Below, piece by piece: positions 1 to 64,000 of a DNA stretch of 64,000 bases. The translations under genes and the position numbers were made by a program. The DNA comes from Arthrobacter globiformis NBRC 12137 (GTDB taxonomy: Bacteria; Actinomycetota; Actinomycetes; Actinomycetales; Micrococcaceae): assembly GCF_000238915.1 (NCBI RefSeq), contig NZ_BAEG01000064.1, positions 1 to 64,000 of the forward strand. The letters run 5' to 3'. The notes below the pieces were generated by a model, which saw only the letters and a list, made by a program, of their open reading frames with translations, had not been told where the DNA came from and ran no database searches. Position 1 is the stretch's first letter. The number at the start of each line of letters is the position of its first letter.

Positions 1-844
1 ACGGATCCTCGGGGTCACGCAGCGGAACGCCTGCCGAACCCGGCGCGTCAAAGCCGGGGCGGGCCGGCTCGCCGTACACGGTTTCTGCGTAGGTGGTCGG
101 GGTCGCCTGCGGTGCGTCGTAGAGCGGGGCGGCCGTGATACTGCTTTCCGTCACTGGCGGCTGGACGGGGTATTGGGGGAGCGTCCCGCTGGTGGATCCG
201 GCGCCGGTTCCAACTGCGGGGGCGCCGGCCTGCAGGCTGCGGCCGAGTCGTCCGGCGAGCAGGCCGGCGCCTGCTGCGAGGAGCAGGAAGGTGCCGGGGC
301 GCTGCCGGGCGAAGGACTTGGCCTCGTTCAGCAGTGAGCCCGGATCCCGGTTGTCCAGCCAGGACGCGACCGATGCGGAGCGGTCGGCGGCCTGTCGGAT
401 CAGGTCCGCGGCCACGCCCTGCTGGTCCGGCGCGTCGGCCATGGTGCGCAGCTGCGAGGAGATGCTGCGGATGCCTTCGGCGGCCTTGGCCTGCTGGGTG
501 CCGGCCTGGCTGGTCAGGTCCGATTTTGCCTGGTGCAGCAGGTCCCGGGCACTGTTCTTGGCTTCAGACGCGACGTTCGCTGCCTCGGTCTTGGCTGTCT
601 CGGCCACGTTCTGGGCGGCGCCGGCGGCCTGGCCGGCCACGTTCGCGGCCTCGTCTTTCGCCACGTCCTTCTTCGAAGACGCATCATCCCGGTAGCCGGT
701 GGTGCCCGCATAGTCAGGGGTTCCCGTGGCGGTGGTGTCATAGCCGGTGCCCGTTCCGGTGGTGCCGTAGCCCGTGGTGCCCGAGCCGGTCGTGCCCAGA
801 CGCGTGGTTTCCGCTTCGGTGCCGAATGGGTTCTCGGTCATCAT
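1..844 (-). CDS. Gly/Thr-rich helical membrane-anchored protein (3' end outside window)
   Basis: The reading frame is open from 844 to the window edge, so the C-terminus is missing. The first ~50 residues are a Gly-Thr-Tyr low-complexity tract (GTTGYGTTG type). Residues ~55-115 are Ala/Lys/Glu-rich helix with repeated A-N-V-A-x-x-A units, as in LEA or apolipoprotein-like stress proteins. A single hydrophobic segment (GTFLLLAAGAGLLAG) lies near residues 178-195. The start at 844 or 841 (MMTENPF or MTENPF) follows an AAAGGA ribosome site. I infer a membrane-tethered, envelope-associated stress or spacer protein resembling DUF3618-type proteins; the molecular function is unknown. It is transcribed divergently from selO. 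Confidence 0.75.
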   Translation of the reverse strand, partial: MMTENPFGTEAETTRLGTTGSGTTGYGTTGTGTGYDTTATGTPDYAGTTGYRDDASSKKDVAKDEAANVAGQAAGAAQNVAETAKTEAANVASEAKNSARDLLHQAKSDLTSQAGTQQAKAAEGIRSISSQLRTMADAPDQQGVAADLIRQAADRSASVASWLDNRDPGSLLNEAKSFARQRPGTFLLLAAGAGLLAGRLGRSLQAGAPAVGTGAGSTSGTLPQYPVQPPVTESSITAAPLYDAPQATPTTYAETVYGEPARPGFDAPGSAGVPLRDPEDP

Positions 845-895
845 TGCTCTCTTTCCTTTGAGGGTTAGCTGCTGCTGATGAACCAGCACTCAGCA

Positions 896-926
896 ATAGT
901 AAGCATGATTACCATCGGATAGTAAG
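896..926 (-). promoter_or_regulatory. Direct repeat CTTACTAT in the divergent promoter region
   Basis: ATAGTAAG occurs twice, at 896-903 and 919-926 (CTTACTAT on the minus strand), 23 bp apart, in the 174-bp gap between the divergent genes. TACTAT resembles a -10 hexamer for the leftward gene, and the repeat could also be a regulator site. This is an inference from position and AT-richness only. Confidence 0.3.
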
Positions 927-1018
927 TACACTTCCTACATGGGTGGCAAAAAGGTGGGGAGCGTTGGGTTTGAGGCGGCAGGATCGGCGGAGAACGGGGC
1001 CGAACGTATGCTTGAAAG

Positions 1019-2482
1019 ATGAGCGCTACAGCCGCATCAACCGTCGCCTTTGGAAGCCGCTTCGCCATGGAGCTCCCCGAGATGGCTATTCCCTGGAAGG
1101 CGGAGGTGGTTCCTGACCCGCGGCTGCTGGTCCTGAACGAACCGCTTGCTGCCGAGCTGGGCTTTGATCCGGAATTCCTGGAGGGCCCGGAAGGACTCCC
1201 TCTGCTGATCGGCAATGCAGTGCCCGACGGCGCCACACCCGTTGCGCAGGCATACTCCGGTCACCAGTTTGGCTGGTTTGCGCCGAGGCTGGGCGACGGC
1301 CGTGCGCTCCTGCTCGGTGAGATTCTCAACGCCGACGGCCGCCTCTGCGACGTCCACCTGAAAGGCTCCGGCCGCACACCGTTCGCGCGGGGAGGCGACG
1401 GCTTTGCCGTCGTGGGGCCGATGCTGCGTGAGTATGTGGTGAGCGAGGCCATGCACGCCCTGGGCATCCCGACCACGCGGTCCCTCGCAGTCGTGGCCAC
1501 CGAGCGCTCCGTCCAACGGGAGACGGCGCTGCCGGGGGCGGTGCTGACGCGTGTCGCGAGCAGCCATCTGCGCGTGGGGAGTTTCCAATATGCCCGGGTC
1601 GCCGGCGACAGCGGACTCCTGCGCCGCCTGGCCGACCACGCGATCGCCCGCCACTATCCCGCTGCGGCGGAGGCGGACAATCCCTACCTCGCCATGTTCG
1701 AGGCCGTGACCGCTGCCCAAGCCTCCCTGGTTGCCCAGTGGATGCTGGTGGGCTTCATCCACGGCGTCATGAACACGGACAACATGGCCATCTCGGGAGA
1801 GACCATCGACTACGGCCCCTGCGCCTTCATGGACGAGTTCGACCCCGCCACCGTCTACAGTTCGATCGACGAGAACGGCCGCTACGCCTACGCGAACCAG
1901 CCGGTGGTGGCGGAGTGGAACCTGACCCGGCTGGCGGAGGCGCTCCTTCCGCTGTTCGACGACGACGAGGAGCGCGCGGTCGCGCTGGCGCAGGATGCGC
2001 TCGGCGCTTTCCGCCAGCAGTACAGTGCTGCCTGGCTGGCCGGCATGAAGGCGAAGCTCGGGCTGGACAGCAGCCTTGCCAATGATGTGGCTTCGCCGTT
2101 GATTGACGAACTGCTGGCGCTATTGCAGGAGGGTCGCGTCGACTACACGTCGTTCTTCCGCCGTCTCGGGGCGGCAGCCCGCGGCAAGGATGAGCCCGCA
2201 CGGAACATGTTCCCCGAACCGGACGCATTCCCGGCCTGGGCGGAGCGCTGGCAGGCCCTGCATCCGGACGCTGACATGATGGACCGGGTCAACCCGGCGT
2301 ATGTGCCCCGCAACCACCTTGTTGAGGAGGCACTCGATGCTGCGACCGACGGTGACCTTGAGCCGCTCCGGCGATTGCTCGAAGTGGTGACGGACCCGTA
2401 TAACGAGCGTCCCGGCGTCGAACGTTATGCAGCTGCTGCGCCGGAAAGCTTTGGCCCCTACAGGACCTTCTGCGGAACCTGA
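1019..2482 (+). CDS. selO: SelO/YdiU family protein adenylyltransferase
   Basis: A 487-residue protein of the SelO pseudokinase family, whose studied members transfer AMP from ATP to hydroxyl side chains of proteins in redox stress. The family landmarks are present: [18 protein letters not shown] at residues 79-96, the ATP-binding stretch [16 protein letters not shown] at 113-128 (Lys115), GVMNTDNM around 249-256 and DYGP at 264-267, which supply the metal and catalytic acidic residues. Length fits the bacterial family. It ends in FCGT, a Cys near the C-terminus where the eukaryotic proteins carry selenocysteine. The start is the first ATG before the conserved region; the ribosome site is weak. 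A 51-residue peptide gene converges on it with only 5 bp between stops. Confidence 0.93.
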
Positions 2483-2487
2483 GTGGG

Positions 2488-2643
2488 TTAGCTGGCGCCG
2501 GGGTGCACCAGCGTGTCCGGATCCAGCTCGCTCGCCGGCGCGTCGGACAGCCCCTGGGGCGTAAGGTCCAGGTCGTCCAAAGCGGTCATGGCTGCAATCG
2601 GGGCGGCGTTCAACCCGGCGCCCGGGGCGATGGTGTTAGTCAT
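2488..2643 (-). CDS. 51-residue acidic peptide, function unknown
   Basis: A short gene starting at ATG 2643 with a good ribosome site (CAGGAGA, 9 nt upstream). The product begins MTNTIAPGAGLNAAPIAAM and continues with the acidic stretch ALDDLDLTPQGLSDAP, ending LVHPGAS. It has no Cys, Trp or membrane segment. An acidic Leu-Asp-rich N-terminal part with a short Ser/Pro/Gly tail resembles precursors of ribosomally made peptides, but no modification enzyme lies beside it, so this is only a shape argument. The stop lies 5 bp from the selO stop on the other strand. A longer in-frame extension (to 2724) lacks a ribosome site. Confidence 0.55.
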   Translation of the reverse strand: MTNTIAPGAGLNAAPIAAMTALDDLDLTPQGLSDAPASELDPDTLVHPGAS

Positions 2644-3136
2644 GGTTCTTTGTCTCCTGAGGTGAGCGGGGCGGTGCATTGTGTGCTGACTCGCTATTTT
2701 CCTTGGAAACGTTGCGCGTGCCAAAGTTGCGCGGGGAAGGCGATTGGTGTAGCCGGAACCGGATCGTGCCAGTCCCGGGCACGCGGAGTGAGGAAATGGA
2801 CGAGGCCGGCACCCCCTCGTCTGCAGGCCGTTACGGCCGGAGCGGAGGCAGCTTTGTGACGGTCGGTTACGGGCGAGCAGCGGCCGCCCACACTTCGCGC
2901 CCTAAGGATTAGTGCTTGACGGGCCTGCAGCGCTGGGTCAGACTCGTGATTGAGGAATTGATGAATTCATAGTTTCTTCAATCCTCTCCATTGGGGGCCC
3001 TCTGCTCTGGTGCGCAGAGGGGCCGGAGCGCCGCGGGGCAGTGGGACCCTCCCATCGGCCTGGGGGCCGCGGAATAGTCGGAAAGGGGCCGGAACAGCGT
3101 GGTTCCGACCCCATTCCGGTTAATACTGCTCCGGAG
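2644..3136. other. Intergenic region with an AT-rich palindrome
   Basis: About 490 bp without a convincing gene. The left end presumably holds the promoter of the 51-residue peptide (AAAATAG-like -10 on the minus strand near 2697). The only structured element I see is the 36-bp palindrome at 2948-2983. Confidence 0.5.
2948..2983. repeat. 36-bp AT-rich imperfect palindrome
   Basis: The arms GATTGAGGAA and TTTCTTCAATC flank a perfect core ATGAATTCAT; 14 of 18 symmetric positions are Watson-Crick pairs, with two further G-T pairs. It stands out in very GC-rich surroundings. No T-run follows, so a protein-binding site is more likely than a terminator. Confidence 0.5.
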
Positions 3137-3514
3137 CTACGGCCGTTCGAAGAGGCTCAGAATATTGCCCTCGCTGTCCAGGAACCAGGCGGCTTTGCCC
3201 GCGTCCGAGGTCGCAATGCCGTTCTCAGTCTTCAGTCCCGGAAAATCGTATTCTTCGAACACGACGCCGCGGCTGCGCAAGTCCTGAACGTCCCGCTCGA
3301 CGTCGTCCGTCACCCAGCCCATCTGGGTGTTTCTTGCGGTGCCCGCGTTGTCAGTCTGGTACAGCAGGAACCTCGTCCCGTTGCCGCACTGGAACATCAG
3401 GTTGTCGTCCCCGGGTTCCATGGGCTCCAGTCCCAGCTTGTCCCGGTAAAAATCCTTCGCCCTGTTCATGTCCTTCGCCGGAAGGACAGCCGCGACTTCT
3501 GTGTCTCTGAGCAT
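3137..3514 (-). CDS. VOC (glyoxalase-fold) family protein
   Basis: A 125-residue protein with the vicinal-oxygen-chelate pattern: an N-terminal half VLPAKDMNRAKDFYRDKLGL, a middle FQCGNGTRFLLYQ, and a closing DSEGNILSLFE strand near the C-terminus. The last Glu is the usual metal ligand position. The start at 3514 has a GAGGAGTG ribosome site 9 nt upstream. It is small and monocistronic. Substrate cannot be predicted; VOC proteins range from glyoxalases to antibiotic-binding and dioxygenase-like proteins. Confidence 0.85.
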   Translation of the reverse strand: MLRDTEVAAVLPAKDMNRAKDFYRDKLGLEPMEPGDDNLMFQCGNGTRFLLYQTDNAGTARNTQMGWVTDDVERDVQDLRSRGVVFEEYDFPGLKTENGIATSDAGKAAWFLDSEGNILSLFERP

Positions 3515-3643
3515 GACAGTTCACTCCTCGTTGAGTTGATGGCGATGGTCCCCCTGTTCGGTGCCGGGAACGGACTGGCCGTCCGTGCCCGGGCCGCGTC
3601 GCCGCCCGTTTCGCCGAGAGCCGGGGCGGCCACCTGGGACCCT

Positions 3644-3669
3644 GGCGCCCGGCAGCACTGCCGGGCGCC
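3644..3669 (-). terminator. Perfect 12-bp GC hairpin downstream of the receiver gene
   Basis: GGCGCCCGGCAG, a 2-nt CA loop, then the exact reverse complement. It lies between the stop of the leftward receiver gene and the next gene and has no T-run. Probably a terminator or mRNA-end stabiliser. Confidence 0.5.
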
Positions 3670-3826
3670 GCGGGTCCCCGAAGTTTATGGGGACATTATG
3701 GAACCGAAGTGCCACCTGCGGATATAGGACACGGGATCAGGAAAGAACGACGTCGGCCCGGCGGCCGCCGCTGATGTGGGCCGGCCAGTTGGGTGCGCGG
3801 CCAGCGGTCAGGTGCGGGGCCAGAAG

Positions 3827-4258
3827 TCAGGGGCGGGGCCCCAGGCCGTGGGCCGTCAGCGGGCCCACAGGGCAGAGTTTGTTGACTGTCTCAGTGAGCT
3901 GGCGTGGGCGGAATGGCTTGATCAGATAAGCAGCTGCTCCCGACGCCATGCCGGCCATTTCGTCGTCGAGCTCCGCCCTTGCGGTGATGAACAGCATCGG
4001 CGCGTCAGAGCGCGCACGGATGTGCCGGGCGACGTCCAGGCCGTCCATGTCCGGCAGGTTCAGGTCGACGGTCACCAGGGCTGGGTTGTGTTCCCACGCC
4101 GCGGCCACACCCTCAACGCCGTTGCCGACTGCATGAACGTCGAACCCGATCCGCGCCAGGATCAGTGTGAGCAGATCGCGAATATCCTGGTCATCCTCGA
4201 TGACCAGGCAAAGCCCCCGTGAACCCAACCTGCCCCCCGGCCTGTAGTAGGTGTGCAT
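3827..4258 (-). CDS. Stand-alone response-regulator receiver protein
   Basis: A single CheY-like receiver domain with no output domain. Acidic pocket residues are Glu21-Asp22-Asp23, the phospho-acceptor is Asp65 in VTVDLNLPDMDG, the switch Thr is Thr92 in FITAR, and the conserved Lys is Lys114 in YLIKPF (numbered from ATG 4258; 143 residues). An alternative ATG at 4288 adds ten residues; neither start has an ideally spaced ribosome site (GAGG is 15 nt before 4258). No histidine kinase is nearby, so it is an orphan that must act by protein-protein contact. The gene stands alone between two hairpins. Confidence 0.82.
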   Translation of the reverse strand: MHTYYRPGGRLGSRGLCLVIEDDQDIRDLLTLILARIGFDVHAVGNGVEGVAAAWEHNPALVTVDLNLPDMDGLDVARHIRARSDAPMLFITARAELDDEMAGMASGAAAYLIKPFRPRQLTETVNKLCPVGPLTAHGLGPRP

Positions 4259-4300
4259 AGTGTAGGGCCCGAACCTCAAGAAGTGCATGGCCTTGGCGCG

Positions 4301-4335
4301 AAAAAACCCCGCACCATTGTGAAGGCGGTGCGGGG
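4301..4335 (-). terminator. Strong intrinsic terminator, leftward
   Basis: CCCCGCACC (4307-4315) pairs with GGTGCGGGG (4327-4335), and an A6 run at 4301-4306 gives U6 in leftward RNA, so it terminates leftward transcription. No gene is recognisable immediately upstream on that strand. Confidence 0.75.
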
Positions 4336-4340
4336 CTTTC

Positions 4341-5369
4341 CGTGGGCGACCACCCGCATGGGGGAATAGGGTGGGGCCCCACCCAAAGTTACCCGCGCGT
4401 AGGTTTATCCTTCAAATGTACGTTCTCGTTTGGTCGGGCAGCTCCGTCTGGAAGCTGCACCCGCATCAGCGGAAGCGCGTGCTGCCAGAGTCGGCCATGC
4501 GGGCGCGGTCGAGGGCCGCCATAACGTACCGCAGGTCGGACAGGCCCGATTGTTGTGGGTCCGGCGGCGGGCTGGGTTAGGCAGCCAGGTCCCGGAGGGT
4601 GGACCAGGGCCACCGCCGCCGGCCCTGGGTACAGTGTCCGCCTTCGTTCTTGGAAGAACTTTGGAGTTCCCTTGGGCCGTCACGGTGAAACGGGGGGTCT
4701 GCCGGTGGAAGCCCCAAGGTGTCCCAGTTATTTCCCCATGTCAGCAGGCAATACTGCCAGCGTCCTGAAGGAGACGGAGTCCGCGCCCCGAACCCTCGGA
4801 ACAGCCGGGTCCGGCCGCACTCCCCCTCGCGCACCGGACCCGGCAACACCCTCCCTCCCGCATGAACCCCACGGGCACGCGCCGCCGCCAGAAGGCGGGC
4901 ACCAACTCAGAGGCGTGTTGCACAGGCCACGTTCACAGGTTGTTCACTCCGAGCTGGTTCCATTGGTGCATGGACTCGAATGCTGGCAATGATCACGACG
5001 CCGCTATTGTTCCGCCGGTGCGGGGCACGTTGACCCCCGGGGCGGAGGCGGCGATCCGGAGACCGGGCGGCCCCGCCCGGGCCGGCGTTGCCGGCAGCGT
5101 GCCCGTTGACGGCTCCGTCGTTTTCGCCTGGGTCGACGGGCTGTCCTCCCGCAGGCTGCATCTTGCCGGAGATCCGCTGGTTGTCCTGCCGGAGCTGGAG
5201 CACACGGAGGCGTTTTAGCGCTGCCCCGAGCTGGTGCCGGTGAATTTGTGCCGTGGGCGGGTTTTTGTCAGAGGGTTCTGGAAGAGTGCTGTCCGGGGCG
5301 CATCGGACGGCCCGCGAGTAGTATCGAAAACATTCACGGCCCGGAGGGTTCCGGAGACTGGAGCAGCAC
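4341..5369. other. One-kilobase stretch without a convincing gene
   Basis: Open frames exist on both strands but their composition (Arg/Pro/Gly-rich, no recognisable motif, no ribosome sites) does not support translation, except a weak candidate at 4970-5218. It contains a 16-bp perfect palindrome GGGTGGGGCCCCACCC at 4369-4384. The leftward terminator at its left edge suggests that something, perhaps an untranslated RNA, is transcribed from here. Confidence 0.5.
4970..5218 (+). CDS. Possible 82-residue hypothetical protein
   Basis: From ATG 4970 the frame encodes MDSNAGNDHDAAIVPPV followed by a stretch with alternating hydrophobic residues (GSVVFAWVDGLSSRRLHLAG, then DPLVVLPELEHTEAF). The second half has protein-like composition, but there is no clear ribosome site or family match. 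It may be a small gene or chance. Confidence 0.25.
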   Translation: MDSNAGNDHDAAIVPPVRGTLTPGAEAAIRRPGGPARAGVAGSVPVDGSVVFAWVDGLSSRRLHLAGDPLVVLPELEHTEAF

Positions 5370-5738
5370 ATGCAACTCGGCGCTTTCTCACTCAGCCTCG
5401 CCGTCAAGGACATCGCGGCCTCGGCAGCGTTCTACGAGAAGCTGGGATTCACCAGGTCCGGCGGCGAAATCGACCAGAACTGGCTGATCCTGCGGAACGG
5501 ACAGACGGTGATCGGCCTCTTCCAGGGCATGTTTGAGAAGAACTCCCTGACCTTCAACCCGGGCTGGAACCAGGACGCGCAGCGGCTCGACTCATTCACC
5601 GACGTGCGCGATCTCCAACGCCAGCTGAAGGACCAGGGCATTCCCTTCGTTGCGGAAGCCGGAGACGGTACGGGGCCGGGCAGCTTTATCGTGGTGGACC
5701 CCGACGGCAACCCGGTCATCGTGGATCAGCACGTCTGA
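5370..5738 (+). CDS. VOC (glyoxalase-fold) family protein
   Basis: A 122-residue protein that starts [20 protein letters not shown], the canonical first strand and helix of a VOC domain, and ends [17 protein letters not shown], the canonical last strand; the usual terminal metal-ligand Glu is here within IVDQH, so enzymatic metal binding is uncertain. The middle YEKLGF and [13 protein letters not shown] are typical. It lies 31 bp before a second VOC gene on the same strand and probably shares a transcript with it. Confidence 0.88.
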
Positions 5739-5769
5739 TCCGTAGCCTCCGACCAAGAGGAGCCAGAAA

Positions 5770-6162
5770 ATGCCTAACAACCCTGAGGATCTGGTCAGCG
5801 TCCGGTACATGGTGGACGACGTCGAAGCCGCCGTCGGCTTCTACACGAAGCACCTCGGCTTCACCGAAAGGATGAACGCGGCACCGGCGTTTGCCGACGT
5901 CGTGCGCGGTCAGTTGCGCCTGCTGCTGAGCGGGCCCACCAGCTCGGCGGGCCGGCCAATGCCCGACGGCGCGGTCCCGGCGCCGGGCGGATGGAACCGG
6001 ATCCATCTCATCGTGAGCGATATCGCCGCCGAGGTGGACCGTCTGCGGGCCGCGGGGGTTCCGTTCCGGAACGACATTGTTAAGGGGCCGGGCGGCCAGC
6101 AGATCCTGCTGGAGGATCCGGCCGGCAACGTCGTCGAGCTGTTCCAGCCCGCCGGCCAGTAG
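5770..6162 (+). CDS. VOC (glyoxalase-fold) family protein
   Basis: A 130-residue protein with the VOC layout: VRYMVDDVEAAVGFYTKHLGF at the N-terminus, an internal RIHLIVSDIAAEVDRLRAAG, and EDPAGNVVELFQP at the C-terminus including the metal-ligand Glu. The ribosome site AGAGGAG precedes ATG 5770 with good spacing. It follows the preceding VOC gene by 31 bp. Actinobacterial proteins of this form are often annotated as glyoxalase/bleomycin-resistance proteins; the substrate is unknown. Confidence 0.88.
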   Translation: MPNNPEDLVSVRYMVDDVEAAVGFYTKHLGFTERMNAAPAFADVVRGQLRLLLSGPTSSAGRPMPDGAVPAPGGWNRIHLIVSDIAAEVDRLRAAGVPFRNDIVKGPGGQQILLEDPAGNVVELFQPAGQ

Positions 6163-6261
6163 ACGCCGAAAATGCAGGAGCCCCGCCCGCCGGATTCGGG
6201 TGAATCCAGCGAACGGGGCCTGTGCGGCGCGCGGGGCTGCGCGGCCAGGGTGACTGTCCGG

Positions 6262-7728
6262 TTAGTGGGCTGCCGTCGCAGGGGTCTTGTGGACCAGGTA
6301 GATGGCGCCGGTGGTGACGTCCTCCTCGAGTGCTTCGAGGGTGCGGCCGCGGGTTTCCGGGACCTGGGTGTAGATGAAGATGAGGGCCAGGATGCCCACG
6401 ATGCCGAACATGAAGAACGTTCCGGTGATGCCGACCGATGCCACCAGGGTCGGGAAAAACAGGCCCAGGAAGGCGTTGGCGATCCACAGGCAGAAGATGG
6501 AGACGCCGATCGCGAAGCCGCGGATGTGCAGGGGGAAGATCTCCGAGAGCATCACCCAGACGGCGATGTTGAGGAAGGTCTGCATGGAGCCGACGAAGGC
6601 AACCACAAGGAAGAGGATCACGAAGGGCCGCGCCGGGTTGCCGACGGGCAGCGCGATGGAGGCAATGCCGATCAGGAAGTGGCAAATGGTGGTCAGCGTG
6701 AAGCCGAGGAGCAGGGTGGTGCGGCGGTTGACCCGCTGCATCATGCTCAGTGCGATGACGCCGCCGACGACGGCGATGACGCCGGGAGCGATGTTGGCAA
6801 TGAGGGCGCCGCTGGAGCTGAAGCCGGCCTCAACCAGCACGGACTGGCCGTAGTACATGATCGAGTTGATGCCGGTCAGCTGCTGCGCCACGCCCAGCCC
6901 GATGCCGACGAGCAGGATGCGCAGGATCCACTTGTTCTTCAGTGCGCCCCAGCCGGAGAGGTTCATTTCCTCTTCCTCGTCGGCCAGGTGCTTGACGTCT
7001 GCCATCTCCGCTTCGGCGCGGTCGGATGAGCGGATGGTCTTGAGTACGGCCAGGGCTTCCTGGGTTCGGCCGCGGGAGATGAGCCAGCGCGGGGATTCCG
7101 GCATCCGGAGCATGCCGAGGAACAGGGCGACGGCCGGTACCGCGGCGACAGCGAGCATGATGCGCCAGACGCCGCCGAATTCGCCCCAGAGGTTGCCGAT
7201 GATGGCGTTGACGACGAACGCTGCGAGCTGGCCGATGACGATCATGAGTTCGTTGCGGCCGGCAAGCGAGCCGCGGATTTCGTAGGGGGCGAGCTCGGCG
7301 AGGTACACGGGGACCACGGACGAGGCGCCGCCGACGGCAAGGCCGAGGATGACACGGCCGACGACCATGACCTCGAAGTTCGGCGCGAACACACAGGACA
7401 GGGCGCCGACCAGGAACAGGACTGCCAGCAGGATGATGGTCTTCCGGCGGCCCCAGGTGTCGGCGAGCCGGCCGCCGCCCACGGCGCCGGCCGCGGCGCC
7501 GAACAGCAGGGAGCTGGTCACGATGCCCTCGGTGATCGGGGTGAGGCCTAGATCGGCGGTCATCGGCCGGAGTGCGCCGTTGATGACACCCGTGTCGTAG
7601 CCGAACAGCAGTCCGCCGAAGGTTGCCACCATGGCGACCATTCCGAGGCGCTTGCGGTGCGGTCCGTTCGTGAGCGGCGGCAGCGAGGGCGTATGCGCGC
7701 CGTCGCGCTGGGCTTGGGTTGCAGACAT
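6262..7728 (-). CDS. Sugar-porter-family MFS transporter (sugar or inositol:H+ symporter)
   Basis: A 488-residue, 12-segment MFS protein. It has the sugar-porter signatures: GGLLFGYDTGVINGAL in the first segment, GRLADTWGRRKTII in loop 2-3, PESPRWLISRGR after segment 6, the QQLTGINSIMYYG stretch in segment 7 and PETRGRTLEALEE at the end. These match bacterial IolT/XylE-type symporters that bring in monosaccharides or myo-inositol with a proton. It is divergent from a LacI repressor gene, with a palindromic site between, which suggests substrate-induced uptake. The exact sugar cannot be read from sequence. Confidence 0.92.
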   Translation of the reverse strand: MSATQAQRDGAHTPSLPPLTNGPHRKRLGMVAMVATFGGLLFGYDTGVINGALRPMTADLGLTPITEGIVTSSLLFGAAAGAVGGGRLADTWGRRKTIILLAVLFLVGALSCVFAPNFEVMVVGRVILGLAVGGASSVVPVYLAELAPYEIRGSLAGRNELMIVIGQLAAFVVNAIIGNLWGEFGGVWRIMLAVAAVPAVALFLGMLRMPESPRWLISRGRTQEALAVLKTIRSSDRAEAEMADVKHLADEEEEMNLSGWGALKNKWILRILLVGIGLGVAQQLTGINSIMYYGQSVLVEAGFSSSGALIANIAPGVIAVVGGVIALSMMQRVNRRTTLLLGFTLTTICHFLIGIASIALPVGNPARPFVILFLVVAFVGSMQTFLNIAVWVMLSEIFPLHIRGFAIGVSIFCLWIANAFLGLFFPTLVASVGITGTFFMFGIVGILALIFIYTQVPETRGRTLEALEEDVTTGAIYLVHKTPATAAH

Positions 7729-7792
7729 AAGGACTCCTTTGTCTCAAGTTTGCGGGACGTGTGCCCGCTGTCACATACAGACTAACGCGCGA

Positions 7793-7828
7793 AAGTCTTA
7801 AATGTAAGGTCAAACTTACAAATGACTT
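7793..7828. promoter_or_regulatory. Palindromic operator between transporter and LacI gene
   Basis: TGTAAG (7803-7808) and CTTACA (7815-7820) form an inverted repeat with 6-bp spacing, and outer AAGTC (7793-7797) and GACTT (7824-7828) extend it. It lies 37 bp before the LacI start and 75 bp before the transporter start, in an AT-rich island. Likely the operator of the divergent LacI protein. Confidence 0.6.
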
Positions 7829-7864
7829 AATTTTCCGCTGGTCCCCTCGTGGGAGGATGGCGGT

Positions 7865-8875
7865 ATGACGTTTCAGCGGCAGCAGCGGCCGGCCACCCAG
7901 GCTGACGTTGCGCGCGAAGTCGGGGTTTCCCGGACGCTGGTGTCCTTTGCCTTCCGCGGTACCTCAGGGGTTAGCGACGAGACCAGGCTGGCCATCTTCG
8001 ACGCCGCCAAGCGTCTGGGGTACCGGCACAATGCGGCAGCCGCCGCCCTGGCAAGCAAGCAGCGCACCGCCGTCGGGCTTTACCTCCTGGACCTCCGGAA
8101 CGAGGTCTTTTCGGATGTCCTCAACGGCGTACGGCTGGCGCTCCCGCAGGCGCGCAACCGGCTCATCCTCAGCGTTTCCCGCTCGATCGGCGGCGAGGAC
8201 CAAGGGGCCCTTGACTCGCTCATCGAGGCACGTGTGGGGATCATCATCGCCGCGACTTTGCTGGACCCCGACGAGCGGGTGCGGGAACTGGCGCAGATGG
8301 TCCCGGTGGTGAGTGTCACGCGCCGGGTGGAGGGCGTGGACAGCGTGTACCCGGACGACCATGCCGGCGCCCGGGCCGCCGTCGAGCATCTTCTCGGACT
8401 TGGACATACGAGGATCGCCCACCTGGCCGGGCCGCAGTTTGACGGACACACGGTGCGCCGGGAAGCCTACGAGCAGATCATGCGGTCCGCCGGCCTGACC
8501 CCTCAGACCGTAGCGGCCAGCGATTTCACGCATGAGGCCGGGGAGCGTGCGGCGGCGGAGCTGCTGGCCGGACCGGACCGGCCGACGGCGGTCTTCACCC
8601 ATAACGACCAGTTCGCGCTGGGTGTCCGCGAAGCCGCGTACGCGATGGGCCTGACCATTCCCGGGGACCTGTCGCTCGTGGGCTATGACGATTCGCCGAC
8701 GGCCCGGCTCCACGGCATCGACCTGACCTCCGTGGACCTCCATGCTGTGGAGCTCGGGAAAATTGCCGGAAGCGTCGCGCTGGAGCGGCTCAATGACCCC
8801 GGCGCCCCCATCGCGGACAGGTGCATCACGCCCCAACTGGTGGTCCGGCGTTCCACGGCTCCGTCGGCCTCTTGA
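7865..8875 (+). CDS. LacI family transcriptional regulator
   Basis: A 336-residue repressor with an N-terminal helix-turn-helix (QADVAREVGVSRTLVSFAFRG, then RLGYRHNAAAAALASK hinge) and a periplasmic-binding-protein-like sensor domain (VGLYLLDLRNEVFSDVLNG, PTAVFTHNDQFALGVREA, LSLVGYDDSPTARL). The start at 7865 has GGGAGG 7 nt upstream. It is divergent from the sugar transporter, with a palindrome between, so it probably represses that transporter and responds to a sugar. DNA-contact and hinge residues look intact. Confidence 0.92.
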   Translation: MTFQRQQRPATQADVAREVGVSRTLVSFAFRGTSGVSDETRLAIFDAAKRLGYRHNAAAAALASKQRTAVGLYLLDLRNEVFSDVLNGVRLALPQARNRLILSVSRSIGGEDQGALDSLIEARVGIIIAATLLDPDERVRELAQMVPVVSVTRRVEGVDSVYPDDHAGARAAVEHLLGLGHTRIAHLAGPQFDGHTVRREAYEQIMRSAGLTPQTVAASDFTHEAGERAAAELLAGPDRPTAVFTHNDQFALGVREAAYAMGLTIPGDLSLVGYDDSPTARLHGIDLTSVDLHAVELGKIAGSVALERLNDPGAPIADRCITPQLVVRRSTAPSAS

Positions 8876-8923
8876 TTGAACTGCCCGCTCTTGTTGCACT
8901 TGAGTACGCACGTCTGTGGGCTT

Positions 8924-8945
8924 GAACCGCTTCCTCCGGCGGTTC
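8924..8945 (+). terminator. Short hairpin between lacI-type gene and arsC-like gene
   Basis: GAACCGC (8924-8930) pairs with GCGGTTC (8939-8945) over an 8-nt loop, 33 bp before the next start codon. Without a U-run it may be a weak terminator or simply leader structure. Confidence 0.25.
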
Positions 8946-8977
8946 CACGCTCCGACCGCCAACCCCAGGAGACCGCC

Positions 8978-9412
8978 ATGACCGCCGACCCAGCCAAGAA
9001 GCCTTCCGTCCTGTTCGTCTGCGAGCACAATGCCGGCCGCTCACAGATGGCTGCCGGGTTCCTCACCAGCCTGTCCCGGGGAGCGGTCGAGGTGCGTTCC
9101 GCCGGCATCCAGCCGTCGCACGAGGTGAGCCCGTCCGTGGTCGAGGCCATGGCCGACGTCGGCGTTGACATTACCGGCGCGGTCCCCAAAGCCCTCACCA
9201 CCGGCGCACTCCGGGAGGCCGACGTCGTGATCACCATGGGGTGCGGCGACGAGTGTCCGGTGTTTCCCGGCAAGCGCTACGAGGACTGGGAGGTGGCCGA
9301 CGCCCGGGGCAGGGGCATTGAGTCGGTCCGCCCGGTCCGCGACGAGATCCGGACGCGCGTCGAGGCCCTGGTCACCGAGTTGATGCCCGCCCGGCATACC
9401 GACGCCCAGTAA
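8978..9412 (+). CDS. arsC: Thioredoxin-coupled arsenate reductase-like LMW phosphatase
   Basis: 144 residues. The phosphate-binding loop is Cys15-x5-Arg21 (CEHNAGRSQMAA), and the resolving cysteines Cys89 and Cys93 lie in MGCGDECPVFPGKRYEDW. This is the ArsC branch of the low-molecular-weight tyrosine phosphatase fold, which reduces arsenate to arsenite through a cysteine cascade finished by thioredoxin. The start at 8978 is chosen over an upstream in-frame ATG at 8876 because AGGAGA lies 6 nt before it and because the homology begins there. It is followed by a thioredoxin reductase gene after 38 bp, which fits the mechanism. A close paralogue is encoded at 51545-51955. Confidence 0.88.
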   Translation: MTADPAKKPSVLFVCEHNAGRSQMAAGFLTSLSRGAVEVRSAGIQPSHEVSPSVVEAMADVGVDITGAVPKALTTGALREADVVITMGCGDECPVFPGKRYEDWEVADARGRGIESVRPVRDEIRTRVEALVTELMPARHTDAQ

Positions 9413-9450
9413 CAGTTTCCGTGAATGAGCCTGAAGAGAAGGAGCCAGCA

Positions 9451-10500
9451 GTGAGCAAGAACGCCAAGCCCGAGGACGCCAGCACCGAAAAGACCAGCGC
9501 CGAAAAGACCGGTGCCGCGAAGGCCACCAGTGAGCAGTTGATCATTATCGGTTCCGGGCCTGCCGGCTACACCGCCGCGATCTACGCCGCCCGGGCCGGC
9601 CTGAAACCCCTGGTCCTTGCCGGCTCGGTCACTGCGGGCGGCGCGCTGATGAACACCACAGAGGTGGAGAACTTCCCCGGCTTCCCGGGCGGCATCCAGG
9701 GTCCGGAGCTGATGGACGGCCTGCAGCAGCAGGCGGAAAAGTTTGGCGCGCAGGTGGTGTTCGACGACGCCACCCAGGTCCAGCTCAAGGGCCACCTTAA
9801 GCGTGTGGTCACCGGCGGCGGTGAGACCTATGAGGCTCCGGCGGTCATCCTGGCCACCGGCTCGGCGTACAAGGAACTGGGGCTGTCCGAGGAGAAGAAA
9901 TTCAGCGGCCACGGTGTCTCGTGGTGCGCCACCTGCGACGGGTTCTTCTTCCGCGACCAGGACATCATCGTGGTCGGCGGCGGGGATTCGGCGATGGAGG
10001 AGGCCACGTTCCTGACCCGCTTCGGCAAGTCCGTGACCGTCGTCGTCCGCAAGGGTGAGCTGCGCGCCTCCCGCATCATGGCGCAACGGGCTAAGGACAA
10101 CCCGAAGATCACGTTCGCGTGGAACTCGGCCGTGACGGCGATCCACGGCAACGGCAAGGTCAGCGGCGTCACCCTGACCGACACCCGCAGCGGTGAAACC
10201 CGGAAGCAGTCCGCCACCGGGCTCTTTGTGGCGATCGGGCATGTGCCGCGCACAGAACTGGTGGCAGGGCAGGTGGAGCTCGACGCCGAGGGCTACATCA
10301 GGGTCGATTCGCCCACCACCTGCACCAACCTGAGTGGCGTGTTCGCGTGTGGTGACGCCGTGGACCACCGCTACCGCCAGGCGATCACCGCCGCCGGCAC
10401 CGGGTGCGCGGCTGCCCTCGACGCCGAGCGGTACCTCGCCGCGTTGGAGGATGCGGACAGCATCGCCACGGCACTGGTCGAGGAGCCCACCCACGCCTGA
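9451..10500 (+). CDS. trxB: Thioredoxin-disulfide reductase
   Basis: 349 residues from GTG 9451, which has AAGGAG 6 nt upstream (preferred over GTG 9421). Residues 1-28 are a Lys/Glu/Ala-rich tail absent from most TrxB. The FAD-binding GSGPAG is at 34-39, the redox motif Cys159-Ala-Thr-Cys162 (SWCATCDG), the NADPH-binding VVGGGDSAMEEA follows, and the C-terminal FAD motif is GVFACGDAVDHRYRQA. It supplies electrons from NADPH to thioredoxin. Its position directly after an arsC-like gene parallels the arsT gene of actinobacterial ars clusters, so it may be dedicated to arsenate reduction. Confidence 0.92.
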   Translation: MSKNAKPEDASTEKTSAEKTGAAKATSEQLIIIGSGPAGYTAAIYAARAGLKPLVLAGSVTAGGALMNTTEVENFPGFPGGIQGPELMDGLQQQAEKFGAQVVFDDATQVQLKGHLKRVVTGGGETYEAPAVILATGSAYKELGLSEEKKFSGHGVSWCATCDGFFFRDQDIIVVGGGDSAMEEATFLTRFGKSVTVVVRKGELRASRIMAQRAKDNPKITFAWNSAVTAIHGNGKVSGVTLTDTRSGETRKQSATGLFVAIGHVPRTELVAGQVELDAEGYIRVDSPTTCTNLSGVFACGDAVDHRYRQAITAAGTGCAAALDAERYLAALEDADSIATALVEEPTHA

Positions 10501-10526
10501 GCCGCCGTCGAGTTCCGTCCGGCGAA

Positions 10527-10592
10527 CCCAACTAGGTAGCAGCACAGGGCGTTCCCAGGCCTGGGAGGGCCCTGTGCTGCTACCTACATGGG
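10527..10592. repeat. 66-bp dispersed palindromic repeat, copy 1
   Basis: A near-perfect 33+33 bp inverted repeat running from CCCAACTAGGTAGCAG through the centre CCCAGG|CCTGGG to the complementary arm; 29 of 33 positions pair. It lies 26 bp after the thioredoxin reductase stop. A second copy with the same length and layout is at 16496-16561. RNA from either strand would form a long hairpin, so it may end transcription, but the sequence conservation suggests a REP-like family element. Confidence 0.8.
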
Positions 10593-10809
10593 CGAGGCGC
10601 GGGTGGAACGGGCGTATGGATGGGGGAGGCCCGAGGATGGGGGAGGCGCGGCTTGAATTTATGCGCGGCTGAAATTTTAAGGGACGGCGGCGGCTGGGGG
10701 GGCCGCCCTGGTCTCAGACAGGCGACACCGCCGCCGGCCCAGCCCCGGTGGTCGCCTTAATTATCGTCTTCACTCGACCCAAAGAGAAGTGGGAATTGGC
10801 GCTGATGTG

Positions 10810-11835
10810 CTAGATAAATTTCTGCACGCGGCTCCATCCGGGATCATAGGCATGGGTGACCTGGACGTCCTGGCGGGAGCGGGCAAAGCGGTCGAAGCTG
10901 CCACGTCCGTTCTGGTCCTCAGAGTCGCTGTAATAGTGCAGGACGCGAAGCCCGTTTGAGGTTTCCGAGGCCAGCACCCTGCCGCGGGGCCCGACCAGCG
11001 AATCCAGGCCCTGTTCGAGATGGAGGAGCCGGATCAGTGCCTCCCCGTTCGGCAGCCCGTCATCCCCGGTCCGCCGGTAACTGATCCGGACGGCAGTGTG
11101 CAGGTCCAGCAGCGGGTGATCAACCCACCGCAATGGCCGCAGGGCGCAGACGATCACCCTGTGCCCCGAGGAAGTTGTGGCCTCGCGCATCGTCCATCTG
11201 GGGTCTAGGTTCCGGGTTGCCACGGCCTGGAAGAACTCGGGGACGACGGCGGCGGGCTGGCTGTCGCGGGGATCGGCCCGGGTCACGTTGATGGCGCCAA
11301 CCCACCGCTGGACATCGTCCTCGCCGAGCAGCCAGTCCACCAGCAGGCGGCCGGCCTGGCGGCAGTCGTGAGTGCCCATGCCCGTGAAAGCCGGATGGAA
11401 AACCGTCAGTTCAGCCAGGGCACGACGTTCGTCCCAGTCCACCGCTACCCGGGCCAGCCCCAGGTCCACCGGTTGCTCCAGACCTTCGAGGGTGCCGGCC
11501 AGCATGCCGGGCCGGGGCTCCCGTGCCGCTGCGAATTCCCAGGTTTCAGTGGGCGGGGGAGCCGCCCTCCGCCATCGTTCGGCCAGGACCCGCAGCCGGG
11601 GGTCCCCGCCGCCGGAGACGCAGAGCCGGTGCCGGGAGCGGGCGCCCGGTCCGGTCTCCCAGCGCAACTTGGGGTGAATGGCCATCACCATGGCACCGAT
11701 GATTTCCGGGAGGTCGGCGTACATGCCGGTCATGACGGCCGCCGTGGCAAGGCCGGTTCCCGCCACTGACCACCACCGCCAAAAGGCGCCCACGGCTTCC
11801 GTCTCCGCCGCGCTGTTCCGCCGCACCAACTCCAT
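10810..11835 (-). CDS. DUF695-like hypothetical protein
   Basis: 341 residues from ATG 11835, which has a strong GAGGAGG site; an upstream in-frame ATG at 11937 lacks one. An N-terminal hydrophobic stretch (VAGTGLATAAVMTGMY) may be a membrane segment or signal anchor. The following part (HRLCVSGGGDPRLRVLAERW, AVVPEFFQAVA, and the C-terminal RQDVQVTHAYDPGWSRVQKF) resembles DUF695-type proteins, a domain of unknown function. It stands alone, 217 bp from the preceding repeat, and no neighbour suggests a role. Confidence 0.7.
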   Translation of the reverse strand: MELVRRNSAAETEAVGAFWRWWSVAGTGLATAAVMTGMYADLPEIIGAMVMAIHPKLRWETGPGARSRHRLCVSGGGDPRLRVLAERWRRAAPPPTETWEFAAAREPRPGMLAGTLEGLEQPVDLGLARVAVDWDERRALAELTVFHPAFTGMGTHDCRQAGRLLVDWLLGEDDVQRWVGAINVTRADPRDSQPAAVVPEFFQAVATRNLDPRWTMREATTSSGHRVIVCALRPLRWVDHPLLDLHTAVRISYRRTGDDGLPNGEALIRLLHLEQGLDSLVGPRGRVLASETSNGLRVLHYYSDSEDQNGRGSFDRFARSRQDVQVTHAYDPGWSRVQKFI

Positions 11836-12006
11836 CGGACCTCCTCGTCGTGCCGGTGTTCGCGCCATCAAATCCTGTTCAGGATCATGCGGGACGCCAC
11901 TCAAGACGGGGGCACCGTAACCACAAGTTTCGCGCAAGAGTCAGAACGGCGGCCCAACTGGCTGGCGGTCGTTGTCGTTTTCAGCCGTCAAAACAACAAC
12001 TGCGAG

Positions 12007-13281
12007 CTACTTGGGCGAACGGGACGGGCGGACGTCGCGGGGACCGGCCGGGTACCCGCGGTGACGGCTGGCGAAGATGATCACCAGCGCCACAGCCAGG
12101 GGAACCGCCGCCGCGAGCGGCACGAAAAGAGCGCCGACGGTGTTGAGGGCAAGCGCACCGTACGCGGCCCCGACGGCGATGCCGAGCTGGATCGTCACCA
12201 CGGCCAGTCCGTTGGCGGCGTCCTTGTGCTCCCCGCCCGCGCGGAGGATCGCCGCCTGGTTGTAGATGCCGGCGGCTCCGAAGGTGATGCCCCAGAGGGT
12301 CAGGAGCGCGAGGCTGCCGGCCCACGTGCCGCCGAGTGCTGGCAGGAGGGCGAAGCTGGCCAGGAGCAGTGCCACGCCGGTCAGGACCGAGCCCCGGGGA
12401 CGGGCGTCCGCCGTGAGGCCGGCAATCCAGATGCCCACCAGGCTGGCGACGCCTATGACGGACAGGGAGATGCCGGTGGCGTTATCTGGCAGGCCAGCGG
12501 CCAGCAGGAACGGGGCGATGTAGGTGAACAGGGCGAAGTGGCCCAGGAGCAGCAGCGGCCAGGCCGTGGCGACGGCGATGACCCCGGGCAGTGCCATGGC
12601 CGCGCGCAGCGACGGTGCTGAGTCCCGGTCGGCGTCGGAAGCCGGAGGCAGCAACCGGACGGCGAGCAGAGCGAGGAGCGCAGCGATCCCGGCCAGGACA
12701 AGGAAGGACGAGCGCCAGGAGAGCACGGACCCCATCATCGTGCCGAGCGGGGCGCCGACGGCCAGGGCGATGCTGTTGCCGCTGAACACTATGGCCATCG
12801 CCTTGCCCACAGAATGCGCCGGCACGATCCTCGCAACGTACGGGGCCATGCTGGACCAGAGCAGGCCGTGGGCCACGCCGCCGAGGAGCCTGGCGGCGAT
12901 GGCGAGGGGCAGGTCGGGGCTGAAGGCCAGCAGCACGTTGCTCAGCGCGAAGGCCAGCACGGTCACGATCAGCAGGGTCTTGCGGGGCATCCGCCCGCCG
13001 AGCAGCCTGGACAGAGGAAGCGCCGTGATGACGATGACGGCGGCGTAGGCAGCCGTCAGTGAGCCGACGGCCGATTCTTCCACGCCCAGGTCACGGCTGA
13101 TCTGCGGAAGCAGCCCCGACGGCAGGAGTTCGGTGGTGACGGCGGTGAACCCGGCCATGGCCAGGATGAGCAGACCGGCCCGCGGGATCCTGGAAGGGCG
13201 GGCCGGCTGAGCGGGGGTGATGGCGGACCGGCCTGATGGGGCCGGCATCGGGGTTCCGGATCCGGAGAGTTCTTGGGTCAC
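12007..13281 (-). CDS. MFS exporter (DHA1 / sugar-efflux or chloramphenicol-type)
   Basis: 424 residues. After a Pro/Ser-rich cytoplasmic head there are 12 predicted segments, starting LLILAMAGFTAVTTELLPSG, the motif TTELLPSGLLP being typical of AraJ/Cmx-type DHA1 drug or sugar exporters. Loop 2-3 reads SRLLGGRMPRKTLL, and segment 4-5 contains GGVAHGLLWSSMAPYVARIV. It follows the alcohol dehydrogenase gene on the same strand after a strong hairpin, so it may be partly co-transcribed. Substrate unknown. Confidence 0.85.
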   Translation of the reverse strand: MTQELSGSGTPMPAPSGRSAITPAQPARPSRIPRAGLLILAMAGFTAVTTELLPSGLLPQISRDLGVEESAVGSLTAAYAAVIVITALPLSRLLGGRMPRKTLLIVTVLAFALSNVLLAFSPDLPLAIAARLLGGVAHGLLWSSMAPYVARIVPAHSVGKAMAIVFSGNSIALAVGAPLGTMMGSVLSWRSSFLVLAGIAALLALLAVRLLPPASDADRDSAPSLRAAMALPGVIAVATAWPLLLLGHFALFTYIAPFLLAAGLPDNATGISLSVIGVASLVGIWIAGLTADARPRGSVLTGVALLLASFALLPALGGTWAGSLALLTLWGITFGAAGIYNQAAILRAGGEHKDAANGLAVVTIQLGIAVGAAYGALALNTVGALFVPLAAAVPLAVALVIIFASRHRGYPAGPRDVRPSRSPK

Positions 13282-13343
13282 GTATTTTCCTGAAGGTTTC
13301 GTAATTGGTGTCGCCTGCCCGTTGCCCCGGGGCGGTGGAACGG

Positions 13344-13385
13344 CCGACGGCGGGCCGGCCCCTCAGGGGACCGGCCCGCCGTCGG
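13344..13385 (-). terminator. 15-bp GC hairpin between ADH and MFS genes
   Basis: CCGACGGCGGGCCGG (13344-13358) pairs with its exact reverse complement (13371-13385), and the loop contains a further CCCC/GGGG pairing. It sits 12 bp after the dehydrogenase stop. There is no U-run in the leftward direction, so it may only attenuate. Confidence 0.6.
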
Positions 13386-13397
13386 GCGTTTATCGCC

Positions 13398-14438
13398 TTA
13401 GAGGGTGGCGGTGTCAATCACGAAGCGGTAGCGCACGTCCGAAGCGAGGACGCGCTCGTAGGCTTCGTTGATCTTGTCGGCCGGGATGACCTCGATCTCG
13501 GCGCCGATGCCGTGCTCGGCGCAGAAGTTGAGCATCTCCTGGGTTTCGCGGATGCCGCCGATCATGGAACCGGCGAAGGCGCGGCGTCCGCCGATGAGCG
13601 CAAACGCGTTCACCGGGAGCGGCTCTGCCGGGGCACCGACGTTGACCAGGGTGCCGTCGAGGGACAGCAGCTGCAGGTAGGAGCTGATGTCGATCGACGC
13701 GCTGACCGTGTTGATGATCAGGTCGAAGCTGCCGGCGAGCGCTTCGAACGTGCCGGCGTCGCTCGTGGCGTAGTAGTGGTCCGCGCCGAGGCGAAGGCCG
13801 TCTTCCTGCTTCTTGAGGGACTGGGACAGGACGGTGACCTCTGCGCCCATGGCGTGGGCGAGTTTGACGGCCATGTGGCCAAGTCCGCCGAGGCCGACGA
13901 CGGCGACCTTCTTGCCGGGGCCGGCGCCCCGGTGCCGCAGCGGGGAGTAGGTGGTGATGCCCGCGCACAGCAGGGGAGCGGCGACGTCCAGATCAATGCC
14001 CTCGGGGATGGTGACGACGAAGTCCTCGGTCACCACAATGTGGGTGGAGTAGCCGCCCTGGGTGATGGTGCCGTCGCGGTCGACGGCGCCGTACGTGCCG
14101 ACCATTCCCTTCAGGCAGTACTGTTCCTCACCGGCCAGGCAGTTGGCGCACTCCTTGCAGGAGTTGACCATGCAGCCGACGCCCACGCGGTCGCCAACCT
14201 TGTGACGGGTCACTTCGGCGCCCACCTCGGTGACGATGCCGGCGATCTCGTGGCCGGGTGCGAGCGGGTACTGCTGCGGGCCCCAGTCGCCGCGGACGGT
14301 GTGGATGTCGGAGTGGCAGATGCCGGCGTACTTGATTTCGATGAGGACATCGCGCGGGCCGACGGCGCGGCGCTCGATGGTGGTGGGGACCAGGTCCTCA
14401 GTGGCGGAGGGCGCTGCGTAAGCGTTGACGGTAGGCAT
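13398..14438 (-). CDS. Zinc-dependent NAD(P) alcohol/aldehyde dehydrogenase (YahK/CAD-like)
   Basis: 346 residues of the medium-chain zinc dehydrogenase family. Catalytic zinc ligands are Cys41 (GICHSDIH) and His63-Glu64 (PGHEIAG). The structural zinc loop has four cysteines in [17 protein letters not shown]. The nucleotide-binding motif is [15 protein letters not shown]. These features match YahK/AdhC and cinnamyl-alcohol-type reductases that reduce broad-range aldehydes with NADPH. An XRE-type regulator gene lies 222 bp upstream on the same strand, and an IR operator-like site precedes this gene. Confidence 0.92.
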
Positions 14439-14480
14439 GGTTCTCCTGTTTATAGGTGGGTGTGGGAACGGGCCGTAAGT

Positions 14481-14500
14481 GAAAGAGATCCGTTTCTTTC
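14481..14500. promoter_or_regulatory. 20-bp inverted repeat upstream of the alcohol dehydrogenase
   Basis: GAAAGA (14481-14486) and TCTTTC (14495-14500) face each other with 8 bp between, in the promoter region 43-62 bp before the dehydrogenase start. A candidate site for the adjacent XRE-type regulator. Confidence 0.45.
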
Positions 14501-14659
14501 ATCTACTTAACCCCAGCGCCGCGGCGTGAGGCAGACCCTGCTGAAAGGGGTAACGACAGGGACCCCCAAGACTCTTCCCGTTTGTGGCGGACAGCACGGT
14601 AGCGGCTTTTGATGGGACGGGCTTTTTAGGGGGAGTGGGGTGTCGAGGGCTTGCTCGGC

Positions 14660-15634
14660 TCAGGCCTGGTGGCCGCGGCCAGGTTGACGGACCTGCCCTT
14701 GGTGGAGGTCGACGGCGGTCGTGCCGTCCGGCGCGGTGCGTTCGTCCGGCACCGCGTTTTCGGGAGGTCTTTCGGAGGTTTCCGCGGCAGTTGCCGCCCA
14801 GCTGGCCAGCAACCGCAGGCCGTCCGCGGACGGCGAACCCGGCTCGGCAGTGTAGGTGAACATGGTGAGGCCGGGCGTGGCCGTCAGCTCCAGCCCGTTG
14901 AAGTGCAGGTCGAGCCGGCCGACGGCCGGGTGCTGGAACGTCTTGGCACCGGTGCGGTGGAGCCGGACATTCCGTTGCGCCCACCGCCTGCGGAATTCCT
15001 CGCTGCGGGTCGACAATTCCCCGATGAGGTCCGAGAGGCCTTTGTCGAACGGGTCGCGGCCGGCTTCCGCGTGCAGCAGTGCCACACTTGTGTCGGCCGC
15101 CAGGTTCCAGTCCGCGTACAGGCTTTCGGAACGACGGTTGAGGAACGCGAACCGGGCGAAATTCACGGGCCGTGCCGGGTCTTCGTAGGCAGGTGAGTAC
15201 AGGGCGCGAGCAAGGTCGTTGGCCGCAACGATGTCCAGGCGGCCGTTCTGGACGAAAGCCGGTATGCCGGCCATGCCGTCGAGGATGAGCTGGACGCTGG
15301 GGTGGATCGCCTGCGCCGGCTGCCTCCGCCGCCGGGCGGCGGGCCCGGCGGCCCGGGCAAGGTTGAACAGGTGCTCGTTCTCCGCCTCGTTCAGCTGCAG
15401 GGCGCGGGCGATGGCATCCAGGACGGAGTCTGACACGCCGGCCAGGCTTCCACGCTCGACGCGTGTGTAGTACTCAACGCTCATGCCGGCCAGCAGCGCC
15501 ACTTCTCCACGGCGCAGGCCGGGCACGCGCCGCACGCCGCCGAAGTCCGGCAACCCCGCCTGTTCGGGAGTGAGCTTCGCTCGCCGGGAGGCAAGGAACT
15601 CCCGTATCTCATTCCGGTTGTTCATATCCTCCAC
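14660..15634 (-). CDS. XRE-family regulator with MmyB-like ligand domain
   Basis: 324 residues (GTG 15634) or 321 (ATG 15625); GGAGG lies just before ATG 15625 but very close. The N-terminal HTH reads RREF-type EIREFLASRRAKLTPEQAG, then GLRRGEVALLAGMSVEYYTRVERG, the standard pattern of the actinobacterial helix-turn-helix / MmyB-like family. The remaining ~200 residues are the MmyB-like sensor (IPAFVQNGRLDIVAANDLARALY). Such regulators usually sit next to a dehydrogenase or reductase gene. It lies upstream of the alcohol dehydrogenase and divergent from the SDR, and could control both. Confidence 0.88.
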   Translation of the reverse strand: MEDMNNRNEIREFLASRRAKLTPEQAGLPDFGGVRRVPGLRRGEVALLAGMSVEYYTRVERGSLAGVSDSVLDAIARALQLNEAENEHLFNLARAAGPAARRRRQPAQAIHPSVQLILDGMAGIPAFVQNGRLDIVAANDLARALYSPAYEDPARPVNFARFAFLNRRSESLYADWNLAADTSVALLHAEAGRDPFDKGLSDLIGELSTRSEEFRRRWAQRNVRLHRTGAKTFQHPAVGRLDLHFNGLELTATPGLTMFTYTAEPGSPSADGLRLLASWAATAAETSERPPENAVPDERTAPDGTTAVDLHQGQVRQPGRGHQA

Positions 15635-15763
15635 GTTACGGACGCTGTGAACGACGTGGGAGTCCCTGTCAGGGCCTGCCTGCCGCGGGGCAGCCTCAAT
15701 TACTGTGAATCAGGGGGATTGCCCCTGTGACAGCCGAACAGCGGCGGGAACGGAGCATGCAGA

Positions 15764-16504
15764 GTGGCGAGAATATTCATCACAGGTTCTGCGGGCGGAC
15801 TCGGGCTGAATGCTGCGAGGGCGCTGATGCAGCAGGGCCATGAAGTCGTGCTGCACGCGAGGGATGAGTCACGGTTCGCGGACGGCGGCGAGGTCCGGGA
15901 CCAGGCCCTGGGGACCGTCGTCGGGGATCTGGCTGGCATCGCCGGGACGGTGCGCGTGGCGGAGCAGGCAGACCAGTACGGCTCGTTCGATGCCGTCATC
16001 CATAACGCCGGGGTGTACAGCGGCAGCCAGATCTTTGCGGTGAACACCGTTGTGCCCTACATCCTGACCGCGCTCATGACCCGGCCGCGCCGGGTTGTGT
16101 ACATCAGCAGCGGCATGCACCGGTCCGGCACGCCTGACCTCCAGGGAATCGACTGGACGAACGCGGTCGGGCGGCCGGCCGCCTACTCGGACAGCAAGCT
16201 GTACGTCACCACGCTCTCGGCCGCGGTGGCAACCCGCTGGCCGGACGTCGAAAGCAACGCGGTGGATCCAGGCTGGGTCCCCACCCGCATGGGCGGAAGC
16301 AGTGCGCCCGATGACCTGGAGCTGGGGCACGTCACGCAGGTGTGGCTGGCCACCCGGGAGGCCGCGGACAGCCGCGTGTCCGGAGGCTATTGGTTCCACC
16401 AGCAGCGCAGGCAGCCCCACCCGGCCGTGAACGACGCCGCGTTCCAGACTGAGCTGCTCCAAGCGCTCGAACGGCACACCGGTTTCGCCCTCGGACCCAA
16501 CTAG
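15764..16504 (+). CDS. Short-chain dehydrogenase/reductase (SDR)
   Basis: 246 residues starting at GTG 15764 with a GGAG about 9 nt upstream. The cofactor motif is TGSAGGLGLNAARAL; the NAG motif is VIHNAGVYSG; the catalytic Ser-Tyr-Lys set is ISSGMH and AYSDSKLYV (Tyr-x3-Lys). A classical-type SDR of unknown substrate. It is divergent from the XRE regulator gene. Its stop codon TAG lies inside the second copy of the 66-bp palindromic repeat, so the last residues (Pro-Asn) are encoded by the repeat. Confidence 0.9.
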   Translation: MARIFITGSAGGLGLNAARALMQQGHEVVLHARDESRFADGGEVRDQALGTVVGDLAGIAGTVRVAEQADQYGSFDAVIHNAGVYSGSQIFAVNTVVPYILTALMTRPRRVVYISSGMHRSGTPDLQGIDWTNAVGRPAAYSDSKLYVTTLSAAVATRWPDVESNAVDPGWVPTRMGGSSAPDDLELGHVTQVWLATREAADSRVSGGYWFHQQRRQPHPAVNDAAFQTELLQALERHTGFALGPN

Positions 16505-16561
16505 GTCGCAGCTCAGGGCCTTCCCAGCGCTGGGAACGCCCTGAGCTGGTACCCAGTTGGG
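16496..16561. repeat. 66-bp dispersed palindromic repeat, copy 2
   Basis: CCCAACTAGGTCGCAG to the complementary CCAGTTGGG arm, centre CCCAGC|GCTGGG. Same length, ends and arm sequence as the copy at 10527-10592. It fills the gap between two convergent genes: its left arm contains the SDR stop codon and its right end abuts the stop codon of the MprF-like gene at 16562. It probably acts as a two-way terminator here. Confidence 0.85.
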
Positions 16562-19186
16562 TCAGCGGCGGGTGAGGAGGCCCCGCACCAGCGTCAGGCC
16601 CTGCCCCAGGTTGATCGAAGGCAGGTAAGCCCGGGTGATGGCGTTGGCGATCGCGGGCAGGGCAGCCACGTCGGGGTAAAGCAGGTACATGGGTTCGTAG
16701 TCCGGTTTGAATTTCGCCTTGAATGCCAGCAGGGAACGGAAGCCGTAGACGGGTTCCAAGGCTGCGCCGAGCCAGTCGAGCAGCCGGTCCAGGCCGCCGT
16801 TCGCGTCGTGGCCGGCAGGCGCGCCAGAACCGGCAGGCGCGCCAGAACCGGCGGAGGAACCAGAGACGGAACCGGCCGGTACCCCGCCCGCAGGCGAAGA
16901 AGACGGCACCCGGGCCAGCGGTGCCCCGGAGAGGCTCATGAACTCGCACCCCTCGTCCTGCAGGCTCAGCGCGGCGGAGGCGATGAGGAAGTCGATGCTC
17001 GCGCGGAAGCCGTCGCCGCGCCGCCGCATGAAGTCGAGCGTCCAGCCCACCACGTATCCGTTCCGGTACACCGGCAGCCACGACGCCACCGCGTGGACGG
17101 TGTGGTCGGCATCGATGGCCAGCAGGCAGCGGACCTCGGGGTCGTCCAGCTCATCCAGGCTGCCGAGCGTGAAGCCCATCTCCGGGACTTTCTTGTCCGC
17201 CACCCATTCCTCGGAAATCGCTTCGATCTGGGCCTGGACGGCGATCGGCGCCTGGGCAAACGTGGTCCATTCGGCGCGGATCCCGGCCTTGGCCGCGCGG
17301 TTCAGTGCGGTGCGGATGTCCTGGAATTTCTTGCCGCGGAAGGACACCTCGTCCAGCCGCAGCACGGTTTCCTGCGCCACCTGGACCGAGCCCCATCCCA
17401 GTGATCCGGCCAGGCCGCGGAGTTCCTCGGACACGAAGTAGAAGCACGGCGTCCATCCGCTGAACCGGCAGTGCCGGGCGAACTCCGTGAACGCGGCTTC
17501 CCGCTCGGCCCGCGGACCCACGGGTGGCCCGAGCGCCACGGCCACCCCGCTGAGCACCCGGTACGCGATGAAGCTCGTTCCTGAGAACCAGTAGCTGTTC
17601 CCGCTCCACGTGGTCATCCAGGAGAGCGAACCGCCGCCGTGCGACTTCAGGATGCGCCGGGCCCGCTCCTCGTCCGCGCTGTGCCGGCCATGGGCCGGAC
17701 GCAGGAACGTCCGGAGCAGCAGGAACCCGGTCCACGCCCAGAACACGACGCCGATACTTTCGTAAAGGACGACGGCGGCGGTGCTTTCGGGGAAGAACGC
17801 CGGTGAGCGGTCCACCAGGAATCCGAGAGGCAGGAACCTGTCCGGGACGTCGGCCAGAAGCTGAAGCAGGCCAGGCGCAGGAGTGAATCCGTCGGCCAGG
17901 GCCAGTCCCAGGCCCACATACAGCAGGCCCAGCAAAACCAGGGCAACCACCACCCGGCGCGCCAGCCGCAGGTACGTTCCGCGGGGCGCACGCACGGGGA
18001 ACAGGTTCCGGCCTGCCAGCAGGAGCCCCGCCAGGAAGACAGGCAGGAGCATCGGCAGCACCAGGCTGAGCGGGTGCGAATAACCCGACAGCTCGATCCC
18101 GCCCACGCCCTCGCGGGCGGGCACACCCGGACCGGGCGGCGGCAGCAGGACGCCGGCAATGGTGACGGCGGCCAGCAGGGACAGCGAGGCCTGGATCAGG
18201 AGGGCACCCGCCCAGGCGAACCGCCGCCCGCGCCGCAGGCCGTCCGCGAACAGGAGCAGCAGGAACGACGGCAGGATGGCCATGAAGATTCCACCCGCCC
18301 CGGCGCGCAGCTGCAGCTGCGCTGCCGCACAGCCCCTGAAGTCAGCCGGGCGGGAACAGGACACCTGCAGCGCCGCAGGGTCCACCGGCTGGATATTGGT
18401 GAACAGGAACTTCAGTACAGAAAGAGGTCCGACGGCGTGCGGCGCCAGTCCCGCGATCACGGGACCGATCGCCGCGACCGTCAGGAGCAGCGCCACCAGA
18501 ATCCGGGCCTCGTGCCGGGAGACGGCGGGCCTGCCGAAGCGCGGGCGCCGGCCCAGCAGCACCGGACCCAGCAGCCCTCCTGCCGCGGCCGCCCCGAGCC
18601 GGACGAGGTCCTCGAAGCCTCCGGCATACATCGCAAACAGCAGCAGCACGGCGAGCAGGACAACGCGGATCCGGCGCCGCCACAGGGTGGACAGGGCAGC
18701 GGTCGCCGCCATCGCGGCCGCGCAGGCCAGGGCGCTCGGCCCCAGGAAGAAGTGCCCGCTCAGGTCCCGGATCCAGCTCCCCATCAGGCCCCGGGCCGCG
18801 GCGAGGAACCCGAGCGTCGCCACGATCCCCAGCACGTGCCCGGCCAGCGCCGCCGCAGCGAACTTCAGGGGTCCGACCCGGCGTTCCAGCGGGAGCCCGG
18901 CCAGAAGCACCACGAGCGTGCCCACCACGTATCCCGCCAGGTCCCGCTCCCAGAACGCGGAAAGCAGCAGGGCGTACCAGTGGTCCGGAACCGAGCGTGA
19001 GGTGGCCGCGACGTGGAGCAGCAGAAAAGACGTCGGGCCGGAGCGGAGGCTGCCAGACAGTGCGCCCGCGGCCCAGAAGAGAACGACGAAGATGAGGGTG
19101 GCAGGGGAGCCGCGCAGCACCCGGGCCCAGCCCGCGGGTGTCCGGTAGCCGGAGGGTACCCGTCGTCCCTGGTCCGGCTGCCGCAT
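16562..19186 (-). CDS. MprF-like phosphatidylglycerol lysyltransferase with rhomboid-like N-terminus
   Basis: 874 residues from ATG 19186 (AAAGGAG 11 nt upstream; an in-frame ATG at 19243 lies inside a repeat region). Residues ~1-220 have rhomboid-protease topology, with the loop motif LPLERRVGPLKF and GPSALACA at the GxSG position; the expected catalytic His of HLGG is Arg (DLVRLGAAAAGG), so protease activity is not expected. Residues ~225-520 are further membrane segments. Residues ~525-874 are a DUF2156 aminoacyl-phosphatidylglycerol synthase domain (WSGNSYWFSGTSFIAYR, FKAKFKPDYEPMYLLYPD) with a Gly-Ala-Pro-Ser insertion (GSGAPAGSGAPAG). The family adds lysine (or alanine) to phosphatidylglycerol from aminoacyl-tRNA, lowering surface charge. 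It follows the glycoconjugate operon after 126 bp. Confidence 0.82.
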   Translation of the reverse strand: MRQPDQGRRVPSGYRTPAGWARVLRGSPATLIFVVLFWAAGALSGSLRSGPTSFLLLHVAATSRSVPDHWYALLLSAFWERDLAGYVVGTLVVLLAGLPLERRVGPLKFAAAALAGHVLGIVATLGFLAAARGLMGSWIRDLSGHFFLGPSALACAAAMAATAALSTLWRRRIRVVLLAVLLLFAMYAGGFEDLVRLGAAAAGGLLGPVLLGRRPRFGRPAVSRHEARILVALLLTVAAIGPVIAGLAPHAVGPLSVLKFLFTNIQPVDPAALQVSCSRPADFRGCAAAQLQLRAGAGGIFMAILPSFLLLLFADGLRRGRRFAWAGALLIQASLSLLAAVTIAGVLLPPPGPGVPAREGVGGIELSGYSHPLSLVLPMLLPVFLAGLLLAGRNLFPVRAPRGTYLRLARRVVVALVLLGLLYVGLGLALADGFTPAPGLLQLLADVPDRFLPLGFLVDRSPAFFPESTAAVVLYESIGVVFWAWTGFLLLRTFLRPAHGRHSADEERARRILKSHGGGSLSWMTTWSGNSYWFSGTSFIAYRVLSGVAVALGPPVGPRAEREAAFTEFARHCRFSGWTPCFYFVSEELRGLAGSLGWGSVQVAQETVLRLDEVSFRGKKFQDIRTALNRAAKAGIRAEWTTFAQAPIAVQAQIEAISEEWVADKKVPEMGFTLGSLDELDDPEVRCLLAIDADHTVHAVASWLPVYRNGYVVGWTLDFMRRRGDGFRASIDFLIASAALSLQDEGCEFMSLSGAPLARVPSSSPAGGVPAGSVSGSSAGSGAPAGSGAPAGHDANGGLDRLLDWLGAALEPVYGFRSLLAFKAKFKPDYEPMYLLYPDVAALPAIANAITRAYLPSINLGQGLTLVRGLLTRR

Positions 19187-19219
19187 GGGTGAAGGGCTCC
19201 TTTCAAAGGGCTCTTCGAT

Positions 19220-19264
19220 TGTTCCACACCCGCTCTGGAACACGTCCTCTCTGGAACACGTCCG
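19220..19264. promoter_or_regulatory. Triple TGGAACA half-site array upstream of the mprF-like gene
   Basis: TGTTCCA (19220-19226) and TGGAACA (19236-19242) form a perfect inverted repeat with a 9-bp spacer. A 16-bp tandem duplication (CTCTGGAACACGTCC, 19233-19248 and 19249-19264) provides a third half-site at 19252-19258. The array ends 34 bp before the probable start codon, a normal operator position. Confidence 0.5.
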
Positions 19265-19312
19265 CTGCCTCCGTCGTGATCCACGGGCAGGGGTGGGTAG
19301 CCGAGGGCGGTA

Positions 19313-20770
19313 TTACAGCATCACCAGGGGTTCCGCCGTCGGTACAGCTTGGTCGTGAACCGGGGCCGGCAGTTTGCTCGGGGCGCCGAGGGCTCGGTAG
19401 TCCCAGCCGGCGGCGCGGTAGGCCTCGGCGTCGAGTGCGTGCCGGCCGTCGACGATGTTCCGCCGCTGCACCAGGGTACCGAGCGCGGCGGGGTCCGCCC
19501 GGCGGAAAACGTCCCATTCGGTGAGGAGGGCCACGATCTCGGCGCCGGTGACGGCGGCTTCGAGGGTGTCGGCGTAGGCGAGGTCCGGGTAGGCGCGCCG
19601 GGCGTTGTTCATGGCTTTGGGGTCGAATACCGTGACCTTGGCTCCGGCCTGGTGGAGCATGCGGGCCACGTCGAGGGCGGGGGCGTCGCGGATGTCGTCG
19701 GAGTCGGGTTTGAAGGCTGCGCCGAGGACGGTGACGTGCACGCCGGCGGGGTCCCCGCAGGCCATTTCGGTGATGAGGTCCACGGTGCGCTGGCGGCGGC
19801 GCTGGTTGATGGCGTCGACCTCCTGCAGGAAGCCCACGGCCTGCCCGACGCCGAGTTCTTTGGCGCGGTGGGTGAAGGCGCGGATGTCCTTGGGCAGGCA
19901 GCCGCCGCCGAAGCCGAGGCCGGGTGTGAGGAACCGGCCGCCGATGCGGTTGTCGTAGGAGAGGGCCGTGGCGAGCTGGTTGACGTCGGCGCCGGTGGCT
20001 TCGCAGATTTCGGCCATCGCGTTGATGTAGGAGATTTTGGTGGCCAGGAAGGAGTTGGCGGCGGCCTTGACCAGTTCGGCGGTGGCGGGGTCTGTCTCCA
20101 CCACTGGGGTGCCGTCGGCGATGACGGGCGCGTAGCAGGCGTCGAGGAGTGCGCGGGCCTGCCTGGAGGCCACGCCGAACACGAGCCGGTCCGGGTGCAG
20201 GGTGTCCTCGACGGCGTGCCCTTCCCGGAGGAACTCCGGGTTCCAGGCGAGTTCGGCTTGATCACCCGCGGGCGAGCTCGACCGGAGGAATGCTGCGAGC
20301 CGCTCGGCGGTGCCCACCGGAACCGTGGACTTGCCGGCGACGAGGCAGGCCCTGTCCAGGTGCGGTGCCAGCCGGGCGAGGGCGGCGTCCAGGAAGCGGA
20401 GGTCGGCGGCCGGCGAGTCGGGCTTCTGCGGGGTTCCGACGCACAGGAAATGAATGTCTGCGCCCGCCGCGGCGGAGAAGTCGGTGCTGAAGCTTAGCCT
20501 GCCGCACGCCAGCATCCGGCGGAGCAGTTCCTGCAGTCCCGGTTCGTAGAACGGCAGTGTTCCGCTGGCCAGTGAACGGATCTTGTTCTCGTCGACGTCG
20601 ATCCCCACCACGCTGTGGCCCAGCAGTGCCATGCAGACGGCGTGCGTGGCGCCAAGGTACCCGGTCCCGATGACGGACAGGGAAAGCCCCGGGGCCGGTG
20701 GTCCCGCCGGATCGGAGGAGTCGGAGGTATCGGACGGGGCGTTCGTGGCCGCGGTTAGCGGGTTGTTCAT
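19313..20770 (-). CDS. UDP-glucose/GDP-mannose 6-dehydrogenase
   Basis: 485 residues. After a 28-residue Ser/Pro-rich head the NAD motif is SVIGTGYLGATHAVCMALLGH. The catalytic Cys is in GFGGGCLPKDIRAF, and the third domain has VTVLGAAFKPDSDDIRDAP. The enzyme oxidises a nucleotide sugar (usually UDP-glucose) twice to the uronic acid, a precursor of acidic polysaccharides. It is the last gene of the seven-gene operon: its ATG is one base after the stop of the kinase gene upstream. This places UDP-glucuronate (or similar) as the likely donor for the glycosyltransferases encoded earlier in the operon. Confidence 0.92.
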   Translation of the reverse strand: MNNPLTAATNAPSDTSDSSDPAGPPAPGLSLSVIGTGYLGATHAVCMALLGHSVVGIDVDENKIRSLASGTLPFYEPGLQELLRRMLACGRLSFSTDFSAAAGADIHFLCVGTPQKPDSPAADLRFLDAALARLAPHLDRACLVAGKSTVPVGTAERLAAFLRSSSPAGDQAELAWNPEFLREGHAVEDTLHPDRLVFGVASRQARALLDACYAPVIADGTPVVETDPATAELVKAAANSFLATKISYINAMAEICEATGADVNQLATALSYDNRIGGRFLTPGLGFGGGCLPKDIRAFTHRAKELGVGQAVGFLQEVDAINQRRRQRTVDLITEMACGDPAGVHVTVLGAAFKPDSDDIRDAPALDVARMLHQAGAKVTVFDPKAMNNARRAYPDLAYADTLEAAVTGAEIVALLTEWDVFRRADPAALGTLVQRRNIVDGRHALDAEAYRAAGWDYRALGAPSKLPAPVHDQAVPTAEPLVML

Positions 20771-20771
20771 G

Positions 20772-21935
20772 TCAGGCTCCTATCGGCGTTCGTTCGGGCA
20801 GGGCCGGGCTCTGGGCGGGAAGGTAACCGGAGACGAGGTAGGTGGCGGCGTCGGCGCCCCATGGCGGCCGGAAAGAGTAGAGGCACGCCAGCCGGAGCCG
20901 CGTGGACGCGGCGTAGGCGGAGAAGCGGTGCGGGCTTACGTGCAGGCATTTGGCCGCGGACATGACCGCCGCGTGGGCGATGGCGTACCGGCGGGTGGTG
21001 AGCAGGTTTTGCCGCCACCTTAGTTCCAGGTGAACGTCGAGGTTGGCCAGGTCCAAGGCGGTCTCAGCTTGGCAGGACTCGTCAAAGTCCAGCAGCCCGG
21101 GAGCCGCGGACGTCGCTGCGGTTTTGCTGGCGGAACCTCGGCCTCCGGCCAGCTGGCCCCCGAGTATCTGCTTGTCGTGCAGGTCGCCGTGGGCCCAGCC
21201 CACACGGTCCGGGGGTGTGCCGAGCAGGGTCTCGGTGACCACTTGGACACGGGAGAGGAGCACGGCGCGGGCGGGAGCGGCGTCGGCGATGCCCTCGCTG
21301 TGCCGGAGCCAGTGATCCACCCAGCGCTGCAGGCTCGCGGCCTCCTTCGCGGCATCGCGGAGCGGTAGCTGCTGCAGGCTGTCCTGAAACGCTGAACTGC
21401 CGGCGGCGGTCACGGTTCCGGCCCAGGCGCGGGACCACCGCGCCCACATGGCGGCGTAGGCTGCGTCGGTGCTTCCGGCCTGGCTGTGGCCGAGGTCGTG
21501 GAAGGACCGGCCCGCCAGGCGGCTGAAGACCAGAACGTCGGGTCCGGCGCTGACCAGCCGCGGCGTGTTGAAGCCGCCCTCGGTCAGTGCGGCGGCGGAG
21601 ATGCTGTGGCTGGCAGCTGCGGCGAGGGCACGGCCGGGCCGAAAGACCTTGATGAAGGCTTCGGGGGCGCGGAGGACGGCCCGTTTGTGGGCGCGGTGCA
21701 CCACGACCTCACCCCTGGCTGACTCGGCCGCGAGGGCGGGGAGACGGGGGTCGTCCACGGTGATGGCCTCGAACACGCCGCCACTGAAGTGTCCCGCCAT
21801 GACGCCCGAACGGTCCGGGCACCGGACCTCCAGGACGTACGAGCCCGGCGTTGTTCCGGGCCAGGCCCGCTGGACTGTCCAGGCGGTGCCGGCGGCGTCG
21901 GTTACCCGGCGGGGGACGGGCGGATGCCAGGTCAT
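20772..21935 (-). CDS. Aminoglycoside-phosphotransferase-fold kinase (second of two)
   Basis: 387 residues from ATG 21935, which overlaps the preceding stop (ATGA). The kinase core has the Brenner motif HGDLHDKQIL and the metal-binding LLDFDESCQAETALDLAN, the standard pattern of the APH/choline-kinase fold. An N-terminal lysine region (EAFIKVFRPGRALAAAASHS) could bind ATP phosphates. Such proteins phosphorylate small molecules, including sugars and alcohols. With a paralogue upstream, an ABC exporter, glycosyltransferases and a UDP-sugar dehydrogenase in the same transcript, I infer a role in making a phosphorylated glycoconjugate rather than drug resistance. Substrate unknown. Confidence 0.82.
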   Translation of the reverse strand: MTWHPPVPRRVTDAAGTAWTVQRAWPGTTPGSYVLEVRCPDRSGVMAGHFSGGVFEAITVDDPRLPALAAESARGEVVVHRAHKRAVLRAPEAFIKVFRPGRALAAAASHSISAAALTEGGFNTPRLVSAGPDVLVFSRLAGRSFHDLGHSQAGSTDAAYAAMWARWSRAWAGTVTAAGSSAFQDSLQQLPLRDAAKEAASLQRWVDHWLRHSEGIADAAPARAVLLSRVQVVTETLLGTPPDRVGWAHGDLHDKQILGGQLAGGRGSASKTAATSAAPGLLDFDESCQAETALDLANLDVHLELRWRQNLLTTRRYAIAHAAVMSAAKCLHVSPHRFSAYAASTRLRLACLYSFRPPWGADAATYLVSGYLPAQSPALPERTPIGA

Positions 21936-23296
21936 TGGATCAGCTCCTTTGCCCGGGCCAGGTGCCAGGACATGTCTGCGGCCCACTCCGGGGACCGGTC
22001 ACGGAAGGGGTCAACGCTGCTGTTGAAGAGCCGGTAGGCTGCCCAGGCGTCCACGGCGGCCTGGGAAAACCGTCCCCCGGCGTCGAGATAGCCTTCGGCG
22101 AGCAGCGCCGTCTTGGGTCCCCCGGCCGAATCACCACTGACGGGAACCCCGGCAGGAGCGCCGGCGGGAGCGCCGCCGTCGGGAAGAGCCTCCCTGGAAG
22201 GCGAGCCGCCCGCAGCAGGAAGTACTGCCTCTTCTGCGGCGGCGAACGATCCAAGATCGGCCTCGGCCAATCCGCTGGCCGCCCGGTCGAAGTCGATCAG
22301 GCGCACCTCTGAATCTCCCACCAGCACCTGGTCGGCGGAAAAGTCCCCGTGGACCAGGACCGGTGCTGTCCGGGGCCGGGCAAGCAGCAGGGCAGTGAGC
22401 CTGGTTTCGAGGTCCCGGGCCAGCGGTTCCAGCTCCGGCAGCAGCGCGGAAACCATGGTGCGCGTGGCCTTCAGCTGCGCCGCGAGGTCTTCGGGCCGGT
22501 TGCCCGCGGTAGGAAGGCGCCCAGCCTCGACCACATCGGGGACGCAGTGGAGTGCGGCGAGGGCCTGGCCGGCCGTGTAGGCGGCGGTGCGTGTGCCGGT
22601 GCTGTTGTCGCCCGCCGCGAGGTCGCCGGTGCCCCATGCGGTGCTGGCGGTGACGCCGTGGGCGAGGCATTCGGCGTCGGCGAGCTGCGGCAGGAGAGGG
22701 ACACCGTGGTGGCGGAGCCGGTTCAGGAACTGGGTTTGCTGTCCGGGGCCGGCGGGCTTGGCTGCCGCTTTAATCACGACGGCGGTGCTCGCCTTGTGGC
22801 TGAGGAGGACCAGCCGCCGCTCGGGCTTGTAGCGCAGCACGGTGCTGCCGGCCAGCAGGGCCGCGCCCGGCCGGTGGTGGAGGCCCAGCCGCTCGATGCC
22901 TTTCTTCCTCAGCCAGGTGAGGTTCCTGTGCAGGGCCCAGTCGTCCTCGACGCCGCCCACTGCCACCAGGGTCTCTGGATTGCTGGGGTCCGGCCGGAGG
23001 ATGCTCATGTCCCCGCCGTGGCTGCGGACGGTGTGTTCGCGTTCGAGGAGTTTGCCGCTGCTGGCCGGGGTGCGGGTCATGGCCCAGCCGTAGTCGAAGC
23101 TGCCGTTGCGCCGGCGGCGGAACGACACCAGCAGGGACGTGCCCGGCTTGTAGCGGACGCGGGTGACGCGGACGGTTTCGCCGAGCAGTTCGGAGAGGCG
23201 GCCGTTGTCCAGCAGCCAGGGGAGGCCGGGAAGCGCGGCGTCGCGGCGGGCGAGGGCATGCTCGGCCTGCGAGGAGCCGGGCACCAGGGTGATCAT
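21932..23296 (-). CDS. Aminoglycoside-phosphotransferase-fold kinase (first of two)
   Basis: 454 residues from ATG 23296 (ATGA overlap with the ABC transporter stop). Near the C-terminus are VLVHGDFSADQVL (catalytic loop) and VRLIDFDRAASG (metal site), followed by a Gly/Ala/Pro-rich linker (GGAPAGAPAGVP) before a final helix. The first ~200 residues contain VRVTRVRYKPGTSLLVSFR and a second STVLRYKPERRLVLL, two similar strands suggesting an N-terminal lobe with an internal duplication. Same family as the next gene but only distantly similar. Part of the tightly overlapped operon. Confidence 0.82.
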   Translation of the reverse strand: MITLVPGSSQAEHALARRDAALPGLPWLLDNGRLSELLGETVRVTRVRYKPGTSLLVSFRRRRNGSFDYGWAMTRTPASSGKLLEREHTVRSHGGDMSILRPDPSNPETLVAVGGVEDDWALHRNLTWLRKKGIERLGLHHRPGAALLAGSTVLRYKPERRLVLLSHKASTAVVIKAAAKPAGPGQQTQFLNRLRHHGVPLLPQLADAECLAHGVTASTAWGTGDLAAGDNSTGTRTAAYTAGQALAALHCVPDVVEAGRLPTAGNRPEDLAAQLKATRTMVSALLPELEPLARDLETRLTALLLARPRTAPVLVHGDFSADQVLVGDSEVRLIDFDRAASGLAEADLGSFAAAEEAVLPAAGGSPSREALPDGGAPAGAPAGVPVSGDSAGGPKTALLAEGYLDAGGRFSQAAVDAWAAYRLFNSSVDPFRDRSPEWAADMSWHLARAKELIQ

Positions 23297-25155
23297 GGCA
23301 CCTCCACCCTGACCGCGCCCGAAGCGCCAAGAGCGGCAGGTCCACGTCCCTGCTCCGCCATCCACCGGGCGAACCGCGAGCCCGGGTCCCGGAGCAGTTG
23401 GTCGGGGCGCCCGGCTTCGATGATGCGGCCGTGTTCCAGCCAGATGATGCGGTCGCAGGAGCGCGCCGAGTGGGCGTCATGGGTGATGGTGATGGAGGTG
23501 CGCTCGCGGGTCAGGGCGGCGAGGGCCTGCAGGACGGAGTTCCGGGAGACGGGGTCCAGCCCGGCGGTGGCCTCGTCCAGGATGACGATGGGCGCCTGCC
23601 GGAGGATGGCGCGGGCAATGGCAATCCGTTGCCGCTGGCCGCCCGAGAGGTCCTTCGCTGCTTCGCCCAGCACGGTGTCGTAGCCGTTGGGCAGGGCACG
23701 GACGAAACCGTCGGCCTGCGCGAGGACGGCTGCTTCCTCGATGTCCTGGTCCGTGGCGTCCAGCCGGCCGAAGCGGATGTTGTCCCGAACGGAGGTGCCG
23801 AAGAGCACCGAGTCCTGCAGCAGGATGGACACGTGCGAGCGGACGGAGGCGATCCTGAGGTCGCGCAGGTCCTCGCCGCCCACGCGGACGGAACCGGTGC
23901 TGGGGTCGATCATGCGCAGGATCAGGCTGGCGAGCGTGGACTTGCCGGCGCCGGACGGGCCGAGGATGGCGATGTGCTCGCCGGCGGGGATGGTGAGGCT
24001 GATCCCGTGCAGCACGGTCCCTTCCCCGTGGCCGGCGGAGACGTTGTCCAGCACGATGTCCGGGCGGGCGCTGTGCAGGCGCCGGGCGTGGGGAGCCTCG
24101 GGCAGGTCGGTCTGGGCCTCGAGCAGGTCCGCGACCCGCTCGCCGGAGGCGGTGGCGCGGGCGATCCGGCCGGTCTGCTTGGCCAGGTCCTTCAGGGGCT
24201 TCATCCCGGTCTTGAGGTACATCAGGAACACCACGAGGTCGCCGGGGGTGATCGCGTGCTCCAGGACGCGCCAGCCGCCGCCGGCCAGGACAACCGCCGT
24301 CGCGACGCCGATCAGCACATCGGTGCGCCGCTCGAGCCCGGCCGCCAGCCGGAGCGCCGCGACGCCGGTGCCGAGGGTGGCCTGGTTGCTCTTCCGGAAA
24401 CCGGTGCTGATGGTGTCCTCCAGGCCGTAGGCCTGGACTTCGCGGATGGCACCGAGCGTCTGGGCCGCGGTGGTGGCCAGGTTTCCTTCGCCCTTCCGGG
24501 AGTTGCCTGCGGCGGCGGTGATCCGGCCGGAGCTCGAGCGGGAGAGGAGCGCGAACACTCCGCCGGCCAGGAAAACCACCAGGGCGAGCAGCGGGTCGAG
24601 CCACAGCAGGACGCCGGTCATCAGGACCAGGGTGACCATGTTGCCCAGCAGCGGCAGGCCGGCGGTGACCGCCACCTCCTGCAGCCGGGACACGTCACCC
24701 ACCAGCCGCTGGACCGTGTCCCCGGTGGACGCCCGGGTGTGGTGCCGCATGGAGAGGCTCTGGACGTGGCGGAAGGCGCGGGCCCGCAGGTCCGACGCCA
24801 CCCGGGACCCCACCAGCGCGAAACAGATCGCGGACCAGTAGTTGGACACCGCCCGGCCCAGCGCTATCGCCACCACGAAGGCGCCGCACAGCAGCAGCGT
24901 CTGGAGGCTGGCGTCCATTGAAGGTCCCGGCTTGTGCAGCGTCGCGCCCAGGGCGCGGGAGACGGCGTCCACCACCATCTTCACGGGCCATGGCTCGATG
25001 AGGCGGAAGACGACGTCGAAGGCCAGGGCGGAGAATCCGCCCGCCATCAGCCACCGGTGGCCCTGCAGGTGCGGGCGCACGCAGCGCAGTGTGCGGCGCA
25101 GCCCGGACTCCGGCCTGGGCTGCGGGGCGCTTTCCGGTACCGCTCTTATGCCCAT
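23293..25155 (-). CDS. ABC exporter, fused membrane and ATPase domains
   Basis: 620 residues. Residues ~30-330 are an ABC type-1 six-segment membrane domain (GGFSALAFDVVFRLIEPWPVK near the start). Residues ~365-600 are the ATPase: Walker A GPSGAGKST, Q-loop ILLQDSVLFG, signature LSGGQRQRIAIARAIL, Walker B IVILDEATAGLD, H-loop TITHDAHSA. A half-transporter that would act as a homodimer, similar to MsbA-type lipid/oligosaccharide flippases. The start ATG is one base after the glycosyltransferase stop; the stop overlaps the following kinase. Its probable cargo is the lipid-linked product of the operon's glycosyltransferases. Confidence 0.93.
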   Translation of the reverse strand: MGIRAVPESAPQPRPESGLRRTLRCVRPHLQGHRWLMAGGFSALAFDVVFRLIEPWPVKMVVDAVSRALGATLHKPGPSMDASLQTLLLCGAFVVAIALGRAVSNYWSAICFALVGSRVASDLRARAFRHVQSLSMRHHTRASTGDTVQRLVGDVSRLQEVAVTAGLPLLGNMVTLVLMTGVLLWLDPLLALVVFLAGGVFALLSRSSSGRITAAAGNSRKGEGNLATTAAQTLGAIREVQAYGLEDTISTGFRKSNQATLGTGVAALRLAAGLERRTDVLIGVATAVVLAGGGWRVLEHAITPGDLVVFLMYLKTGMKPLKDLAKQTGRIARATASGERVADLLEAQTDLPEAPHARRLHSARPDIVLDNVSAGHGEGTVLHGISLTIPAGEHIAILGPSGAGKSTLASLILRMIDPSTGSVRVGGEDLRDLRIASVRSHVSILLQDSVLFGTSVRDNIRFGRLDATDQDIEEAAVLAQADGFVRALPNGYDTVLGEAAKDLSGGQRQRIAIARAILRQAPIVILDEATAGLDPVSRNSVLQALAALTRERTSITITHDAHSARSCDRIIWLEHGRIIEAGRPDQLLRDPGSRFARWMAEQGRGPAALGASGAVRVEVP

Positions 25156-25156
25156 G

Positions 25157-26317
25157 TCAGGCCACGCTCCATTCGGACGTCAGTGCTAGGCGGATGGTTG
25201 CCAGGACGCCGTCCCAGCTGTAGAGCCCGACGGCGGCTGCCCTGGCTTGGGTGCCCAGGCGCCCCCGCAGCGCGGCGTCCGCACCGAGACGCCCCAGGGC
25301 AGCGGCAATCGCACCGGGGTCGGCCGGCTTCACCAGCAGACCGGTGCGCTCGTGCTGCAGGATGGACGGAATCTGCCCCACGCCGGACGCGACCACCGGC
25401 AGGCCCGCCGCCAGGTATTCGTAGACCTTCAGCGGGGAAAAGTAGTCGTCCCGGCCGGGTTCCGCTGCCGGGTAGGGTGCGGCTGCGGCGTCGCATCCGT
25501 GCAACAGGCCGGGCACGGAGTCCGGGGCCACGGCGCCGGTGAATTCGGCGTCCACGCCCAGCTGCGCGGCGGTCCGCTCGAGCTCCTGCCGGCATGGCCC
25601 GTCACCGATGATCTTCGCCCGCCACGTGGGCGCGGCCTTGCGGATGTTGGCCCGGGCCACGGCGTCAAGCAGGTAGCCCACACCGTGCCAGGGCTTCAGC
25701 GTGCCGACGAAAGCCACGGTCAGGCAGCCGGAATGATCCCTGACAGGGAGGCGCGGCGTGATGCGTTCGGTGTTGACGCCGTTGGGGGCCAGTAGGGTCC
25801 TGGCCCCGGGAACGCGGCCCTCCACCCACCGCACCACGGGCTCCGAGACGCAGGCCACCACGCTGGCCGCGGCGGCGTTGGCGTGCAGCATTCTCTCCGC
25901 CAGTCCGGCGTCGTGGAGCTCGCGGTACTGCTGCTGTTCCTCGATCAGCGGGGCGTTGACCTCCAGCACGGCCGGCACCCGGAGGGCTCCCGCGGCCATG
26001 GCCAAGGCCGGGCTGAACAGCGAATAGCGCTCGTAGAGCACGTCGCAGCCGTCCCGGATGACGGCCTGGGCCAGGGCAGCGGCCGCCTCCCGGATGGCGT
26101 ACTCCCGTCCCGCCCCGGCGGCAGAATGAGGCCGGATTTCGACGACCGGCAGCCCGGACAGGTCGGCGGGCCGGTCGGTCCCGGCGCGGGTGCAGTAGAC
26201 GGTGACCTCGGCCCCGGCACGGCGCCAGGCCCGGACGATCTCCTGGACGTGGACCGAGGAACCCTTGGTGCCGAAGACGGGGACGCCGGGGTCCGCGCAG
26301 ATGTAGGCGACGCGCAT
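25157..26317 (-). CDS. Glycosyltransferase family 4 (second in operon)
   Basis: 386 residues from ATG 26317; its start overlaps the preceding stop (TGATG). The N-terminal Rossmann domain begins MRVAYICADPGVPVFGTKGSSVHVQEIVRAW, the GT4 acceptor-side Gly-rich loop. The C-terminal domain has VAFVGTLKPWHGVGYLLDAV, a phosphate-binding KIIGDGPCRQELE, and the donor-binding acidic pattern SPLKVYEYLAAGLPVVAS. A retaining, GT-B-fold glycosyltransferase that transfers a sugar from a nucleotide donor; donor and acceptor are not identifiable. It is one of three glycosyltransferases in the transcript. Confidence 0.9.
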   Translation of the reverse strand: MRVAYICADPGVPVFGTKGSSVHVQEIVRAWRRAGAEVTVYCTRAGTDRPADLSGLPVVEIRPHSAAGAGREYAIREAAAALAQAVIRDGCDVLYERYSLFSPALAMAAGALRVPAVLEVNAPLIEEQQQYRELHDAGLAERMLHANAAAASVVACVSEPVVRWVEGRVPGARTLLAPNGVNTERITPRLPVRDHSGCLTVAFVGTLKPWHGVGYLLDAVARANIRKAAPTWRAKIIGDGPCRQELERTAAQLGVDAEFTGAVAPDSVPGLLHGCDAAAAPYPAAEPGRDDYFSPLKVYEYLAAGLPVVASGVGQIPSILQHERTGLLVKPADPGAIAAALGRLGADAALRGRLGTQARAAAVGLYSWDGVLATIRLALTSEWSVA

Positions 26318-27567
26318 CAGGCCACCGCCTCCGGCGCCGGCGAAAGCGGCCGTTGCGCAACTGTCTGGAGCGAGAGGCGACGCAGGGCAGCGGCCTGCCG
26401 TCCGGCGTCGTACTCGCGTTCGATGAGGGTCCGGGCGTTGCGGGCCAGCAGCGTCCTGTCCGTTGCGGGTGAGGTGATCCGCAGAATCGCCTGGACCAGC
26501 AGCGCGGGGTCGCCGGGTTCGACGAGGAGGCCGGTGCTGCCGTCGCGGATGACCTCCGGGATGCCCGTAACAGCCGTGGAAACGCACGGTGTGCCGGTGG
26601 CCATGGCCTCGAGCAGGACGGTGGGGATGCCGTCGGCGTTGCCGTCCGAACCCACGATGCACGGTGCGACGAAGACGTCCGCCCAGTCCAGCAGTTCGTG
26701 GATCTGGTCCTGGGTCTGCGGGCCGAGCATCCGGACATGGCGGCTGAGCCCGAGTTGCTCGAGAGCGGACTGCAACTCGTTGGCCATCATCCCGGTGCCG
26801 GCGATGCGGACGTCCGCCCGGACACCCGAGCCGATAAGCGAAGCCAGCGCCGGGAGCAGGTGCTGGAAGCCCTTTTTCTCCACGAGCCGTCCGACGGCGG
26901 CCACCCGCACCGTGGTGCCGACCGGTCTGGGGTCGCGGTAAGGGAACCGGGCCAGTTCCAGGCCGTTGCGCACCAGGCGGAGCCTCTCTGCCTGCTGCGG
27001 AAAGTGGTGGCGCAGGTACTGCAGGTTGTAGTCGCTGATGGTGACCACGTGATGGGCGTCGGCCAGCTTTGTCCGCAGGTCTTCCCGGTTGACGGTGTCG
27101 CGGAAGATGTCCGCTGCGTGCGCTGTGAACGAATACGGGATGCCGGTGATCAGGGAGGCGAGCCGGGCGACGGCGGTTGCTGCGGAGGCAAAGTGCGCAT
27201 GCAGGTGCCGGACGTTCCGGCGCTGCAGTTCGGCAGCCAGGTTGATGGCCTGGACGGCATCGTCCGGGTCGGCGGCGGCGAGCTCCCCCAGGGCCTGTGA
27301 CACGCCGTCAGTCAGGCCGGCCGACGCAGCCGCCCGGAGGCTTTCCCACACCCCGCTGGTGGACTGCGGCCGGCCAACATAGGTGACGGGGGCTTTGACG
27401 CGCGCCAGTTCGGGGTGGAACCTGGCGTCGGTGGTGGGGCGGAGCGCGAAGATTTCGATCCGTTCGCCGGCGGCCTCCCGGGCGAGGATTTCCGAGACAA
27501 TGAACGTCTCGGAGAAGCGGGGGTACATCTTCAGGACGTAGGCGGTCACCGGCTCAGACGGCTGCAT
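26317..27567 (-). CDS. Glycosyltransferase family 4 (first GT4 in operon)
   Basis: 416 residues from ATG 27567, which overlaps the end of the upstream gene by 14 bp. N-terminal AYVLKMYPRFSETFIVSEIL is typical of the colanic-acid/exopolysaccharide GT4 branch. Donor-domain motifs are VGRLVEKKGFQHLLPAL, RIAGTGMMANELQ, VFVAPCIVGSDGNADGIP and VLLEAMATGTPCVSTAVTGIPE. Retaining GT-B glycosyltransferase; donor unknown, plausibly a UDP-sugar produced by the operon's dehydrogenase. The ATG 27567 is preferred to earlier in-frame ATGs because homology begins there. Confidence 0.9.
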   Translation of the reverse strand: MQPSEPVTAYVLKMYPRFSETFIVSEILAREAAGERIEIFALRPTTDARFHPELARVKAPVTYVGRPQSTSGVWESLRAAASAGLTDGVSQALGELAAADPDDAVQAINLAAELQRRNVRHLHAHFASAATAVARLASLITGIPYSFTAHAADIFRDTVNREDLRTKLADAHHVVTISDYNLQYLRHHFPQQAERLRLVRNGLELARFPYRDPRPVGTTVRVAAVGRLVEKKGFQHLLPALASLIGSGVRADVRIAGTGMMANELQSALEQLGLSRHVRMLGPQTQDQIHELLDWADVFVAPCIVGSDGNADGIPTVLLEAMATGTPCVSTAVTGIPEVIRDGSTGLLVEPGDPALLVQAILRITSPATDRTLLARNARTLIEREYDAGRQAAALRRLSLQTVAQRPLSPAPEAVA

Positions 27568-28828
27568 GTGCCGCACCTCCCCGCAGGCTCTGGGCCACGC
27601 TGCTGATCTGGGCGGTGATGACCGGTTCGCTGATGATCTGCTGGCTGAGGGGCCGGAGCAGATCCTGTGCCCGCGGCTCACGCGCCTGGAGCAGGTCCGC
27701 GGCCAGCCCCGGAACCCTGGACAGCCCGTTGAGCTGTGCTCCCCGGCGGTCCACCCTGGTGCCTGCCCGGTCTGCGATCCAGCCGGCCAGAATGCCGGGA
27801 GTGAGTGTGGCCAGTTCCTGCTGTTCGAGGTACCCGGCGGCGGCCAGGGACGCGGCCCGGATCCGCTGCTCGCTGCGGGAATGGTCCCGCGGAACGATCA
27901 GCGCCGGAACCGCCGTGCTGAGGATTTCGCAGACGGAGTTGTAGCCGCCCATGGAAACCAGCGCATCGGCGTTGCCGATGTGCGCCAGCATGTCCTCCAA
28001 GGCCTTCACAATTACGACGCCGGGACCCGCCTGCCGCCGCAAATCGCGCCTTTGCGCTTTGGGCATCTGGGGTCCGGCCACAATAAGGTGCCCGAGACCG
28101 GCAGGAAGCGGGGTGGCGGCGGCCAGCCTGGCCAGCGCGTAGCCGTCGGCGCCGCCGCCGACCGTGGTCATGACGTACCTGCCGGGCATCTTCAGCTTTC
28201 CGGAACCCTTCGGCCGGCCCGCGGCCAGGTATCCGGTGTAGCTGACCATCCGCCGCAGCGAGAAGGGGATTTCGCCTGCGGCCACGGGATCGTGCACAGA
28301 GCGGTCGCCGTAGATCCAGACGGCGTCAAAGAGCTCCTGGACCCGGCGGGGACCGCCGATGCCGTCCCATTCGGCGATTGCCGCTTCGGGGGAGTCAAGC
28401 ACTTCCCGCAGCCCCAGCACCACGCGGGCTGAACCGCGTGCCCGGAGCCGGCGCAGGGCCCCCTCGAGTTCCAGCTGGATGCCGGTGGCGTGCCGGTCCA
28501 CGATCACCAGGTCGGGGCTGAAGCCCTGCAGCAGCGAATCCAGCAGCTTTCCGCGCAGCGACACGAGGTCCTGCAGGGGGACGGACAGGTCCCGGGGCTC
28601 GTAGCCCGCCGCGCTTTTCATGACACCGGGCAGTATCACCCAGTCCCACCCTTTGGGGATCTGGAACCCTGGCGCGAGGGCGGTCCCGGCCACCAGGACA
28701 CCGGTGACCTGCCTGCCGGTCAGGCCGGGCAGCTGGCGGCTCAGGGCGCCGGCCAGGGCGAGGTTCCGCCGCACATGGCCTAAGCCGAGCGAGTCATGCG
28801 AATACAGGACAATTCTTAAGTGCTTCAT
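27554..28828 (-). CDS. MurG/GT-B-type glycosyltransferase, first gene of the operon
   Basis: 424 residues. It opens with LRIVLYSHDSLGLGHVRRNLALAGAL, the pattern of GT-B enzymes related to MurG and UDP-GlcNAc transferases, and ends with the donor-site stretch NADALVSMGGYNSVCEIL, then PALIVPRDHSRSEQRIRAASL. It begins the seven-gene leftward operon. No strong ribosome site precedes ATG 28828, so the transcript may be leaderless or use an upstream weak site. It probably adds the first or a decorating sugar to a lipid acceptor. Confidence 0.88.
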   Translation of the reverse strand: MKHLRIVLYSHDSLGLGHVRRNLALAGALSRQLPGLTGRQVTGVLVAGTALAPGFQIPKGWDWVILPGVMKSAAGYEPRDLSVPLQDLVSLRGKLLDSLLQGFSPDLVIVDRHATGIQLELEGALRRLRARGSARVVLGLREVLDSPEAAIAEWDGIGGPRRVQELFDAVWIYGDRSVHDPVAAGEIPFSLRRMVSYTGYLAAGRPKGSGKLKMPGRYVMTTVGGGADGYALARLAAATPLPAGLGHLIVAGPQMPKAQRRDLRRQAGPGVVIVKALEDMLAHIGNADALVSMGGYNSVCEILSTAVPALIVPRDHSRSEQRIRAASLAAAGYLEQQELATLTPGILAGWIADRAGTRVDRRGAQLNGLSRVPGLAADLLQAREPRAQDLLRPLSQQIISEPVITAQISSVAQSLRGGAAHAAV

Positions 28829-29529
28829 TTATGGGCCCCACAGCCTGCCGATAATGCCGTCCGAAAATTGTCACCGGGCGGCCAGATTAAGACCTGGCGC
28901 CCTGAAAAACCAGCAGCGAAAACTAGGAACCCTCCGCCTGCGCGGCGCCCTGTCTGACGCTTCGGAATGAAGTATTGAAGTGCGCCATTTAGAAAAACCT
29001 GTGCCCTGGTTGCCGCTGACGGGTGGGGCCGCGGCCCCCCACCCCCTCGCGGGTCCCCCAGCAAAACACGAGGTCAGGGCCGGTTTGGGGGGCTCTGGGC
29101 CGTGCCGGGCCGATGCGGAGACCGCCCGGCGACACGCATATTTCTCAGCGCGCACGGAGTTTGCGTCGCGCGAGGAATTTTGCGCGTCGCCCGTGAAGCA
29201 CTAGGGCGGGGTTTTCGTCGGGACTATGCCCCTGATGGGCGCCGTGGGGTCTGTTCGTGGCTGCATGGCTCAACGCTAGGGATAACCCGTCGAGGATAGG
29301 TGCAGGGGTAATCCAAGAATTGTCAAAGGTTGTGCGCAATTCCCGGAGGGGGGCAGCGGTGCGCGGGTTAGGGGGTGGGAGCCCTTTAGGGTTCCAAGGT
29401 CTTCCGGGAATCCACGACCGGGAACCGGGAGGCTGGGGCACGAAATGGTGTGATCCTCTTGCAGACCGGGGACTACTGATGAATAACTGGCGCGGGCCGG
29501 ACGGCTCGGCGCAGGCGAAGGGAAATTCC
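28829..29529. other. Intergenic region upstream of the glycoconjugate operon
   Basis: About 700 bp. The right-hand operon promoter for leftward transcription must lie near its left edge (GTGACA and CATTAT elements on the minus strand around 28845-28868, with unusual spacing). I see no convincing gene, terminator or repeat in the rest; open frames here lack ribosome sites and protein-like composition. Confidence 0.4.
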
Positions 29530-29820
29530 ATGGCGCATCTTGTGCTGTCTCCATCGGTCAGCCACCAGGACCGGCATAACGGGTCGCCTGGCGGGCAGCC
29601 GCACGTGGCAGGGGCCAGTTCTGCCCGGCCCGAGGTCGGGAACCTTCTGCTGTTTCAGCTGCGGCTGCTGGTCGGGGAAATTCTCGCTGACCCTGGTCTT
29701 GATCCGGGCGTGCACGCGTCCCTGTTCAGGCACCTGTCCGTTCACCCGGGGCGTCCGGAGGTGGCTTTGCTTGCTCACCTGCGGGAGGTCCTGGACCCGC
29801 GTGAGCTGCCACGATGCTGA
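29530..29820 (+). CDS. Hypothetical 96-residue protein
   Basis: Starting at ATG 29530 with AAGGGA 7 nt upstream, the frame encodes MAHLVLSPSVSHQDRHNG and then a helical C-terminal part (LLLFQLRLLVGEILADPGLD, RPEVALLAHLREVLDPRELP). The composition of the second half is protein-like. A longer version from 29479 lacks a ribosome site. The next small frame overlaps its stop. No family recognised. Confidence 0.4.
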   Translation: MAHLVLSPSVSHQDRHNGSPGGQPHVAGASSARPEVGNLLLFQLRLLVGEILADPGLDPGVHASLFRHLSVHPGRPEVALLAHLREVLDPRELPRC

Positions 29821-29969
29821 TCAGCCGGACCCGGGTTGTGCACCCCGTGGGGCGGTTCCGGGTCCGGGCGCTGGCAGTCCTGCACGCAGTCCGTGCGGGA
29901 GTTGGCCAGTTCGACTGCGTCCTCGCCGGGGCCTTCAGCGGCGAATGTCTGTACAAAAACCCGGAGTGA
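29814..29969 (+). CDS. Hypothetical 51-residue basic peptide
   Basis: ATG 29814 overlaps the stop of the preceding frame (ATGCTGA), a pattern of translational coupling. The product MLISRTRVVHPVGRFRVRAL continues AVLHAVRAGVGQFDCVLAG and ends CLYKNPE. It is basic at the N-terminus with a hydrophobic middle and two Cys. It is below usual gene-finder size limits. Support is only the coupling and good composition. Confidence 0.3.
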   Translation: MLISRTRVVHPVGRFRVRALAVLHAVRAGVGQFDCVLAGAFSGECLYKNPE

Positions 29970-30105
29970 GGAAGGGGTCTCAGCCGCTGCTGTTCATTCC
30001 GGTGCTCACTTTGGCTGGCGGCGGGGCGCGACTTAGAACAAGCGGTGGAGAAATTAGCGAACATTTTGTTTGCCTAATTCCGATGGTGGGCTGTAATCTC
30101 CCGAT

Positions 30106-30119
30106 TTAGGTTTACCTAA
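30106..30119 (+). promoter_or_regulatory. Candidate DtxR/IdeR iron box
   Basis: TTAGGT (30106-30111) and ACCTAA (30114-30119) form a perfect inverted repeat with a 2-bp centre, continuing as TTAGGTTTACCTAACTAAG. This resembles the DtxR/IdeR consensus TTAGGTTAGSCTAACCTAA in its first half. It lies about 95 bp before the membrane protein start at 30214. Confidence 0.55.
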
Positions 30120-30213
30120 CTAAGCACCATCACTCTCCCCTCGCATGGCGCCGTGTATCGCAGCACGGCCGCACCCGCCGGCGGCTCCGCCGGCGACCCT
30201 GAAAGGCAGCAGC

Positions 30214-30876
30214 ATGTCCCCAGTAGTACCGGCCCCGGCGCCGTCCGGCGCGCGGCAGTCGATTCACGAGCCGCCCATTCACGAACCTCCCGTTGACGGA
30301 CCGCAGTCCAGCCATGCCCCGGCTGGCCGGAAAAGCCAGCGGCTCCGGTTGGTTCTGCTCGGATCTTTGTGCACGGCCGGGTGGACGGCTTCGCTGCTCG
30401 TGGGTCACTTCGTTGACTGCGGTCCGGAACTGCACCGGATTGGGCTCGCCGTGCACATCCTTGCCCTCGTGCTTTCCTTCGGCACCATCCTGGTTGTCGA
30501 CTGGCTGGGTCTGCTGTGGCTGCTGGGCAAGGTGCAGATGCACGAGTCCGGGAAGCTGGAGGCCGCCGCGAAGCCGCTGATCTGGGGCGGGCTTGCCCTG
30601 CTGCTGTTTTCGGGTGCCCTGATCGACCCTGACCTGACCAATCCGGTCACGGTCATCAAGCTCGCCTGTGTCCTGGTGCTCATGCTCAACGGGCTTAGTA
30701 TCGCGCCGGCCATGCACCAGCTGCTGGCCCTGCCCGCATGCACCCGGTTCGGGGAACTGGGCCGCAGACTGCGGCTCAGGCTGATGGTCGCACTCAGCAT
30801 TTCGCAGGCGTGCTGGTGGACGGCCGTCCTCATTGGCCTGATCAACAGCACGCTGCGCCGCTGGGCCGGGGTCTGA
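30214..30876 (+). CDS. Membrane protein, possibly iron-regulated
   Basis: 220 residues from ATG 30214 (GAAAGG 7 nt upstream). After a Pro/Ser-rich head there are about five hydrophobic segments with well-placed histidines: SLLVGHFVDCG, LHRIGLAVHILAL and APAMHQLLALP. Conserved-looking His within segments can coordinate haem or metal. The iron-box-like sequence upstream suggests repression by iron through DtxR/IdeR. I do not recognise the family; candidates are small haem-binding or ferric-reductase-like membrane proteins. It appears monocistronic and is followed by a hairpin. Confidence 0.75.
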   Translation: MSPVVPAPAPSGARQSIHEPPIHEPPVDGPQSSHAPAGRKSQRLRLVLLGSLCTAGWTASLLVGHFVDCGPELHRIGLAVHILALVLSFGTILVVDWLGLLWLLGKVQMHESGKLEAAAKPLIWGGLALLLFSGALIDPDLTNPVTVIKLACVLVLMLNGLSIAPAMHQLLALPACTRFGELGRRLRLRLMVALSISQACWWTAVLIGLINSTLRRWAGV

Positions 30877-30908
30877 AACCCTGGCCTGCCGAAGCGGGAG
30901 GCTGTTAA

Positions 30909-30947
30909 GACACCGGGTCCGGGGAGGGCTCCGCCGTTCCCGGTGTC
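30909..30947 (+). terminator. Hairpin after the membrane protein gene
   Basis: GACACCGGG (30909-30917) pairs with CCCGGTGTC (30939-30947) over a GC-rich loop, 33 bp past the stop codon. No U-run follows. Confidence 0.45.
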
Positions 30948-31390
30948 ATGCCGGTTGTCGCGCGGCAGTCGAGTGTCCGGCAAGCACAATACTGGCGGAC
31001 CGACCTTGGGAAAACCTTTGGCGTGCCAAAGTCCCGGCGGTACCCTGGCGTACGTTCGGGAAGCCTTTCCGCCGGGCCCGGAAAGCATGGGGTACGTTCC
31101 GGGTCCGGCGACCGGACCAGCCATCTTGCCCTGACAGCTGGCCTGTTCTGAGTAGGACAAGCGTGTCTCTCAGGCCTTGGGAAAAGGTGGAGGCACCTTG
31201 GGGGCCTCAAGCATTCGCCGCCTGCGTCGAACCCGGGGGCGTAATCTGAAGGAGGCCGGCGGCGGACGAGTCCGATGGTCCCCGTGACTGGAGGCTCACC
31301 CAGCCCGCCGTCGGTCCCGGCCACGGCAACGTCCGGCCACGGCCGGCCCCGGACAGGACCGGACGCCGTGGGGGGCAAAGCGCTGCGGAG
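30948..31390. other. Intergenic region without recognised features
   Basis: About 440 bp between convergent transcripts. Open frames on both strands are Pro/Arg/Gly-rich, lack ribosome sites and show no motif. I see no RNA gene or repeat. Confidence 0.4.
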
Positions 31391-31864
31391 CTACCCGCCC
31401 CACACGGAGAACGAGCCCGAGTGCCCGGTGATCACGCTTTGGTAGATCACGAAGAGGCCGGCGAGCACGCCCAAGGCCAGTGCCGCGGTACGGGCGGGAC
31501 GGGAACGCTGGAGGGAGGCCAGTGCCGGAATGCGGCTGGCCAGCGGTGTGAAGGTGGCCGCGAGCATCAGCAGAACCAGGAAGAAGAAGACGACGGCGGT
31601 CACCTTCAGGATGTCCCCCTGCCGGGCGTGGGCCTGGATGGCGTCCGTGGCGCCGCGGGTTGACTGCAGCTGCTCCCCGGCGGACGCGGTGACCAGCGCC
31701 AGCGGGGCGAGGATCAGCGCCAGGGCACCCAGCGGCCAGGCGAGGTACCGTCGGGTCCGGCCGGCCAGTCCATAGGTGACGGCGCTCAGCCCGGCCAGTG
31801 GCCCAAAGACGACGACGGCGTGGACCAAGAGAATGTGGGCCGGAAGGCCGCCGATCAGCAACAC
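31391..31864 (-). CDS. DUF2231-like membrane protein
   Basis: 157 residues with four hydrophobic segments. It begins LLIGGLPAHILLVHAVVVFGPLAGLSAV, with two His near the first segment, the pattern of DUF2231 membrane proteins, and continues with GEQLQSTRGATDAIQAHARQGD between segments 2 and 3. Function unknown; histidines suggest haem or metal coordination. It is preceded on the same strand by another membrane protein gene 65 bp away, and the two may be co-transcribed. Confidence 0.75.
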   Translation of the reverse strand: MLLIGGLPAHILLVHAVVVFGPLAGLSAVTYGLAGRTRRYLAWPLGALALILAPLALVTASAGEQLQSTRGATDAIQAHARQGDILKVTAVVFFFLVLLMLAATFTPLASRIPALASLQRSRPARTAALALGVLAGLFVIYQSVITGHSGSFSVWGG

Positions 31865-31929
31865 GGGAATCTCCTTGCAGGTCAGAGAGGCGCGGGCACG
31901 TCGTATCTAACACCGGGGGAGCCGATGAC

Positions 31930-32913
31930 CTATGGGGTGTCGCCGGCCCCTTTGTCGGCATCGGCGCCGGCTTCGGCGCCGGCCCCGCTACCGGCCCGCC
32001 GTCGGGCGCCAGCAGACCGGAGGCCCAGTCCCGCCAGTGCGGTCGCCAGCGCCAGCAGGACCGTGGGGAGAGCTCCGCCGGCGGGGCCAAGCGTTGCCGC
32101 CAGGATTTGCCGGCTCATCAGCAGCATCTCCTGCAGGTCGCCCGTGATCGCCCGTGTCCCGAGGACGTAGCCGACAGAGATGAACAGGGCCGGCACCACC
32201 CACAGCAGGGCCAGGTCGGCGAGCCACACGACTGCCTGCCGCGCAGGACGGAGGCCGCACCACGCGAGGGCGCAGCCAACGATGAGCGCCGGGATCCAGC
32301 GCGCCACCGTCGGCACGGCAGCGGGGACGTTCGTCTGCCCGACAAGGCCGACAACCCACTCCCCGGCCCATGATGTGAACGGCACCGCCATCAGTCCGGC
32401 GCCCAGCGCAACCAGGGCCCGTGACCTCGCAGCGAGAAGCAGGAGCGCCACGACGCCCGCGGCGATGCATGCGATGACGCCGGCCAGCAGGCCGGCGAAG
32501 TAGACCCTGGCCAGCGTCCCGTCCGTCAGGCCGTCGTCGAGCACCGTGAACGACTGGACGGCGGCGGAAAACTGTACCGCCAGAACGCCGGACGCCGTGC
32601 ACCAGGCCACCAGCCGCCGTCGGGCCGGCTGCCAGATGCGAACGGCGAGCCCCGCCATCGCACCGCCCGAGCTGAGGAGGGCCACCAGCGTGGTGAGTTC
32701 ATACTGGCTCAGCGGCAGCAGGGACACCGGCATCTGTTCGGGCAGGACCTGGCTGCCCCACGAGTTCTGCAGCGGCAGCTGCGCCCCGGTGATCAGCCAC
32801 GGTGCCAGGCCGAGCAGTCCGGCCATGATTCCGAGCAGCCACCCCAGGCCGGCATCCGCGGCCGGTGTTCGCTTCGTTGGCTGAAGGGGGAGGGTCTGTT
32901 CCGGCGGGCTCAC
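31930..32913 (-). CDS. Multi-pass membrane protein, unknown function
   Basis: 327 residues from GTG 32913 (GGAGCC a few bases upstream). About eight hydrophobic segments, from GWLLGIMAGLLGLAPWLITGAQ to GALPTVLLALATALAGLGLRSAG, with a charged Ala/Gly/Asp tail (GAGAEAGADADKGAGDTP). A short extracellular loop contains NSWGSQVLPEQMP. No transporter signature is visible. It lies just upstream of the DUF2231-like gene in the same direction. Confidence 0.65.
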   Translation of the reverse strand: MSPPEQTLPLQPTKRTPAADAGLGWLLGIMAGLLGLAPWLITGAQLPLQNSWGSQVLPEQMPVSLLPLSQYELTTLVALLSSGGAMAGLAVRIWQPARRRLVAWCTASGVLAVQFSAAVQSFTVLDDGLTDGTLARVYFAGLLAGVIACIAAGVVALLLLAARSRALVALGAGLMAVPFTSWAGEWVVGLVGQTNVPAAVPTVARWIPALIVGCALAWCGLRPARQAVVWLADLALLWVVPALFISVGYVLGTRAITGDLQEMLLMSRQILAATLGPAGGALPTVLLALATALAGLGLRSAGARRRAGSGAGAEAGADADKGAGDTP

Positions 32914-33114
32914 GGGCGGCTCCTTGCGTGCATGGGCGGTGGGGGGCGCGCAAAAGAGCGGGCAGCTAATAATACACCGAATGGATTAACTGCAGTTGTG
33001 CAGAAAATTTTTCACGGCGGGGAAACTTTTTAGGAATTTCCGGGAGGGTTCGGACGTTTCTTGGATAACGCCACAGGCGTACCGCGCCGGGGGCGTAAGG
33101 GAGAGGACGAGGCG

Positions 33115-34008
33115 ATGAAAAACATCGGCCGATTTGGACCCCGAAACTCCGCTGCGGATGCAACGGCCCCACACCCCTGGAGCCGGTATGTGGCAATGGG
33201 AGATTCGTTTACCGAGGGTGTCGGCGACCCCGAGGAACGCTGCGCCGGAGGGCTCCGGGGCTGGGCGGACCGGGTGGCAGAGGAGCTCAGCGCGGGGCGG
33301 ACGGACTTTGCCTACGCCAACCTGGCGATCCGGGGCCTGCTCCTGGGCCAGATTCTTGACCAGCAGACGGAGCCGGCGCTGGAGCTGAAGCCGGACCTGA
33401 TAACGCTGTCGGCCGGCGGCAATGACATGGTGTTCCACCGGACCGACCCCGACAAGCTGGCTGCCCGGCTGGAGGCCGGCGTCGAACGGCTCAGTGCCAC
33501 CGGTGCCACCATCATGCTGTTCGCCGGGCCGGACTGGCGGCGCACGCCTATCCTGGGGCGGAGCCGCTCACGGATAGCCATCTTCAACGAGAACATCCGG
33601 ATTGTCGCCGCCGCGCACAACTGCCTGCTGGTGGACCTGTGGACGCTGCCCGGACTCAGGGATCCGCAGATGTGGGACCCGGACCGGCTGCACTTCTCGC
33701 CCTTGGGCCACCACACCATTGCCATGCACGTGCTGGACGCCCTGCAGGTAGCGCACTCGCTGCAGCCGCTGGAGCCGAAGCCCCTGCCGCGCAGCAACTG
33801 GCGCGACGCCCGGGCCGGGGACATCGCCTGGGCGCGGAATTACTTCCTGCCGTGGGCGTGGCAGCGCATCGCGCCGCAGCGTATTCCGCTGCCTCTCGTC
33901 CACGACCATCCGGCCCCGGAGCCCCTGCTGCCGAAGCGGCCGGTGTTCGCCCCGGTTTATGCCGTACGGACCGTGGCCGTGAAGGCCGTGGCTGAGTTCC
34001 TGGCGTAG
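33115..34008 (+). CDS. SGNH/GDSL-type hydrolase
   Basis: 297 residues from ATG 33115. Block I is YVAMGDSFTEGVGD (catalytic Ser in GDSFTEG), block II has NLAIRGLLL, block III TLSAGGNDMVF (Gly and Asn oxyanion residues), and block V WDPDRLHFSPLGHH supplies Asp and His. The residues after ~235 are a Pro-rich tail (EPLLPKRPVFAPVYAVR). No signal peptide is evident, so it is likely a cytoplasmic esterase or acyl hydrolase. Members act on acyl esters, thioesters and acetylated sugars; substrate unknown. Confidence 0.88.
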   Translation: MKNIGRFGPRNSAADATAPHPWSRYVAMGDSFTEGVGDPEERCAGGLRGWADRVAEELSAGRTDFAYANLAIRGLLLGQILDQQTEPALELKPDLITLSAGGNDMVFHRTDPDKLAARLEAGVERLSATGATIMLFAGPDWRRTPILGRSRSRIAIFNENIRIVAAAHNCLLVDLWTLPGLRDPQMWDPDRLHFSPLGHHTIAMHVLDALQVAHSLQPLEPKPLPRSNWRDARAGDIAWARNYFLPWAWQRIAPQRIPLPLVHDHPAPEPLLPKRPVFAPVYAVRTVAVKAVAEFLA

Positions 34009-34135
34009 GCGCCCGTACGCCGGGCGTCTCGTGAGGGAAAGTACGACGGCGGGTGGTCTGCGTGTGCCCGGGTCTGGCCGACATCCGTTAATGACACCAC
34101 CACGTCCTGGCACCGCGCCCCGCTTCGGGGAAGGG

Positions 34136-35041
34136 CTAGCCGACGGCGGGCGCAAAGGCGATGTTTGAGAACTCGCCTCCGGTGGTGGCTCGGATCCAGT
34201 CGATCACGTCCTGCCGGTCGGTGCGGTACGAGAAGTTCGTCCCGTTGCAGTAGCGGTTGTGGTTGAACGAGGTGATGCCGGCGATGGTGTTGGACCCGGC
34301 GGCGCCGTAGAACAGCGGTCCGCCGGAGTCAGCGGTGCAGGTGCCGCCCAGGCCCTTGCCGTTGCCGTTGGTCTGGACGTTGTAGCCGTCGGCGCTGGCG
34401 CTGGTGAGATTGGTCAGCTTGGACTGGGCCATGAGCCGTTCCCGGAAGGAGGTCTCGCCCGCTGCGGGGCCGGCCGCGGAGATTCCGTAGCCGCTGGAGG
34501 TGAATGTGGTGTCCTGCCGGCCGCGCTGGGTGGCCAGTGCGTCCAGGGTCCCCGGCGCGGCAAGCCGGGCGTACTCGTCGAGCATGATCGGCTGGTCCAG
34601 GATCACCAGCCCGGCGTCCTTGGTTTCGGGAACCGCGTCCATGCCGGTGTAGCCGTAGTTGTAGATCTCGTGGGACGTGGCGCACTGGGTTCCCAGGGTT
34701 CCGTCCGCGCAGGCGCTGGGGTAGCCGGTGTCCGGATCCGTGCCGGTATCCGGGCTCCAGTCAGCGCCGGCGTCCTGCTGGAAGTAGACCCGGGCCGAGG
34801 ATACGCCTGCGGTGCAGTGCCCGGCGGTGAGGAACACCGTCGGGGTGAGCAGCGAGCCTGAGCACCTGTGGTGGAACCCGCCGTCGGGACCGTAGAAGAC
34901 GATGAGCCCAACGAACGGATGCTCGTTGTCCTTGACGTAGTCACCGGTAATCGCACCGGCCGGAACGGCCGTCGTCACCGCCAGCGTTGCCGCAACGGCC
35001 AGCGCACCGCTTCCGGCGCGCAATTTCTTCAAAAAGCGCAT
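34136..35041 (-). CDS. Secreted trypsin-like serine protease
   Basis: 301 residues from ATG 35041. A signal peptide (MRFLKKLRAGSGALAVAATL, cleavage near PAGA) is followed by a chymotrypsin-fold domain. His is in LTAGHC, Asp in TKDAGLVIL, Ser in CTADSGGPLF. The S1 pocket region GITSFNHNRYCNGTNFSYRTD and paired cysteines are typical of extracellular actinobacterial members. The longer in-frame extension (to 35251) overlaps the next promoter and has no ribosome site. It is divergent from two secreted proteins with SipW-type signals and could process them, which is speculation. Confidence 0.9.
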   Translation of the reverse strand: MRFLKKLRAGSGALAVAATLAVTTAVPAGAITGDYVKDNEHPFVGLIVFYGPDGGFHHRCSGSLLTPTVFLTAGHCTAGVSSARVYFQQDAGADWSPDTGTDPDTGYPSACADGTLGTQCATSHEIYNYGYTGMDAVPETKDAGLVILDQPIMLDEYARLAAPGTLDALATQRGRQDTTFTSSGYGISAAGPAAGETSFRERLMAQSKLTNLTSASADGYNVQTNGNGKGLGGTCTADSGGPLFYGAAGSNTIAGITSFNHNRYCNGTNFSYRTDRQDVIDWIRATTGGEFSNIAFAPAVG

Positions 35042-35271
35042 ACAAGCCCCAGCTTCCAGTCGCACGGGCAGCCGGCAGCGCACGTCGGAGTACGCGGCAG
35101 GCGCCAGAAAATAAGTCACCGCCCTAATGGGACGGTGACTCAAGATACCACCCGAAAGCGGCAGTTTTTTCTTGACTGATTCTTGACCATTTCCCACATC
35201 GAGTCCTGAGTTTGCCCGTGCATCGTTCTTTTCAGCAGGAAATCCACTCACAAGATTTGAAGGGTCTCATC

Positions 35272-35799
35272 ATGAAGAACAGCGCACTGATCAAGGGAAC
35301 TGCCGCCATCGCCGTTGGCGCTGCACTGCTGCTGGGCGGCGGCGGCACGCTGGCCTCCTGGAACGCTTCTGACACTGGGGCACCGGGCACCGTCATCGCC
35401 GGTGACCTGAACGTACAGGCCGCGGCCGGCGTCTGGACGGACCGGACGGGCAACCCGGTCACCATCTCCACCTACAGGGTTGTCCCCGGCGACAAGCTGA
35501 CCTACACGCAGGTCCTGAACGTCACCCTGACGGGCAACAAGATGGCCGCCAACATCACCGCGACGGGCACCGGTGCGGTGGACGGGTTCACCGCAGGGAA
35601 TGTGGTTGTCACCGACCCTGTCCTGACGATCGGCGGCAGTCCGGTCAGCGGCCCGCTGACCACCAGCGGCACGGTCACGGCCACGATCACCTTCGAATTC
35701 AAGTCCACCACCACGGGCCGTACCGACGTGACCAAGACCTACAACTTCGGCAACGTCGCCTTCGCCCTGAACCAGGTCACCCAGTCCGGCCTGTCCTAG
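35272..35799 (+). CDS. Secreted protein with alternate (SipW/TasA-type) signal peptide
   Basis: 175 residues from ATG 35272. The N-terminus MKNSALIKGTAAIAVGAALL followed by LGGGGTLASWNASDTG is the alternate signal-peptide pattern of TasA/CalY-type secreted proteins, where cleavage falls near SWNA by a SipW-like signal peptidase. The mature part is Thr/Ser/Val-rich beta-strand (LNVTLTGNKMAANITATGTG, TATITFEFKSTTTGRTD). I infer a secreted, possibly fibre-forming surface protein. The next gene encodes a second protein of similar design. No SipW peptidase gene is in the window. Confidence 0.8.
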   Translation: MKNSALIKGTAAIAVGAALLLGGGGTLASWNASDTGAPGTVIAGDLNVQAAAGVWTDRTGNPVTISTYRVVPGDKLTYTQVLNVTLTGNKMAANITATGTGAVDGFTAGNVVVTDPVLTIGGSPVSGPLTTSGTVTATITFEFKSTTTGRTDVTKTYNFGNVAFALNQVTQSGLS

Positions 35800-35805
35800 T
35801 CTGGT

Positions 35806-35850
35806 AAGTGCGGCGTGCGGCGTGCGGCCTGGGGCCGCACGCCGCACTTT
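35806..35850 (+). terminator. Intrinsic terminator between the two secreted-protein genes
   Basis: AAGTGCGGCGTGCGG (35806-35820) pairs exactly with CCGCACGCCGCACTT (35835-35849), followed by TTT. A 15-bp stem with a short U tract. It would limit read-through from the first into the second gene. Confidence 0.75.
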
Positions 35851-35910
35851 CAGATCAGGGACTGAGCAGGCACCCGAATCCGGGCATAGAACAAACAGAG
35901 AGGAAAGCGC

Positions 35911-36384
35911 ATGAAGGCCCAGCAGAACCTCCCGGGCGCGAAGGCCGCCTTGGTAGCCTTCGTCCTGACGGTGCTGCTGGGTGCCGGCGCCACCTCCGCT
36001 GCCGCCCTGTGGCAGCAATCGGCCACTGCCACCCTGGCGGTCTCCGCCGCTGCCGACTGGCCGGCGGCAGCCATGAGCCTCCACTGCACAGCCGGTCCGG
36101 GCGACTCGGTGACCCTGACAATCCAGAACATCCCCGCTCCAACGGCGGTGACCATTGCGTCGAGGACATCCGGAGGGACCTACGGGTCAAGCGTCACCGT
36201 CTCGCCGACATCGGCCACCATCGTTGTCGGCGCAACTACCTACGGCATTCCCGAAAGTGTGGGAAGCACCAAGAACGGCAAAGTAGACCTCCGCGTCAGT
36301 GCCACCTACACCGGCGGGACGGGAACGGCGGAGCTCCTGGGGCTGCAGCTCACCGGAAACAACACCAAACTGGCGTGCCAGTAG
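35911..36384 (+). CDS. Secreted beta-rich protein with SipW-like signal
   Basis: 157 residues from ATG 35911 (GAGGAAAG site). The N-terminus reads AALVAFVLTVLLGAGATSAA, then ALWQQSATATLAVSAA, resembling the hydrophobic core plus W/F-x-x-S-A site of SipW-dependent signals. The mature part is Thr/Ser/Gly-rich (VTLTIQNIPAPTAVTIASRT, YGSSVTVSPTSATIVVGATT) with two Cys. It follows the first secreted protein after a terminator and probably works with it at the surface. Function not established. Confidence 0.7.
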   Translation: MKAQQNLPGAKAALVAFVLTVLLGAGATSAAALWQQSATATLAVSAAADWPAAAMSLHCTAGPGDSVTLTIQNIPAPTAVTIASRTSGGTYGSSVTVSPTSATIVVGATTYGIPESVGSTKNGKVDLRVSATYTGGTGTAELLGLQLTGNNTKLACQ

Positions 36385-36450
36385 GACGGTGACCGTTCGA
36401 CGGCGGCCGGCCGGCCGGCGTCGTAAGCGGCCAAACTACAGAATTGCGTG

Positions 36451-36470
36451 AGTACATCTGCGCATGTACT
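36451..36470. promoter_or_regulatory. Palindromic operator at the cmtR start
   Basis: AGTACAT (36451-36457) and ATGTACT (36464-36470) form a perfect inverted repeat around CTGCGC. It ends 8 bp before the probable start codon 36479, so bound repressor would block initiation. Likely the autoregulatory site of the ArsR-family protein encoded here. Confidence 0.7.
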
Positions 36471-36478
36471 TTGATGGC

Positions 36479-36805
36479 ATGGAGACGCTGACGCAAGCAC
36501 CAGTGCTGGCCAGGTTTGGTTATGCGGTCTCGGATCCCACCCGAGCCCGGATCCTTCTCGCCCTCTCGGACGCACCGTCCTATCCGTCGGATCTGGCTGA
36601 CTCCATCGGGGTGTCCCGGCAGAGCATGTCCAACCACCTGACCTGCCTGCGCGGCTGCGGCCTGGTGGTCGCTGTCCCCGACGGGCGGCGGACCCGGTAT
36701 GAACTCGCCGACGCCCGGCTGGGTCACGCGATCAAGGACCTGATCGGCGTTGTCCTGGCGGTGGACCCTGCCTGCTGCGCACCCGACGGGGAGTGCTTCG
36801 GATGA
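36479..36805 (+). CDS. cmtR: CmtR-like ArsR-family Cd/Pb sensor
   Basis: 108 residues from ATG 36479; the start is placed here because the N-terminus then aligns with Mycobacterium CmtR, and an earlier ATG at 36464 lies in the operator. The winged-helix core (SDPTRARILLALSDAPSYPS) leads to NHLTCLRGCGLV, where Cys56 and Cys60 match the two metal ligands Cys57 and Cys61 of CmtR. C-terminal Cys99, Cys100 and Cys106 (PACCAPDGECFG) can supply the third thiol. CmtR represses an efflux gene and releases DNA on binding cadmium or lead. No ribosome site is visible; a leaderless transcript is plausible. Its stop overlaps the next small gene. Confidence 0.88.
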   Translation: METLTQAPVLARFGYAVSDPTRARILLALSDAPSYPSDLADSIGVSRQSMSNHLTCLRGCGLVVAVPDGRRTRYELADARLGHAIKDLIGVVLAVDPACCAPDGECFG

Positions 36806-36939
36806 CCGCGCTGCTGCATGCCGCAAGCCCGGAACGCCGCGAGCACCTGACACTGCGGATCATCGCCCTCTCCTGCCCCGGGTGCGCGCCAGAGGCCCAG
36901 CCGCAGGCCCTCTCACTGAATCTCCGCCCGAAGGACTGA
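36802..36939 (+). CDS. 45-residue CPGC peptide coupled to cmtR
   Basis: ATG 36802 overlaps the cmtR stop (ATGA), and the stop lies 3 bp before the CDF exporter start. The product is MTALLHAASPERREHLTLRI, then IALSCPGCAPEAQPQALSLN and LRPKD. The Cys-Pro-Gly-Cys pair could bind a soft metal. It is absent from usual gene lists because of its size. Perfect stop/start coupling on both sides in a metal-efflux operon is the main support. Confidence 0.55.
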   Translation: MTALLHAASPERREHLTLRIIALSCPGCAPEAQPQALSLNLRPKD

Positions 36940-36942
36940 TCT

Positions 36943-37866
36943 ATGGGCAACGGACACGACCATTCCCACGGGGCCGAAGACGCGGCCGGCAACCGCGGCA
37001 AACTCGTCATCGTTTTCGCCATCACGTTTATGGTGATGGTCGCCGAAATCGTCGGCTCCGTGCTCACGGGCAGCCTGGCGCTGCTGGCGGACGCCGGGCA
37101 CATGTTCACCGACTCGGCCGGGCTGCTGATCGCGCTGATCGCCGCGTCACTGGCGCTGAAACCGGCCACACTGAAGCGCACCTGGGGATACAAGCGCGCC
37201 GAAATCGTCGCCGCCGCCGGACAGGCGGCCCTGCTGCTGGGCGTGGGCGGGTTCGTCATCATCGAAGGCATCCGCCGGCTCTTCGAACCCCCTGAGGTCG
37301 TGGGATCCACCATGCTGTGGTTCGGCATCATCGGCCTGGCCGGCAACGCCATCGGCCTGCTGGTGCTCGCCTCGGGCCGGCACCACAACTTCAACATGAA
37401 GGCTGCGTTCCTCGAGGTTCTCAACGACGCGCTCGGCTCGGTTGCCGTCATCGCGGCCGCCGTCATCATCGCCCTCACCGGCTGGACCCGGGCCGACGCC
37501 GTCGTGTCCCTGCTGATCGGCGCGCTGATCATCCCCCGCACCCTGAAACTCCTGCGTGACACCACTGACGTGCTGATGGAAAACGTGCCGCGCGGCCTGG
37601 ACCTGGCCGAGGTCCGCGAGCACATCCTGGCCCTGCCGCACGTCATCGACGTCCACGACCTGCACGCCTCGCTCGTCGCCTCCGGAACCCCGATCCTCTC
37701 CGCCCACGTCACCGTCAAGGACCACTGCATGCGGGACGGCCACTCCGCGACCATCCTGGCGGACCTGCAGCGCTGCGTCGCCGAGCACTTCGACGTCAGT
37801 ATTGAGCACTCCACCTTCCAGATTGAACCCGCCGCCCACCGCGACCAGGAAAGCCTGCCCCACTGA
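36943..37866 (+). CDS. Cation diffusion facilitator (CDF) metal exporter
   Basis: 307 residues. A His-rich N-terminus (HDHSHG) precedes six membrane segments. Segment 2 carries the metal site LADAGHMFTDSAG. Segment 5 reads LEVLNDALGSVAV, with Glu at the position that is His in many zinc CDFs and Asp retained. The C-terminal cytoplasmic domain has the LPHVIDVHDLHASLV and HVTVKDH strands. CDF proteins export Zn, Cd or related ions by proton antiport as dimers. AAGGA precedes the ATG by 8 nt. Co-transcription with cmtR points to cadmium, lead or zinc. Confidence 0.92.
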   Translation: MGNGHDHSHGAEDAAGNRGKLVIVFAITFMVMVAEIVGSVLTGSLALLADAGHMFTDSAGLLIALIAASLALKPATLKRTWGYKRAEIVAAAGQAALLLGVGGFVIIEGIRRLFEPPEVVGSTMLWFGIIGLAGNAIGLLVLASGRHHNFNMKAAFLEVLNDALGSVAVIAAAVIIALTGWTRADAVVSLLIGALIIPRTLKLLRDTTDVLMENVPRGLDLAEVREHILALPHVIDVHDLHASLVASGTPILSAHVTVKDHCMRDGHSATILADLQRCVAEHFDVSIEHSTFQIEPAAHRDQESLPH

Positions 37867-37913
37867 GGGCACCGGCACCAGCCGCCGGCGCCTCCATCAA
37901 GGGCTGCGCTACC

Positions 37914-38407
37914 TCACGCCGCAGCCAACACGATGAGCACCACCAGCGCATTGTTCACGGCGTGGAGTAGCACCGGAGCCCATAGGTTCTGATGGAACCG
38001 TCGGACGAGCGCCAACGCGATGCCCAGGGCGAAGAGGTATGCAAAGGTGAGCAAAACCAAATGGCAGACGGGATTTGCCACAGCAGATGAAGCATCCTGG
38101 GCCTGAGTCGTCGGAACCCGAGACCGCCCAGACTAAGGCCGTTTCTCCGGATCAGGTGGATGTGCAGGGCCAGCATGGCCGCTACAGTTGCGCCGCAGAG
38201 GATCAGGAGAATGACGGACTCGGGAGTGAAATCAACGAGGCCTGACAGCCCCGCTGCCAGAATTCCCGCTGCCAGAACCGCAATATACAGAGCTACAAAC
38301 ATAAGCGCCCAGGCGGCTTGCTTGAATGTCACGCCCGCCGTCGGCCCGGAAGCCTCCACAGGTTGGCTAAGTGAACCGGCATGCAAGAGTGTCCCCCGAG
38401 GCTTCAT
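37914..38407 (-). pseudogene. CPBP-family intramembrane protease remnant (frameshift and internal loss)
   Basis: The first frame from ATG 38407 gives a plausible N-terminal membrane part (TFKQAAWALMFVALYIAVLA, then LVDFTPESVILLILCG), but after LHLLWQIP it runs into non-protein-like sequence. In another frame the DNA from ~38080 down to the stop at 37914 encodes LTFAYLFALGIALALVRRFH, then LWAPVLLHAVNNALVVLIVL, which contains the terminal His/Asn motif (HAVNN) of CPBP (Abi/CaaX) proteases. The central segment with the Glu-Glu-x3-Arg motif is missing. I read this as a deletion plus frameshift of a CPBP gene. Confidence 0.7.
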
Positions 38408-38481
38408 ATTGTGAGCCTAACTCAGCCTCACCGACGCTCAGTCGCATGTCCTTTGCGACTGCTCAGGTACCACGGACGATA

Positions 38482-38506
38482 CCGCCCCGCCACACGGGCG
38501 GGGCGG
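38482..38506 (-). terminator. GC-rich hairpin downstream of the copper operon
   Basis: CCGCCCCGCC (38482-38491) pairs with GGCGGGGCGG (38497-38506) over a 5-nt loop, 19 bp after the stop of the DUF305 lipoprotein gene in the leftward direction. Confidence 0.55.
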
Positions 38507-38525
38507 GTACGGAAAGGGGTGCCAG

Positions 38526-39164
38526 CTAGAGCGTGGCCAGCAGGTCCTTCATCTCCTGGATTTCCTTCTGCTGTGCCGCGGCGATGGCCTTGGCCAGGGC
38601 AACGGCGTCGGCGTTCTGTCCGCCGGTTTTCTCGCCCTTGGCCATCATGATGGCGCCCTGGTGGTGGGCGGTCATCTGGGTCAGGAACAGCTTTGCAGCT
38701 TCGGTGCCCTGGGCGGCGCCGAGTTTCTTCATGTCGTCGTCGCTCATCATGCCGCCCATTGCGGGCCCGTGGGTGGACATGTCGTGGCCGCTGGCCGCTT
38801 CAGAGGGTTCGTTCCAGCTCCTGAGCCAGCCGCTCATCGTTTCGATTTCCGGGGCCTGCGCGGCCTTGATCTTCTGGGCCAGGGCCGTGACCTTCGCCGG
38901 GATGTCCTTCTTGGCGAGCATCATGTCGCTCATCTCCACAGCCTGGGTGTGGTGCGGAATCATCATCTGCGCGAACATCGTGTCGGCGGCGTTGTGTTCG
39001 GCTGCCGCTGTTGCGCTGCCGGAGGGCGCGGATGCGGTGGCCGACGCGGAGCCGCTGTCCGTGCCGGTTGTGGTGGTGCCGCTGCCGGGACCGCTGCCGC
39101 AGCCGGCCAACGCGATGGCCATGGCGATGGCGGCAGTGGAAAGGGTCAGAAACTTCTTGTTCAT
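38526..39164 (-). CDS. DUF305 lipoprotein
   Basis: 212 residues from ATG 39164. The lipobox is LAGC in the signal MNKKFLTLSTAAIAMAIALA, followed by a Ser/Thr/Gly linker. Two DUF305 repeats carry His-Met motifs: FAQMMIPHHTQAVEMSDMML and LTQMTAHHQGAIMMAKGE. DUF305 is a ferritin-like four-helix domain found in copper and stress contexts; the paired HH-x-Q and Met residues could bind Cu(I). It is the distal gene of the copB operon and would act on the outer face of the membrane. Confidence 0.88.
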   Translation of the reverse strand: MNKKFLTLSTAAIAMAIALAGCGSGPGSGTTTTGTDSGSASATASAPSGSATAAAEHNAADTMFAQMMIPHHTQAVEMSDMMLAKKDIPAKVTALAQKIKAAQAPEIETMSGWLRSWNEPSEAASGHDMSTHGPAMGGMMSDDDMKKLGAAQGTEAAKLFLTQMTAHHQGAIMMAKGEKTGGQNADAVALAKAIAAAQQKEIQEMKDLLATL

Positions 39165-39298
39165 GTAAATCAGGTCCTTCACACGTTCAATCGGCGCCGG
39201 GCGCCGGAAAAGGGGGATGGCGCGCCATAGTCGGGCGCGCGAAGACGCGGGCGATAGCCGCGGCTGTGCTGATGCAGGATGGTTCCGGCAGCCCTGTT

Positions 39299-39751
39299 TT
39301 ACGTCCGGCTGATGGACAGTTCACATGGTGATGGCGTGTCTGGCGTGTAGGCACTGCGCCCGCTCACCTGTCCCGCCGGCCCGGCACGGACGGGCGACGC
39401 TCCCACCGCGGCCGTTTCCGGGACCGGCACGGTGAGTGTGCTTGTCTTGCCGGAGGGAGTGCAGGAGACGGTCATCGCCTGGGTGCCGCTGCAGTCCCCG
39501 TCCGGGCAGCCGGGCCCAGCCGAAATTTGCTCGCCAGAGGGCCCGTGGGCAGCACCTGCAGTGACACCATGGGCGGCCGCGCCTGCCGGGTGCGAGTGAC
39601 CAGCAACCGTCAGCGCACTGGCCGGCCCGTGCATGATGTGGTGGCCGTTCATGACGTGCATGCCGAAAATGCCGGCGATGAGGGCGAGCACCAGTGAAAA
39701 CAGTCCGGCACGGCGCAGGAACATCAAGGCAATGCTGCGGGCTGCAGGCAT
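39299..39751 (-). CDS. DUF6153 family secreted/membrane protein
   Basis: 150 residues. An N-terminal segment (LFSLVLALIAGIFGMHVMNG) leads to a His/Met-rich stretch (GHHIMHGPAS) and two Cys near GCPDGDCSGT. This matches DUF6153 proteins of actinobacterial copper or iron loci. It lies between copB and the DUF305 lipoprotein gene on the same strand. I infer a membrane-anchored copper-handling protein; the function is not established. Confidence 0.75.
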   Translation of the reverse strand: MPAARSIALMFLRRAGLFSLVLALIAGIFGMHVMNGHHIMHGPASALTVAGHSHPAGAAAHGVTAGAAHGPSGEQISAGPGCPDGDCSGTQAMTVSCTPSGKTSTLTVPVPETAAVGASPVRAGPAGQVSGRSAYTPDTPSPCELSISRT

Positions 39752-39855
39752 GACGGTTCCTCCTTCGGTGCCGGATCAGTGTGTGTATTAAGGCTACCGG
39801 GCCACAGGCGCCGGCTCGAGTTCAGCGGTGGCCCAGGTTCAACACTGGCCCAGGT

Positions 39856-41979
39856 TCAGCGGACCTGGGCCGGGTTCAGTTTGACCCGGCGCAGCAGCTG
39901 GGCGTTGAGGGCGACGACGATCGTGGACACTGACATGAGCACGGCACCGGCCGCGGGGGAGAGCATGACGCCGGCGAAGGCCAGCACCCCCGCTGCCAGC
40001 GGGACGGAGATGATGTTGTAGCCCGTCGCCCAGACGAGGTTCTGCCACATCTTGCGGTAGCTGGCGCGGGACAGGTCCACCATGGAGAGCACGGCCCGCG
40101 GGTCGTTCCCGGCCAGCACCACGCCCGCTGATTCCATGGCGACGTCGGTTCCGGCACCGATGGCGATGCCCACTTCCGCCCGGGCCAGGGCGGGGGAGTC
40201 GTTGACGCCGTCCCCGACCATCGCCACCTTGAAGCCCCGGCTCTGCAGTTCGCTGACCTTCTTGTCCTTGTCGGCCGGCAGGACCTCGGCGAAGACCTCA
40301 TCGATGTGCAGCTTGTCCGCGACCGCCTGCGCAACTTGCCGGGCGTCGCCGGTGATCATGGCCACCTTGATGCCGCGGTCCTGCAGCGCCGCGACGGCCT
40401 GCAGGGATTCGGGCCGGATGGCGTCCTCGAGGCTGATGGCGCCCAGCACCTTGCCGTCGGCCAGGACGTGGAGCACAGCGGCGCCGCGCTCCATCCAGGC
40501 TCCGGTGGCCGCGGCCAGCCCAGGGGGTTCGGTGGCCATGAGTTCGCGCAGCAGCGCCGGTCCGCCCACCTGCACCGTCCGGCCGTCCACGCTGGCACTC
40601 ACGCCCCGGCCCGTCATGGAGCGGAAATCCGTGGCCTGGGGAACGGGAATGCCCTGGTTCCTGGCCGCCCGGACGATAGCCCGGGCAACAGGATGCTCGC
40701 TGTCCGCTTCCACCGCCGCGGCCAGGGCCAGCAGCTCCTCCCGGCCCACGCCGCCGGCCGCTGCAATGTCCTGTACCTCGGGCTCGCCTTTGGTGAGGGT
40801 GCCGGTCTTGTCGAACAGCACGACGCCGACGGTGCGCATGCGCTCCAGCGCCATCCGGTTCTTGATCAGGACGCCGGCGCGGGCTGCCTGCTCGGTGGAG
40901 ATGGCGATCACCAGCGGGATGGCCAGGCCCAGGGCGTGCGGGCAGGCGATCACCAGAACGGTGACCGTGCGGGTGACCGCCTCCGGGACGCTGCCCAGCA
41001 GGGTCCAGGCGATGAAGGTGATGACGCCGGCACCGGCGGCGAAGTAGAACAGGAACGCCGCGGCCCGGTCGGCAAGCGCCTGCGCCCTTGTCGATGAAGC
41101 CTGGGCCTCGGCGACCAGCCGCTGGATCCCGGCCAGTGCCGTGTCGTCCCCGACGGCGGTGACCCGGACGCGGACCGTGTTGTCTGTGGCTACGGTGCCG
41201 GCCACCACCGTGTCGCCAGGGGAGCGGAGCACGGTCTTGGATTCGCCGGTGGTCATGGATTCGTCGAACTCGGCCTGCCCGTCGGTGACGGTGCCGTCCG
41301 CGGGCATCCGGGCCCCGGAGCGGACGAGTACCAGGTCCCCGGCCCGGAGCAGGGAGACGCTGACGGTTTCCGTGCCGGCGTCGGTGATCCGCTCGGCCTC
41401 ATCCGGCAGCAGTGCGGCCAGGGCGTCGAGGGCTCCCTGTGCGGATCCGAGGGCGCGCATCTCGATCCAGTGGCCAAGAAGCATGATCGCGACCAGCAGC
41501 GCCAGTTCCCACCAGAAGTCCAGGTCGAACCCGCCGATGCCCAGCGTGGTGACCCAGGAGGCAATGAAGGCGACGCTGATCGCCATGCCGATCAGCAGCA
41601 TCATGCCCGGGCGGCGTGCACTGAGTTCATTCAGGCCGCCCCGAAGGAACGGCTGGCCGCCGTAGAGAAAGATGACGGTACCCAGGACAGGCGGGATCCA
41701 CGCGGATCCCGGGAACTCGGGCGGCATGTAGCCGAGCAGGTCCCCGAACATCGGGCTGAAGTACACCACCGGAACGGACAGCGCCAAAGCCAGCCAGAAC
41801 CGGTCCTTGAACATCGCCGTGCTGTGCCCGGCGTGCTGGCCGTGGCTGTGCACCGCGTGGTCGTCGCGGGTGTCATGGACCGCGTGCGGACCGTGTGTGT
41901 CCGCCCGGAGATGGCCCGACGGCGGCCCGGCAGTATTGGCGGTCAGCGGCAGTTCATGGTGTTTGGTTGGTCCACGCAT
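39856..41979 (-). CDS. copB: CopB-type copper-exporting P1B ATPase
   Basis: 707 residues from ATG 41979 (GGAA 8 nt upstream). The N-terminus is His-rich (HGPHAVHDTRDDHAVHSHGQ) instead of the Cys-x-x-Cys metal domains of CopA. The membrane metal site is Cys346-Pro347-His348 (IACPHALGLAIP), the CPH signature of CopB/P1B-3 pumps. The phosphorylated Asp390 lies in FDKTGTLT, and the actuator motif is MTTGESKTV. It exports copper (Cu+ or Cu2+, silver in some relatives). A CsoR-type box precedes it. It heads an operon with DUF6153 and DUF305 genes. Confidence 0.93.
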   Translation of the reverse strand: MRGPTKHHELPLTANTAGPPSGHLRADTHGPHAVHDTRDDHAVHSHGQHAGHSTAMFKDRFWLALALSVPVVYFSPMFGDLLGYMPPEFPGSAWIPPVLGTVIFLYGGQPFLRGGLNELSARRPGMMLLIGMAISVAFIASWVTTLGIGGFDLDFWWELALLVAIMLLGHWIEMRALGSAQGALDALAALLPDEAERITDAGTETVSVSLLRAGDLVLVRSGARMPADGTVTDGQAEFDESMTTGESKTVLRSPGDTVVAGTVATDNTVRVRVTAVGDDTALAGIQRLVAEAQASSTRAQALADRAAAFLFYFAAGAGVITFIAWTLLGSVPEAVTRTVTVLVIACPHALGLAIPLVIAISTEQAARAGVLIKNRMALERMRTVGVVLFDKTGTLTKGEPEVQDIAAAGGVGREELLALAAAVEADSEHPVARAIVRAARNQGIPVPQATDFRSMTGRGVSASVDGRTVQVGGPALLRELMATEPPGLAAATGAWMERGAAVLHVLADGKVLGAISLEDAIRPESLQAVAALQDRGIKVAMITGDARQVAQAVADKLHIDEVFAEVLPADKDKKVSELQSRGFKVAMVGDGVNDSPALARAEVGIAIGAGTDVAMESAGVVLAGNDPRAVLSMVDLSRASYRKMWQNLVWATGYNIISVPLAAGVLAFAGVMLSPAAGAVLMSVSTIVVALNAQLLRRVKLNPAQVR

Positions 41980-42082
41980 GTCAGTTCCATTCCACGAAAG
42001 ACGGATGGGTGCGCTGGGGTTGAACGGCTGTGACGGGGAGGCAGTCCCCTGGACATACCACTTCACTGACAACACCAGAAAT

Positions 42083-42099
42083 ATACCCCTAGGGGGTAT
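42083..42099 (-). promoter_or_regulatory. CsoR-type copper operator upstream of copB
   Basis: ATACCCC-T-AGGGGGTAT, a 17-bp near-perfect palindrome matching the TACCC/GGGTA pattern of CsoR sites. It lies 103-120 bp before the copB start, overlapping the likely promoter. No csoR gene is in the window. Confidence 0.8.
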
Positions 42100-42123
42100 G
42101 TCCGTCAAGCGCTCGGACCGGGT

Positions 42124-42396
42124 TCACGGGTCCAACGGGCTGCGTTCGAAGCTGGCAAGGGCTGCCATCATGGCAACCCTTGCCTCGTCCTCGAGCTCGT
42201 ACACCGCCTTGCGGCCTTCCCGGTGGCATTTCACCAGGTGGTGGCTTTTGAGGGCAGCAAGATGGTTTGAGATATATGGCTGGGACAGGCCGAGCATGGA
42301 TGCGATCTCAGTCGGGCCTTGGGGTGCCGAGTACAGCAGTGAAATGATGCGCTGCCGGGTTTCGCTTTCCATCACCGGAGCAACGAGCTGTTTCAT
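42124..42396 (-). CDS. ArsR-family winged-helix regulator
   Basis: 90 residues from ATG 42396, four bases after the sulfatase stop. The HTH reads ETRQRIISLLYSAPQGPTEI, then MLGLSQPYISNHLAALK, the ArsR/SmtB pattern. It has a single Cys (VKCHREGR) and lacks the ELCVCDL-type metal site, so its signal need not be a metal. The adjacency to the sulfatase gene suggests translation in the same transcript; the next gene leftward is copB. Either set could be a target. Confidence 0.82.
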   Translation of the reverse strand: MKQLVAPVMESETRQRIISLLYSAPQGPTEIASMLGLSQPYISNHLAALKSHHLVKCHREGRKAVYELEDEARVAMMAALASFERSPLDP

Positions 42397-42400
42397 CACC

Positions 42401-44059
42401 TTACCCGGCGGCTTCGATGGCCGGACGGCCCCTGAGCTCATAGAGCTCAACGATCCGGCCAAAGGGCAGGACGCCTACGCGATCGGCCCATTGGGCCCAG
42501 TCCGCGAGCAGAGACTCGGCCAGGTCCCGGTTGTTGGCGACGACGTCGTCCAGCTCCGTGGAGTCCTTGGAGAGGTTGTATAGCTCCCAGGGTCCGGGGA
42601 AGGTACGGACGAGTTTCCAGTCGCCGCGGCGGATCGCGCCGTTGCCGGCATGTTCCCAGTAGAGCGTGCCGGTCTGGGCATCCACGGCATGCCGTGCGGG
42701 ACGGGTTCCCTTCCCCTCGCCCTGTCGCAGCAGGTTCAGGAAGCTTGTGCCTTCGGGAGCGGGAACGGGATTCCCGTTCATCTCGGTTGGCGGGTCGATG
42801 CCGGCCGCTTCCAGGAGGGTGGGCAGGACACTGGTCAGCTGCAGCGGATGACGCAGCAGGCGCCCCTCCTGAACCGTACCTGCAGGCCAGTGAATGATGA
42901 AAGGTGCGGCGATGCCACCTTCGTGGGTCCACTTCTTGTACATCCGGAACGGGGTGTTGGAAAGGTTGGCCCAGGCCCTGCCGTAGCTCGAATAGGTGTT
43001 TTCCGGGCCGGGAACGATCCGTGGTTCGTTGCCCAGTTGCACGGGTTCGCCGGCGCGGGTGTGGGGCCGGTATATATCGGTGCGCTTGACGAACGTGTCC
43101 CGCTCGAAGTGTGGGATCTCCTCAGGTGAGGCACCGTTGTCGGAGAGGAAGACAATGATGGTGTTGTCGAACTGGTTCCTGTCCTTGAGTTCGGCGATGA
43201 TCCGGCCGATTCCTTGGTCCATCCTGTCCACCTGGGCGGCGTAGGTTTGCATGCGCCTGGCCTGCCAGGCCTTATCAGGTGTGTCGTCCCACGCCCGTTC
43301 TTCGGGATCGCGGGGGCTGAGGCTGGTGCCCGGTTCCACGATGCCGAGCTCGTACTGGCGCTCGAAGCGTTCCTGCCGCAGGTGGTCCCAGCCGGCGTCG
43401 AAGCGCCCCGCGTATTTGTCGATGTCACTCTCGGGGGCGTGGAGTGGCCAATGCGGCGCCGTGTACGCGACGTAGAGGAAAAAGGGTTTGTTCTGCGCCG
43501 TCGCCCGGTCGAGGAACCCGACGGCTTCATCGGTGATTGCGTCGGTGTAGTAGAAGTCGGGGTCCTGGGCTTCGTGCTCGATGTTTGTTTCGCCGCGGAC
43601 CAGTGTTCCGGGGTTGTAGAAGCTGCCACAGCCGGTGAGGGTTCCGTAGAAGTAATCGAACCCGCGGCGTGTGGGCCAGGCGTCGTTGGGGTTGTGTGCG
43701 TCGGCGGCCAGGTGCCACTTGCCGGTGATGCCGGTGGCGTAACCGTTGGCGGAGAAGATCTCGGCCGCGGTGGCGCAGTTGCGGTTCAGGTTCCCCTTGT
43801 ACCCGACGGGTGAGTCGTCCCCGGTGAGGACGCCGATGCCGGTCTGGTGCGGGTGCAGGCCGGTCAGGAGCGACGCACGGGAGGGGCTGCAGCGTGCGGT
43901 GGTGTAGAACTGGGTGAGCCTGGTGCCGCCGGAGGCAAGCTGGTCGAGGTTGGGTGTGTCGATCTCCCCGCCATAGGAACCGAGATCGGAGTACCCGAGG
44001 TCGTCGGCGAGGATGAGTACAACGTTTGGGCGCGTCGGAGTCAGAGCAACGTCATTCAT
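42401..44059 (-). CDS. Type I arylsulfatase
   Basis: 552 residues. The modifiable Cys57 lies in the canonical ARCSPSRASLLTG, where a formylglycine-generating enzyme oxidises the Cys. Metal ligands are Asp19-Asp20 (LILADDLGYSD) and the FLSDNGASPEEIPHF stretch; GKWHLAADAHNP provides active-site Lys and His. No signal peptide is visible, so the enzyme is probably cytoplasmic, acting on sulfate esters brought in by the adjoining ABC importer. An authentic FGE is encoded at 48723. It is the fourth gene of the SBP-permease-permease-sulfatase operon. Confidence 0.94.
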   Translation of the reverse strand: MNDVALTPTRPNVVLILADDLGYSDLGSYGGEIDTPNLDQLASGGTRLTQFYTTARCSPSRASLLTGLHPHQTGIGVLTGDDSPVGYKGNLNRNCATAAEIFSANGYATGITGKWHLAADAHNPNDAWPTRRGFDYFYGTLTGCGSFYNPGTLVRGETNIEHEAQDPDFYYTDAITDEAVGFLDRATAQNKPFFLYVAYTAPHWPLHAPESDIDKYAGRFDAGWDHLRQERFERQYELGIVEPGTSLSPRDPEERAWDDTPDKAWQARRMQTYAAQVDRMDQGIGRIIAELKDRNQFDNTIIVFLSDNGASPEEIPHFERDTFVKRTDIYRPHTRAGEPVQLGNEPRIVPGPENTYSSYGRAWANLSNTPFRMYKKWTHEGGIAAPFIIHWPAGTVQEGRLLRHPLQLTSVLPTLLEAAGIDPPTEMNGNPVPAPEGTSFLNLLRQGEGKGTRPARHAVDAQTGTLYWEHAGNGAIRRGDWKLVRTFPGPWELYNLSKDSTELDDVVANNRDLAESLLADWAQWADRVGVLPFGRIVELYELRGRPAIEAAG

Positions 44060-44068
44060 GAGTGGTTC

Positions 44069-44917
44069 CTAGCCCTTCACTGCGCCTGCGGTCAGGCCGG
44101 CAACAATGTAGCGGTTGGCGATAATCGTGATGATGATGATGGGGATGGCTGCCAGCGTTCCTGCGGCGGCCATCTGGCCCCAAGCCACCTCGAAGGGCTG
44201 GACGAGGGAGGCGATGCCTACTGTCAGTGGTGCCGTGACGCCGCCGGAGGTCATTGTCAGGCCGAACAGGAATTCGTTCCAGGCCATGATGCCGGTGAAT
44301 GTTGCCACGGAGGCCAGGCCTGGCTTTACCAGCGGGAGCATCACGGACCGGAAGGCGGTCGCCTCGGAGGCCCCGTCGATCAACGCTGCCTCGCGCAGGG
44401 CCGGGGGCAGCCCGTCGAAGTAGACCTTCATCAACAGGGCCGCGAAGGGGAGCTGGAACACAGTGTTGAGGATGACCAGGCCGAGCGTTCCGCCGATGAG
44501 GCCGAAGGAAGACATGGTGGCATAAAGGCCCGGCACCAGCACCATCGGGGGGATCAGCGGGATGAAGGCCGTCAGTGCCAGCAGCGGGAGGAGGACCATC
44601 CGCGGGATGACCAGCTGCGACAGGGCGTAGCCCGCGAGGGAGCCGAAGACCAGGCAGAGCAGGACGGTTCCCACCACAATCATGAGACTGTTCCCCAGCT
44701 GCGCGAGCAGCGGGTTGCCGGGTGCGAGGAGGTCGGTGTAGTTGCTGAGGGAGAACCCCAGGTTGATGTCTGCGCCGATGATATTTTTCAGCGGCTGAAA
44801 GCTGAGTGCGACCATCCAGAGAATCGGCACGATCGTGGCGGCGATGGCGGCGACGAGGACGAGCTCTGCGATGGTGCCGATGACACCCAGGCTGGATCGG
44901 GACTGGGTTTTAGGCAT
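44069..44917 (-). CDS. Carbohydrate ABC transporter permease (MalG-like)
   Basis: 282 residues with six membrane segments (ELVLVAAIAATIVPILWMV first). The EAA loop reads REAALIDGASEATAFRSVML, the contact site for the ATPase. This is the second permease of a CUT1-type sugar importer. It overlaps the first permease gene by 8 bp. No ATPase gene is in the cluster, so a shared MsmK-like ATPase encoded elsewhere must be used. Confidence 0.92.
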   Translation of the reverse strand: MPKTQSRSSLGVIGTIAELVLVAAIAATIVPILWMVALSFQPLKNIIGADINLGFSLSNYTDLLAPGNPLLAQLGNSLMIVVGTVLLCLVFGSLAGYALSQLVIPRMVLLPLLALTAFIPLIPPMVLVPGLYATMSSFGLIGGTLGLVILNTVFQLPFAALLMKVYFDGLPPALREAALIDGASEATAFRSVMLPLVKPGLASVATFTGIMAWNEFLFGLTMTSGGVTAPLTVGIASLVQPFEVAWGQMAAAGTLAAIPIIIITIIANRYIVAGLTAGAVKG

Positions 44918-45860
44918 TGGTGGCCTGCCTTCCGGTCACTGCTTTCTTGGCAAGGACGTAGAGTCCGCCCAGCAGCGCAAAGATGAGGATGATGGCCACA
45001 CCCAGTGCTGAGCCGTAGCCCAGCTCGAGCCGGTCGAAGAAGATGGTGCGGATGTGGAGGCTGATGAGGTTCGTGGAATTGCCCGGTCCGCCGTGGGTCA
45101 GCAGGAACATCTCGTCGAAGGCCTTGACCGACATGATGAGGCGGATCACCGTGGCGGTGATGATCACGGGCTTCACCATGGGCAGCACCACCATCTTGAT
45201 CGTCTGCCATTCGGTGGCGCCGTCCACCCGGGCAGCTTCCAGGACTTCGGTGTCAATCGACTGCAGCGACGTGTACACCAGCAGGAAGACCAGTGGCGTC
45301 CAGTGCCAGACGTCCACCGCGATGATGGACAGCATCGCCCCGACCGGTTCCCCCAGCCAGCCCTGTTCCGGGAGGCCCGCGGCGAGCAGCACCTTGTTGA
45401 TCGCGCCGATGGTCGGGCTGAGGAGCAGCAGCCAGATAACGCTCACGACGACGGGAGCCACCACTGTGGGCCAGATCAGGATCCGCTTCGCCACGGTTTT
45501 CATGAACCGGGCCCGGTCGAGCATCACTGCCAGCAGGGTCCCCAGGATGACCGTGAGCGCTACGGCTCCGACGATGAAGGTGATGGTCACGAAGAGCACG
45601 GGCAGGGTGTCGGGGTCTGACAGGATGCGGGTGAAATTGTTGAGCCCTGCAAACTCCATCTGGAATCCGCCCTGGATCACCCGGACCTCGGAGGCGGCCA
45701 TCCGGAACAGTTCGATGGCCGGGTACACGCCGAACAGGAGGAGGAAGAGCGCGAACGGCGTCAGGGCCACGAGGCCGAATTTGGACCAGGACTTCCGTCC
45801 CCTGCGGGTGGCGGTTCCGCCGGACGCCCGCAGTGGCGGCAGGGTGGTGGTGGCTGTCAC
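44910..45860 (-). CDS. Sugar ABC transporter permease (MalF-like)
   Basis: 316 residues from GTG 45860, which overlaps the binding-protein stop (GTGA); a much longer upstream extension is non-protein-like. Six segments from FGLVALTPFALFLLLFGVYP; the EAA loop is LEAARVDGATEWQTIKMVVLP. First permease of the importer. The following permease overlaps its end. Its cargo is inferred from the operon to be a sulfated carbohydrate or related sulfate ester. Confidence 0.92.
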   Translation of the reverse strand: MTATTTLPPLRASGGTATRRGRKSWSKFGLVALTPFALFLLLFGVYPAIELFRMAASEVRVIQGGFQMEFAGLNNFTRILSDPDTLPVLFVTITFIVGAVALTVILGTLLAVMLDRARFMKTVAKRILIWPTVVAPVVVSVIWLLLLSPTIGAINKVLLAAGLPEQGWLGEPVGAMLSIIAVDVWHWTPLVFLLVYTSLQSIDTEVLEAARVDGATEWQTIKMVVLPMVKPVIITATVIRLIMSVKAFDEMFLLTHGGPGNSTNLISLHIRTIFFDRLELGYGSALGVAIILIFALLGGLYVLAKKAVTGRQATNA

Positions 45861-47245
45861 TTCAGGTACCCCGCATCCTTGACCACCTTTGTCACCGCGG
45901 CCTGCAGGGCGTCCATTCCCTTGGCGGGGCTGACCTGGCCCGAGGCGATCTGGGTGAGGAACTTCTCGGTCTGGGCTGCCATGGCCGGGCCGAAGGGCTG
46001 CCGGATGGACGGTTTGATGTGCTGCACGGATTCCTGCAGGGGCTTCAGGTAGGCCGCCCCCGCGCCGGATTCCGCTCCGGAGGCCAGTGCGCTGCGGCGG
46101 GTGGGGATGCCGCCGGCGTTCATGAAGACGGTTTGGGCCTCGTCGGTGAGGACCCACTTGATGAAGTCAAGGGCCGCTTTTGCCCGCTCCGTGGGCAGCC
46201 CCTTGGGGATGGCGAGGCTCCAGGTGCCGCTGGTGGGTGCCGGCATGCCGCCGGGTCCTGCGGGGACTTCGGCGAAGCCGACCACGTCGGCGATCTGGGA
46301 TTTGTCTTTGTTGAGGAACTGACTGGCTGCCGCGGCCACGACGTGGGTCTGGAGTGCCTGCCCGCCCTGCATGAGGGAGATGACCTCCGCCTGGCCCACT
46401 GTCTGCGGCTGGTCCGGTCCGATCTTGGCCAGTTCGCGGTAGGCGGTGGCGGCGGCGATGCCGGCCTCGGAGTTGATCGTCGGCGTCCAGTCCTTGCCTT
46501 CTTCCTTGAACCAGGAAGCGCCGTGGCTGTAGAAGACGGGCATGAATTCATAGGTGACCGAGAGGCCGCTTTGTGCAGCCTGGGCGCGCGGCACGTAACC
46601 GTAGCGGATCTTTCCGGCGTCCACGGCCTTGCGTCCGTTCTCGATCGCGTCTGCCCATGTCTTGGGAACGGAGAGGCCCAGTTCGTCGTAGAGGTCCTTG
46701 CGGTAGACGAAGAGGTCCATGTTGCCGTTGATGGGGTAGCCCATGACCTTGCCGCTGTCTGCTGAGCTCTTCTTCGCCGCATCCCAGTAAGGCAGGTTCG
46801 CGTAGGTCAGAACCTCTGAGTCGATCTTGAAGCCTGGGTCGATGGCGTCAAAGGGCTGCGCCCAGCCGTTGGAGTAGAACTGGCCCACGCCGAATTCGTC
46901 GATCTGGAAAATGTCGAAGGGGAAGCTGTTGCCCTGGACGGCGTTGGTCTGCTGGGTGAACAGGCCGTCGTAGGGGAACTCCCGCAGCGTGATCTTGATG
47001 CCGCTCTGTTCTTGGTACTTGGCCGCCATCTTGCGGTAGGCGTCAAGCCAGGGGGTCTTGGCTGTAGGCATGATCAGCTCGGTGACTTTCCCGCCCGCGC
47101 CGGCGCCGCCTCCGAGCGCACCGCCGCCGCCAGGGCTGCATGCCGCGACGCCGCCCAGGAGCGGCACCGAGGCGCCGAGCCCCAGGACCTGGAGGAATCG
47201 GCGGCGGTTGGTTTCAAGCTTGGCCTGGTCATTCATGGGGATCAT
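45857..47245 (-). CDS. Extracellular solute-binding lipoprotein of a CUT1 importer
   Basis: 462 residues. The signal has a twin-arginine motif and lipobox: NRRRFLQVLGLGASVPLLGG, then VAAC. The mature part is a family-1 sugar-binding protein (TELIMPTAKTPWLDAYRKMA, FPFDIFQIDEFGVGQFYSNG, SGTWSLAIPKGLP). GGAGAG precedes ATG 47245. It heads the operon; an operator of the ROK type lies 43-65 bp upstream. It should capture the substrate that the sulfatase later processes. Confidence 0.93.
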   Translation of the reverse strand: MIPMNDQAKLETNRRRFLQVLGLGASVPLLGGVAACSPGGGGALGGGAGAGGKVTELIMPTAKTPWLDAYRKMAAKYQEQSGIKITLREFPYDGLFTQQTNAVQGNSFPFDIFQIDEFGVGQFYSNGWAQPFDAIDPGFKIDSEVLTYANLPYWDAAKKSSADSGKVMGYPINGNMDLFVYRKDLYDELGLSVPKTWADAIENGRKAVDAGKIRYGYVPRAQAAQSGLSVTYEFMPVFYSHGASWFKEEGKDWTPTINSEAGIAAATAYRELAKIGPDQPQTVGQAEVISLMQGGQALQTHVVAAAASQFLNKDKSQIADVVGFAEVPAGPGGMPAPTSGTWSLAIPKGLPTERAKAALDFIKWVLTDEAQTVFMNAGGIPTRRSALASGAESGAGAAYLKPLQESVQHIKPSIRQPFGPAMAAQTEKFLTQIASGQVSPAKGMDALQAAVTKVVKDAGYLK

Positions 47246-47287
47246 CGCTCTCCGGGGAACGGCCTCCGCAGGAGGGAGGGAAAAGAG

Positions 47288-47310
47288 TTTGGTTAGGTGA
47301 TGTAACTAAA
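47288..47310. promoter_or_regulatory. ROK operator upstream of the sulfatase operon
   Basis: TTTGGTT (47288-47294), 9 bp, then AACTAAA (47304-47310). The same arm sequences and 9-bp spacing recur at 48645-48667 before the ROK gene itself. It lies 43-65 bp before the binding-protein start. Confidence 0.75.
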
Positions 47311-47352
47311 TTGAGCGTAAGAGACGCGCATCACATTGTCAATACAAAGTTC

Positions 47353-48615
47353 CTAGGCCGTGAGGGTCCAGGGCTCACGGACCAGGTCGCCGATAGCGGT
47401 GTCAATACCGCCGTCGAGCACTGCGGCGGTGCCGAGCTGTGAGACCACTATTTCCGTTCCGTGGGTGAATTCACCCTCCCCGTAGAGGCCCAGCTCTTTT
47501 TCGAATGCCGGCATCAGGAGCGGGGCCAGCTGTGTCAGGTAGCCGCCCAGGATGATCACCCTCGGATCGAAGATGGCGGTGAGCGTGGACACGGCGCGGG
47601 CAAGCCACATTCCCTGTTCGGCCAGTTCCCGCTTGGCAACGGCCCGCTCTTCCTGAACGGCTGCCAAGGCTTCACTGACCCTGACCGCGGCGGAGGAGGA
47701 GTGGTGGCCGGTCGAGCTCTCAAGGGCGCGGGACAGTGGCGCGACGCCGACGTACGTTTCCAGGCACCCGGTCCGGCCGCAGTAGCAGGGGCGGCCATTG
47801 TGGTTGACGGTCAGGTGACCGAACTGGCCGCCCATGCCCGCGTCCCCCCGAAGAATTTCCGAGTGCTTCTGGAAGGAGCCGCCCACACCCATTTCGCCGT
47901 AGAGGAGCAGGATGCCTTCCTCGCCCGCGAAGCCGCCGTTCTGCCGCTCCGCGTGGATGGCCAGGTCTGCCAGCTTGTCCAGCGTGAACGCCACCGCCCC
48001 GCCGGAGCGCCTTTCAAGTTCGTCGACAACTCGGACGTCCGCCCAGCCCAGGCTCAGGGATTTCAGAACTACCCCATCGGCGTTGTCCACAAAGGCCGGG
48101 CATCCCACGCTCACCCGCACGATGCGCATTGCCTCTGCTGCAGCGGCGGACGCTGCCTGCCTGATCAGTTCGGCGGCGAGGTCCAGGACGTATTCCGGCG
48201 GGTGGTCGCCGGCGGAGACGTCCCGGCGCTCGGTGAACACCACCCTCCCCTGCAGGGAGGTGCACTTGAGGGCGACATGGTCCACGTTCAGCTCCAGCGC
48301 CCCGACGGCGAGGCCGCCGTCGCTCATCTCGAGGACGCGGGCGGGCCGGCCGGACTTTCCGGTCGCGGCCAGGCCGGATTCCTGGATCAGGCCCATCTCC
48401 TGGAGCTCACTGACGAGGTGGAGGACGGTCACCCGGTTCAGTCCCGATTCCGCAATCAGGTCCGCGCGGGTTACCCGCCCGTGGTCCCGCACCGATTTCA
48501 GGGTGGCGGAGAGGTTATGGCGACGGATGTCGACCAGACTAGGCGGAGCGTCCGCCCCGCCGGCCGCCGGCGCCTGCGCCTTGACCGGACGGGTCGCCCT
48601 TTTGAGATTTGCCAT
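47353..48615 (-). CDS. ROK-family transcriptional repressor
   Basis: 420 residues from ATG 48615 (AGGAG 6 nt upstream; GTG 48621 sits on the site). An N-terminal winged helix (RADLIAESGLNRVTVLHLVS) joins a ROK sugar-kinase-like sensor: the GEMGVGGSFQKHSEILRGD active-loop region and the zinc site GHLTVNHNGRPCYCGRTGCLE with His and three Cys. NagC/Mlc-type proteins bind a sugar or sugar phosphate and release DNA. It faces the FGE gene across one operator and is transcribed toward the importer operon, which has a matching operator. Confidence 0.93.
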   Translation of the reverse strand: MANLKRATRPVKAQAPAAGGADAPPSLVDIRRHNLSATLKSVRDHGRVTRADLIAESGLNRVTVLHLVSELQEMGLIQESGLAATGKSGRPARVLEMSDGGLAVGALELNVDHVALKCTSLQGRVVFTERRDVSAGDHPPEYVLDLAAELIRQAASAAAAEAMRIVRVSVGCPAFVDNADGVVLKSLSLGWADVRVVDELERRSGGAVAFTLDKLADLAIHAERQNGGFAGEEGILLLYGEMGVGGSFQKHSEILRGDAGMGGQFGHLTVNHNGRPCYCGRTGCLETYVGVAPLSRALESSTGHHSSSAAVRVSEALAAVQEERAVAKRELAEQGMWLARAVSTLTAIFDPRVIILGGYLTQLAPLLMPAFEKELGLYGEGEFTHGTEIVVSQLGTAAVLDGGIDTAIGDLVREPWTLTA

Positions 48616-48644
48616 GGACACTCCTGAAATGCTTGTGGGTATAG

Positions 48645-48667
48645 TTTAGTTATCTAACTCAACTAAA
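48645..48667. promoter_or_regulatory. ROK operator between the ROK and FGE genes
   Basis: TTTAGTT (48645-48651) and AACTAAA (48661-48667) with 9 bp between; adding the flanking G and C makes an 8-bp perfect inverted repeat. It lies 30-52 bp before the ROK start and 56-78 bp before the FGE start, so one site can control both divergent genes. Confidence 0.8.
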
Positions 48668-48722
48668 CCACGCAGATTCGGTCCCCACCATACGCGGGGG
48701 GCGAACTACTCCGGGAGGGCAG

Positions 48723-49712
48723 ATGCAGGAAGCAGCAGGGTGCTGTACTCCCGCCCGCAGTGCTTCCGGACGCCCAGAGCTTGGGCTTGTCAGCATAAGC
48801 GACGCCCCGCAGGCCCGGACCGAAGCGGCTATCCCTGCCGGAACGTTCCTGATGGGAGATGCGTTCGATGAGGGCTATCCGGCGGATGGCGAGACCCCCG
48901 TTCATCAGGTGACCCTCCGCGGGTTTCGCATTGACACCACCGCAGTCACCAATCAACAGTTCGCTGCGTTTGTTGACTCGACCGGCTACCGCACCGAAGC
49001 GGAACTGTTCGGGTCCTCCGCAGTCTTCCACCTCTTGGCGCAGGCCGACAAGAAAGATGTGCTCGGCGTGGCCGCGGGCACTCCGTGGTGGCTGAACGTC
49101 CGCGGCGCTGACTGGGCGCACCCCGCAGGTCCGAAGTCAGGGTGGTCCGACTCCAGCGACCATCCCGTCGTCCACGTCTCCCACAACGATGCCCTGGCGT
49201 ACTGCAGGTGGGCGGGCCGCCGACTCCCGACGGAGGCTGAATGGGAATACGCGGGGAGAGGCGGCCTTGCGGGGCAGCGCTACCCCTGGGGCAACGAACT
49301 GCTGGGTGACGGCGGTAAGCACCTGTGCAACATCTGGCAAGGCACGTTCCCTCGGGCGAACACCCGGGACGACGGCCACCTGGGGACGGCGCCTGTGAAG
49401 TCCTTTCCCCCGAACGGATACGGCCTCTATGAGGTCGGCGGAAATGTCTGGGAGTGGTGCTCGGACTGGTTCCTGCCCAAGTACTACCGCAACTCCCCGG
49501 CGAGCTCCCCGCAGGGGCCCACCATCGGTTCAGGCCGGGTCATGCGGGGAGGTTCCTACCTCTGCCATGACTCGTACTGCAACCGCTACCGCGTGGCCGC
49601 GCGGAGTTCGAACACACCCGAGTCCTCCAGCGGAAACACTGGTTTCCGTACCGTGGCGCTGGAAAGTCCGACGGCGGCGGATGCGGTCCCGCATGAACGG
49701 CACCACCGATGA
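48723..49712 (+). CDS. Formylglycine-generating enzyme (sulfatase-activating)
   Basis: 329 residues from ATG 48723 with GGGAGGG upstream. N-terminal FGE landmarks: IPAGTFLMGDAFDEGYPADG, FRIDTTAVTNQQFAAFVDST; then LPTEAEWEYAGRGGLAGQRY, and at the C-terminus RVMRGGSYLCHDSYCNRYRV. Cys281 and Cys286 have the same spacing as the copper-binding active Cys336/Cys341 pair of human FGE, so this is a true FGE rather than a related C-type lectin-like protein. It oxidises the Cys of CxPSR sulfatase motifs to formylglycine using O2. The partner is the arylsulfatase encoded at 42401-44059. Confidence 0.95.
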   Translation: MQEAAGCCTPARSASGRPELGLVSISDAPQARTEAAIPAGTFLMGDAFDEGYPADGETPVHQVTLRGFRIDTTAVTNQQFAAFVDSTGYRTEAELFGSSAVFHLLAQADKKDVLGVAAGTPWWLNVRGADWAHPAGPKSGWSDSSDHPVVHVSHNDALAYCRWAGRRLPTEAEWEYAGRGGLAGQRYPWGNELLGDGGKHLCNIWQGTFPRANTRDDGHLGTAPVKSFPPNGYGLYEVGGNVWEWCSDWFLPKYYRNSPASSPQGPTIGSGRVMRGGSYLCHDSYCNRYRVAARSSNTPESSSGNTGFRTVALESPTAADAVPHERHHR

Positions 49713-50065
49713 GGGAACCGGAGTGGCGGCAGCGGGGATCGGCCCCCGATTACCGGTTCTCGCTCGCCAACGAGCGGACATTCCTCGCCTGGATCCGGAC
49801 ATCACTGGCCATCCTCGCCGGGGCAGTGGCAATAGACCAGCTCACGCCCGACATCGCTCCGGCGCCGGTGCGCATCGGTCTCTGTGTCATGCTCGCCATC
49901 GTAGGCGCGGTGCTGGCCGGCCAGGCCTACGCCCGGTGGTCGGCCCAGGAACAGGCCATGCGCCAGGAGCGCGAGCTTCCACATTCCTGGCTGCTCATCG
50001 GCATGACCATCACCGTGGCATCAGCAGCCGCCGTCTTCTCCGTGCTTATCCTCCTGGCAGGCTGA
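49709..50065 (+). CDS. DUF202 / YidH family membrane protein (first of two)
   Basis: 118 residues, start overlapping the FGE stop (ATGA). It has the DUF202 signature YRFSLANERTFLAWIRTSLA at the beginning, three hydrophobic segments (LAILAGAVAIDQL, IGLCVMLAIVGAVLAGQAY, LLIGMTITVASAAAVFSVLI) and a charged loop (AQEQAMRQERELPHS). YidH-type proteins have no established function. Translational coupling to FGE in the same operon is notable. Confidence 0.88.
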   Translation: MREPEWRQRGSAPDYRFSLANERTFLAWIRTSLAILAGAVAIDQLTPDIAPAPVRIGLCVMLAIVGAVLAGQAYARWSAQEQAMRQERELPHSWLLIGMTITVASAAAVFSVLILLAG

Positions 50066-50068
50066 AAC

Positions 50069-50416
50069 GTGGCAGGGAGCGCAAGCAGGGACCCCGGCCT
50101 GCAGCCGGAACGGACGCTCCTCTCCTGGCGGCGCACCATCCTTACCCTCATCATCACGGACGTCCTCATCTGGCGGGCATGGCTGACGGCTTCCCCGGGC
50201 GAAGCAGCGGCACGCTCTGAAGGCCTTGGCATCGCAGCTGGCGTGGCCTCCCTGGCCACTGTCGCGCTCACAGTCTGCATACTCAGCCGCGCGCTCCAGT
50301 TACGAGGCTCCGCCCAGGCGCCTCCAGCAATCCTGATGAAGACAACCTCGGCAGCGTTGCTTGCCCTTGCTGCCGCCGTCGTTTGCTCCATCATCATGTC
50401 CGCGCTTCCGCGCTAG
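50069..50416 (+). CDS. DUF202 family membrane protein (second of two)
   Basis: 115 residues from GTG 50069, 3 bp after the preceding stop. The start reads GLQPERTLLSWRRTILTLII, the PERTxLSWxRT variant of the DUF202 signature, followed by segments GIAAGVASLATVALTVCILS and TTSAALLALAAAVVCSIIMS. It pairs with the first DUF202 protein and probably forms a hetero-oligomer. It may be transcribed with FGE and ends 72 bp before the arsR start. Confidence 0.85.
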   Translation: MAGSASRDPGLQPERTLLSWRRTILTLIITDVLIWRAWLTASPGEAAARSEGLGIAAGVASLATVALTVCILSRALQLRGSAQAPPAILMKTTSAALLALAAAVVCSIIMSALPR

Positions 50417-50454
50417 GGCAAAAGGCGCCGGCGTCAGTGGTTCTTCTTGACCAT

Positions 50455-50492
50455 GACATAGATAGGTGTGAATATTTACATGTGTCTATGTC
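50455..50492. promoter_or_regulatory. ArsR operator overlapping the arsR start codon
   Basis: GACATAGA (50455-50462) and TCTATGTC (50485-50492) form a perfect 8-bp inverted repeat with a 22-bp AT-rich centre that includes a TATTTA -10-like element. The arsR ATG (50488) lies within the right arm, which implies a leaderless transcript. Confidence 0.7.
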
Positions 50493-50838
50493 TCTGGAAC
50501 TGACCCCCGTCCAGACGGTGGCGTGCTGTTCACCGCTCACCCGGGAACCGCTCTCTGCACCCGAAGCGGAAGGCATCGCTCCGCTGCTGAAAGCGCTGGC
50601 TGATCCGGTGCGGCTGCGGCTGATGTCCCTCGTTGCTTCCCATGAGGGCGGCGAGGCCTGCGTCTGTGATCTGAATGACGCGTTTGAGCTGTCGCAGCCG
50701 ACCATCAGTCACCACCTGAAGCTGCTCCATGAGGTGGGGCTGCTGGACCGCGAAAAGCGGGGGGTGTGGGTGTATTACCGGGCGCGCACCGAGGCTCTGA
50801 CGAACCTCGCTGCCCTGATCGGAGGGCAGGCGAAGTGA
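50488..50838 (+). CDS. arsR: ArsR arsenite-responsive repressor
   Basis: 116 residues from ATG 50488; an upstream in-frame ATG at 50383 would run into the DUF202 gene. The metal site is Cys58 and Cys60 in EACVCDLNDAFELSQPTISH, the classical ArsR Cys-Val-Cys motif on the recognition helix, with an extra Cys13-Cys14 near the N-terminus that could be the third ligand. It should release DNA on binding arsenite. Its start lies in a palindromic operator. Its stop overlaps the aquaporin start (GTGA). Confidence 0.93.
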   Translation: MSLELTPVQTVACCSPLTREPLSAPEAEGIAPLLKALADPVRLRLMSLVASHEGGEACVCDLNDAFELSQPTISHHLKLLHEVGLLDREKRGVWVYYRARTEALTNLAALIGGQAK

Positions 50839-51548
50839 CCAAACTGATGAGGCGGGCCGGTGCGGAGTTCGCGGGCACGGCGTTCCTGGTCATGGCCGTT
50901 GTCGGCTCCGGCGTGATGGCTTCGCGGCTGTCGCCGAACGACGTCGGCCTGCAGCTTTTGCAGAACAGCCTCGCCACGGGTGCCGCCCTGGTGGCGCTGA
51001 TCGTGGCCCTGCAACCGGTTTCGGCCTCGTTCAATCCGGTGGTGACCCTGGCTGAGCGTGCCCTGGGCATGATCGGCACGAGGGCTGCCCTGGCCCTGAT
51101 CGGGGCGCAGTTCCTCGGCGGCCTGGCCGGGACGGTGCTGGCAAACCTGATGTTCGACGTCGGCCCCGTCACCTTCTCCGGCCACGAACGCGCCGGCGCC
51201 GGACTCTGGCTGGGTGAAATCGTGGCCACGGCAGGGCTGCTGCTCGTGGTGTTCGGCACGGTCCGCTCCGGCAGGGCGGACAGGGTGGCGTTCGCCGTCG
51301 GCGGCTACATCACTGCCGCGTACTGGTTCACGAGTTCCACCAGCTTCGCCAATCCCGCCGTGACGGTCGCCCGGACCATCACCGACACGTTTGCCGGGAT
51401 CGCGCCGGCCTCCGCACCCGGCTTCATCCTGGCCCAGCTCCTCGGCGGCGCCGCAGGGTTTGTCCTCGTCCGCCTTCTTTACCCGACGCTCGTCCCCGCC
51501 ACTGCCATGTCCGCCGCGGAAGCGGCCAACCGAAAGGTGCTCTCATGA
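50835..51548 (+). CDS. aqpS: MIP-family aquaglyceroporin (AqpS-like, arsenite channel)
   Basis: 237 residues from GTG 50835, overlapping the arsR stop. Six segments with two half-loops: NPV at 67-69 (SFNPVVTLAE) in place of the first NPA, and NPA at 173-175 (FANPAVTVAR) with the filter Arg180. MIP channels conduct As(OH)3 as a glycerol analogue. Encoded between arsR and arsC it would let arsenite formed inside leave down its gradient, as shown for AqpS of Sinorhizobium. No Acr3 or ArsB pump is in the operon. Confidence 0.9.
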   Translation: MTKLMRRAGAEFAGTAFLVMAVVGSGVMASRLSPNDVGLQLLQNSLATGAALVALIVALQPVSASFNPVVTLAERALGMIGTRAALALIGAQFLGGLAGTVLANLMFDVGPVTFSGHERAGAGLWLGEIVATAGLLLVVFGTVRSGRADRVAFAVGGYITAAYWFTSSTSFANPAVTVARTITDTFAGIAPASAPGFILAQLLGGAAGFVLVRLLYPTLVPATAMSAAEAANRKVLS

Positions 51549-51955
51549 CCGGGAAGCCCTCCGTCCTGTTCGTCTGTGTCCACAACGCCGGCCGCTCCCA
51601 GATGGCCGCCGCGTTCCTGACCACCCTGTCCCGGGGTGAAATCGAAGTCCGCTCCGCCGGGTCCCAGCCGGCGGACAAGGTTAACCCGGCCGCCGTAGAC
51701 GCCATGGCCGAGGTGGGCATCGACATGTCAGCAGAGATTCCGAAGGTCCTCACCACCGAAGCCGTGAAGGAATCCGACGTCGTCATCACCATGGGCTGCG
51801 GCGACGAGTGCCCGTACTTCCCCGGCAAGCGCTACGAGGACTGGGTCCTGGAGGATCCGGCCGGCAAGGGCGTGGACTCCGTCCGGCCCATCCGCGACGA
51901 AATCAAGACCCGGGTCGAGGCCCTGATCGCCTCCCTGACTCCGGCCTCCGCATAA
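51545..51955 (+). CDS. arsC: Thioredoxin-coupled arsenate reductase
   Basis: 136 residues, ATGA overlap with the aquaporin stop. The phosphate loop is CVHNAGRSQMAA (Cys11 to Arg17), and the resolving cysteines are in MGCGDECPYFPGKRYEDW. It is closely similar to the ArsC-like protein at 8978-9412. It reduces arsenate to arsenite, which the channel then releases. Translation is coupled through arsR, aqpS and arsC. Confidence 0.93.
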   Translation: MTGKPSVLFVCVHNAGRSQMAAAFLTTLSRGEIEVRSAGSQPADKVNPAAVDAMAEVGIDMSAEIPKVLTTEAVKESDVVITMGCGDECPYFPGKRYEDWVLEDPAGKGVDSVRPIRDEIKTRVEALIASLTPASA

Positions 51956-51985
51956 GCAAACCCAGCAGGGGAGGGGGTGAGCTGA

Positions 51986-52045
51986 ATGAAGAACGGATGC
52001 TGCGGCGACTCCGGTTGCTGCGACGACGACCAGGACTGCTGCTAA
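51986..52045 (+). CDS. 19-residue peptide with three Cys-Cys pairs in the ars operon
   Basis: ATG 51986 to TAA 52045 encodes MKNGCCGDSGCCDDDQDCC: six Cys in three CC pairs and five Asp in 19 residues. A purine-rich ribosome site (AGGGGAGGGGG) lies about 9 nt upstream. It sits in the 175-bp gap between arsC and arsO, on the operon strand. Vicinal thiols are the classical ligand for As(III), so I infer an arsenite-binding or chaperone peptide. It is far below usual gene-calling limits. Support is composition, position and ribosome site; translation is unproven. Confidence 0.7.
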   Translation: MKNGCCGDSGCCDDDQDCC

Positions 52046-52130
52046 CCCGCGCCGGGCCCTGCCGGCCCCACCCGGCCGGCAGGGCCCACCGAAAACAACT
52101 GCACCACCACTACGGCTGAAAGAGGACACC

Positions 52131-53483
52131 ATGGAGTCAGCGAAGAACCTTCCCGTCGCCGTGATCGGTGCAGGCCCTGTGGGCCTGGCCGCCGCGGCCC
52201 ACCTGCTCGAACGCGGCCTCGAACCGCTGATCCTCGAAGCCGGGACCTCGGCGGGCGCCGCCATCGAGCAGTGGCGCCACATCCGGCTGTTCTCACCGTG
52301 GCGGTTCAACATCGACGCCGCCGCCGTCCGCCTCCTCGAAGCCTCGGACTGGGAATCACCCCGCCCCACGGCCCTGCCCTACGGCGGCGAACTCATCGAC
52401 AACTACCTCGCACCCCTGGCCGCGCACCCGGCCATCAGTTCGCGGCTGCAGACCGGCGCCCGCGTCATCGCCGTCACCCGGGCAGGCCTGGACAAAACCC
52501 ACGTCCGGAACCGCGACACCACCCCCTTTGTGGTCCGCGTGGAACACACGGACGGCGAAACCCGCGACCACACCGTGGCAGCGGTCATCGACGCCTCCGG
52601 CACCTGGGCCACCCGGAACCCGCTGGGCACCTCCGGCCTGCCAGCCATCGGCGAAGACGCCGCCGCGGCCCGAATCTCATCTCCGCTGCCCGACGTCATC
52701 GGCAGGGACCGCGCACGCTTCGCCGGCCGCCGTGTGCTCGTGGTCGGCGCCGGACACTCCGCGGCCAACACCCTGATCAACCTCGCCGACCTAGCCAAAG
52801 ACGCCCCGGACACCCGCATCGTGTGGGCCCTCCGCGGCGACTCCGCAGCCAAGGTCTACGGCGGCGGGGACGCTGACGGGCTGCCCGCCCGCGGCCAGCT
52901 CGGCGCGCGCCTGCGCCGCCTCGTCGAGGCAGGCACCATCGAACTCCACACCCGGTTCGGTATCGCTGCCCTGAATACCCTCGACTCTGCTGTGACCGTC
53001 GAAGCCGTTGACGGGCGCACCCTGAAGGCCGACATCGTAGTGCCCTGCACCGGCTTCCGCCCGGACCTGGACATCCTGCGCGAACTGCGGCTCAACTTGG
53101 ACCCCGCCGTTGAAGCGCCGGTGGACCTCGGCCCGCTGATCGACCCCGAATTCCACTCCTGCGGCACCGTCCCGCCGCACGGCGCGAAACTCCTCGCCCA
53201 CCCGGAGAAGGACTTCTACATTGTCGGCATGAAGTCCTACGGCAGGGCACCGACCTTCCTGCTGGCCACCGGCTACGAGCAGGTCCGCTCCGTCGCCGCG
53301 GCCCTTGCCGGGGACCGCGAAGCCGCGGACACCGTGCACCTGGCACTCCCCGAAACCGGCGTCTGCTCCACCGACGCCGGCACCAGCTGCGACATCCCCG
53401 AACCGGTGCTGGTCGGCTTCCCCACCGGACTGACCCACAACCGTTCCGGCGGCAACCTCACAAAGGAGACAACGCACTCATGA
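52131..53483 (+). CDS. arsO: ArsO-like flavin-dependent monooxygenase
   Basis: 450 residues. The FAD motif is [20 protein letters not shown] and the NADPH motif [20 protein letters not shown], the two-dinucleotide layout of flavin monooxygenases. It has SFW-like [13 protein letters not shown] and a Cys-containing tail ([14 protein letters not shown]). ArsO genes occur in actinobacterial ars clusters (arsRBOCT type); their exact reaction is unclear and oxidation of arsenite or organoarsenicals has been proposed. Its stop overlaps the next arsC start (ATGA). Confidence 0.85.
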
Positions 53484-53908
53484 CCCAGGACGCCACGCCC
53501 AAGACCCCGTCCGTGCTGTTCGTCTGCAGCAAGAACGGCGGCAAATCCCAGCTCGCCGCCGGCCTGATGAACCAGCTGGCCGCTGGGGCCGTAAAGGTCT
53601 TCTCTGCCGGCACCAAACCCGGCACGTCCCTCAACCCGCAGGCCGTTGACTCCCTGACCGAACTCGGCATCGACATCACCGGCGAACACCCCAAACCGGT
53701 GACGGATGCGGTCTTGGACTCCGTCGACGCCGTCGTCGTCCTTGGCACCGAGGCGAAGCTCGAACCGCGCGGAGGGACCCGCTTCGAGTTCTCGGAAACG
53801 GACGAACCCTCCGAACGCGGTATCGAGGGCATGGAACGCATGCGCCTGGTCCGGGACGACATCGAGGCCCGGGTCCAGAAGCTCTATACGGAGCTCACCG
53901 GGGACTAA
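53480..53908 (+). CDS. arsC: Mycothiol-type arsenate reductase (ArsC1-like)
   Basis: 142 residues. The loop reads [17 protein letters not shown], in which the usual Arg of CX5R is Lys and the NGGKSQ signature matches Corynebacterium arsenate-mycothiol transferases. It lacks the additional cysteines of thioredoxin-type ArsC. Such enzymes form an arseno-mycothiol adduct that mycoredoxin reduces. Its presence with a thioredoxin-type ArsC gives the operon two independent reduction routes. The start overlaps the arsO stop (ATGA). Confidence 0.88.
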
Positions 53909-53959
53909 CAGTGGCAGCCCCGGCGCTGTCACGGACGGGTTTTTGGTTTGGCAGGTGCC

Positions 53960-54724
53960 TCAGGCAGGAACAACTGCGCTGACCGCGATGACGCCCCCTT
54001 GCGGGTCGCCAATGACGGCGTTGCGGAATCCTGGCGTGCTCATCGGTGCCATCAGGACGCTGCCGCCCAGGGCCACGGCGCGCTCGGCGGTGGAGTCCGC
54101 GTCGCGGACAGCAAAGTTGACGCTCCAGTGCGGCGGGACCGCGGTTCCGCCGGTCGCGGCCACGGCCGCCACGACTTCGCCTGAGCGTCGCCACAGCGAG
54201 AAGGCACCACCGGGCATCGATCCGAGTTCCCAGTCGAAAAGTCCGCCGTAGAACGCCTGAGCCCGGTCTACGTCCGTCGTATGCAGCGAGCTCATTGCCC
54301 AGCAGTCGGGCTCATTGGCGACTCGGGCGCCGTCGCTCTCGCCCGCCTGCCACAGGCAGAACGGGACGCCGGTGGCGTCCGCGAGCACGGCGAGGCGTCC
54401 GTCCGGGCCGCCCCCATACGGACCTGCCAGCAGTGTTCCGCCCGCTTGCTCGGCAAAGGCGAGTGTCTGCGCGACGTCGTCGACCCGAACGTAGGTGTTC
54501 CAGACCGCCGGTGACTGCGGCGGTGCCTGGCCGATCCCGGCCACCAGCCGCCCGTGGTGGCGCGCGGCGAAGTACTCGCCCGCGAGGCCGGACGGCATCG
54601 GGGTTGGGTCATCGAACCTCCAGCCAAAAAGGGGTCCGTAAAACTCCGTGGCGGCCAGCGGATCCGGCTGGAAAGTGTCCACCCGGCACGGCACACCGAT
54701 CGAGGACGTGTCTCGCGATGTCAT
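53960..54724 (-). CDS. Two-domain VOC (glyoxalase-fold) protein
   Basis: 254 residues from ATG 54724, with GGAG 9 nt upstream. Two glyoxalase-like halves: VDTFQPDPLAATEFYGPLFG and YVRVDDVAQTLAFAEQAGG; then SSLHTTDVDRAQAFYGGLFD and NFAVRDADSTAERAVALGG. The pattern matches paralogues of 27-kDa-antigen CFP30B/Rv0887c type actinobacterial VOC proteins. It runs convergently to the ars operon with 51 bp between stops. Substrate unknown. Confidence 0.88.
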   Translation of the reverse strand: MTSRDTSSIGVPCRVDTFQPDPLAATEFYGPLFGWRFDDPTPMPSGLAGEYFAARHHGRLVAGIGQAPPQSPAVWNTYVRVDDVAQTLAFAEQAGGTLLAGPYGGGPDGRLAVLADATGVPFCLWQAGESDGARVANEPDCWAMSSLHTTDVDRAQAFYGGLFDWELGSMPGGAFSLWRRSGEVVAAVAATGGTAVPPHWSVNFAVRDADSTAERAVALGGSVLMAPMSTPGFRNAVIGDPQGGVIAVSAVVPA

Positions 54725-54797
54725 AGGGACGCACTCCGTTCGATGATCGTTCGTCACTTACGATAGCGCCCGAGTCCCCTCCGAAGGCTGCAAACCT

Positions 54798-55214
54798 TCA
54801 GCGCAGCGGGTGACCGTTCGACGGCGGAATACCGGTTCCCGGCGTGCCGGACCGGAGGGGGCCTGCATTGAGCGCGGCGAGTTGGATGGCGCCCATCTGG
54901 AAAGCACCGGCGATCACGATGAGGAAAATGCCGATGGCCAGTACTGACCAGTCGAAGGGCAGGAACGGGAGGGCCACAGTCTCGCGGACGTCTGACTGGT
55001 CCGGTCCGGGCAGGCCCAGCTCCCCGGCGGCGGCGACCGTGGCGACGGATTCCAGGATTCCGGGGAACGCGCCGGCACAACAAACTACGATGCCAACCAC
55101 GCCCACGGCGTTCGTGCCGAACTTGGCGAACGGCCGGTACTGGAGCACTTGTAACGGTCGCAGTACGGACCCCGCTCTATCCCCGGACCCCCGCAGGCCA
55201 TAAGCTCCGAGCAT
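54798..55214 (-). CDS. Small membrane protein, unknown
   Basis: 138 residues from ATG 55214, whose codon overlaps the start codon of the rightward gene in a shared CATG. Two hydrophobic segments (NAVGVVGIVVCCAGAFPGIL and DWSVLAIGIFLIVIAGAFQM) flank a polar loop (GPDQSDVRETVALPFLPF). Composition is protein-like; no family recognised. A leaderless transcript or an in-frame GTG downstream are alternatives for the start. Confidence 0.6.
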   Translation of the reverse strand: MLGAYGLRGSGDRAGSVLRPLQVLQYRPFAKFGTNAVGVVGIVVCCAGAFPGILESVATVAAAGELGLPGPDQSDVRETVALPFLPFDWSVLAIGIFLIVIAGAFQMGAIQLAALNAGPLRSGTPGTGIPPSNGHPLR

Positions 55215-56484
55215 GTCATCAGTCATCGTTTGCAGCGGCCCCCACGACGGCCACGTTTCGCCCATGCTCGGAGTGGCCCGGCAACTGATTGACCGCGGTC
55301 ACCGAGTCCGCTTCCTCACCGGTCCTGGCTACGAAAAAGCCGTCAAGGCCATCGGGGCCGAGTTCCTGCCGCTGGGCCCGGGCGCGGAGGAGCCGCCGAA
55401 GTCCACTGACGCCACCGGCCTGCAGGCGATCCGTCACGGAATGCGGGCGCTGGTGATCGACCCTGCCCGGGGCCAATACCTGCCGCTGGCCGCGGCCATA
55501 GAGGCGGAGCCGGCCGATGCCGTGCTGGCTGAGATCAGTTTCATGGCAGCGGCCATACTGGTCCGGCAGCCCCTGGGGACTCGGCCGCCGGTCATCGCCT
55601 GTGGAATCTTGCCCCTGACCCTCTCCAGCCGGGACTGCGCACCCTTCGGGCTCGGGCTCATGCCCGGAAGCGGTCCGCTGTCACGGTTCCGGAACAGGGC
55701 CCTGAACTGGTTTGTGGCCAACGTGGCGCTCAAGGACACGCAACGGCAGGTCGACGAACGGATGCGTGCGCTGGCCGGAGTGGAGCCCGATGGTTCGTTT
55801 TTCCTCGACTGGATGCGCAGCGCGGAACTCTTCGCCCAGTTCACGGTGGAGGAGTTCGAGTACCCGCGCTCGGATGCGCCGGACAACCTGCGCTTCTTCG
55901 GGCCCATGTCCCGGCACGCCGCATCAGCCTCCGTAACCCCCAAGCCGGACTGGTGGGGCGAGCTGGACGGCTCCCGCCCGGTGGTTTACGTGACGCAGGG
56001 GACCGTCTCCAACGCGGACTTCACCGCCCTGGTGGGCCCCACGCTCGAGGGCCTTGCCGATGAGGACGTCACCGTCGTCGTCAGCACCGGCCGCCGCCCG
56101 CTGTCAGCACTTCCGCCGCTTCCGGCCAATGCCCGGGCCGCCGAGTTCCTGCCGGACGCGGAGCTCCTGCCGAAGGTCTCCGTGTACATCACGAACGGCG
56201 GCTACGGCGGCCTTCACTATGCCATGGAAAACGGCGTGCCCATCGTGGTCGCGGGGGACACCGAGGACAAACCGGAAGGGGCTGCCCGGGTGGCCTGGGC
56301 CGGCGTCGGAATCAATCTCAGAACGGGCCGGCCCAAGCCGGATGCCATCCGCGACGCCGTGCGGAAGGTGCTGAGCGACGGCCGCTACCGGGCCGGGAGC
56401 CAGCGGATCGGCGCGGCCATTGCCGCGTCCCCGGGCGTGGACGGGCTTATCGACGAGATGGAAGCGATGTTACGGAAGGCGTGA
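55213..56484 (+). CDS. MGT-type UDP-glycosyltransferase
   Basis: 423 residues. GT1-family layout: N-terminal SSVIVCSGPHDGHVSPMLGV with the catalytic His, and a C-terminal donor-binding stretch VVYVTQGTVSNADFTALVGP, then AEFLPDAELLPKVSVYITNG and GYGGLHYAMENGVPIVVAGD. These are the features of macrolide and natural-product glycosyltransferases. It overlaps the methyltransferase gene that follows (GTGA), suggesting a glycosylation-methylation pair acting on a small molecule. Confidence 0.88.
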   Translation: MSSVIVCSGPHDGHVSPMLGVARQLIDRGHRVRFLTGPGYEKAVKAIGAEFLPLGPGAEEPPKSTDATGLQAIRHGMRALVIDPARGQYLPLAAAIEAEPADAVLAEISFMAAAILVRQPLGTRPPVIACGILPLTLSSRDCAPFGLGLMPGSGPLSRFRNRALNWFVANVALKDTQRQVDERMRALAGVEPDGSFFLDWMRSAELFAQFTVEEFEYPRSDAPDNLRFFGPMSRHAASASVTPKPDWWGELDGSRPVVYVTQGTVSNADFTALVGPTLEGLADEDVTVVVSTGRRPLSALPPLPANARAAEFLPDAELLPKVSVYITNGGYGGLHYAMENGVPIVVAGDTEDKPEGAARVAWAGVGINLRTGRPKPDAIRDAVRKVLSDGRYRAGSQRIGAAIAASPGVDGLIDEMEAMLRKA

Positions 56485-57170
56485 ACGGCATGGACACTCC
56501 GGAGGACCCGACGGGCAGCCGCGAGCTGAAGCACCTCCAGCATCCGCGCTTCGCCCGCGCTTACGCGCGTGCTGTCGGGCAGATGAACCGCCGCGGTGCC
56601 ACCGATAACCGCCGCCGCATGCTGGCCGGCCTGCACGGGACGGTCATCGAGATCGGCGCAGGGGACGGCTCGGCCTTCGCGCTTTACCCGACGGCCGTCA
56701 CCCACGTCCTGGCCCTGGAGCCCGACGACTACCTCAGAAGCCTTGCCGTGAGCCGCGCCGCCACGGCCGCCGTGCCGGTGACGGTGCGCCCTGGTGCAGC
56801 CGAGCGCATCCCGGCCGACGACGGCAGCGTGGACGCCGTCGTCGCCAGCCTCGTGCTGTGCAGCGTCGCGGACCAGGCTGCCGCGCTCGCGGAAATGCGG
56901 CGTGTCCTGCGCCCCGGCGGGACCCTGGCCTATTACGAGCACGTCCGTTCTGGGCGCCCCGTCCTGGCCGCCGTCGAAGACCTGCTCACGCCGGCATGGC
57001 AGCGCATCGCCGGCGGATGCCACCTCAACCGGGATACCCTCGGCGCCATCGCCGCGGCCGGATTCACCATCCAGGACAACCAGCGCTTCGGGTTCTCCGT
57101 CCAGTCGATGACCCCTCCGGTGGCCCACATTCTCGGCCACGCCACCAGCCCGGGGCCGCCCGCTGGTTGA
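56481..57170 (+). CDS. Class I SAM-dependent methyltransferase
   Basis: 229 residues from GTG 56481. The SAM motif I is GTVIEIGAGDGSAFALYP; motif II region ERIPADDGSVDAVVASLVLC and the post-motif REM-type LAEMRRVLRPGGTLAYYEHV are of the UbiE/COQ5-like class. It is coupled to the glycosyltransferase stop. The substrate is unknown; phenolic or macrolide-like small molecules are plausible. Confidence 0.88.
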   Translation: MNGMDTPEDPTGSRELKHLQHPRFARAYARAVGQMNRRGATDNRRRMLAGLHGTVIEIGAGDGSAFALYPTAVTHVLALEPDDYLRSLAVSRAATAAVPVTVRPGAAERIPADDGSVDAVVASLVLCSVADQAAALAEMRRVLRPGGTLAYYEHVRSGRPVLAAVEDLLTPAWQRIAGGCHLNRDTLGAIAAAGFTIQDNQRFGFSVQSMTPPVAHILGHATSPGPPAG

Positions 57171-57228
57171 GTTGGGGGAGTGAGCCGCTGATTGAAGAAG
57201 TACGACGGCGCCCCGTGGCTTTGGCGGG

Positions 57229-57606
57229 TCAGGCCAGGTTTTCCTTGAGCAGCGCACGGTGTTCGACGGCGGCCGCCTGGTGGAGCTTCCGGCCCGCCGC
57301 CGTGAGTTCGAGGTACAGCGAACGGCGGTCGTCGGCGCAGGACTGGCGGGTCAGCAGGCCGGCCTTCTCCAGCCGGTCCACCACCTTGGAGACGGCGCTC
57401 TGGCTCATCGGGGTCCGCTCGCCAAGTTCCTTCATCCGGCACGATGACTTGCTGTTCTCCGCCACGAGGTCCAGGATCTCGAACTCGTTCAGGCCGATGT
57501 CGAACTTGGCGTCCAGCGCCCGGTCGAGGGCGCACGAAGTGCGGAAGTATGCGTCCTGGATGCTGCGCCATTGCTCAACCAGCAGGCGGTCCGTCGTCGA
57601 AGCCAT
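57229..57606 (-). CDS. MarR family regulator
   Basis: 125 residues. Winged helix: CRMKELGERTPMSQSAVSKV, then DRLEKAGLLTRQSCADDRRS with the Asp-Asp-Arg-Arg wing. It is divergent from an MFS exporter gene, with a MarR-like palindrome in the gap, the standard arrangement of MarR-controlled drug efflux. It should repress the exporter and itself, relieved by a small ligand. Confidence 0.9.
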   Translation of the reverse strand: MASTTDRLLVEQWRSIQDAYFRTSCALDRALDAKFDIGLNEFEILDLVAENSKSSCRMKELGERTPMSQSAVSKVVDRLEKAGLLTRQSCADDRRSLYLELTAAGRKLHQAAAVEHRALLKENLA

Positions 57607-57641
57607 GCCCTGATTTTAGCCGACCGGCGAACTCAAGTCCA

Positions 57642-57690
57642 CGTCATAATATTCCGCGTCATATTCCTTGTCATTGAATGACGCGTCATA
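57642..57690. promoter_or_regulatory. MarR-type operator region with CGTCATA repeats
   Basis: A perfect palindrome GTCATTGAATGAC (57670-57682) and three direct CGTCATA copies (57642-57648, 57657-57663, 57684-57690) lie between the MarR and MFS start codons. The last copy is 14 bp before the MFS start. Confidence 0.7.
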
Positions 57691-57703
57691 TAGATTTTGG
57701 GGC

Positions 57704-59155
57704 ATGACATCACCAACCACCCTCGAACGAAGTGCCGGACCGATTGCCACGGCCGTCCGCTGGACCCGGGCCCAGTGGCTCCTGCTGATGGTTGTCTGCA
57801 CCGTCCTGGCCCTGGACGGGCTGGATGTGTCCATGGTGGGCGTCGCCCTGCCGTCCATCGGGCAGGAACTGAACCTCGGCACGGACGCCCTGCAGTGGAT
57901 CGTCTCCGCCTACGTCCTGGGCTACGGCAGCCTGCTGCTCCTGGGCGGCCGGCTCGCGGACCTCCTGGGCCGCCGACGGATCTTCCTCATTGCCCTCTCG
58001 GTCTTCGCTGCCGCCTCCCTGCTGGGCGGACTCGTGGATGACCCCGCCATCCTCATCGCCACCCGGTTCGTGAAGGGCCTCGCGGCTGCGTTCACGGCGC
58101 CCACGGGCTTCTCCATCATCACCACCAACTTCGCCGAGGGCCGCGAGCGCAACAAGGCCCTCTCCATCTTCACCACCTTCGGTGCCAGCGGCTTCTCCCT
58201 GGGACTCGTCGTCGGCGGCCTCATGACCAGCCTGAGCTGGCGCTGGACGTTCCTGGTCTCCGTGCCGATCGCCGTCCTGGTGGTCATCCTGGGCAACCGC
58301 TTCATCCCGCGCGATACGCCGGACGCCACGGACAGCGGCCACGACATCTGGGGCGCCGTCACCCTCGCGCTGGGCATGCTGGGACTCGTTTACACGCTGG
58401 TGTCCGCACCGGACCAGGGCTGGGGATCTGTGGCAACAATCGCCGGATTCATCATCTCTGCCGCGGTGCTGGCAGCCTTCGCCGTGATCGAGAACAAGGT
58501 CAGGCACCCGCTCATCCGCTTTGGCATCCTGCGCGAGGGCTGGGTGGCGCGGGCCAATCTCAGCGCGGTGGGGCTGTTCGGCTCCTACCTCAGCTTCCAG
58601 TTCATCGTGACGCTTTTCCTGCAGTCCGCCCTGGGTTGGAGCCCGCTGGCGATGGCTCTGGCCCTGCTGCCCACCGGACTGATCGTCGCCACCAGCGCGC
58701 CGTTCGCCGACCGCCTCATCAACGCGTTCGGTGCCACCCGGCTGATCCTGGCCGGACTGGCAGCCATGGGCCTTGGCTACGTCCTGTTCCTCCGGGTGGG
58801 CACCACACCCAACTACGCCCTGGACATCCTGCCGTCCATCATCCTGCTGGGCATCGGCTTTGCCCTCGCCTTCCCGTCCATCAACGTCCAGGCCACCGCG
58901 GGCATCAAGGATTCCGAGCAGGGCCTGGCGGCCGGACTCATCCAGACCAGCACCCAGGTGGGGGCCGCCCTGGTCCTGGCCGTCACCACCGCCATGGTCA
59001 GCGGCGGGCAGTCCGACGGCGGCACCGTCCCCAGCGCCGCCGCCATGCTTGAGCAGTACCGGCCGGGCCTGGTGCTGAGTGCCGCCGTCGCCATCGCCGC
59101 GCTGCTGGTTGCGGCTGTGCCGGCCCGACTGCGGACGGTCGCCTTGGCTGCCTAG
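57704..59155 (+). CDS. DHA2-family MFS drug exporter (14 segments)
   Basis: 483 residues from ATG 57704, chosen over 57668 because that would start within the operator. The first segments LLLMVVCTVLALDGLDVSMV and the motif LGGRLADLLGRRRIFLIALS identify an H+-antiport MFS protein; segment count and the motif IQTSTQVGAALVLAV near the end fit the EmrB/QacA branch. The neighbouring MarR repressor and palindromic operator suggest induction by a toxic compound. Substrate unknown. Confidence 0.92.
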   Translation: MTSPTTLERSAGPIATAVRWTRAQWLLLMVVCTVLALDGLDVSMVGVALPSIGQELNLGTDALQWIVSAYVLGYGSLLLLGGRLADLLGRRRIFLIALSVFAAASLLGGLVDDPAILIATRFVKGLAAAFTAPTGFSIITTNFAEGRERNKALSIFTTFGASGFSLGLVVGGLMTSLSWRWTFLVSVPIAVLVVILGNRFIPRDTPDATDSGHDIWGAVTLALGMLGLVYTLVSAPDQGWGSVATIAGFIISAAVLAAFAVIENKVRHPLIRFGILREGWVARANLSAVGLFGSYLSFQFIVTLFLQSALGWSPLAMALALLPTGLIVATSAPFADRLINAFGATRLILAGLAAMGLGYVLFLRVGTTPNYALDILPSIILLGIGFALAFPSINVQATAGIKDSEQGLAAGLIQTSTQVGAALVLAVTTAMVSGGQSDGGTVPSAAAMLEQYRPGLVLSAAVAIAALLVAAVPARLRTVALAA

Positions 59156-59163
59156 CCCACGTT

Positions 59164-59210
59164 GCAGCGAAGCGGTGCCCCCTCCATGGGAGGGGGCACC
59201 GCTTCGCTGC
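59164..59210. terminator. Perfect 22-bp hairpin between convergent genes
   Basis: GCAGCGAAGCGGTGCCCCCT continues CC to a 3-nt loop, and the other arm is its exact reverse complement. It starts 8 bp after the MFS stop and ends 18 bp before the Nramp-like stop, so it serves both convergent transcripts. No U-run. Confidence 0.85.
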
Positions 59211-59228
59211 AGCTGATCTGCTGTGAAC

Positions 59229-60527
59229 CTATCCGATGAGGGTGGTGATGAGCCGGATGGATGAGGCCACGATGGCCACCAGGCCAATAATTCCAAACAG
59301 GTTCTGCCACCACTTGTTTCGCAGGTCGCCCATCACCGCCGTCTTGTTGCTCATGATGAGCAGCAGGACCCCGAGCAAAGGGGCGATGAGCACGGTCAGG
59401 GATTGGGCGATGACAATCAGGCCGACCGGTGACGCCTGGAACGAGAGGGTGACGACGAGTCCGAAGGCGAGGATGACGCCGGTGACGATGCGGGCTGCGG
59501 GTGAGCCTGCATTCGCGCCGCGGCCCATGGCATCGGAGAACATGGTGCCGCCTGCTGTGGCGTTGGCGATCATCGAAGAGAACGCGGCACCGGAAAGGCC
59601 CAGGGCGAAGAGCATGGACCCCACCGGGCCGGCGAGCGGCTCGAAGATCGATGCCAGGGCCCCGATGGACGCCGCGTCTCCGCCCGTTTTGCCCAGGACC
59701 GCGGCGGCAACGAGGATGACGAGGGCCGTCATGATGCCGGGGGCGACGATGCCGGGGACCGTGTCGACCAGTGTGATGTCCCGGTAGTCGGCGCGGGTGC
59801 GCTTGTTTTCCTTGATGCCGTAGGACGTGTAGAACGCGGCGTTGATGGAGAAGTTGGTTCCAACCAGGGCCACGATGAGGATTTCGCTGCCCGCCGGGAG
59901 GGTGGGAACCGCCCCTTCGAGGGCGCGGTACCAGTCGGGTTGGGCGACGACGGCACTGGCGACGAAAGCGACGGCCATGAGGGCGACGATGACCAGGAGC
60001 GCCTTCTCGATGATGCCGTAGACGTTGCGGAAGGCGAGGACGAGGGCGACGGCGACTGTGCAGGCAACGGTCCAGAGGACGGGTGATCCGCCGAAGACCA
60101 GGGAGAGGCCAAGCCCGGAGCCGACAGCGTTGCCGACGGAGAACATCAGTGTGATGCCAAAGACGCCGACTCCGGCCAGCACGCCCACTGGCCTGCCCAG
60201 GTGTTCCTTGATCGAGGTGATCAGGGAGGTCGGCGTGGCTATGCCGAGCCGGACACTCATGTCGGTGAAGAAGATCATGAGGATGGTGGAGACCGCAATG
60301 ACCCACACCAGGGTGTAGTCGTAGCGGCTGCCGGCCTGCACGGCGGTGGTGAGGTTGCCCGGGCCGAACTGCCAGGCTCCCACCACGAAGGCGGGGCCCA
60401 TGAGGGCAAGGTAGCCAAGAAACGTCCGGCGTTTTCCCTTCGTTGCCGGCGAGGGGTCTACGTGCGGGGTGGCCATCCGGGATTCCCTCTGTGCGGGATG
60501 TGTAATGGTCCTATTGTGCTCGCTCAT
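59229..60527 (-). CDS. Nramp-like membrane transporter lacking the canonical metal site
   Basis: 432 residues from ATG 60527 (AAGGAGG 7 nt upstream). It has Nramp topology with 10-11 segments. The TM1 motif is FGPGNLTTAVQAG, where canonical Nramp has DPGN (Asp replaced by Gly). In TM6 the usual MPHN is absent; the region reads IVALVGTNFSINAAFYTSYG. Both metal ligands of Nramp are therefore missing. It is co-directional with a DHDPS-family aldolase gene 116 bp upstream and near a divergent LacI gene, so an organic substrate is as likely as a metal. Family membership is clear; the substrate is not. Confidence 0.85.
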   Translation of the reverse strand: MSEHNRTITHPAQRESRMATPHVDPSPATKGKRRTFLGYLALMGPAFVVGAWQFGPGNLTTAVQAGSRYDYTLVWVIAVSTILMIFFTDMSVRLGIATPTSLITSIKEHLGRPVGVLAGVGVFGITLMFSVGNAVGSGLGLSLVFGGSPVLWTVACTVAVALVLAFRNVYGIIEKALLVIVALMAVAFVASAVVAQPDWYRALEGAVPTLPAGSEILIVALVGTNFSINAAFYTSYGIKENKRTRADYRDITLVDTVPGIVAPGIMTALVILVAAAVLGKTGGDAASIGALASIFEPLAGPVGSMLFALGLSGAAFSSMIANATAGGTMFSDAMGRGANAGSPAARIVTGVILAFGLVVTLSFQASPVGLIVIAQSLTVLIAPLLGVLLLIMSNKTAVMGDLRNKWWQNLFGIIGLVAIVASSIRLITTLIG

Positions 60528-60599
60528 GGCGAGTCCTCCTTCTACAGCGGCACTGCTGGGGGTCGTCGTTGACCGGGTGGAGATAGAAAGCCTGGGTGC

Positions 60600-60626
60600 G
60601 GGTGGCGGGCGTCAGGCCCGCCACCC
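60600..60626 (-). terminator. Hairpin between aldolase and Nramp-like genes
   Basis: GGGTGGCGGGC (60600-60610) pairs with GCCCGCCACCC (60616-60626) over a 5-nt loop, 17 bp past the aldolase stop. It may attenuate transcription into the Nramp-like gene. Confidence 0.55.
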
Positions 60627-60643
60627 GTAGGAATCCAAAGGGA

Positions 60644-61579
60644 TCAGACGGTAGCGGTAACGCTTCCAAGGTTGGCGAACTGCAGGGCTGCGGCGATTTC
60701 CGCGCCGGCGCCTTCGGCGAGGGGCAGCAGCGGCGGGCGGACCGTGGCGTGCTCCAGGATGCCGCGGGCAACGAGGCCTTCCTTGAGGGCGACGGTGCCC
60801 TCCATGTGCGAGCCGCGGTGGTACACGTTCTTGGTGACGGGCAGGAGCCGGTCGTGGATGGCGCGGGCCGCCGCGTAGTCCTTGGCCTTGCCGGCCGCGA
60901 TCAGTTCCACCAGCGGTTCCGGGGCGAGCCCGCCGTAGCCCACCAGGGCGCCGTCAACGTCGAACATGGTGTGCAGCAGGTACTCGTCGTGGCAGGTCAG
61001 GATCTGCAGGTCCGGGTAGGTTTCGCGGAGCACCGGGATTTCGGTGTCCCAGCGCTTCATGTTGCGGACGCCGTTCTTGGTGGCGAACACGCCTTCCTGG
61101 CCGGCGATTTCCAGCTGGGTCTCCAGATCGTAGGTCGCCTTCGTGGCGTCCGGGTACTGGAAGAGGATCAGCGGCAGTCCGGACGTTTCGTAGATCTCCT
61201 TGTAACGGGTCTGCGGGGCGCCCTTCTGGTACCCGAACCGGAGCCACCCATGGGACGGGTACACCAGGCCTGCGGAAGCGCCGGCTTCAACAGCCCGCTT
61301 GGCCTCGAGTGCGGCCACAGTGTTTCCCTCGCCGGTGATGCCCGCAATGATCGGGATCTGGCCGTTGACGGCGTTCTTGAACTCGCGAATCACGAGCGCC
61401 TGCTCATCCTGGGTCAGGAAGGTGCCTTCGCCGGCGTGGCCGAGCACAACCAGGCCTTTGACTCCCTCAACGCTGGCCAGCCAGCCGCCGAGGCGGTGGA
61501 TTGCGTCGACGTCGACGCTGCCGTCGCGGTTGAACGGGGTGACGGGGGCGGGGACCAGCCCGCGGAGATCGATGGTCAT
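60644..61579 (-). CDS. DHDPS-family (beta/alpha)8 aldolase
   Basis: 311 residues. GLVPAPVTPFNRDGSVDVDA at the N-terminus and GLVVLGHAGEGTFLTQDEQA are the family patterns; the Schiff-base Lys is in FATKNGVRNM. Members include dihydrodipicolinate synthase, N-acetylneuraminate lyase and 2-keto-3-deoxy-sugar-acid aldolases/dehydratases. The presence of a LacI regulator and a transporter points to catabolism rather than lysine synthesis. The LacI gene diverges 165 bp away, with operators between. Confidence 0.9.
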   Translation of the reverse strand: MTIDLRGLVPAPVTPFNRDGSVDVDAIHRLGGWLASVEGVKGLVVLGHAGEGTFLTQDEQALVIREFKNAVNGQIPIIAGITGEGNTVAALEAKRAVEAGASAGLVYPSHGWLRFGYQKGAPQTRYKEIYETSGLPLILFQYPDATKATYDLETQLEIAGQEGVFATKNGVRNMKRWDTEIPVLRETYPDLQILTCHDEYLLHTMFDVDGALVGYGGLAPEPLVELIAAGKAKDYAAARAIHDRLLPVTKNVYHRGSHMEGTVALKEGLVARGILEHATVRPPLLPLAEGAGAEIAAALQFANLGSVTATV

Positions 61580-61625
61580 TTCAGTACCTCATGTCTTCTT
61601 TGATGGTCGGCAGTCCCGCCGTTGT

Positions 61626-61691
61626 GGGAACGTTTGCGGGAACGTTTTCATTCTGCAACGTGGTTCAGCTCGCTGTCAAGGGAACGTTTTC
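61626..61691. promoter_or_regulatory. Three GGGAACGTTT(T/G)C boxes between aldolase and LacI genes
   Basis: GGGAACGTTTGC at 61626-61637, directly followed by GGGAACGTTTTC at 61638-61649, and a third GGGAACGTTTTC at 61680-61691. Each contains the palindromic core AACGTT. Two sites adjoin the aldolase promoter and one the LacI promoter. Probably the binding sites of the LacI protein. Confidence 0.75.
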
Positions 61692-61744
61692 ATCCGGGAG
61701 GAAATAGAGTGTGTTTCAGAACAACCCTGCAGAGGAGCATTGCC

Positions 61745-62767
61745 ATGGAACCCAGCGCCGCCGCGACCGTCACATTAAGGGACGTTGCTGCGGCAAGCGG
61801 CGTGAGCATTTCCACCGCCAGCCGCGCCCTCGACGAACGCGGCACGGTCTCCCGGTCCGCCACGGCCGTGCACGTCCGCAAGGTCGCGGAGGAACTTGGA
61901 TACCGCCGGAACTCGTTCGCATCGAGCCTGCGCCGGGGCGAGACGCGGACCTTGGGTGTCCTCGTGCCGCGCCTGAGCGACACTGTGATGGCCCTGATGT
62001 TCGAGGAACTCGAACGGGCCGCCGCGGACCGGGGCTATTTCGCCATGGTTGCCACCAGCGGTGACGAACCCGACGACGAGCGCCGCGCTGCTGAGACGCT
62101 GCTGGACCGCAATGTGGACGGCCTCATCCTGGCCACCGCCCGCCTCGATGACGAACTGCCCCGGCTCCTGCGCGAACGCAGGGTGGCCCACGCCCTGGTG
62201 CTCCGTACCGACGGCGTCAGCCCCTCGGCTCTCGGTGACGACGAAGTGGGCGGCTACCTGGCCGTCCGCCACCTCATCGACCTCGGGCACCGGGACATCG
62301 CCGTCGTCACCGGGCCGTCGTTCACATCCACTGCGAACGCACGTTTGGACGGGGCCCGAAGGGCCATGCATGAAGCCGGCATTGAGCTCCCGGACAACTG
62401 GAGCATCGCCGGCGGCTACGGCATAGAGAACGGCTTCGCGGCCGGCGATGCCCTGCTTGATGGGGGCGCCGGGAGACGCCCCACCGCGATTTTCGCGGCG
62501 AATGACAACCTTGCGATGGGCGTCATGGCCGCTGCACACCGCCACGGGCTGAGCATCGGCGCGGACCTGTCGCTGGTCGGATACAACGACATCCCCCTGT
62601 CGTCCCGTCTTCCTACCCCGCTGACCTCGGTCCGGACTCCCCTTGCCCAAATAGCCAGGACCGCCATCGACCTCATTATTGATCCCAACAAAGAGCCGCG
62701 GGTGAGCAAGTCCATGCCTACGCTCATCCCCCGTGAATCAAGCGGCCACCCCCAGGGGCAGGGGTAA
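61745..62767 (+). CDS. LacI family transcriptional regulator
   Basis: 340 residues from ATG 61745 (AGAGGAG 9 nt upstream). N-terminal HTH: TLRDVAAASGVSISTASRAL, hinge GYRRNSFASSLRRGETRTLG. Sensor domain: VLVPRLSDTVMALMFEELER and PTAIFAANDNLAMGVMAAAH, LSLVGYNDIPLSSRLPTPLT. It is divergent from the aldolase/Nramp-like operon. GGGAACGTTTTC boxes lie between. It probably represses that operon until its sugar-acid ligand appears. Confidence 0.92.
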   Translation: MEPSAAATVTLRDVAAASGVSISTASRALDERGTVSRSATAVHVRKVAEELGYRRNSFASSLRRGETRTLGVLVPRLSDTVMALMFEELERAAADRGYFAMVATSGDEPDDERRAAETLLDRNVDGLILATARLDDELPRLLRERRVAHALVLRTDGVSPSALGDDEVGGYLAVRHLIDLGHRDIAVVTGPSFTSTANARLDGARRAMHEAGIELPDNWSIAGGYGIENGFAAGDALLDGGAGRRPTAIFAANDNLAMGVMAAAHRHGLSIGADLSLVGYNDIPLSSRLPTPLTSVRTPLAQIARTAIDLIIDPNKEPRVSKSMPTLIPRESSGHPQGQG

Positions 62768-62839
62768 CTCTTCGACCCCCTCGTTTTGGATGAGGCTGGG
62801 ATGGGTGGGCGGGCCCATTTTCAGAATGTAGGTGACCCG

Positions 62840-62922
62840 TTTCGGCAACATATCGCCGCTTTCGGCGTTGCTTGGTTCCCGGCGCACGCATGGGGGCCGT
62901 ATCGGCAGAATGTTGCCGGAAA
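62840..62922. repeat. Long-loop inverted repeat between convergent genes
   Basis: GGCAACAT (62844-62851) pairs with ATGTTGCC (62910-62917), extended by TTTC/GAAA (62840-62843 and 62919-62922, one unpaired G) and GCCG/CGGC inside. The loop is about 50 nt and itself holds GCCG repeats. It may be a terminator or the remnant of a small mobile element. Confidence 0.4.
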
Positions 62923-62968
62923 CGCCGAACCCCCGTTTGGGCTCCATGTGGCGCCGGCGGACGGCGGA

Positions 62969-64000
62969 TCAGGCGGGCGTGGGAAGAATGTTGTGGTTGT
63001 ACCGGAACACGTTCTGCGGGTCGTAGCGGTTCTTGATGGCCACGAGGCGCCGGTATTTCTCCGGCCCGTAGGCGTGGAGTGCGGCGTCGGCATCCTGTCC
63101 GAGTTCGGCGCCCAGGAAGTTGACGTATTCGCCGTGTTCGGAGAACGGCTGCATCAGGGCGTAGGCCCTGCGGGCGAAGGCCGTGAGCCGTTCGTCCTCG
63201 GACGGATCGCGCCAGAATCCGTAGACGTTCAGCCAGTAGCGCGCGGACCGGTTCGGGAAGGCCGTGGCGCCTTCCGGCACCCGGCCGAAGGCGCCGTCCA
63301 GGTGGTGGATGTCGATTCCGGTCCCTTGCCAGGCCAGTTCGGAGGCGAAACTCAGCAGGACGCCGACCACCTCCTCATCGAGGCGGGAGAACGACACGTT
63401 CTTCCAGTAGCCGCGTGAGCCCTTGGGGAATACGGTGTCCATGGCACTTTGCCAGTCCAGCCATGACGTGGGCCCCACTTCCTGTTCGTCGGGGCGAGCC
63501 TGGATGCGCAGCTGGTCCACGAGGTTCAGGCCGGCCTGGTGGTCGTGGGATGCCCAGGCGAACCCGACAACCATCCACGGTTCATCACCCATCCCGAATT
63601 CGGGCGGCAGCACCAGGAAGGAGATGATCGGGTTCATCGCCTCGGGCAAGTTCCGGGTCCAGGCAGCGACCGCCATGAGGGCGTTGCGCCAGTGCTGCGG
63701 CCGGTAAAAGAGGTTCCCGCCCAGGGGCGTTGCCGGCAGCGGGTGGGCGCGGAAGGTGAAGGAGGAGACGACCCCGAAGTTTCCGCCGCCGCCCCGCAGC
63801 CCCCAAAACAGCTCGGAATTCTTCTGGCTGCTGGCATGCACGTGGTCCCCGCCGGCAGTAACGACGTCGGCGGAATCCAGGTTGTCCAGGGTCAGGCCGT
63901 AGGTGCGGGTCAGCCAGCCGACCCCGCCGCCAAGGGTGAGGCCGGCCACCCCTGTTCCGCTGATCACGCCCAGCGGTACGGCCAGGCCGTGCTCGGCCGT
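62969..64000 (-). CDS. FAD-linked oxidoreductase, berberine-bridge type (5' end outside window)
   Basis: The frame is open through the right edge, so the N-terminus is missing. The visible part starts AEHGLAVPLGVISGTG, then VAGLTLGGGVGWLTRTYGLT, the PCMH-type FAD-binding segment, and GGGGNFGVVSSFTFRAHPLP. The C-terminal BBE motif reads YDPQNVFRYNHNI. These flavoenzymes carry bicovalent or covalent FAD and oxidise sugars, alcohols or alkaloid-like compounds. The bicovalent Cys/His, if present, are partly outside the window. It is convergent with the LacI gene. Confidence 0.9.
   Translation of the reverse strand, partial: TAEHGLAVPLGVISGTGVAGLTLGGGVGWLTRTYGLTLDNLDSADVVTAGGDHVHASSQKNSELFWGLRGGGGNFGVVSSFTFRAHPLPATPLGGNLFYRPQHWRNALMAVAAWTRNLPEAMNPIISFLVLPPEFGMGDEPWMVVGFAWASHDHQAGLNLVDQLRIQARPDEQEVGPTSWLDWQSAMDTVFPKGSRGYWKNVSFSRLDEEVVGVLLSFASELAWQGTGIDIHHLDGAFGRVPEGATAFPNRSARYWLNVYGFWRDPSEDERLTAFARRAYALMQPFSEHGEYVNFLGAELGQDADAALHAYGPEKYRRLVAIKNRYDPQNVFRYNHNILPTPA

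Follow-up and report, generated by a model that had tools for sequence, protein, structure and literature searches.

The arsenic operon and its micro-ORF

The window analysed here, i.e. the whole stretch of 64,000 nucleotides of Arthrobacter globiformis NBRC 12137 (contig NZ_BAEG01000064.1), carries an ars operon whose features are collected in table 1. The micro-ORF under study starts 30 nt past the arsC stop codon and is separated by 85 nt from the start of an ArsO-like flavoprotein gene 3' of it; by translation of the window, it encodes 19 residues followed by a stop codon.

Table 1. Positions in the window of the ars operon genes and associated elements, and the basis of each assignment.
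Feature	Position	Strand	Basis
Candidate ArsR operator, inverted repeat GACATAGA (50455-50462) / TCTATGTC (50485-50492), overlapping the arsR start	50455..50492		sequence
arsR, ArsR/SmtB-type repressor	50488..50838	+	Pfam HTH_5 4.4e-15; NCBIfam HTH_metalloreg 93 bits, cut-off 55
MIP-family channel, aquaporin-like, GTG start	50835..51548	+	Pfam MIP 4.3e-18
arsC, arsenate reductase, low-molecular-weight phosphatase fold	51545..51955	+	Pfam LMWPc 1.3e-22
Ribosome-binding site GGAGGGGG, Shine-Dalgarno-like	51970-51977	+	sequence; similar purine-rich sites 5' of homologues
Micro-ORF MKNGCCGDSGCCDDDQDCC	51986..52045	+	translation, conservation, chance simulation, genus census
GC hairpin, 14 bp, 8 nt past the micro-ORF stop codon, without U run	52054..52087	+	fold
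ArsO-like flavoprotein gene	52131..53483	+	Pfam Pyr_redox_3 4.2e-16
Second arsC-like gene, LMWPc fold	53480..53908	+	Pfam LMWPc 1.8e-14

The channel gene overlaps both arsR and arsC by 4 nt; its product scores 65 bits against the NCBIfam MIP model, under the cut-off of 171, and the best NCBIfam arsenate-reductase models score ArsC under their cut-offs. The inverted repeat at the arsR start could, from its sequence, be the site at which ArsR acts. The flavoprotein gives matches to Pfam Pyr_redox_3 and Pyr_redox_2 that exceed their cut-offs, and 63 bits against the ArsO equivalog model NF040505, the cut-off of which (425) it does not reach; the label 'arsO' is therefore loose, and ArsO-like is preferred. 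A preliminary description of this DNA had placed a 19-residue peptide with six Cys inside the arsenic operon, between arsC and arsO: the peptide is indeed there and belongs to a conserved gene, and its ribosome site, three CC pairs and position 3' of arsC all stand, the amendment being that its downstream neighbour is only ArsO-like.

The region 51986-52130 folds with -59.6 kcal/mol (z -3.25), and its hairpin is a candidate for a partial terminator or mRNA stabiliser, or for an attenuator under a rival reading discussed below. No RNA family could be assigned to the locus, a search of Rfam over 50400-53950 giving nothing at E up to 1.

Two side observations concern the neighbouring genes. In the second arsC-like protein the motif CSKNGGKS stands for the CVHNAGRS of ArsC, so that lysine occupies the position of the P-loop arginine and the activity may differ. 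Just 5' of the operon and on the same strand (48723-50416) lie a gene for a formylglycine-generating-enzyme-like protein (Pfam FGE-sulfatase 6.2e-84) and, after it, two genes for DUF202 membrane proteins.

Distribution in the genus and the family

The census covered 150 genomes of the genus, in 123 of which 130 places with an ArsO-like gene were found; all 130 (109 loci, L085-L193, plus 21 fetched earlier) were examined under the rule that a micro-ORF has 12-45 aa, at least four Cys, at least two CC pairs and CC or CS at its end. A CC-pair micro-ORF lies directly 5' of the ArsO-like gene at 57 of the 130 places (42 of the 109 and 15 of the 21), and the conserved peptide that the preliminary description suggested looking for at this position in relatives thus exists. 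The micro-ORF is nonetheless accessory, since 73 of the 130 places lack it; in a low-identity group of ArsO-like genes it was found at 1 of 20 places (L187). With two genomes carrying two copies each and a further one (G312) having a copy without an ArsO-like gene, the micro-ORF is present in 56 of the 150 genomes.

The spacer 5' of the ArsO-like gene measures 146-267 nt at the 42 loci of L085-L193 that carry the micro-ORF, and 6-124 nt at the 62 loci with a measured spacer that do not, except for three of 151, 155 and 183 nt; the spacer of 183 nt contains a micro-ORF copy that has lost its stop. At L128 (the same place as L060) the stop is replaced by TGG, and at L142 only the ribosome site and the start remain, beside a hairpin. 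Both look like decaying copies, i.e. cases of loss of the micro-ORF.

In a family-wide search of 295 genomes the micro-ORF was found just 5' of 6 of the first 30 ArsO-like loci, and at least one copy, that of G239, comes from a different genus within the family. A pattern scan of genome contigs gave 17 matches, two out of frame and 15 in frame, the latter coming without exception from records named Arthrobacter or Pseudarthrobacter; one of them (L060) lacks the stop. A profile search of the 150 genus genomes recovered 16 true copies, and its tally was not used as a census because it missed the window's own genome and many copies of subfamily I; three of its weak matches (L045, L046 and L049) proved not to be micro-ORFs of the CC-pair kind. 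Finally, a tblastn search for plasmid copies with a 20-aa homologue gave no match, a query so short having little power.

In 33 contexts inspected, the micro-ORF lies 3' of arsC or of a thioredoxin reductase gene, and its operon has a channel gene, acr3 or neither in view. In G009 the gene order is arsR, channel, micro-ORF, ArsO-like gene, arsC and reductase.

Sequence of the peptide and selection

The pooled set comprises 75 loci of the Arthrobacter/Pseudarthrobacter group, some places having been fetched twice, and reduces to 63 different nucleotide sequences, which encode 59 distinct peptides. These are 17-31 aa long (15-31 aa when the distant loci described below are included) and contain 5-7 Cys, exactly six in 40 of the 59, with at least three CC pairs in 52. 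A CC pair occupies residues 5-6 in 56 of the 59 peptides and forms the C-terminal end in 58, and this conservation of the first pair, which lies 40-80 nt from the stop, equals that of the last. All 59 are acidic (D+E minus K+R at least 2); overall, Cys makes up 32 per cent of the residues and K/R/H about 1 per cent. The frame is kept up to stop codons of all three kinds (TAA 29, TGA 26, TAG 8), and Cys is encoded by TGC 380 times and by TGT nine times.

Codon changes were counted on minimum spanning trees built on equal-length groups, the edges of which are less than a full model. The changes at Cys codons, four of them synonymous and two non-synonymous, give a ratio of about 0.11; for all codons, 51 silent and 101 non-silent changes give a site-corrected ratio of about 0.58, and codons at which either of the compared residues is D or E reach 0.83. 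Of 50 single-base replacements at non-Cys codons, 42 remain inside the class D, E, G, S, T, N and Q, as against 24.9 expected, with the class having been picked after the peptides were seen. The sequence outside the Cys residues thus drifts and yet, as far as these comparisons indicate, is constrained in the kind of residue. The micro-ORF is a conserved gene under constraint and linked to ars, and its product is probably an acidic, unstructured microprotein for which no fold is expected.

Loci outside the class

Patterns of the form M-x3-CC with a (DG/N/S)CC end, which other layouts escape, were run over 396 genomes of the order, 396 of the phylum, 296 of the class, and 4 and 103 of two families. 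The order and class scans returned clean micro-ORFs in the window's own genome and G009 only, and the phylum scan added G871, G1164 and G896. Within families, a clean micro-ORF was found in 2 of 4 genomes for that of G871 and in 6 of 103 for that of G896. Eight further micro-ORFs thus come from two families (f55 and f62) of the same phylum and another class, and each of the eight has an arsR match no more than 1.5 kb away. Under a definition of 'clean' fixed after the first matches, 13 of the 36 loci fetched by the reverse-complement patterns carry a clean micro-ORF; these 13, which represent 10 places, all show an arsenic-gene match within 1.5 kb, and the remaining 23 show none.

Among the eight, MRSGCCDEGCCEPGCC lies 3' of arsI (NF041414, 3.8e-54) and MQLDCCDECGGDDCC 3' of arsC and a MIP channel gene, while MAASCCDESCCPEGCC is divergent from arsR, as are MSGECCKPGSDCCSGDDCC, MRNECCEGCCSTGCCGTGCC, MSGKCCEGCCGGTGCC, MATDCCTSGCCDSDCCSNGCC and MRKACCDCEGCGCGCC; at some of these loci an in-frame ATG also occurs upstream, the start given being that nearest to a ribosome site. 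At four loci (L232-L235) the micro-ORF points away from arsR and runs towards a convergent gene, which encodes a YchF-type GTPase at L232 and L234 (1.4e-31 and 1.6e-32) and gives weaker matches at L233 and L235 (BNR_2 1.3e-7 and AAA_33 1e-8). Without a co-directional next gene, the micro-ORF at these four cannot be the leader of a downstream gene. The other four (L207, L208, L209 and L236) are compatible with a leader, and an M29 peptidase gene (L236) or an aldehyde dehydrogenase gene (L207) follows in the same direction at two of them. Between arsR and the micro-ORF of L232-L235 stand the inverted repeats TTCATCGAT/ATCGATGAA (or part of them), which overlap the arsR start and precede the micro-ORF; such a repeat was not found in the corresponding spacer of L236. 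Judged from sequence and placement, they are likely to form a shared divergent operator. The distant peptides themselves may be convergent rather than homologous.

Relation to known thiol-rich proteins

Named bacterial metallothioneins of the SmtA/MymT type have roughly 50 aa or more. The peptides resemble them in being small and rich in Cys, with CC motifs and few aromatic residues, and in their tie to an ArsR/SmtB-family sensor of metal(loid)s; indeed, the composition by which metallothioneins are recognized (small, Cys-rich, with CC/CXC and little else) is that of the 59 peptides. They differ in their length of 15-31 aa and in their location in ars operons. As two homologues (20 and 26 aa) gave no family match in Pfam and NCBIfam, and metal binding is predicted only, the peptide is not filed as a metallothionein.

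ArsD has about 120 aa, adopts a fold and works with ArsA. The vicinal Cys pairs, the ars operon and the possible role of As(III) carrier recall this metallochaperone, but no fold is expected for the peptide, no ArsA appears among the matched genes, and a domain of about 120 aa cannot be accommodated in the 19 aa of the window or the 15-31 aa of the homologues. In Rhodococcus BCP1, passages of one paper (PMC6514093) place another thiol protein in the same slot just 5' of arsO, namely a DUF2703 protein with a thioredoxin-fold domain and CXXC, where the micro-ORF is found here.

The preliminary description knew of no named ars component of this form. This agrees with the lack of family matches for the two homologues and with the open PubMed Central literature, where no description of such a peptide is found among the matches listed. 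Linkage to arsR or other ars genes recurs at independent loci (57 census places and eight distant ones), as for a component of the ars system.

Proposed function and alternative explanations

As(III) binds two or three thiols. That binding or buffering As(III) is the natural function of the peptide is suggested by this property, and the recurrence of an acidic CC-pair peptide with arsR, in separate lineages and at varied positions, makes the product itself the best explanation of the data. We therefore consider it fairly probable that the micro-ORF encodes a thiol-rich, ArsR-linked microprotein that binds or buffers As(III) and works in the manner of a metallothionein. The micro-ORF would be a translated and selected gene of the ars operon, expressed in the presence of As(III) along with the genes presumed to be under ArsR control. 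The acidic product would offer about six thiols through its three CC pairs and, as a buffer or carrier, hold the As(III) that is made by ArsC or enters the cell, until exit through the channel or pump or handling by the thiol and flavin enzymes of the operon. Of the functions proposed in the preliminary description, that of As(III) thiol buffer or carrier is the best supported (by composition, conservation and linkage to arsR); a channel gate finds no support, since operons that carry the peptide may have an aquaporin-like gene, acr3 or neither of the two nearby. Counted against the As(III)-binding function are the accessory distribution, the frequent replacements of non-Cys residues and a hairpin that is predicted by an attenuator and present in 59 of 63 loci.

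Attenuation is the alternative that survives best, although we regard it as unlikely. The micro-ORF would be a cysteine-responsive leader of the ArsO-like gene and the peptide functionless: depletion of cysteine or low-molecular thiols by As(III) would slow ribosomes at the Cys codons, and this would decide the fate of the hairpin and the expression of the ArsO-like protein. Polycysteine regulatory sORFs of mycobacteria, reportedly treated by Canestrari et al. in 2020, are likewise short Cys-rich ORFs of actinobacterial operons, often located 5' of a hairpin and a gene. Passages on cysteine-rich regulatory sORFs in PMC9094748, PMC9031893 and PMC13236596 provide the precedent, the second stating that these sORFs are leaderless with contiguous Cys codons. 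The present micro-ORF, by contrast, has paired Cys, is led by its own Shine-Dalgarno sequence and is internal to the operon, with genes preceding it. Nearly all genus copies lie just 5' of an ArsO-like gene, and a co-directional downstream gene is present at the 57 census places; against a leader function, no ArsO-like gene follows the peptide at L076, where only an arsC-like remnant comes next, or at L057, where the micro-ORF follows the reductase gene and no ArsO-like match occurs within 6 kb, and at L232-L235 the next gene is convergent.

The hairpins themselves speak on both sides. A strong stem follows the stop, as attenuation predicts, in those 59 of 63 loci (some of which are duplicates), and in 56 of the 59 it starts 4-18 nt past the stop, near enough for a terminating ribosome to mask it. 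The hairpins are, however, of several non-homologous kinds (a GC stem, a palindrome containing CTAGGTAGC, and others); a stem of 7 bp is lacking at L059, L089 and L110, L106 has a weak stem only, and hairpins also occur without the peptide (L103, L127, L131, L141, L161, L165 and others). Furthermore, the first CC pair is too distant to mask the hairpin and is as conserved as the last (56/59 versus 58/59), and the non-Cys residues are constrained in kind. As regards other roles of the hairpin, passages of PMC4562236 on Bacillus CDB3 describe a hairpin, located between ars genes, that reduces the transcript 3' of it, a finding that can be cited for attenuation and that, by analogy, makes a partial terminator reasonable here; with such a terminator, the stronger part of the operon would end with the gene of the peptide.

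A palindrome of about 60 bp, with arms CTAGGTAGC...GCTACCTAG, is repeated in ars spacers of the genus with the micro-ORF or without it: it was seen in the spacers of L103, L127, L131, L141 and L161, and 3' of the micro-ORF in L064, L100, L122, L124 and others, and in some loci it takes the place of the GC hairpin. In the window's own genome, each strand has 27 occurrences of the core CTGCCGG..CCGGCAG as compared with 13 of the reversed control, an enrichment too mild for a firm conclusion on a REP-like origin of the hairpin.

Less probable still, and in our judgement doubtful, is a thiol redox relay, in which the peptide would act as a mini-redoxin between an ArsT-like thioredoxin reductase, ArsC and the flavoprotein, without storing As(III). 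At the 42 positive loci among the 109, the gene directly 5' of the micro-ORF is that of the thioredoxin reductase in 26 (one copy scored, with 381.7 bits against TIGR01292, cut-off 343.45), and the Rhodococcus DUF2703 gene, as the passages of PMC6514093 present it, would offer a CXXC parallel. The reductase is not directly upstream in the remaining 16 (arsC in 15, the channel gene in one), and it is the upstream gene also in 29 of 67 loci without micro-ORF; moreover, the family consensus has no CXXC, and at such a size no fold is expected.

That the peptide binds another soft metal, its ars link being incidental, seems more improbable again. Six thiols and acidic residues would bind Cu(I), Cd(II) or Zn(II), and the ArsI_CadI and ArsR/SmtB families include members for other metals, but all eight distant copies, like the genus copies examined, belong to arsR loci, the majority of which also hold arsC, ArsO-like, acr3 or MIP genes, and no separate metal-ATPase locus was found among the pattern matches. 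Finally, a chance ORF, as 19 unannotated codons might suggest, is contradicted by conservation and simulation and hardly credible, the window holding one ORF that begins with ATG, has 15-36 aa and contains six or more Cys and three or more CC pairs, 100 first-order Markov simulations of the window none, and 59 distinct homologous peptides being known.

Significance

The chances appear to us even that these peptides form an undescribed class of ArsR-controlled arsenic microproteins of 15-31 aa, with repeated CC pairs, distributed over several classes of Actinomycetota and in some lineages encoded by a lone gene opposite arsR, the two sharing the operator that lies between them. If so, no dedicated metal(loid)-binding protein of a bacterial resistance operon would be smaller. 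Were attenuation to prove correct instead, the locus would represent a cysteine switch tied to arsenic, of which we know no earlier case.

The micro-ORF is also a warning that annotation misses genes of this size even inside well-studied operons, and the peptides, if they bind As(III), would be a simple model on which to test minimal binding sequences. If the proposed function is right, a step in the handling of As(III) would have been overlooked because gene finders skip ORFs so small; the arsenic resistance of these bacteria would include a thiol trap of some 20 residues that is genetically encoded, and the intracellular travel of As(III) from ArsC to export would have to be viewed anew in organisms without ArsD.
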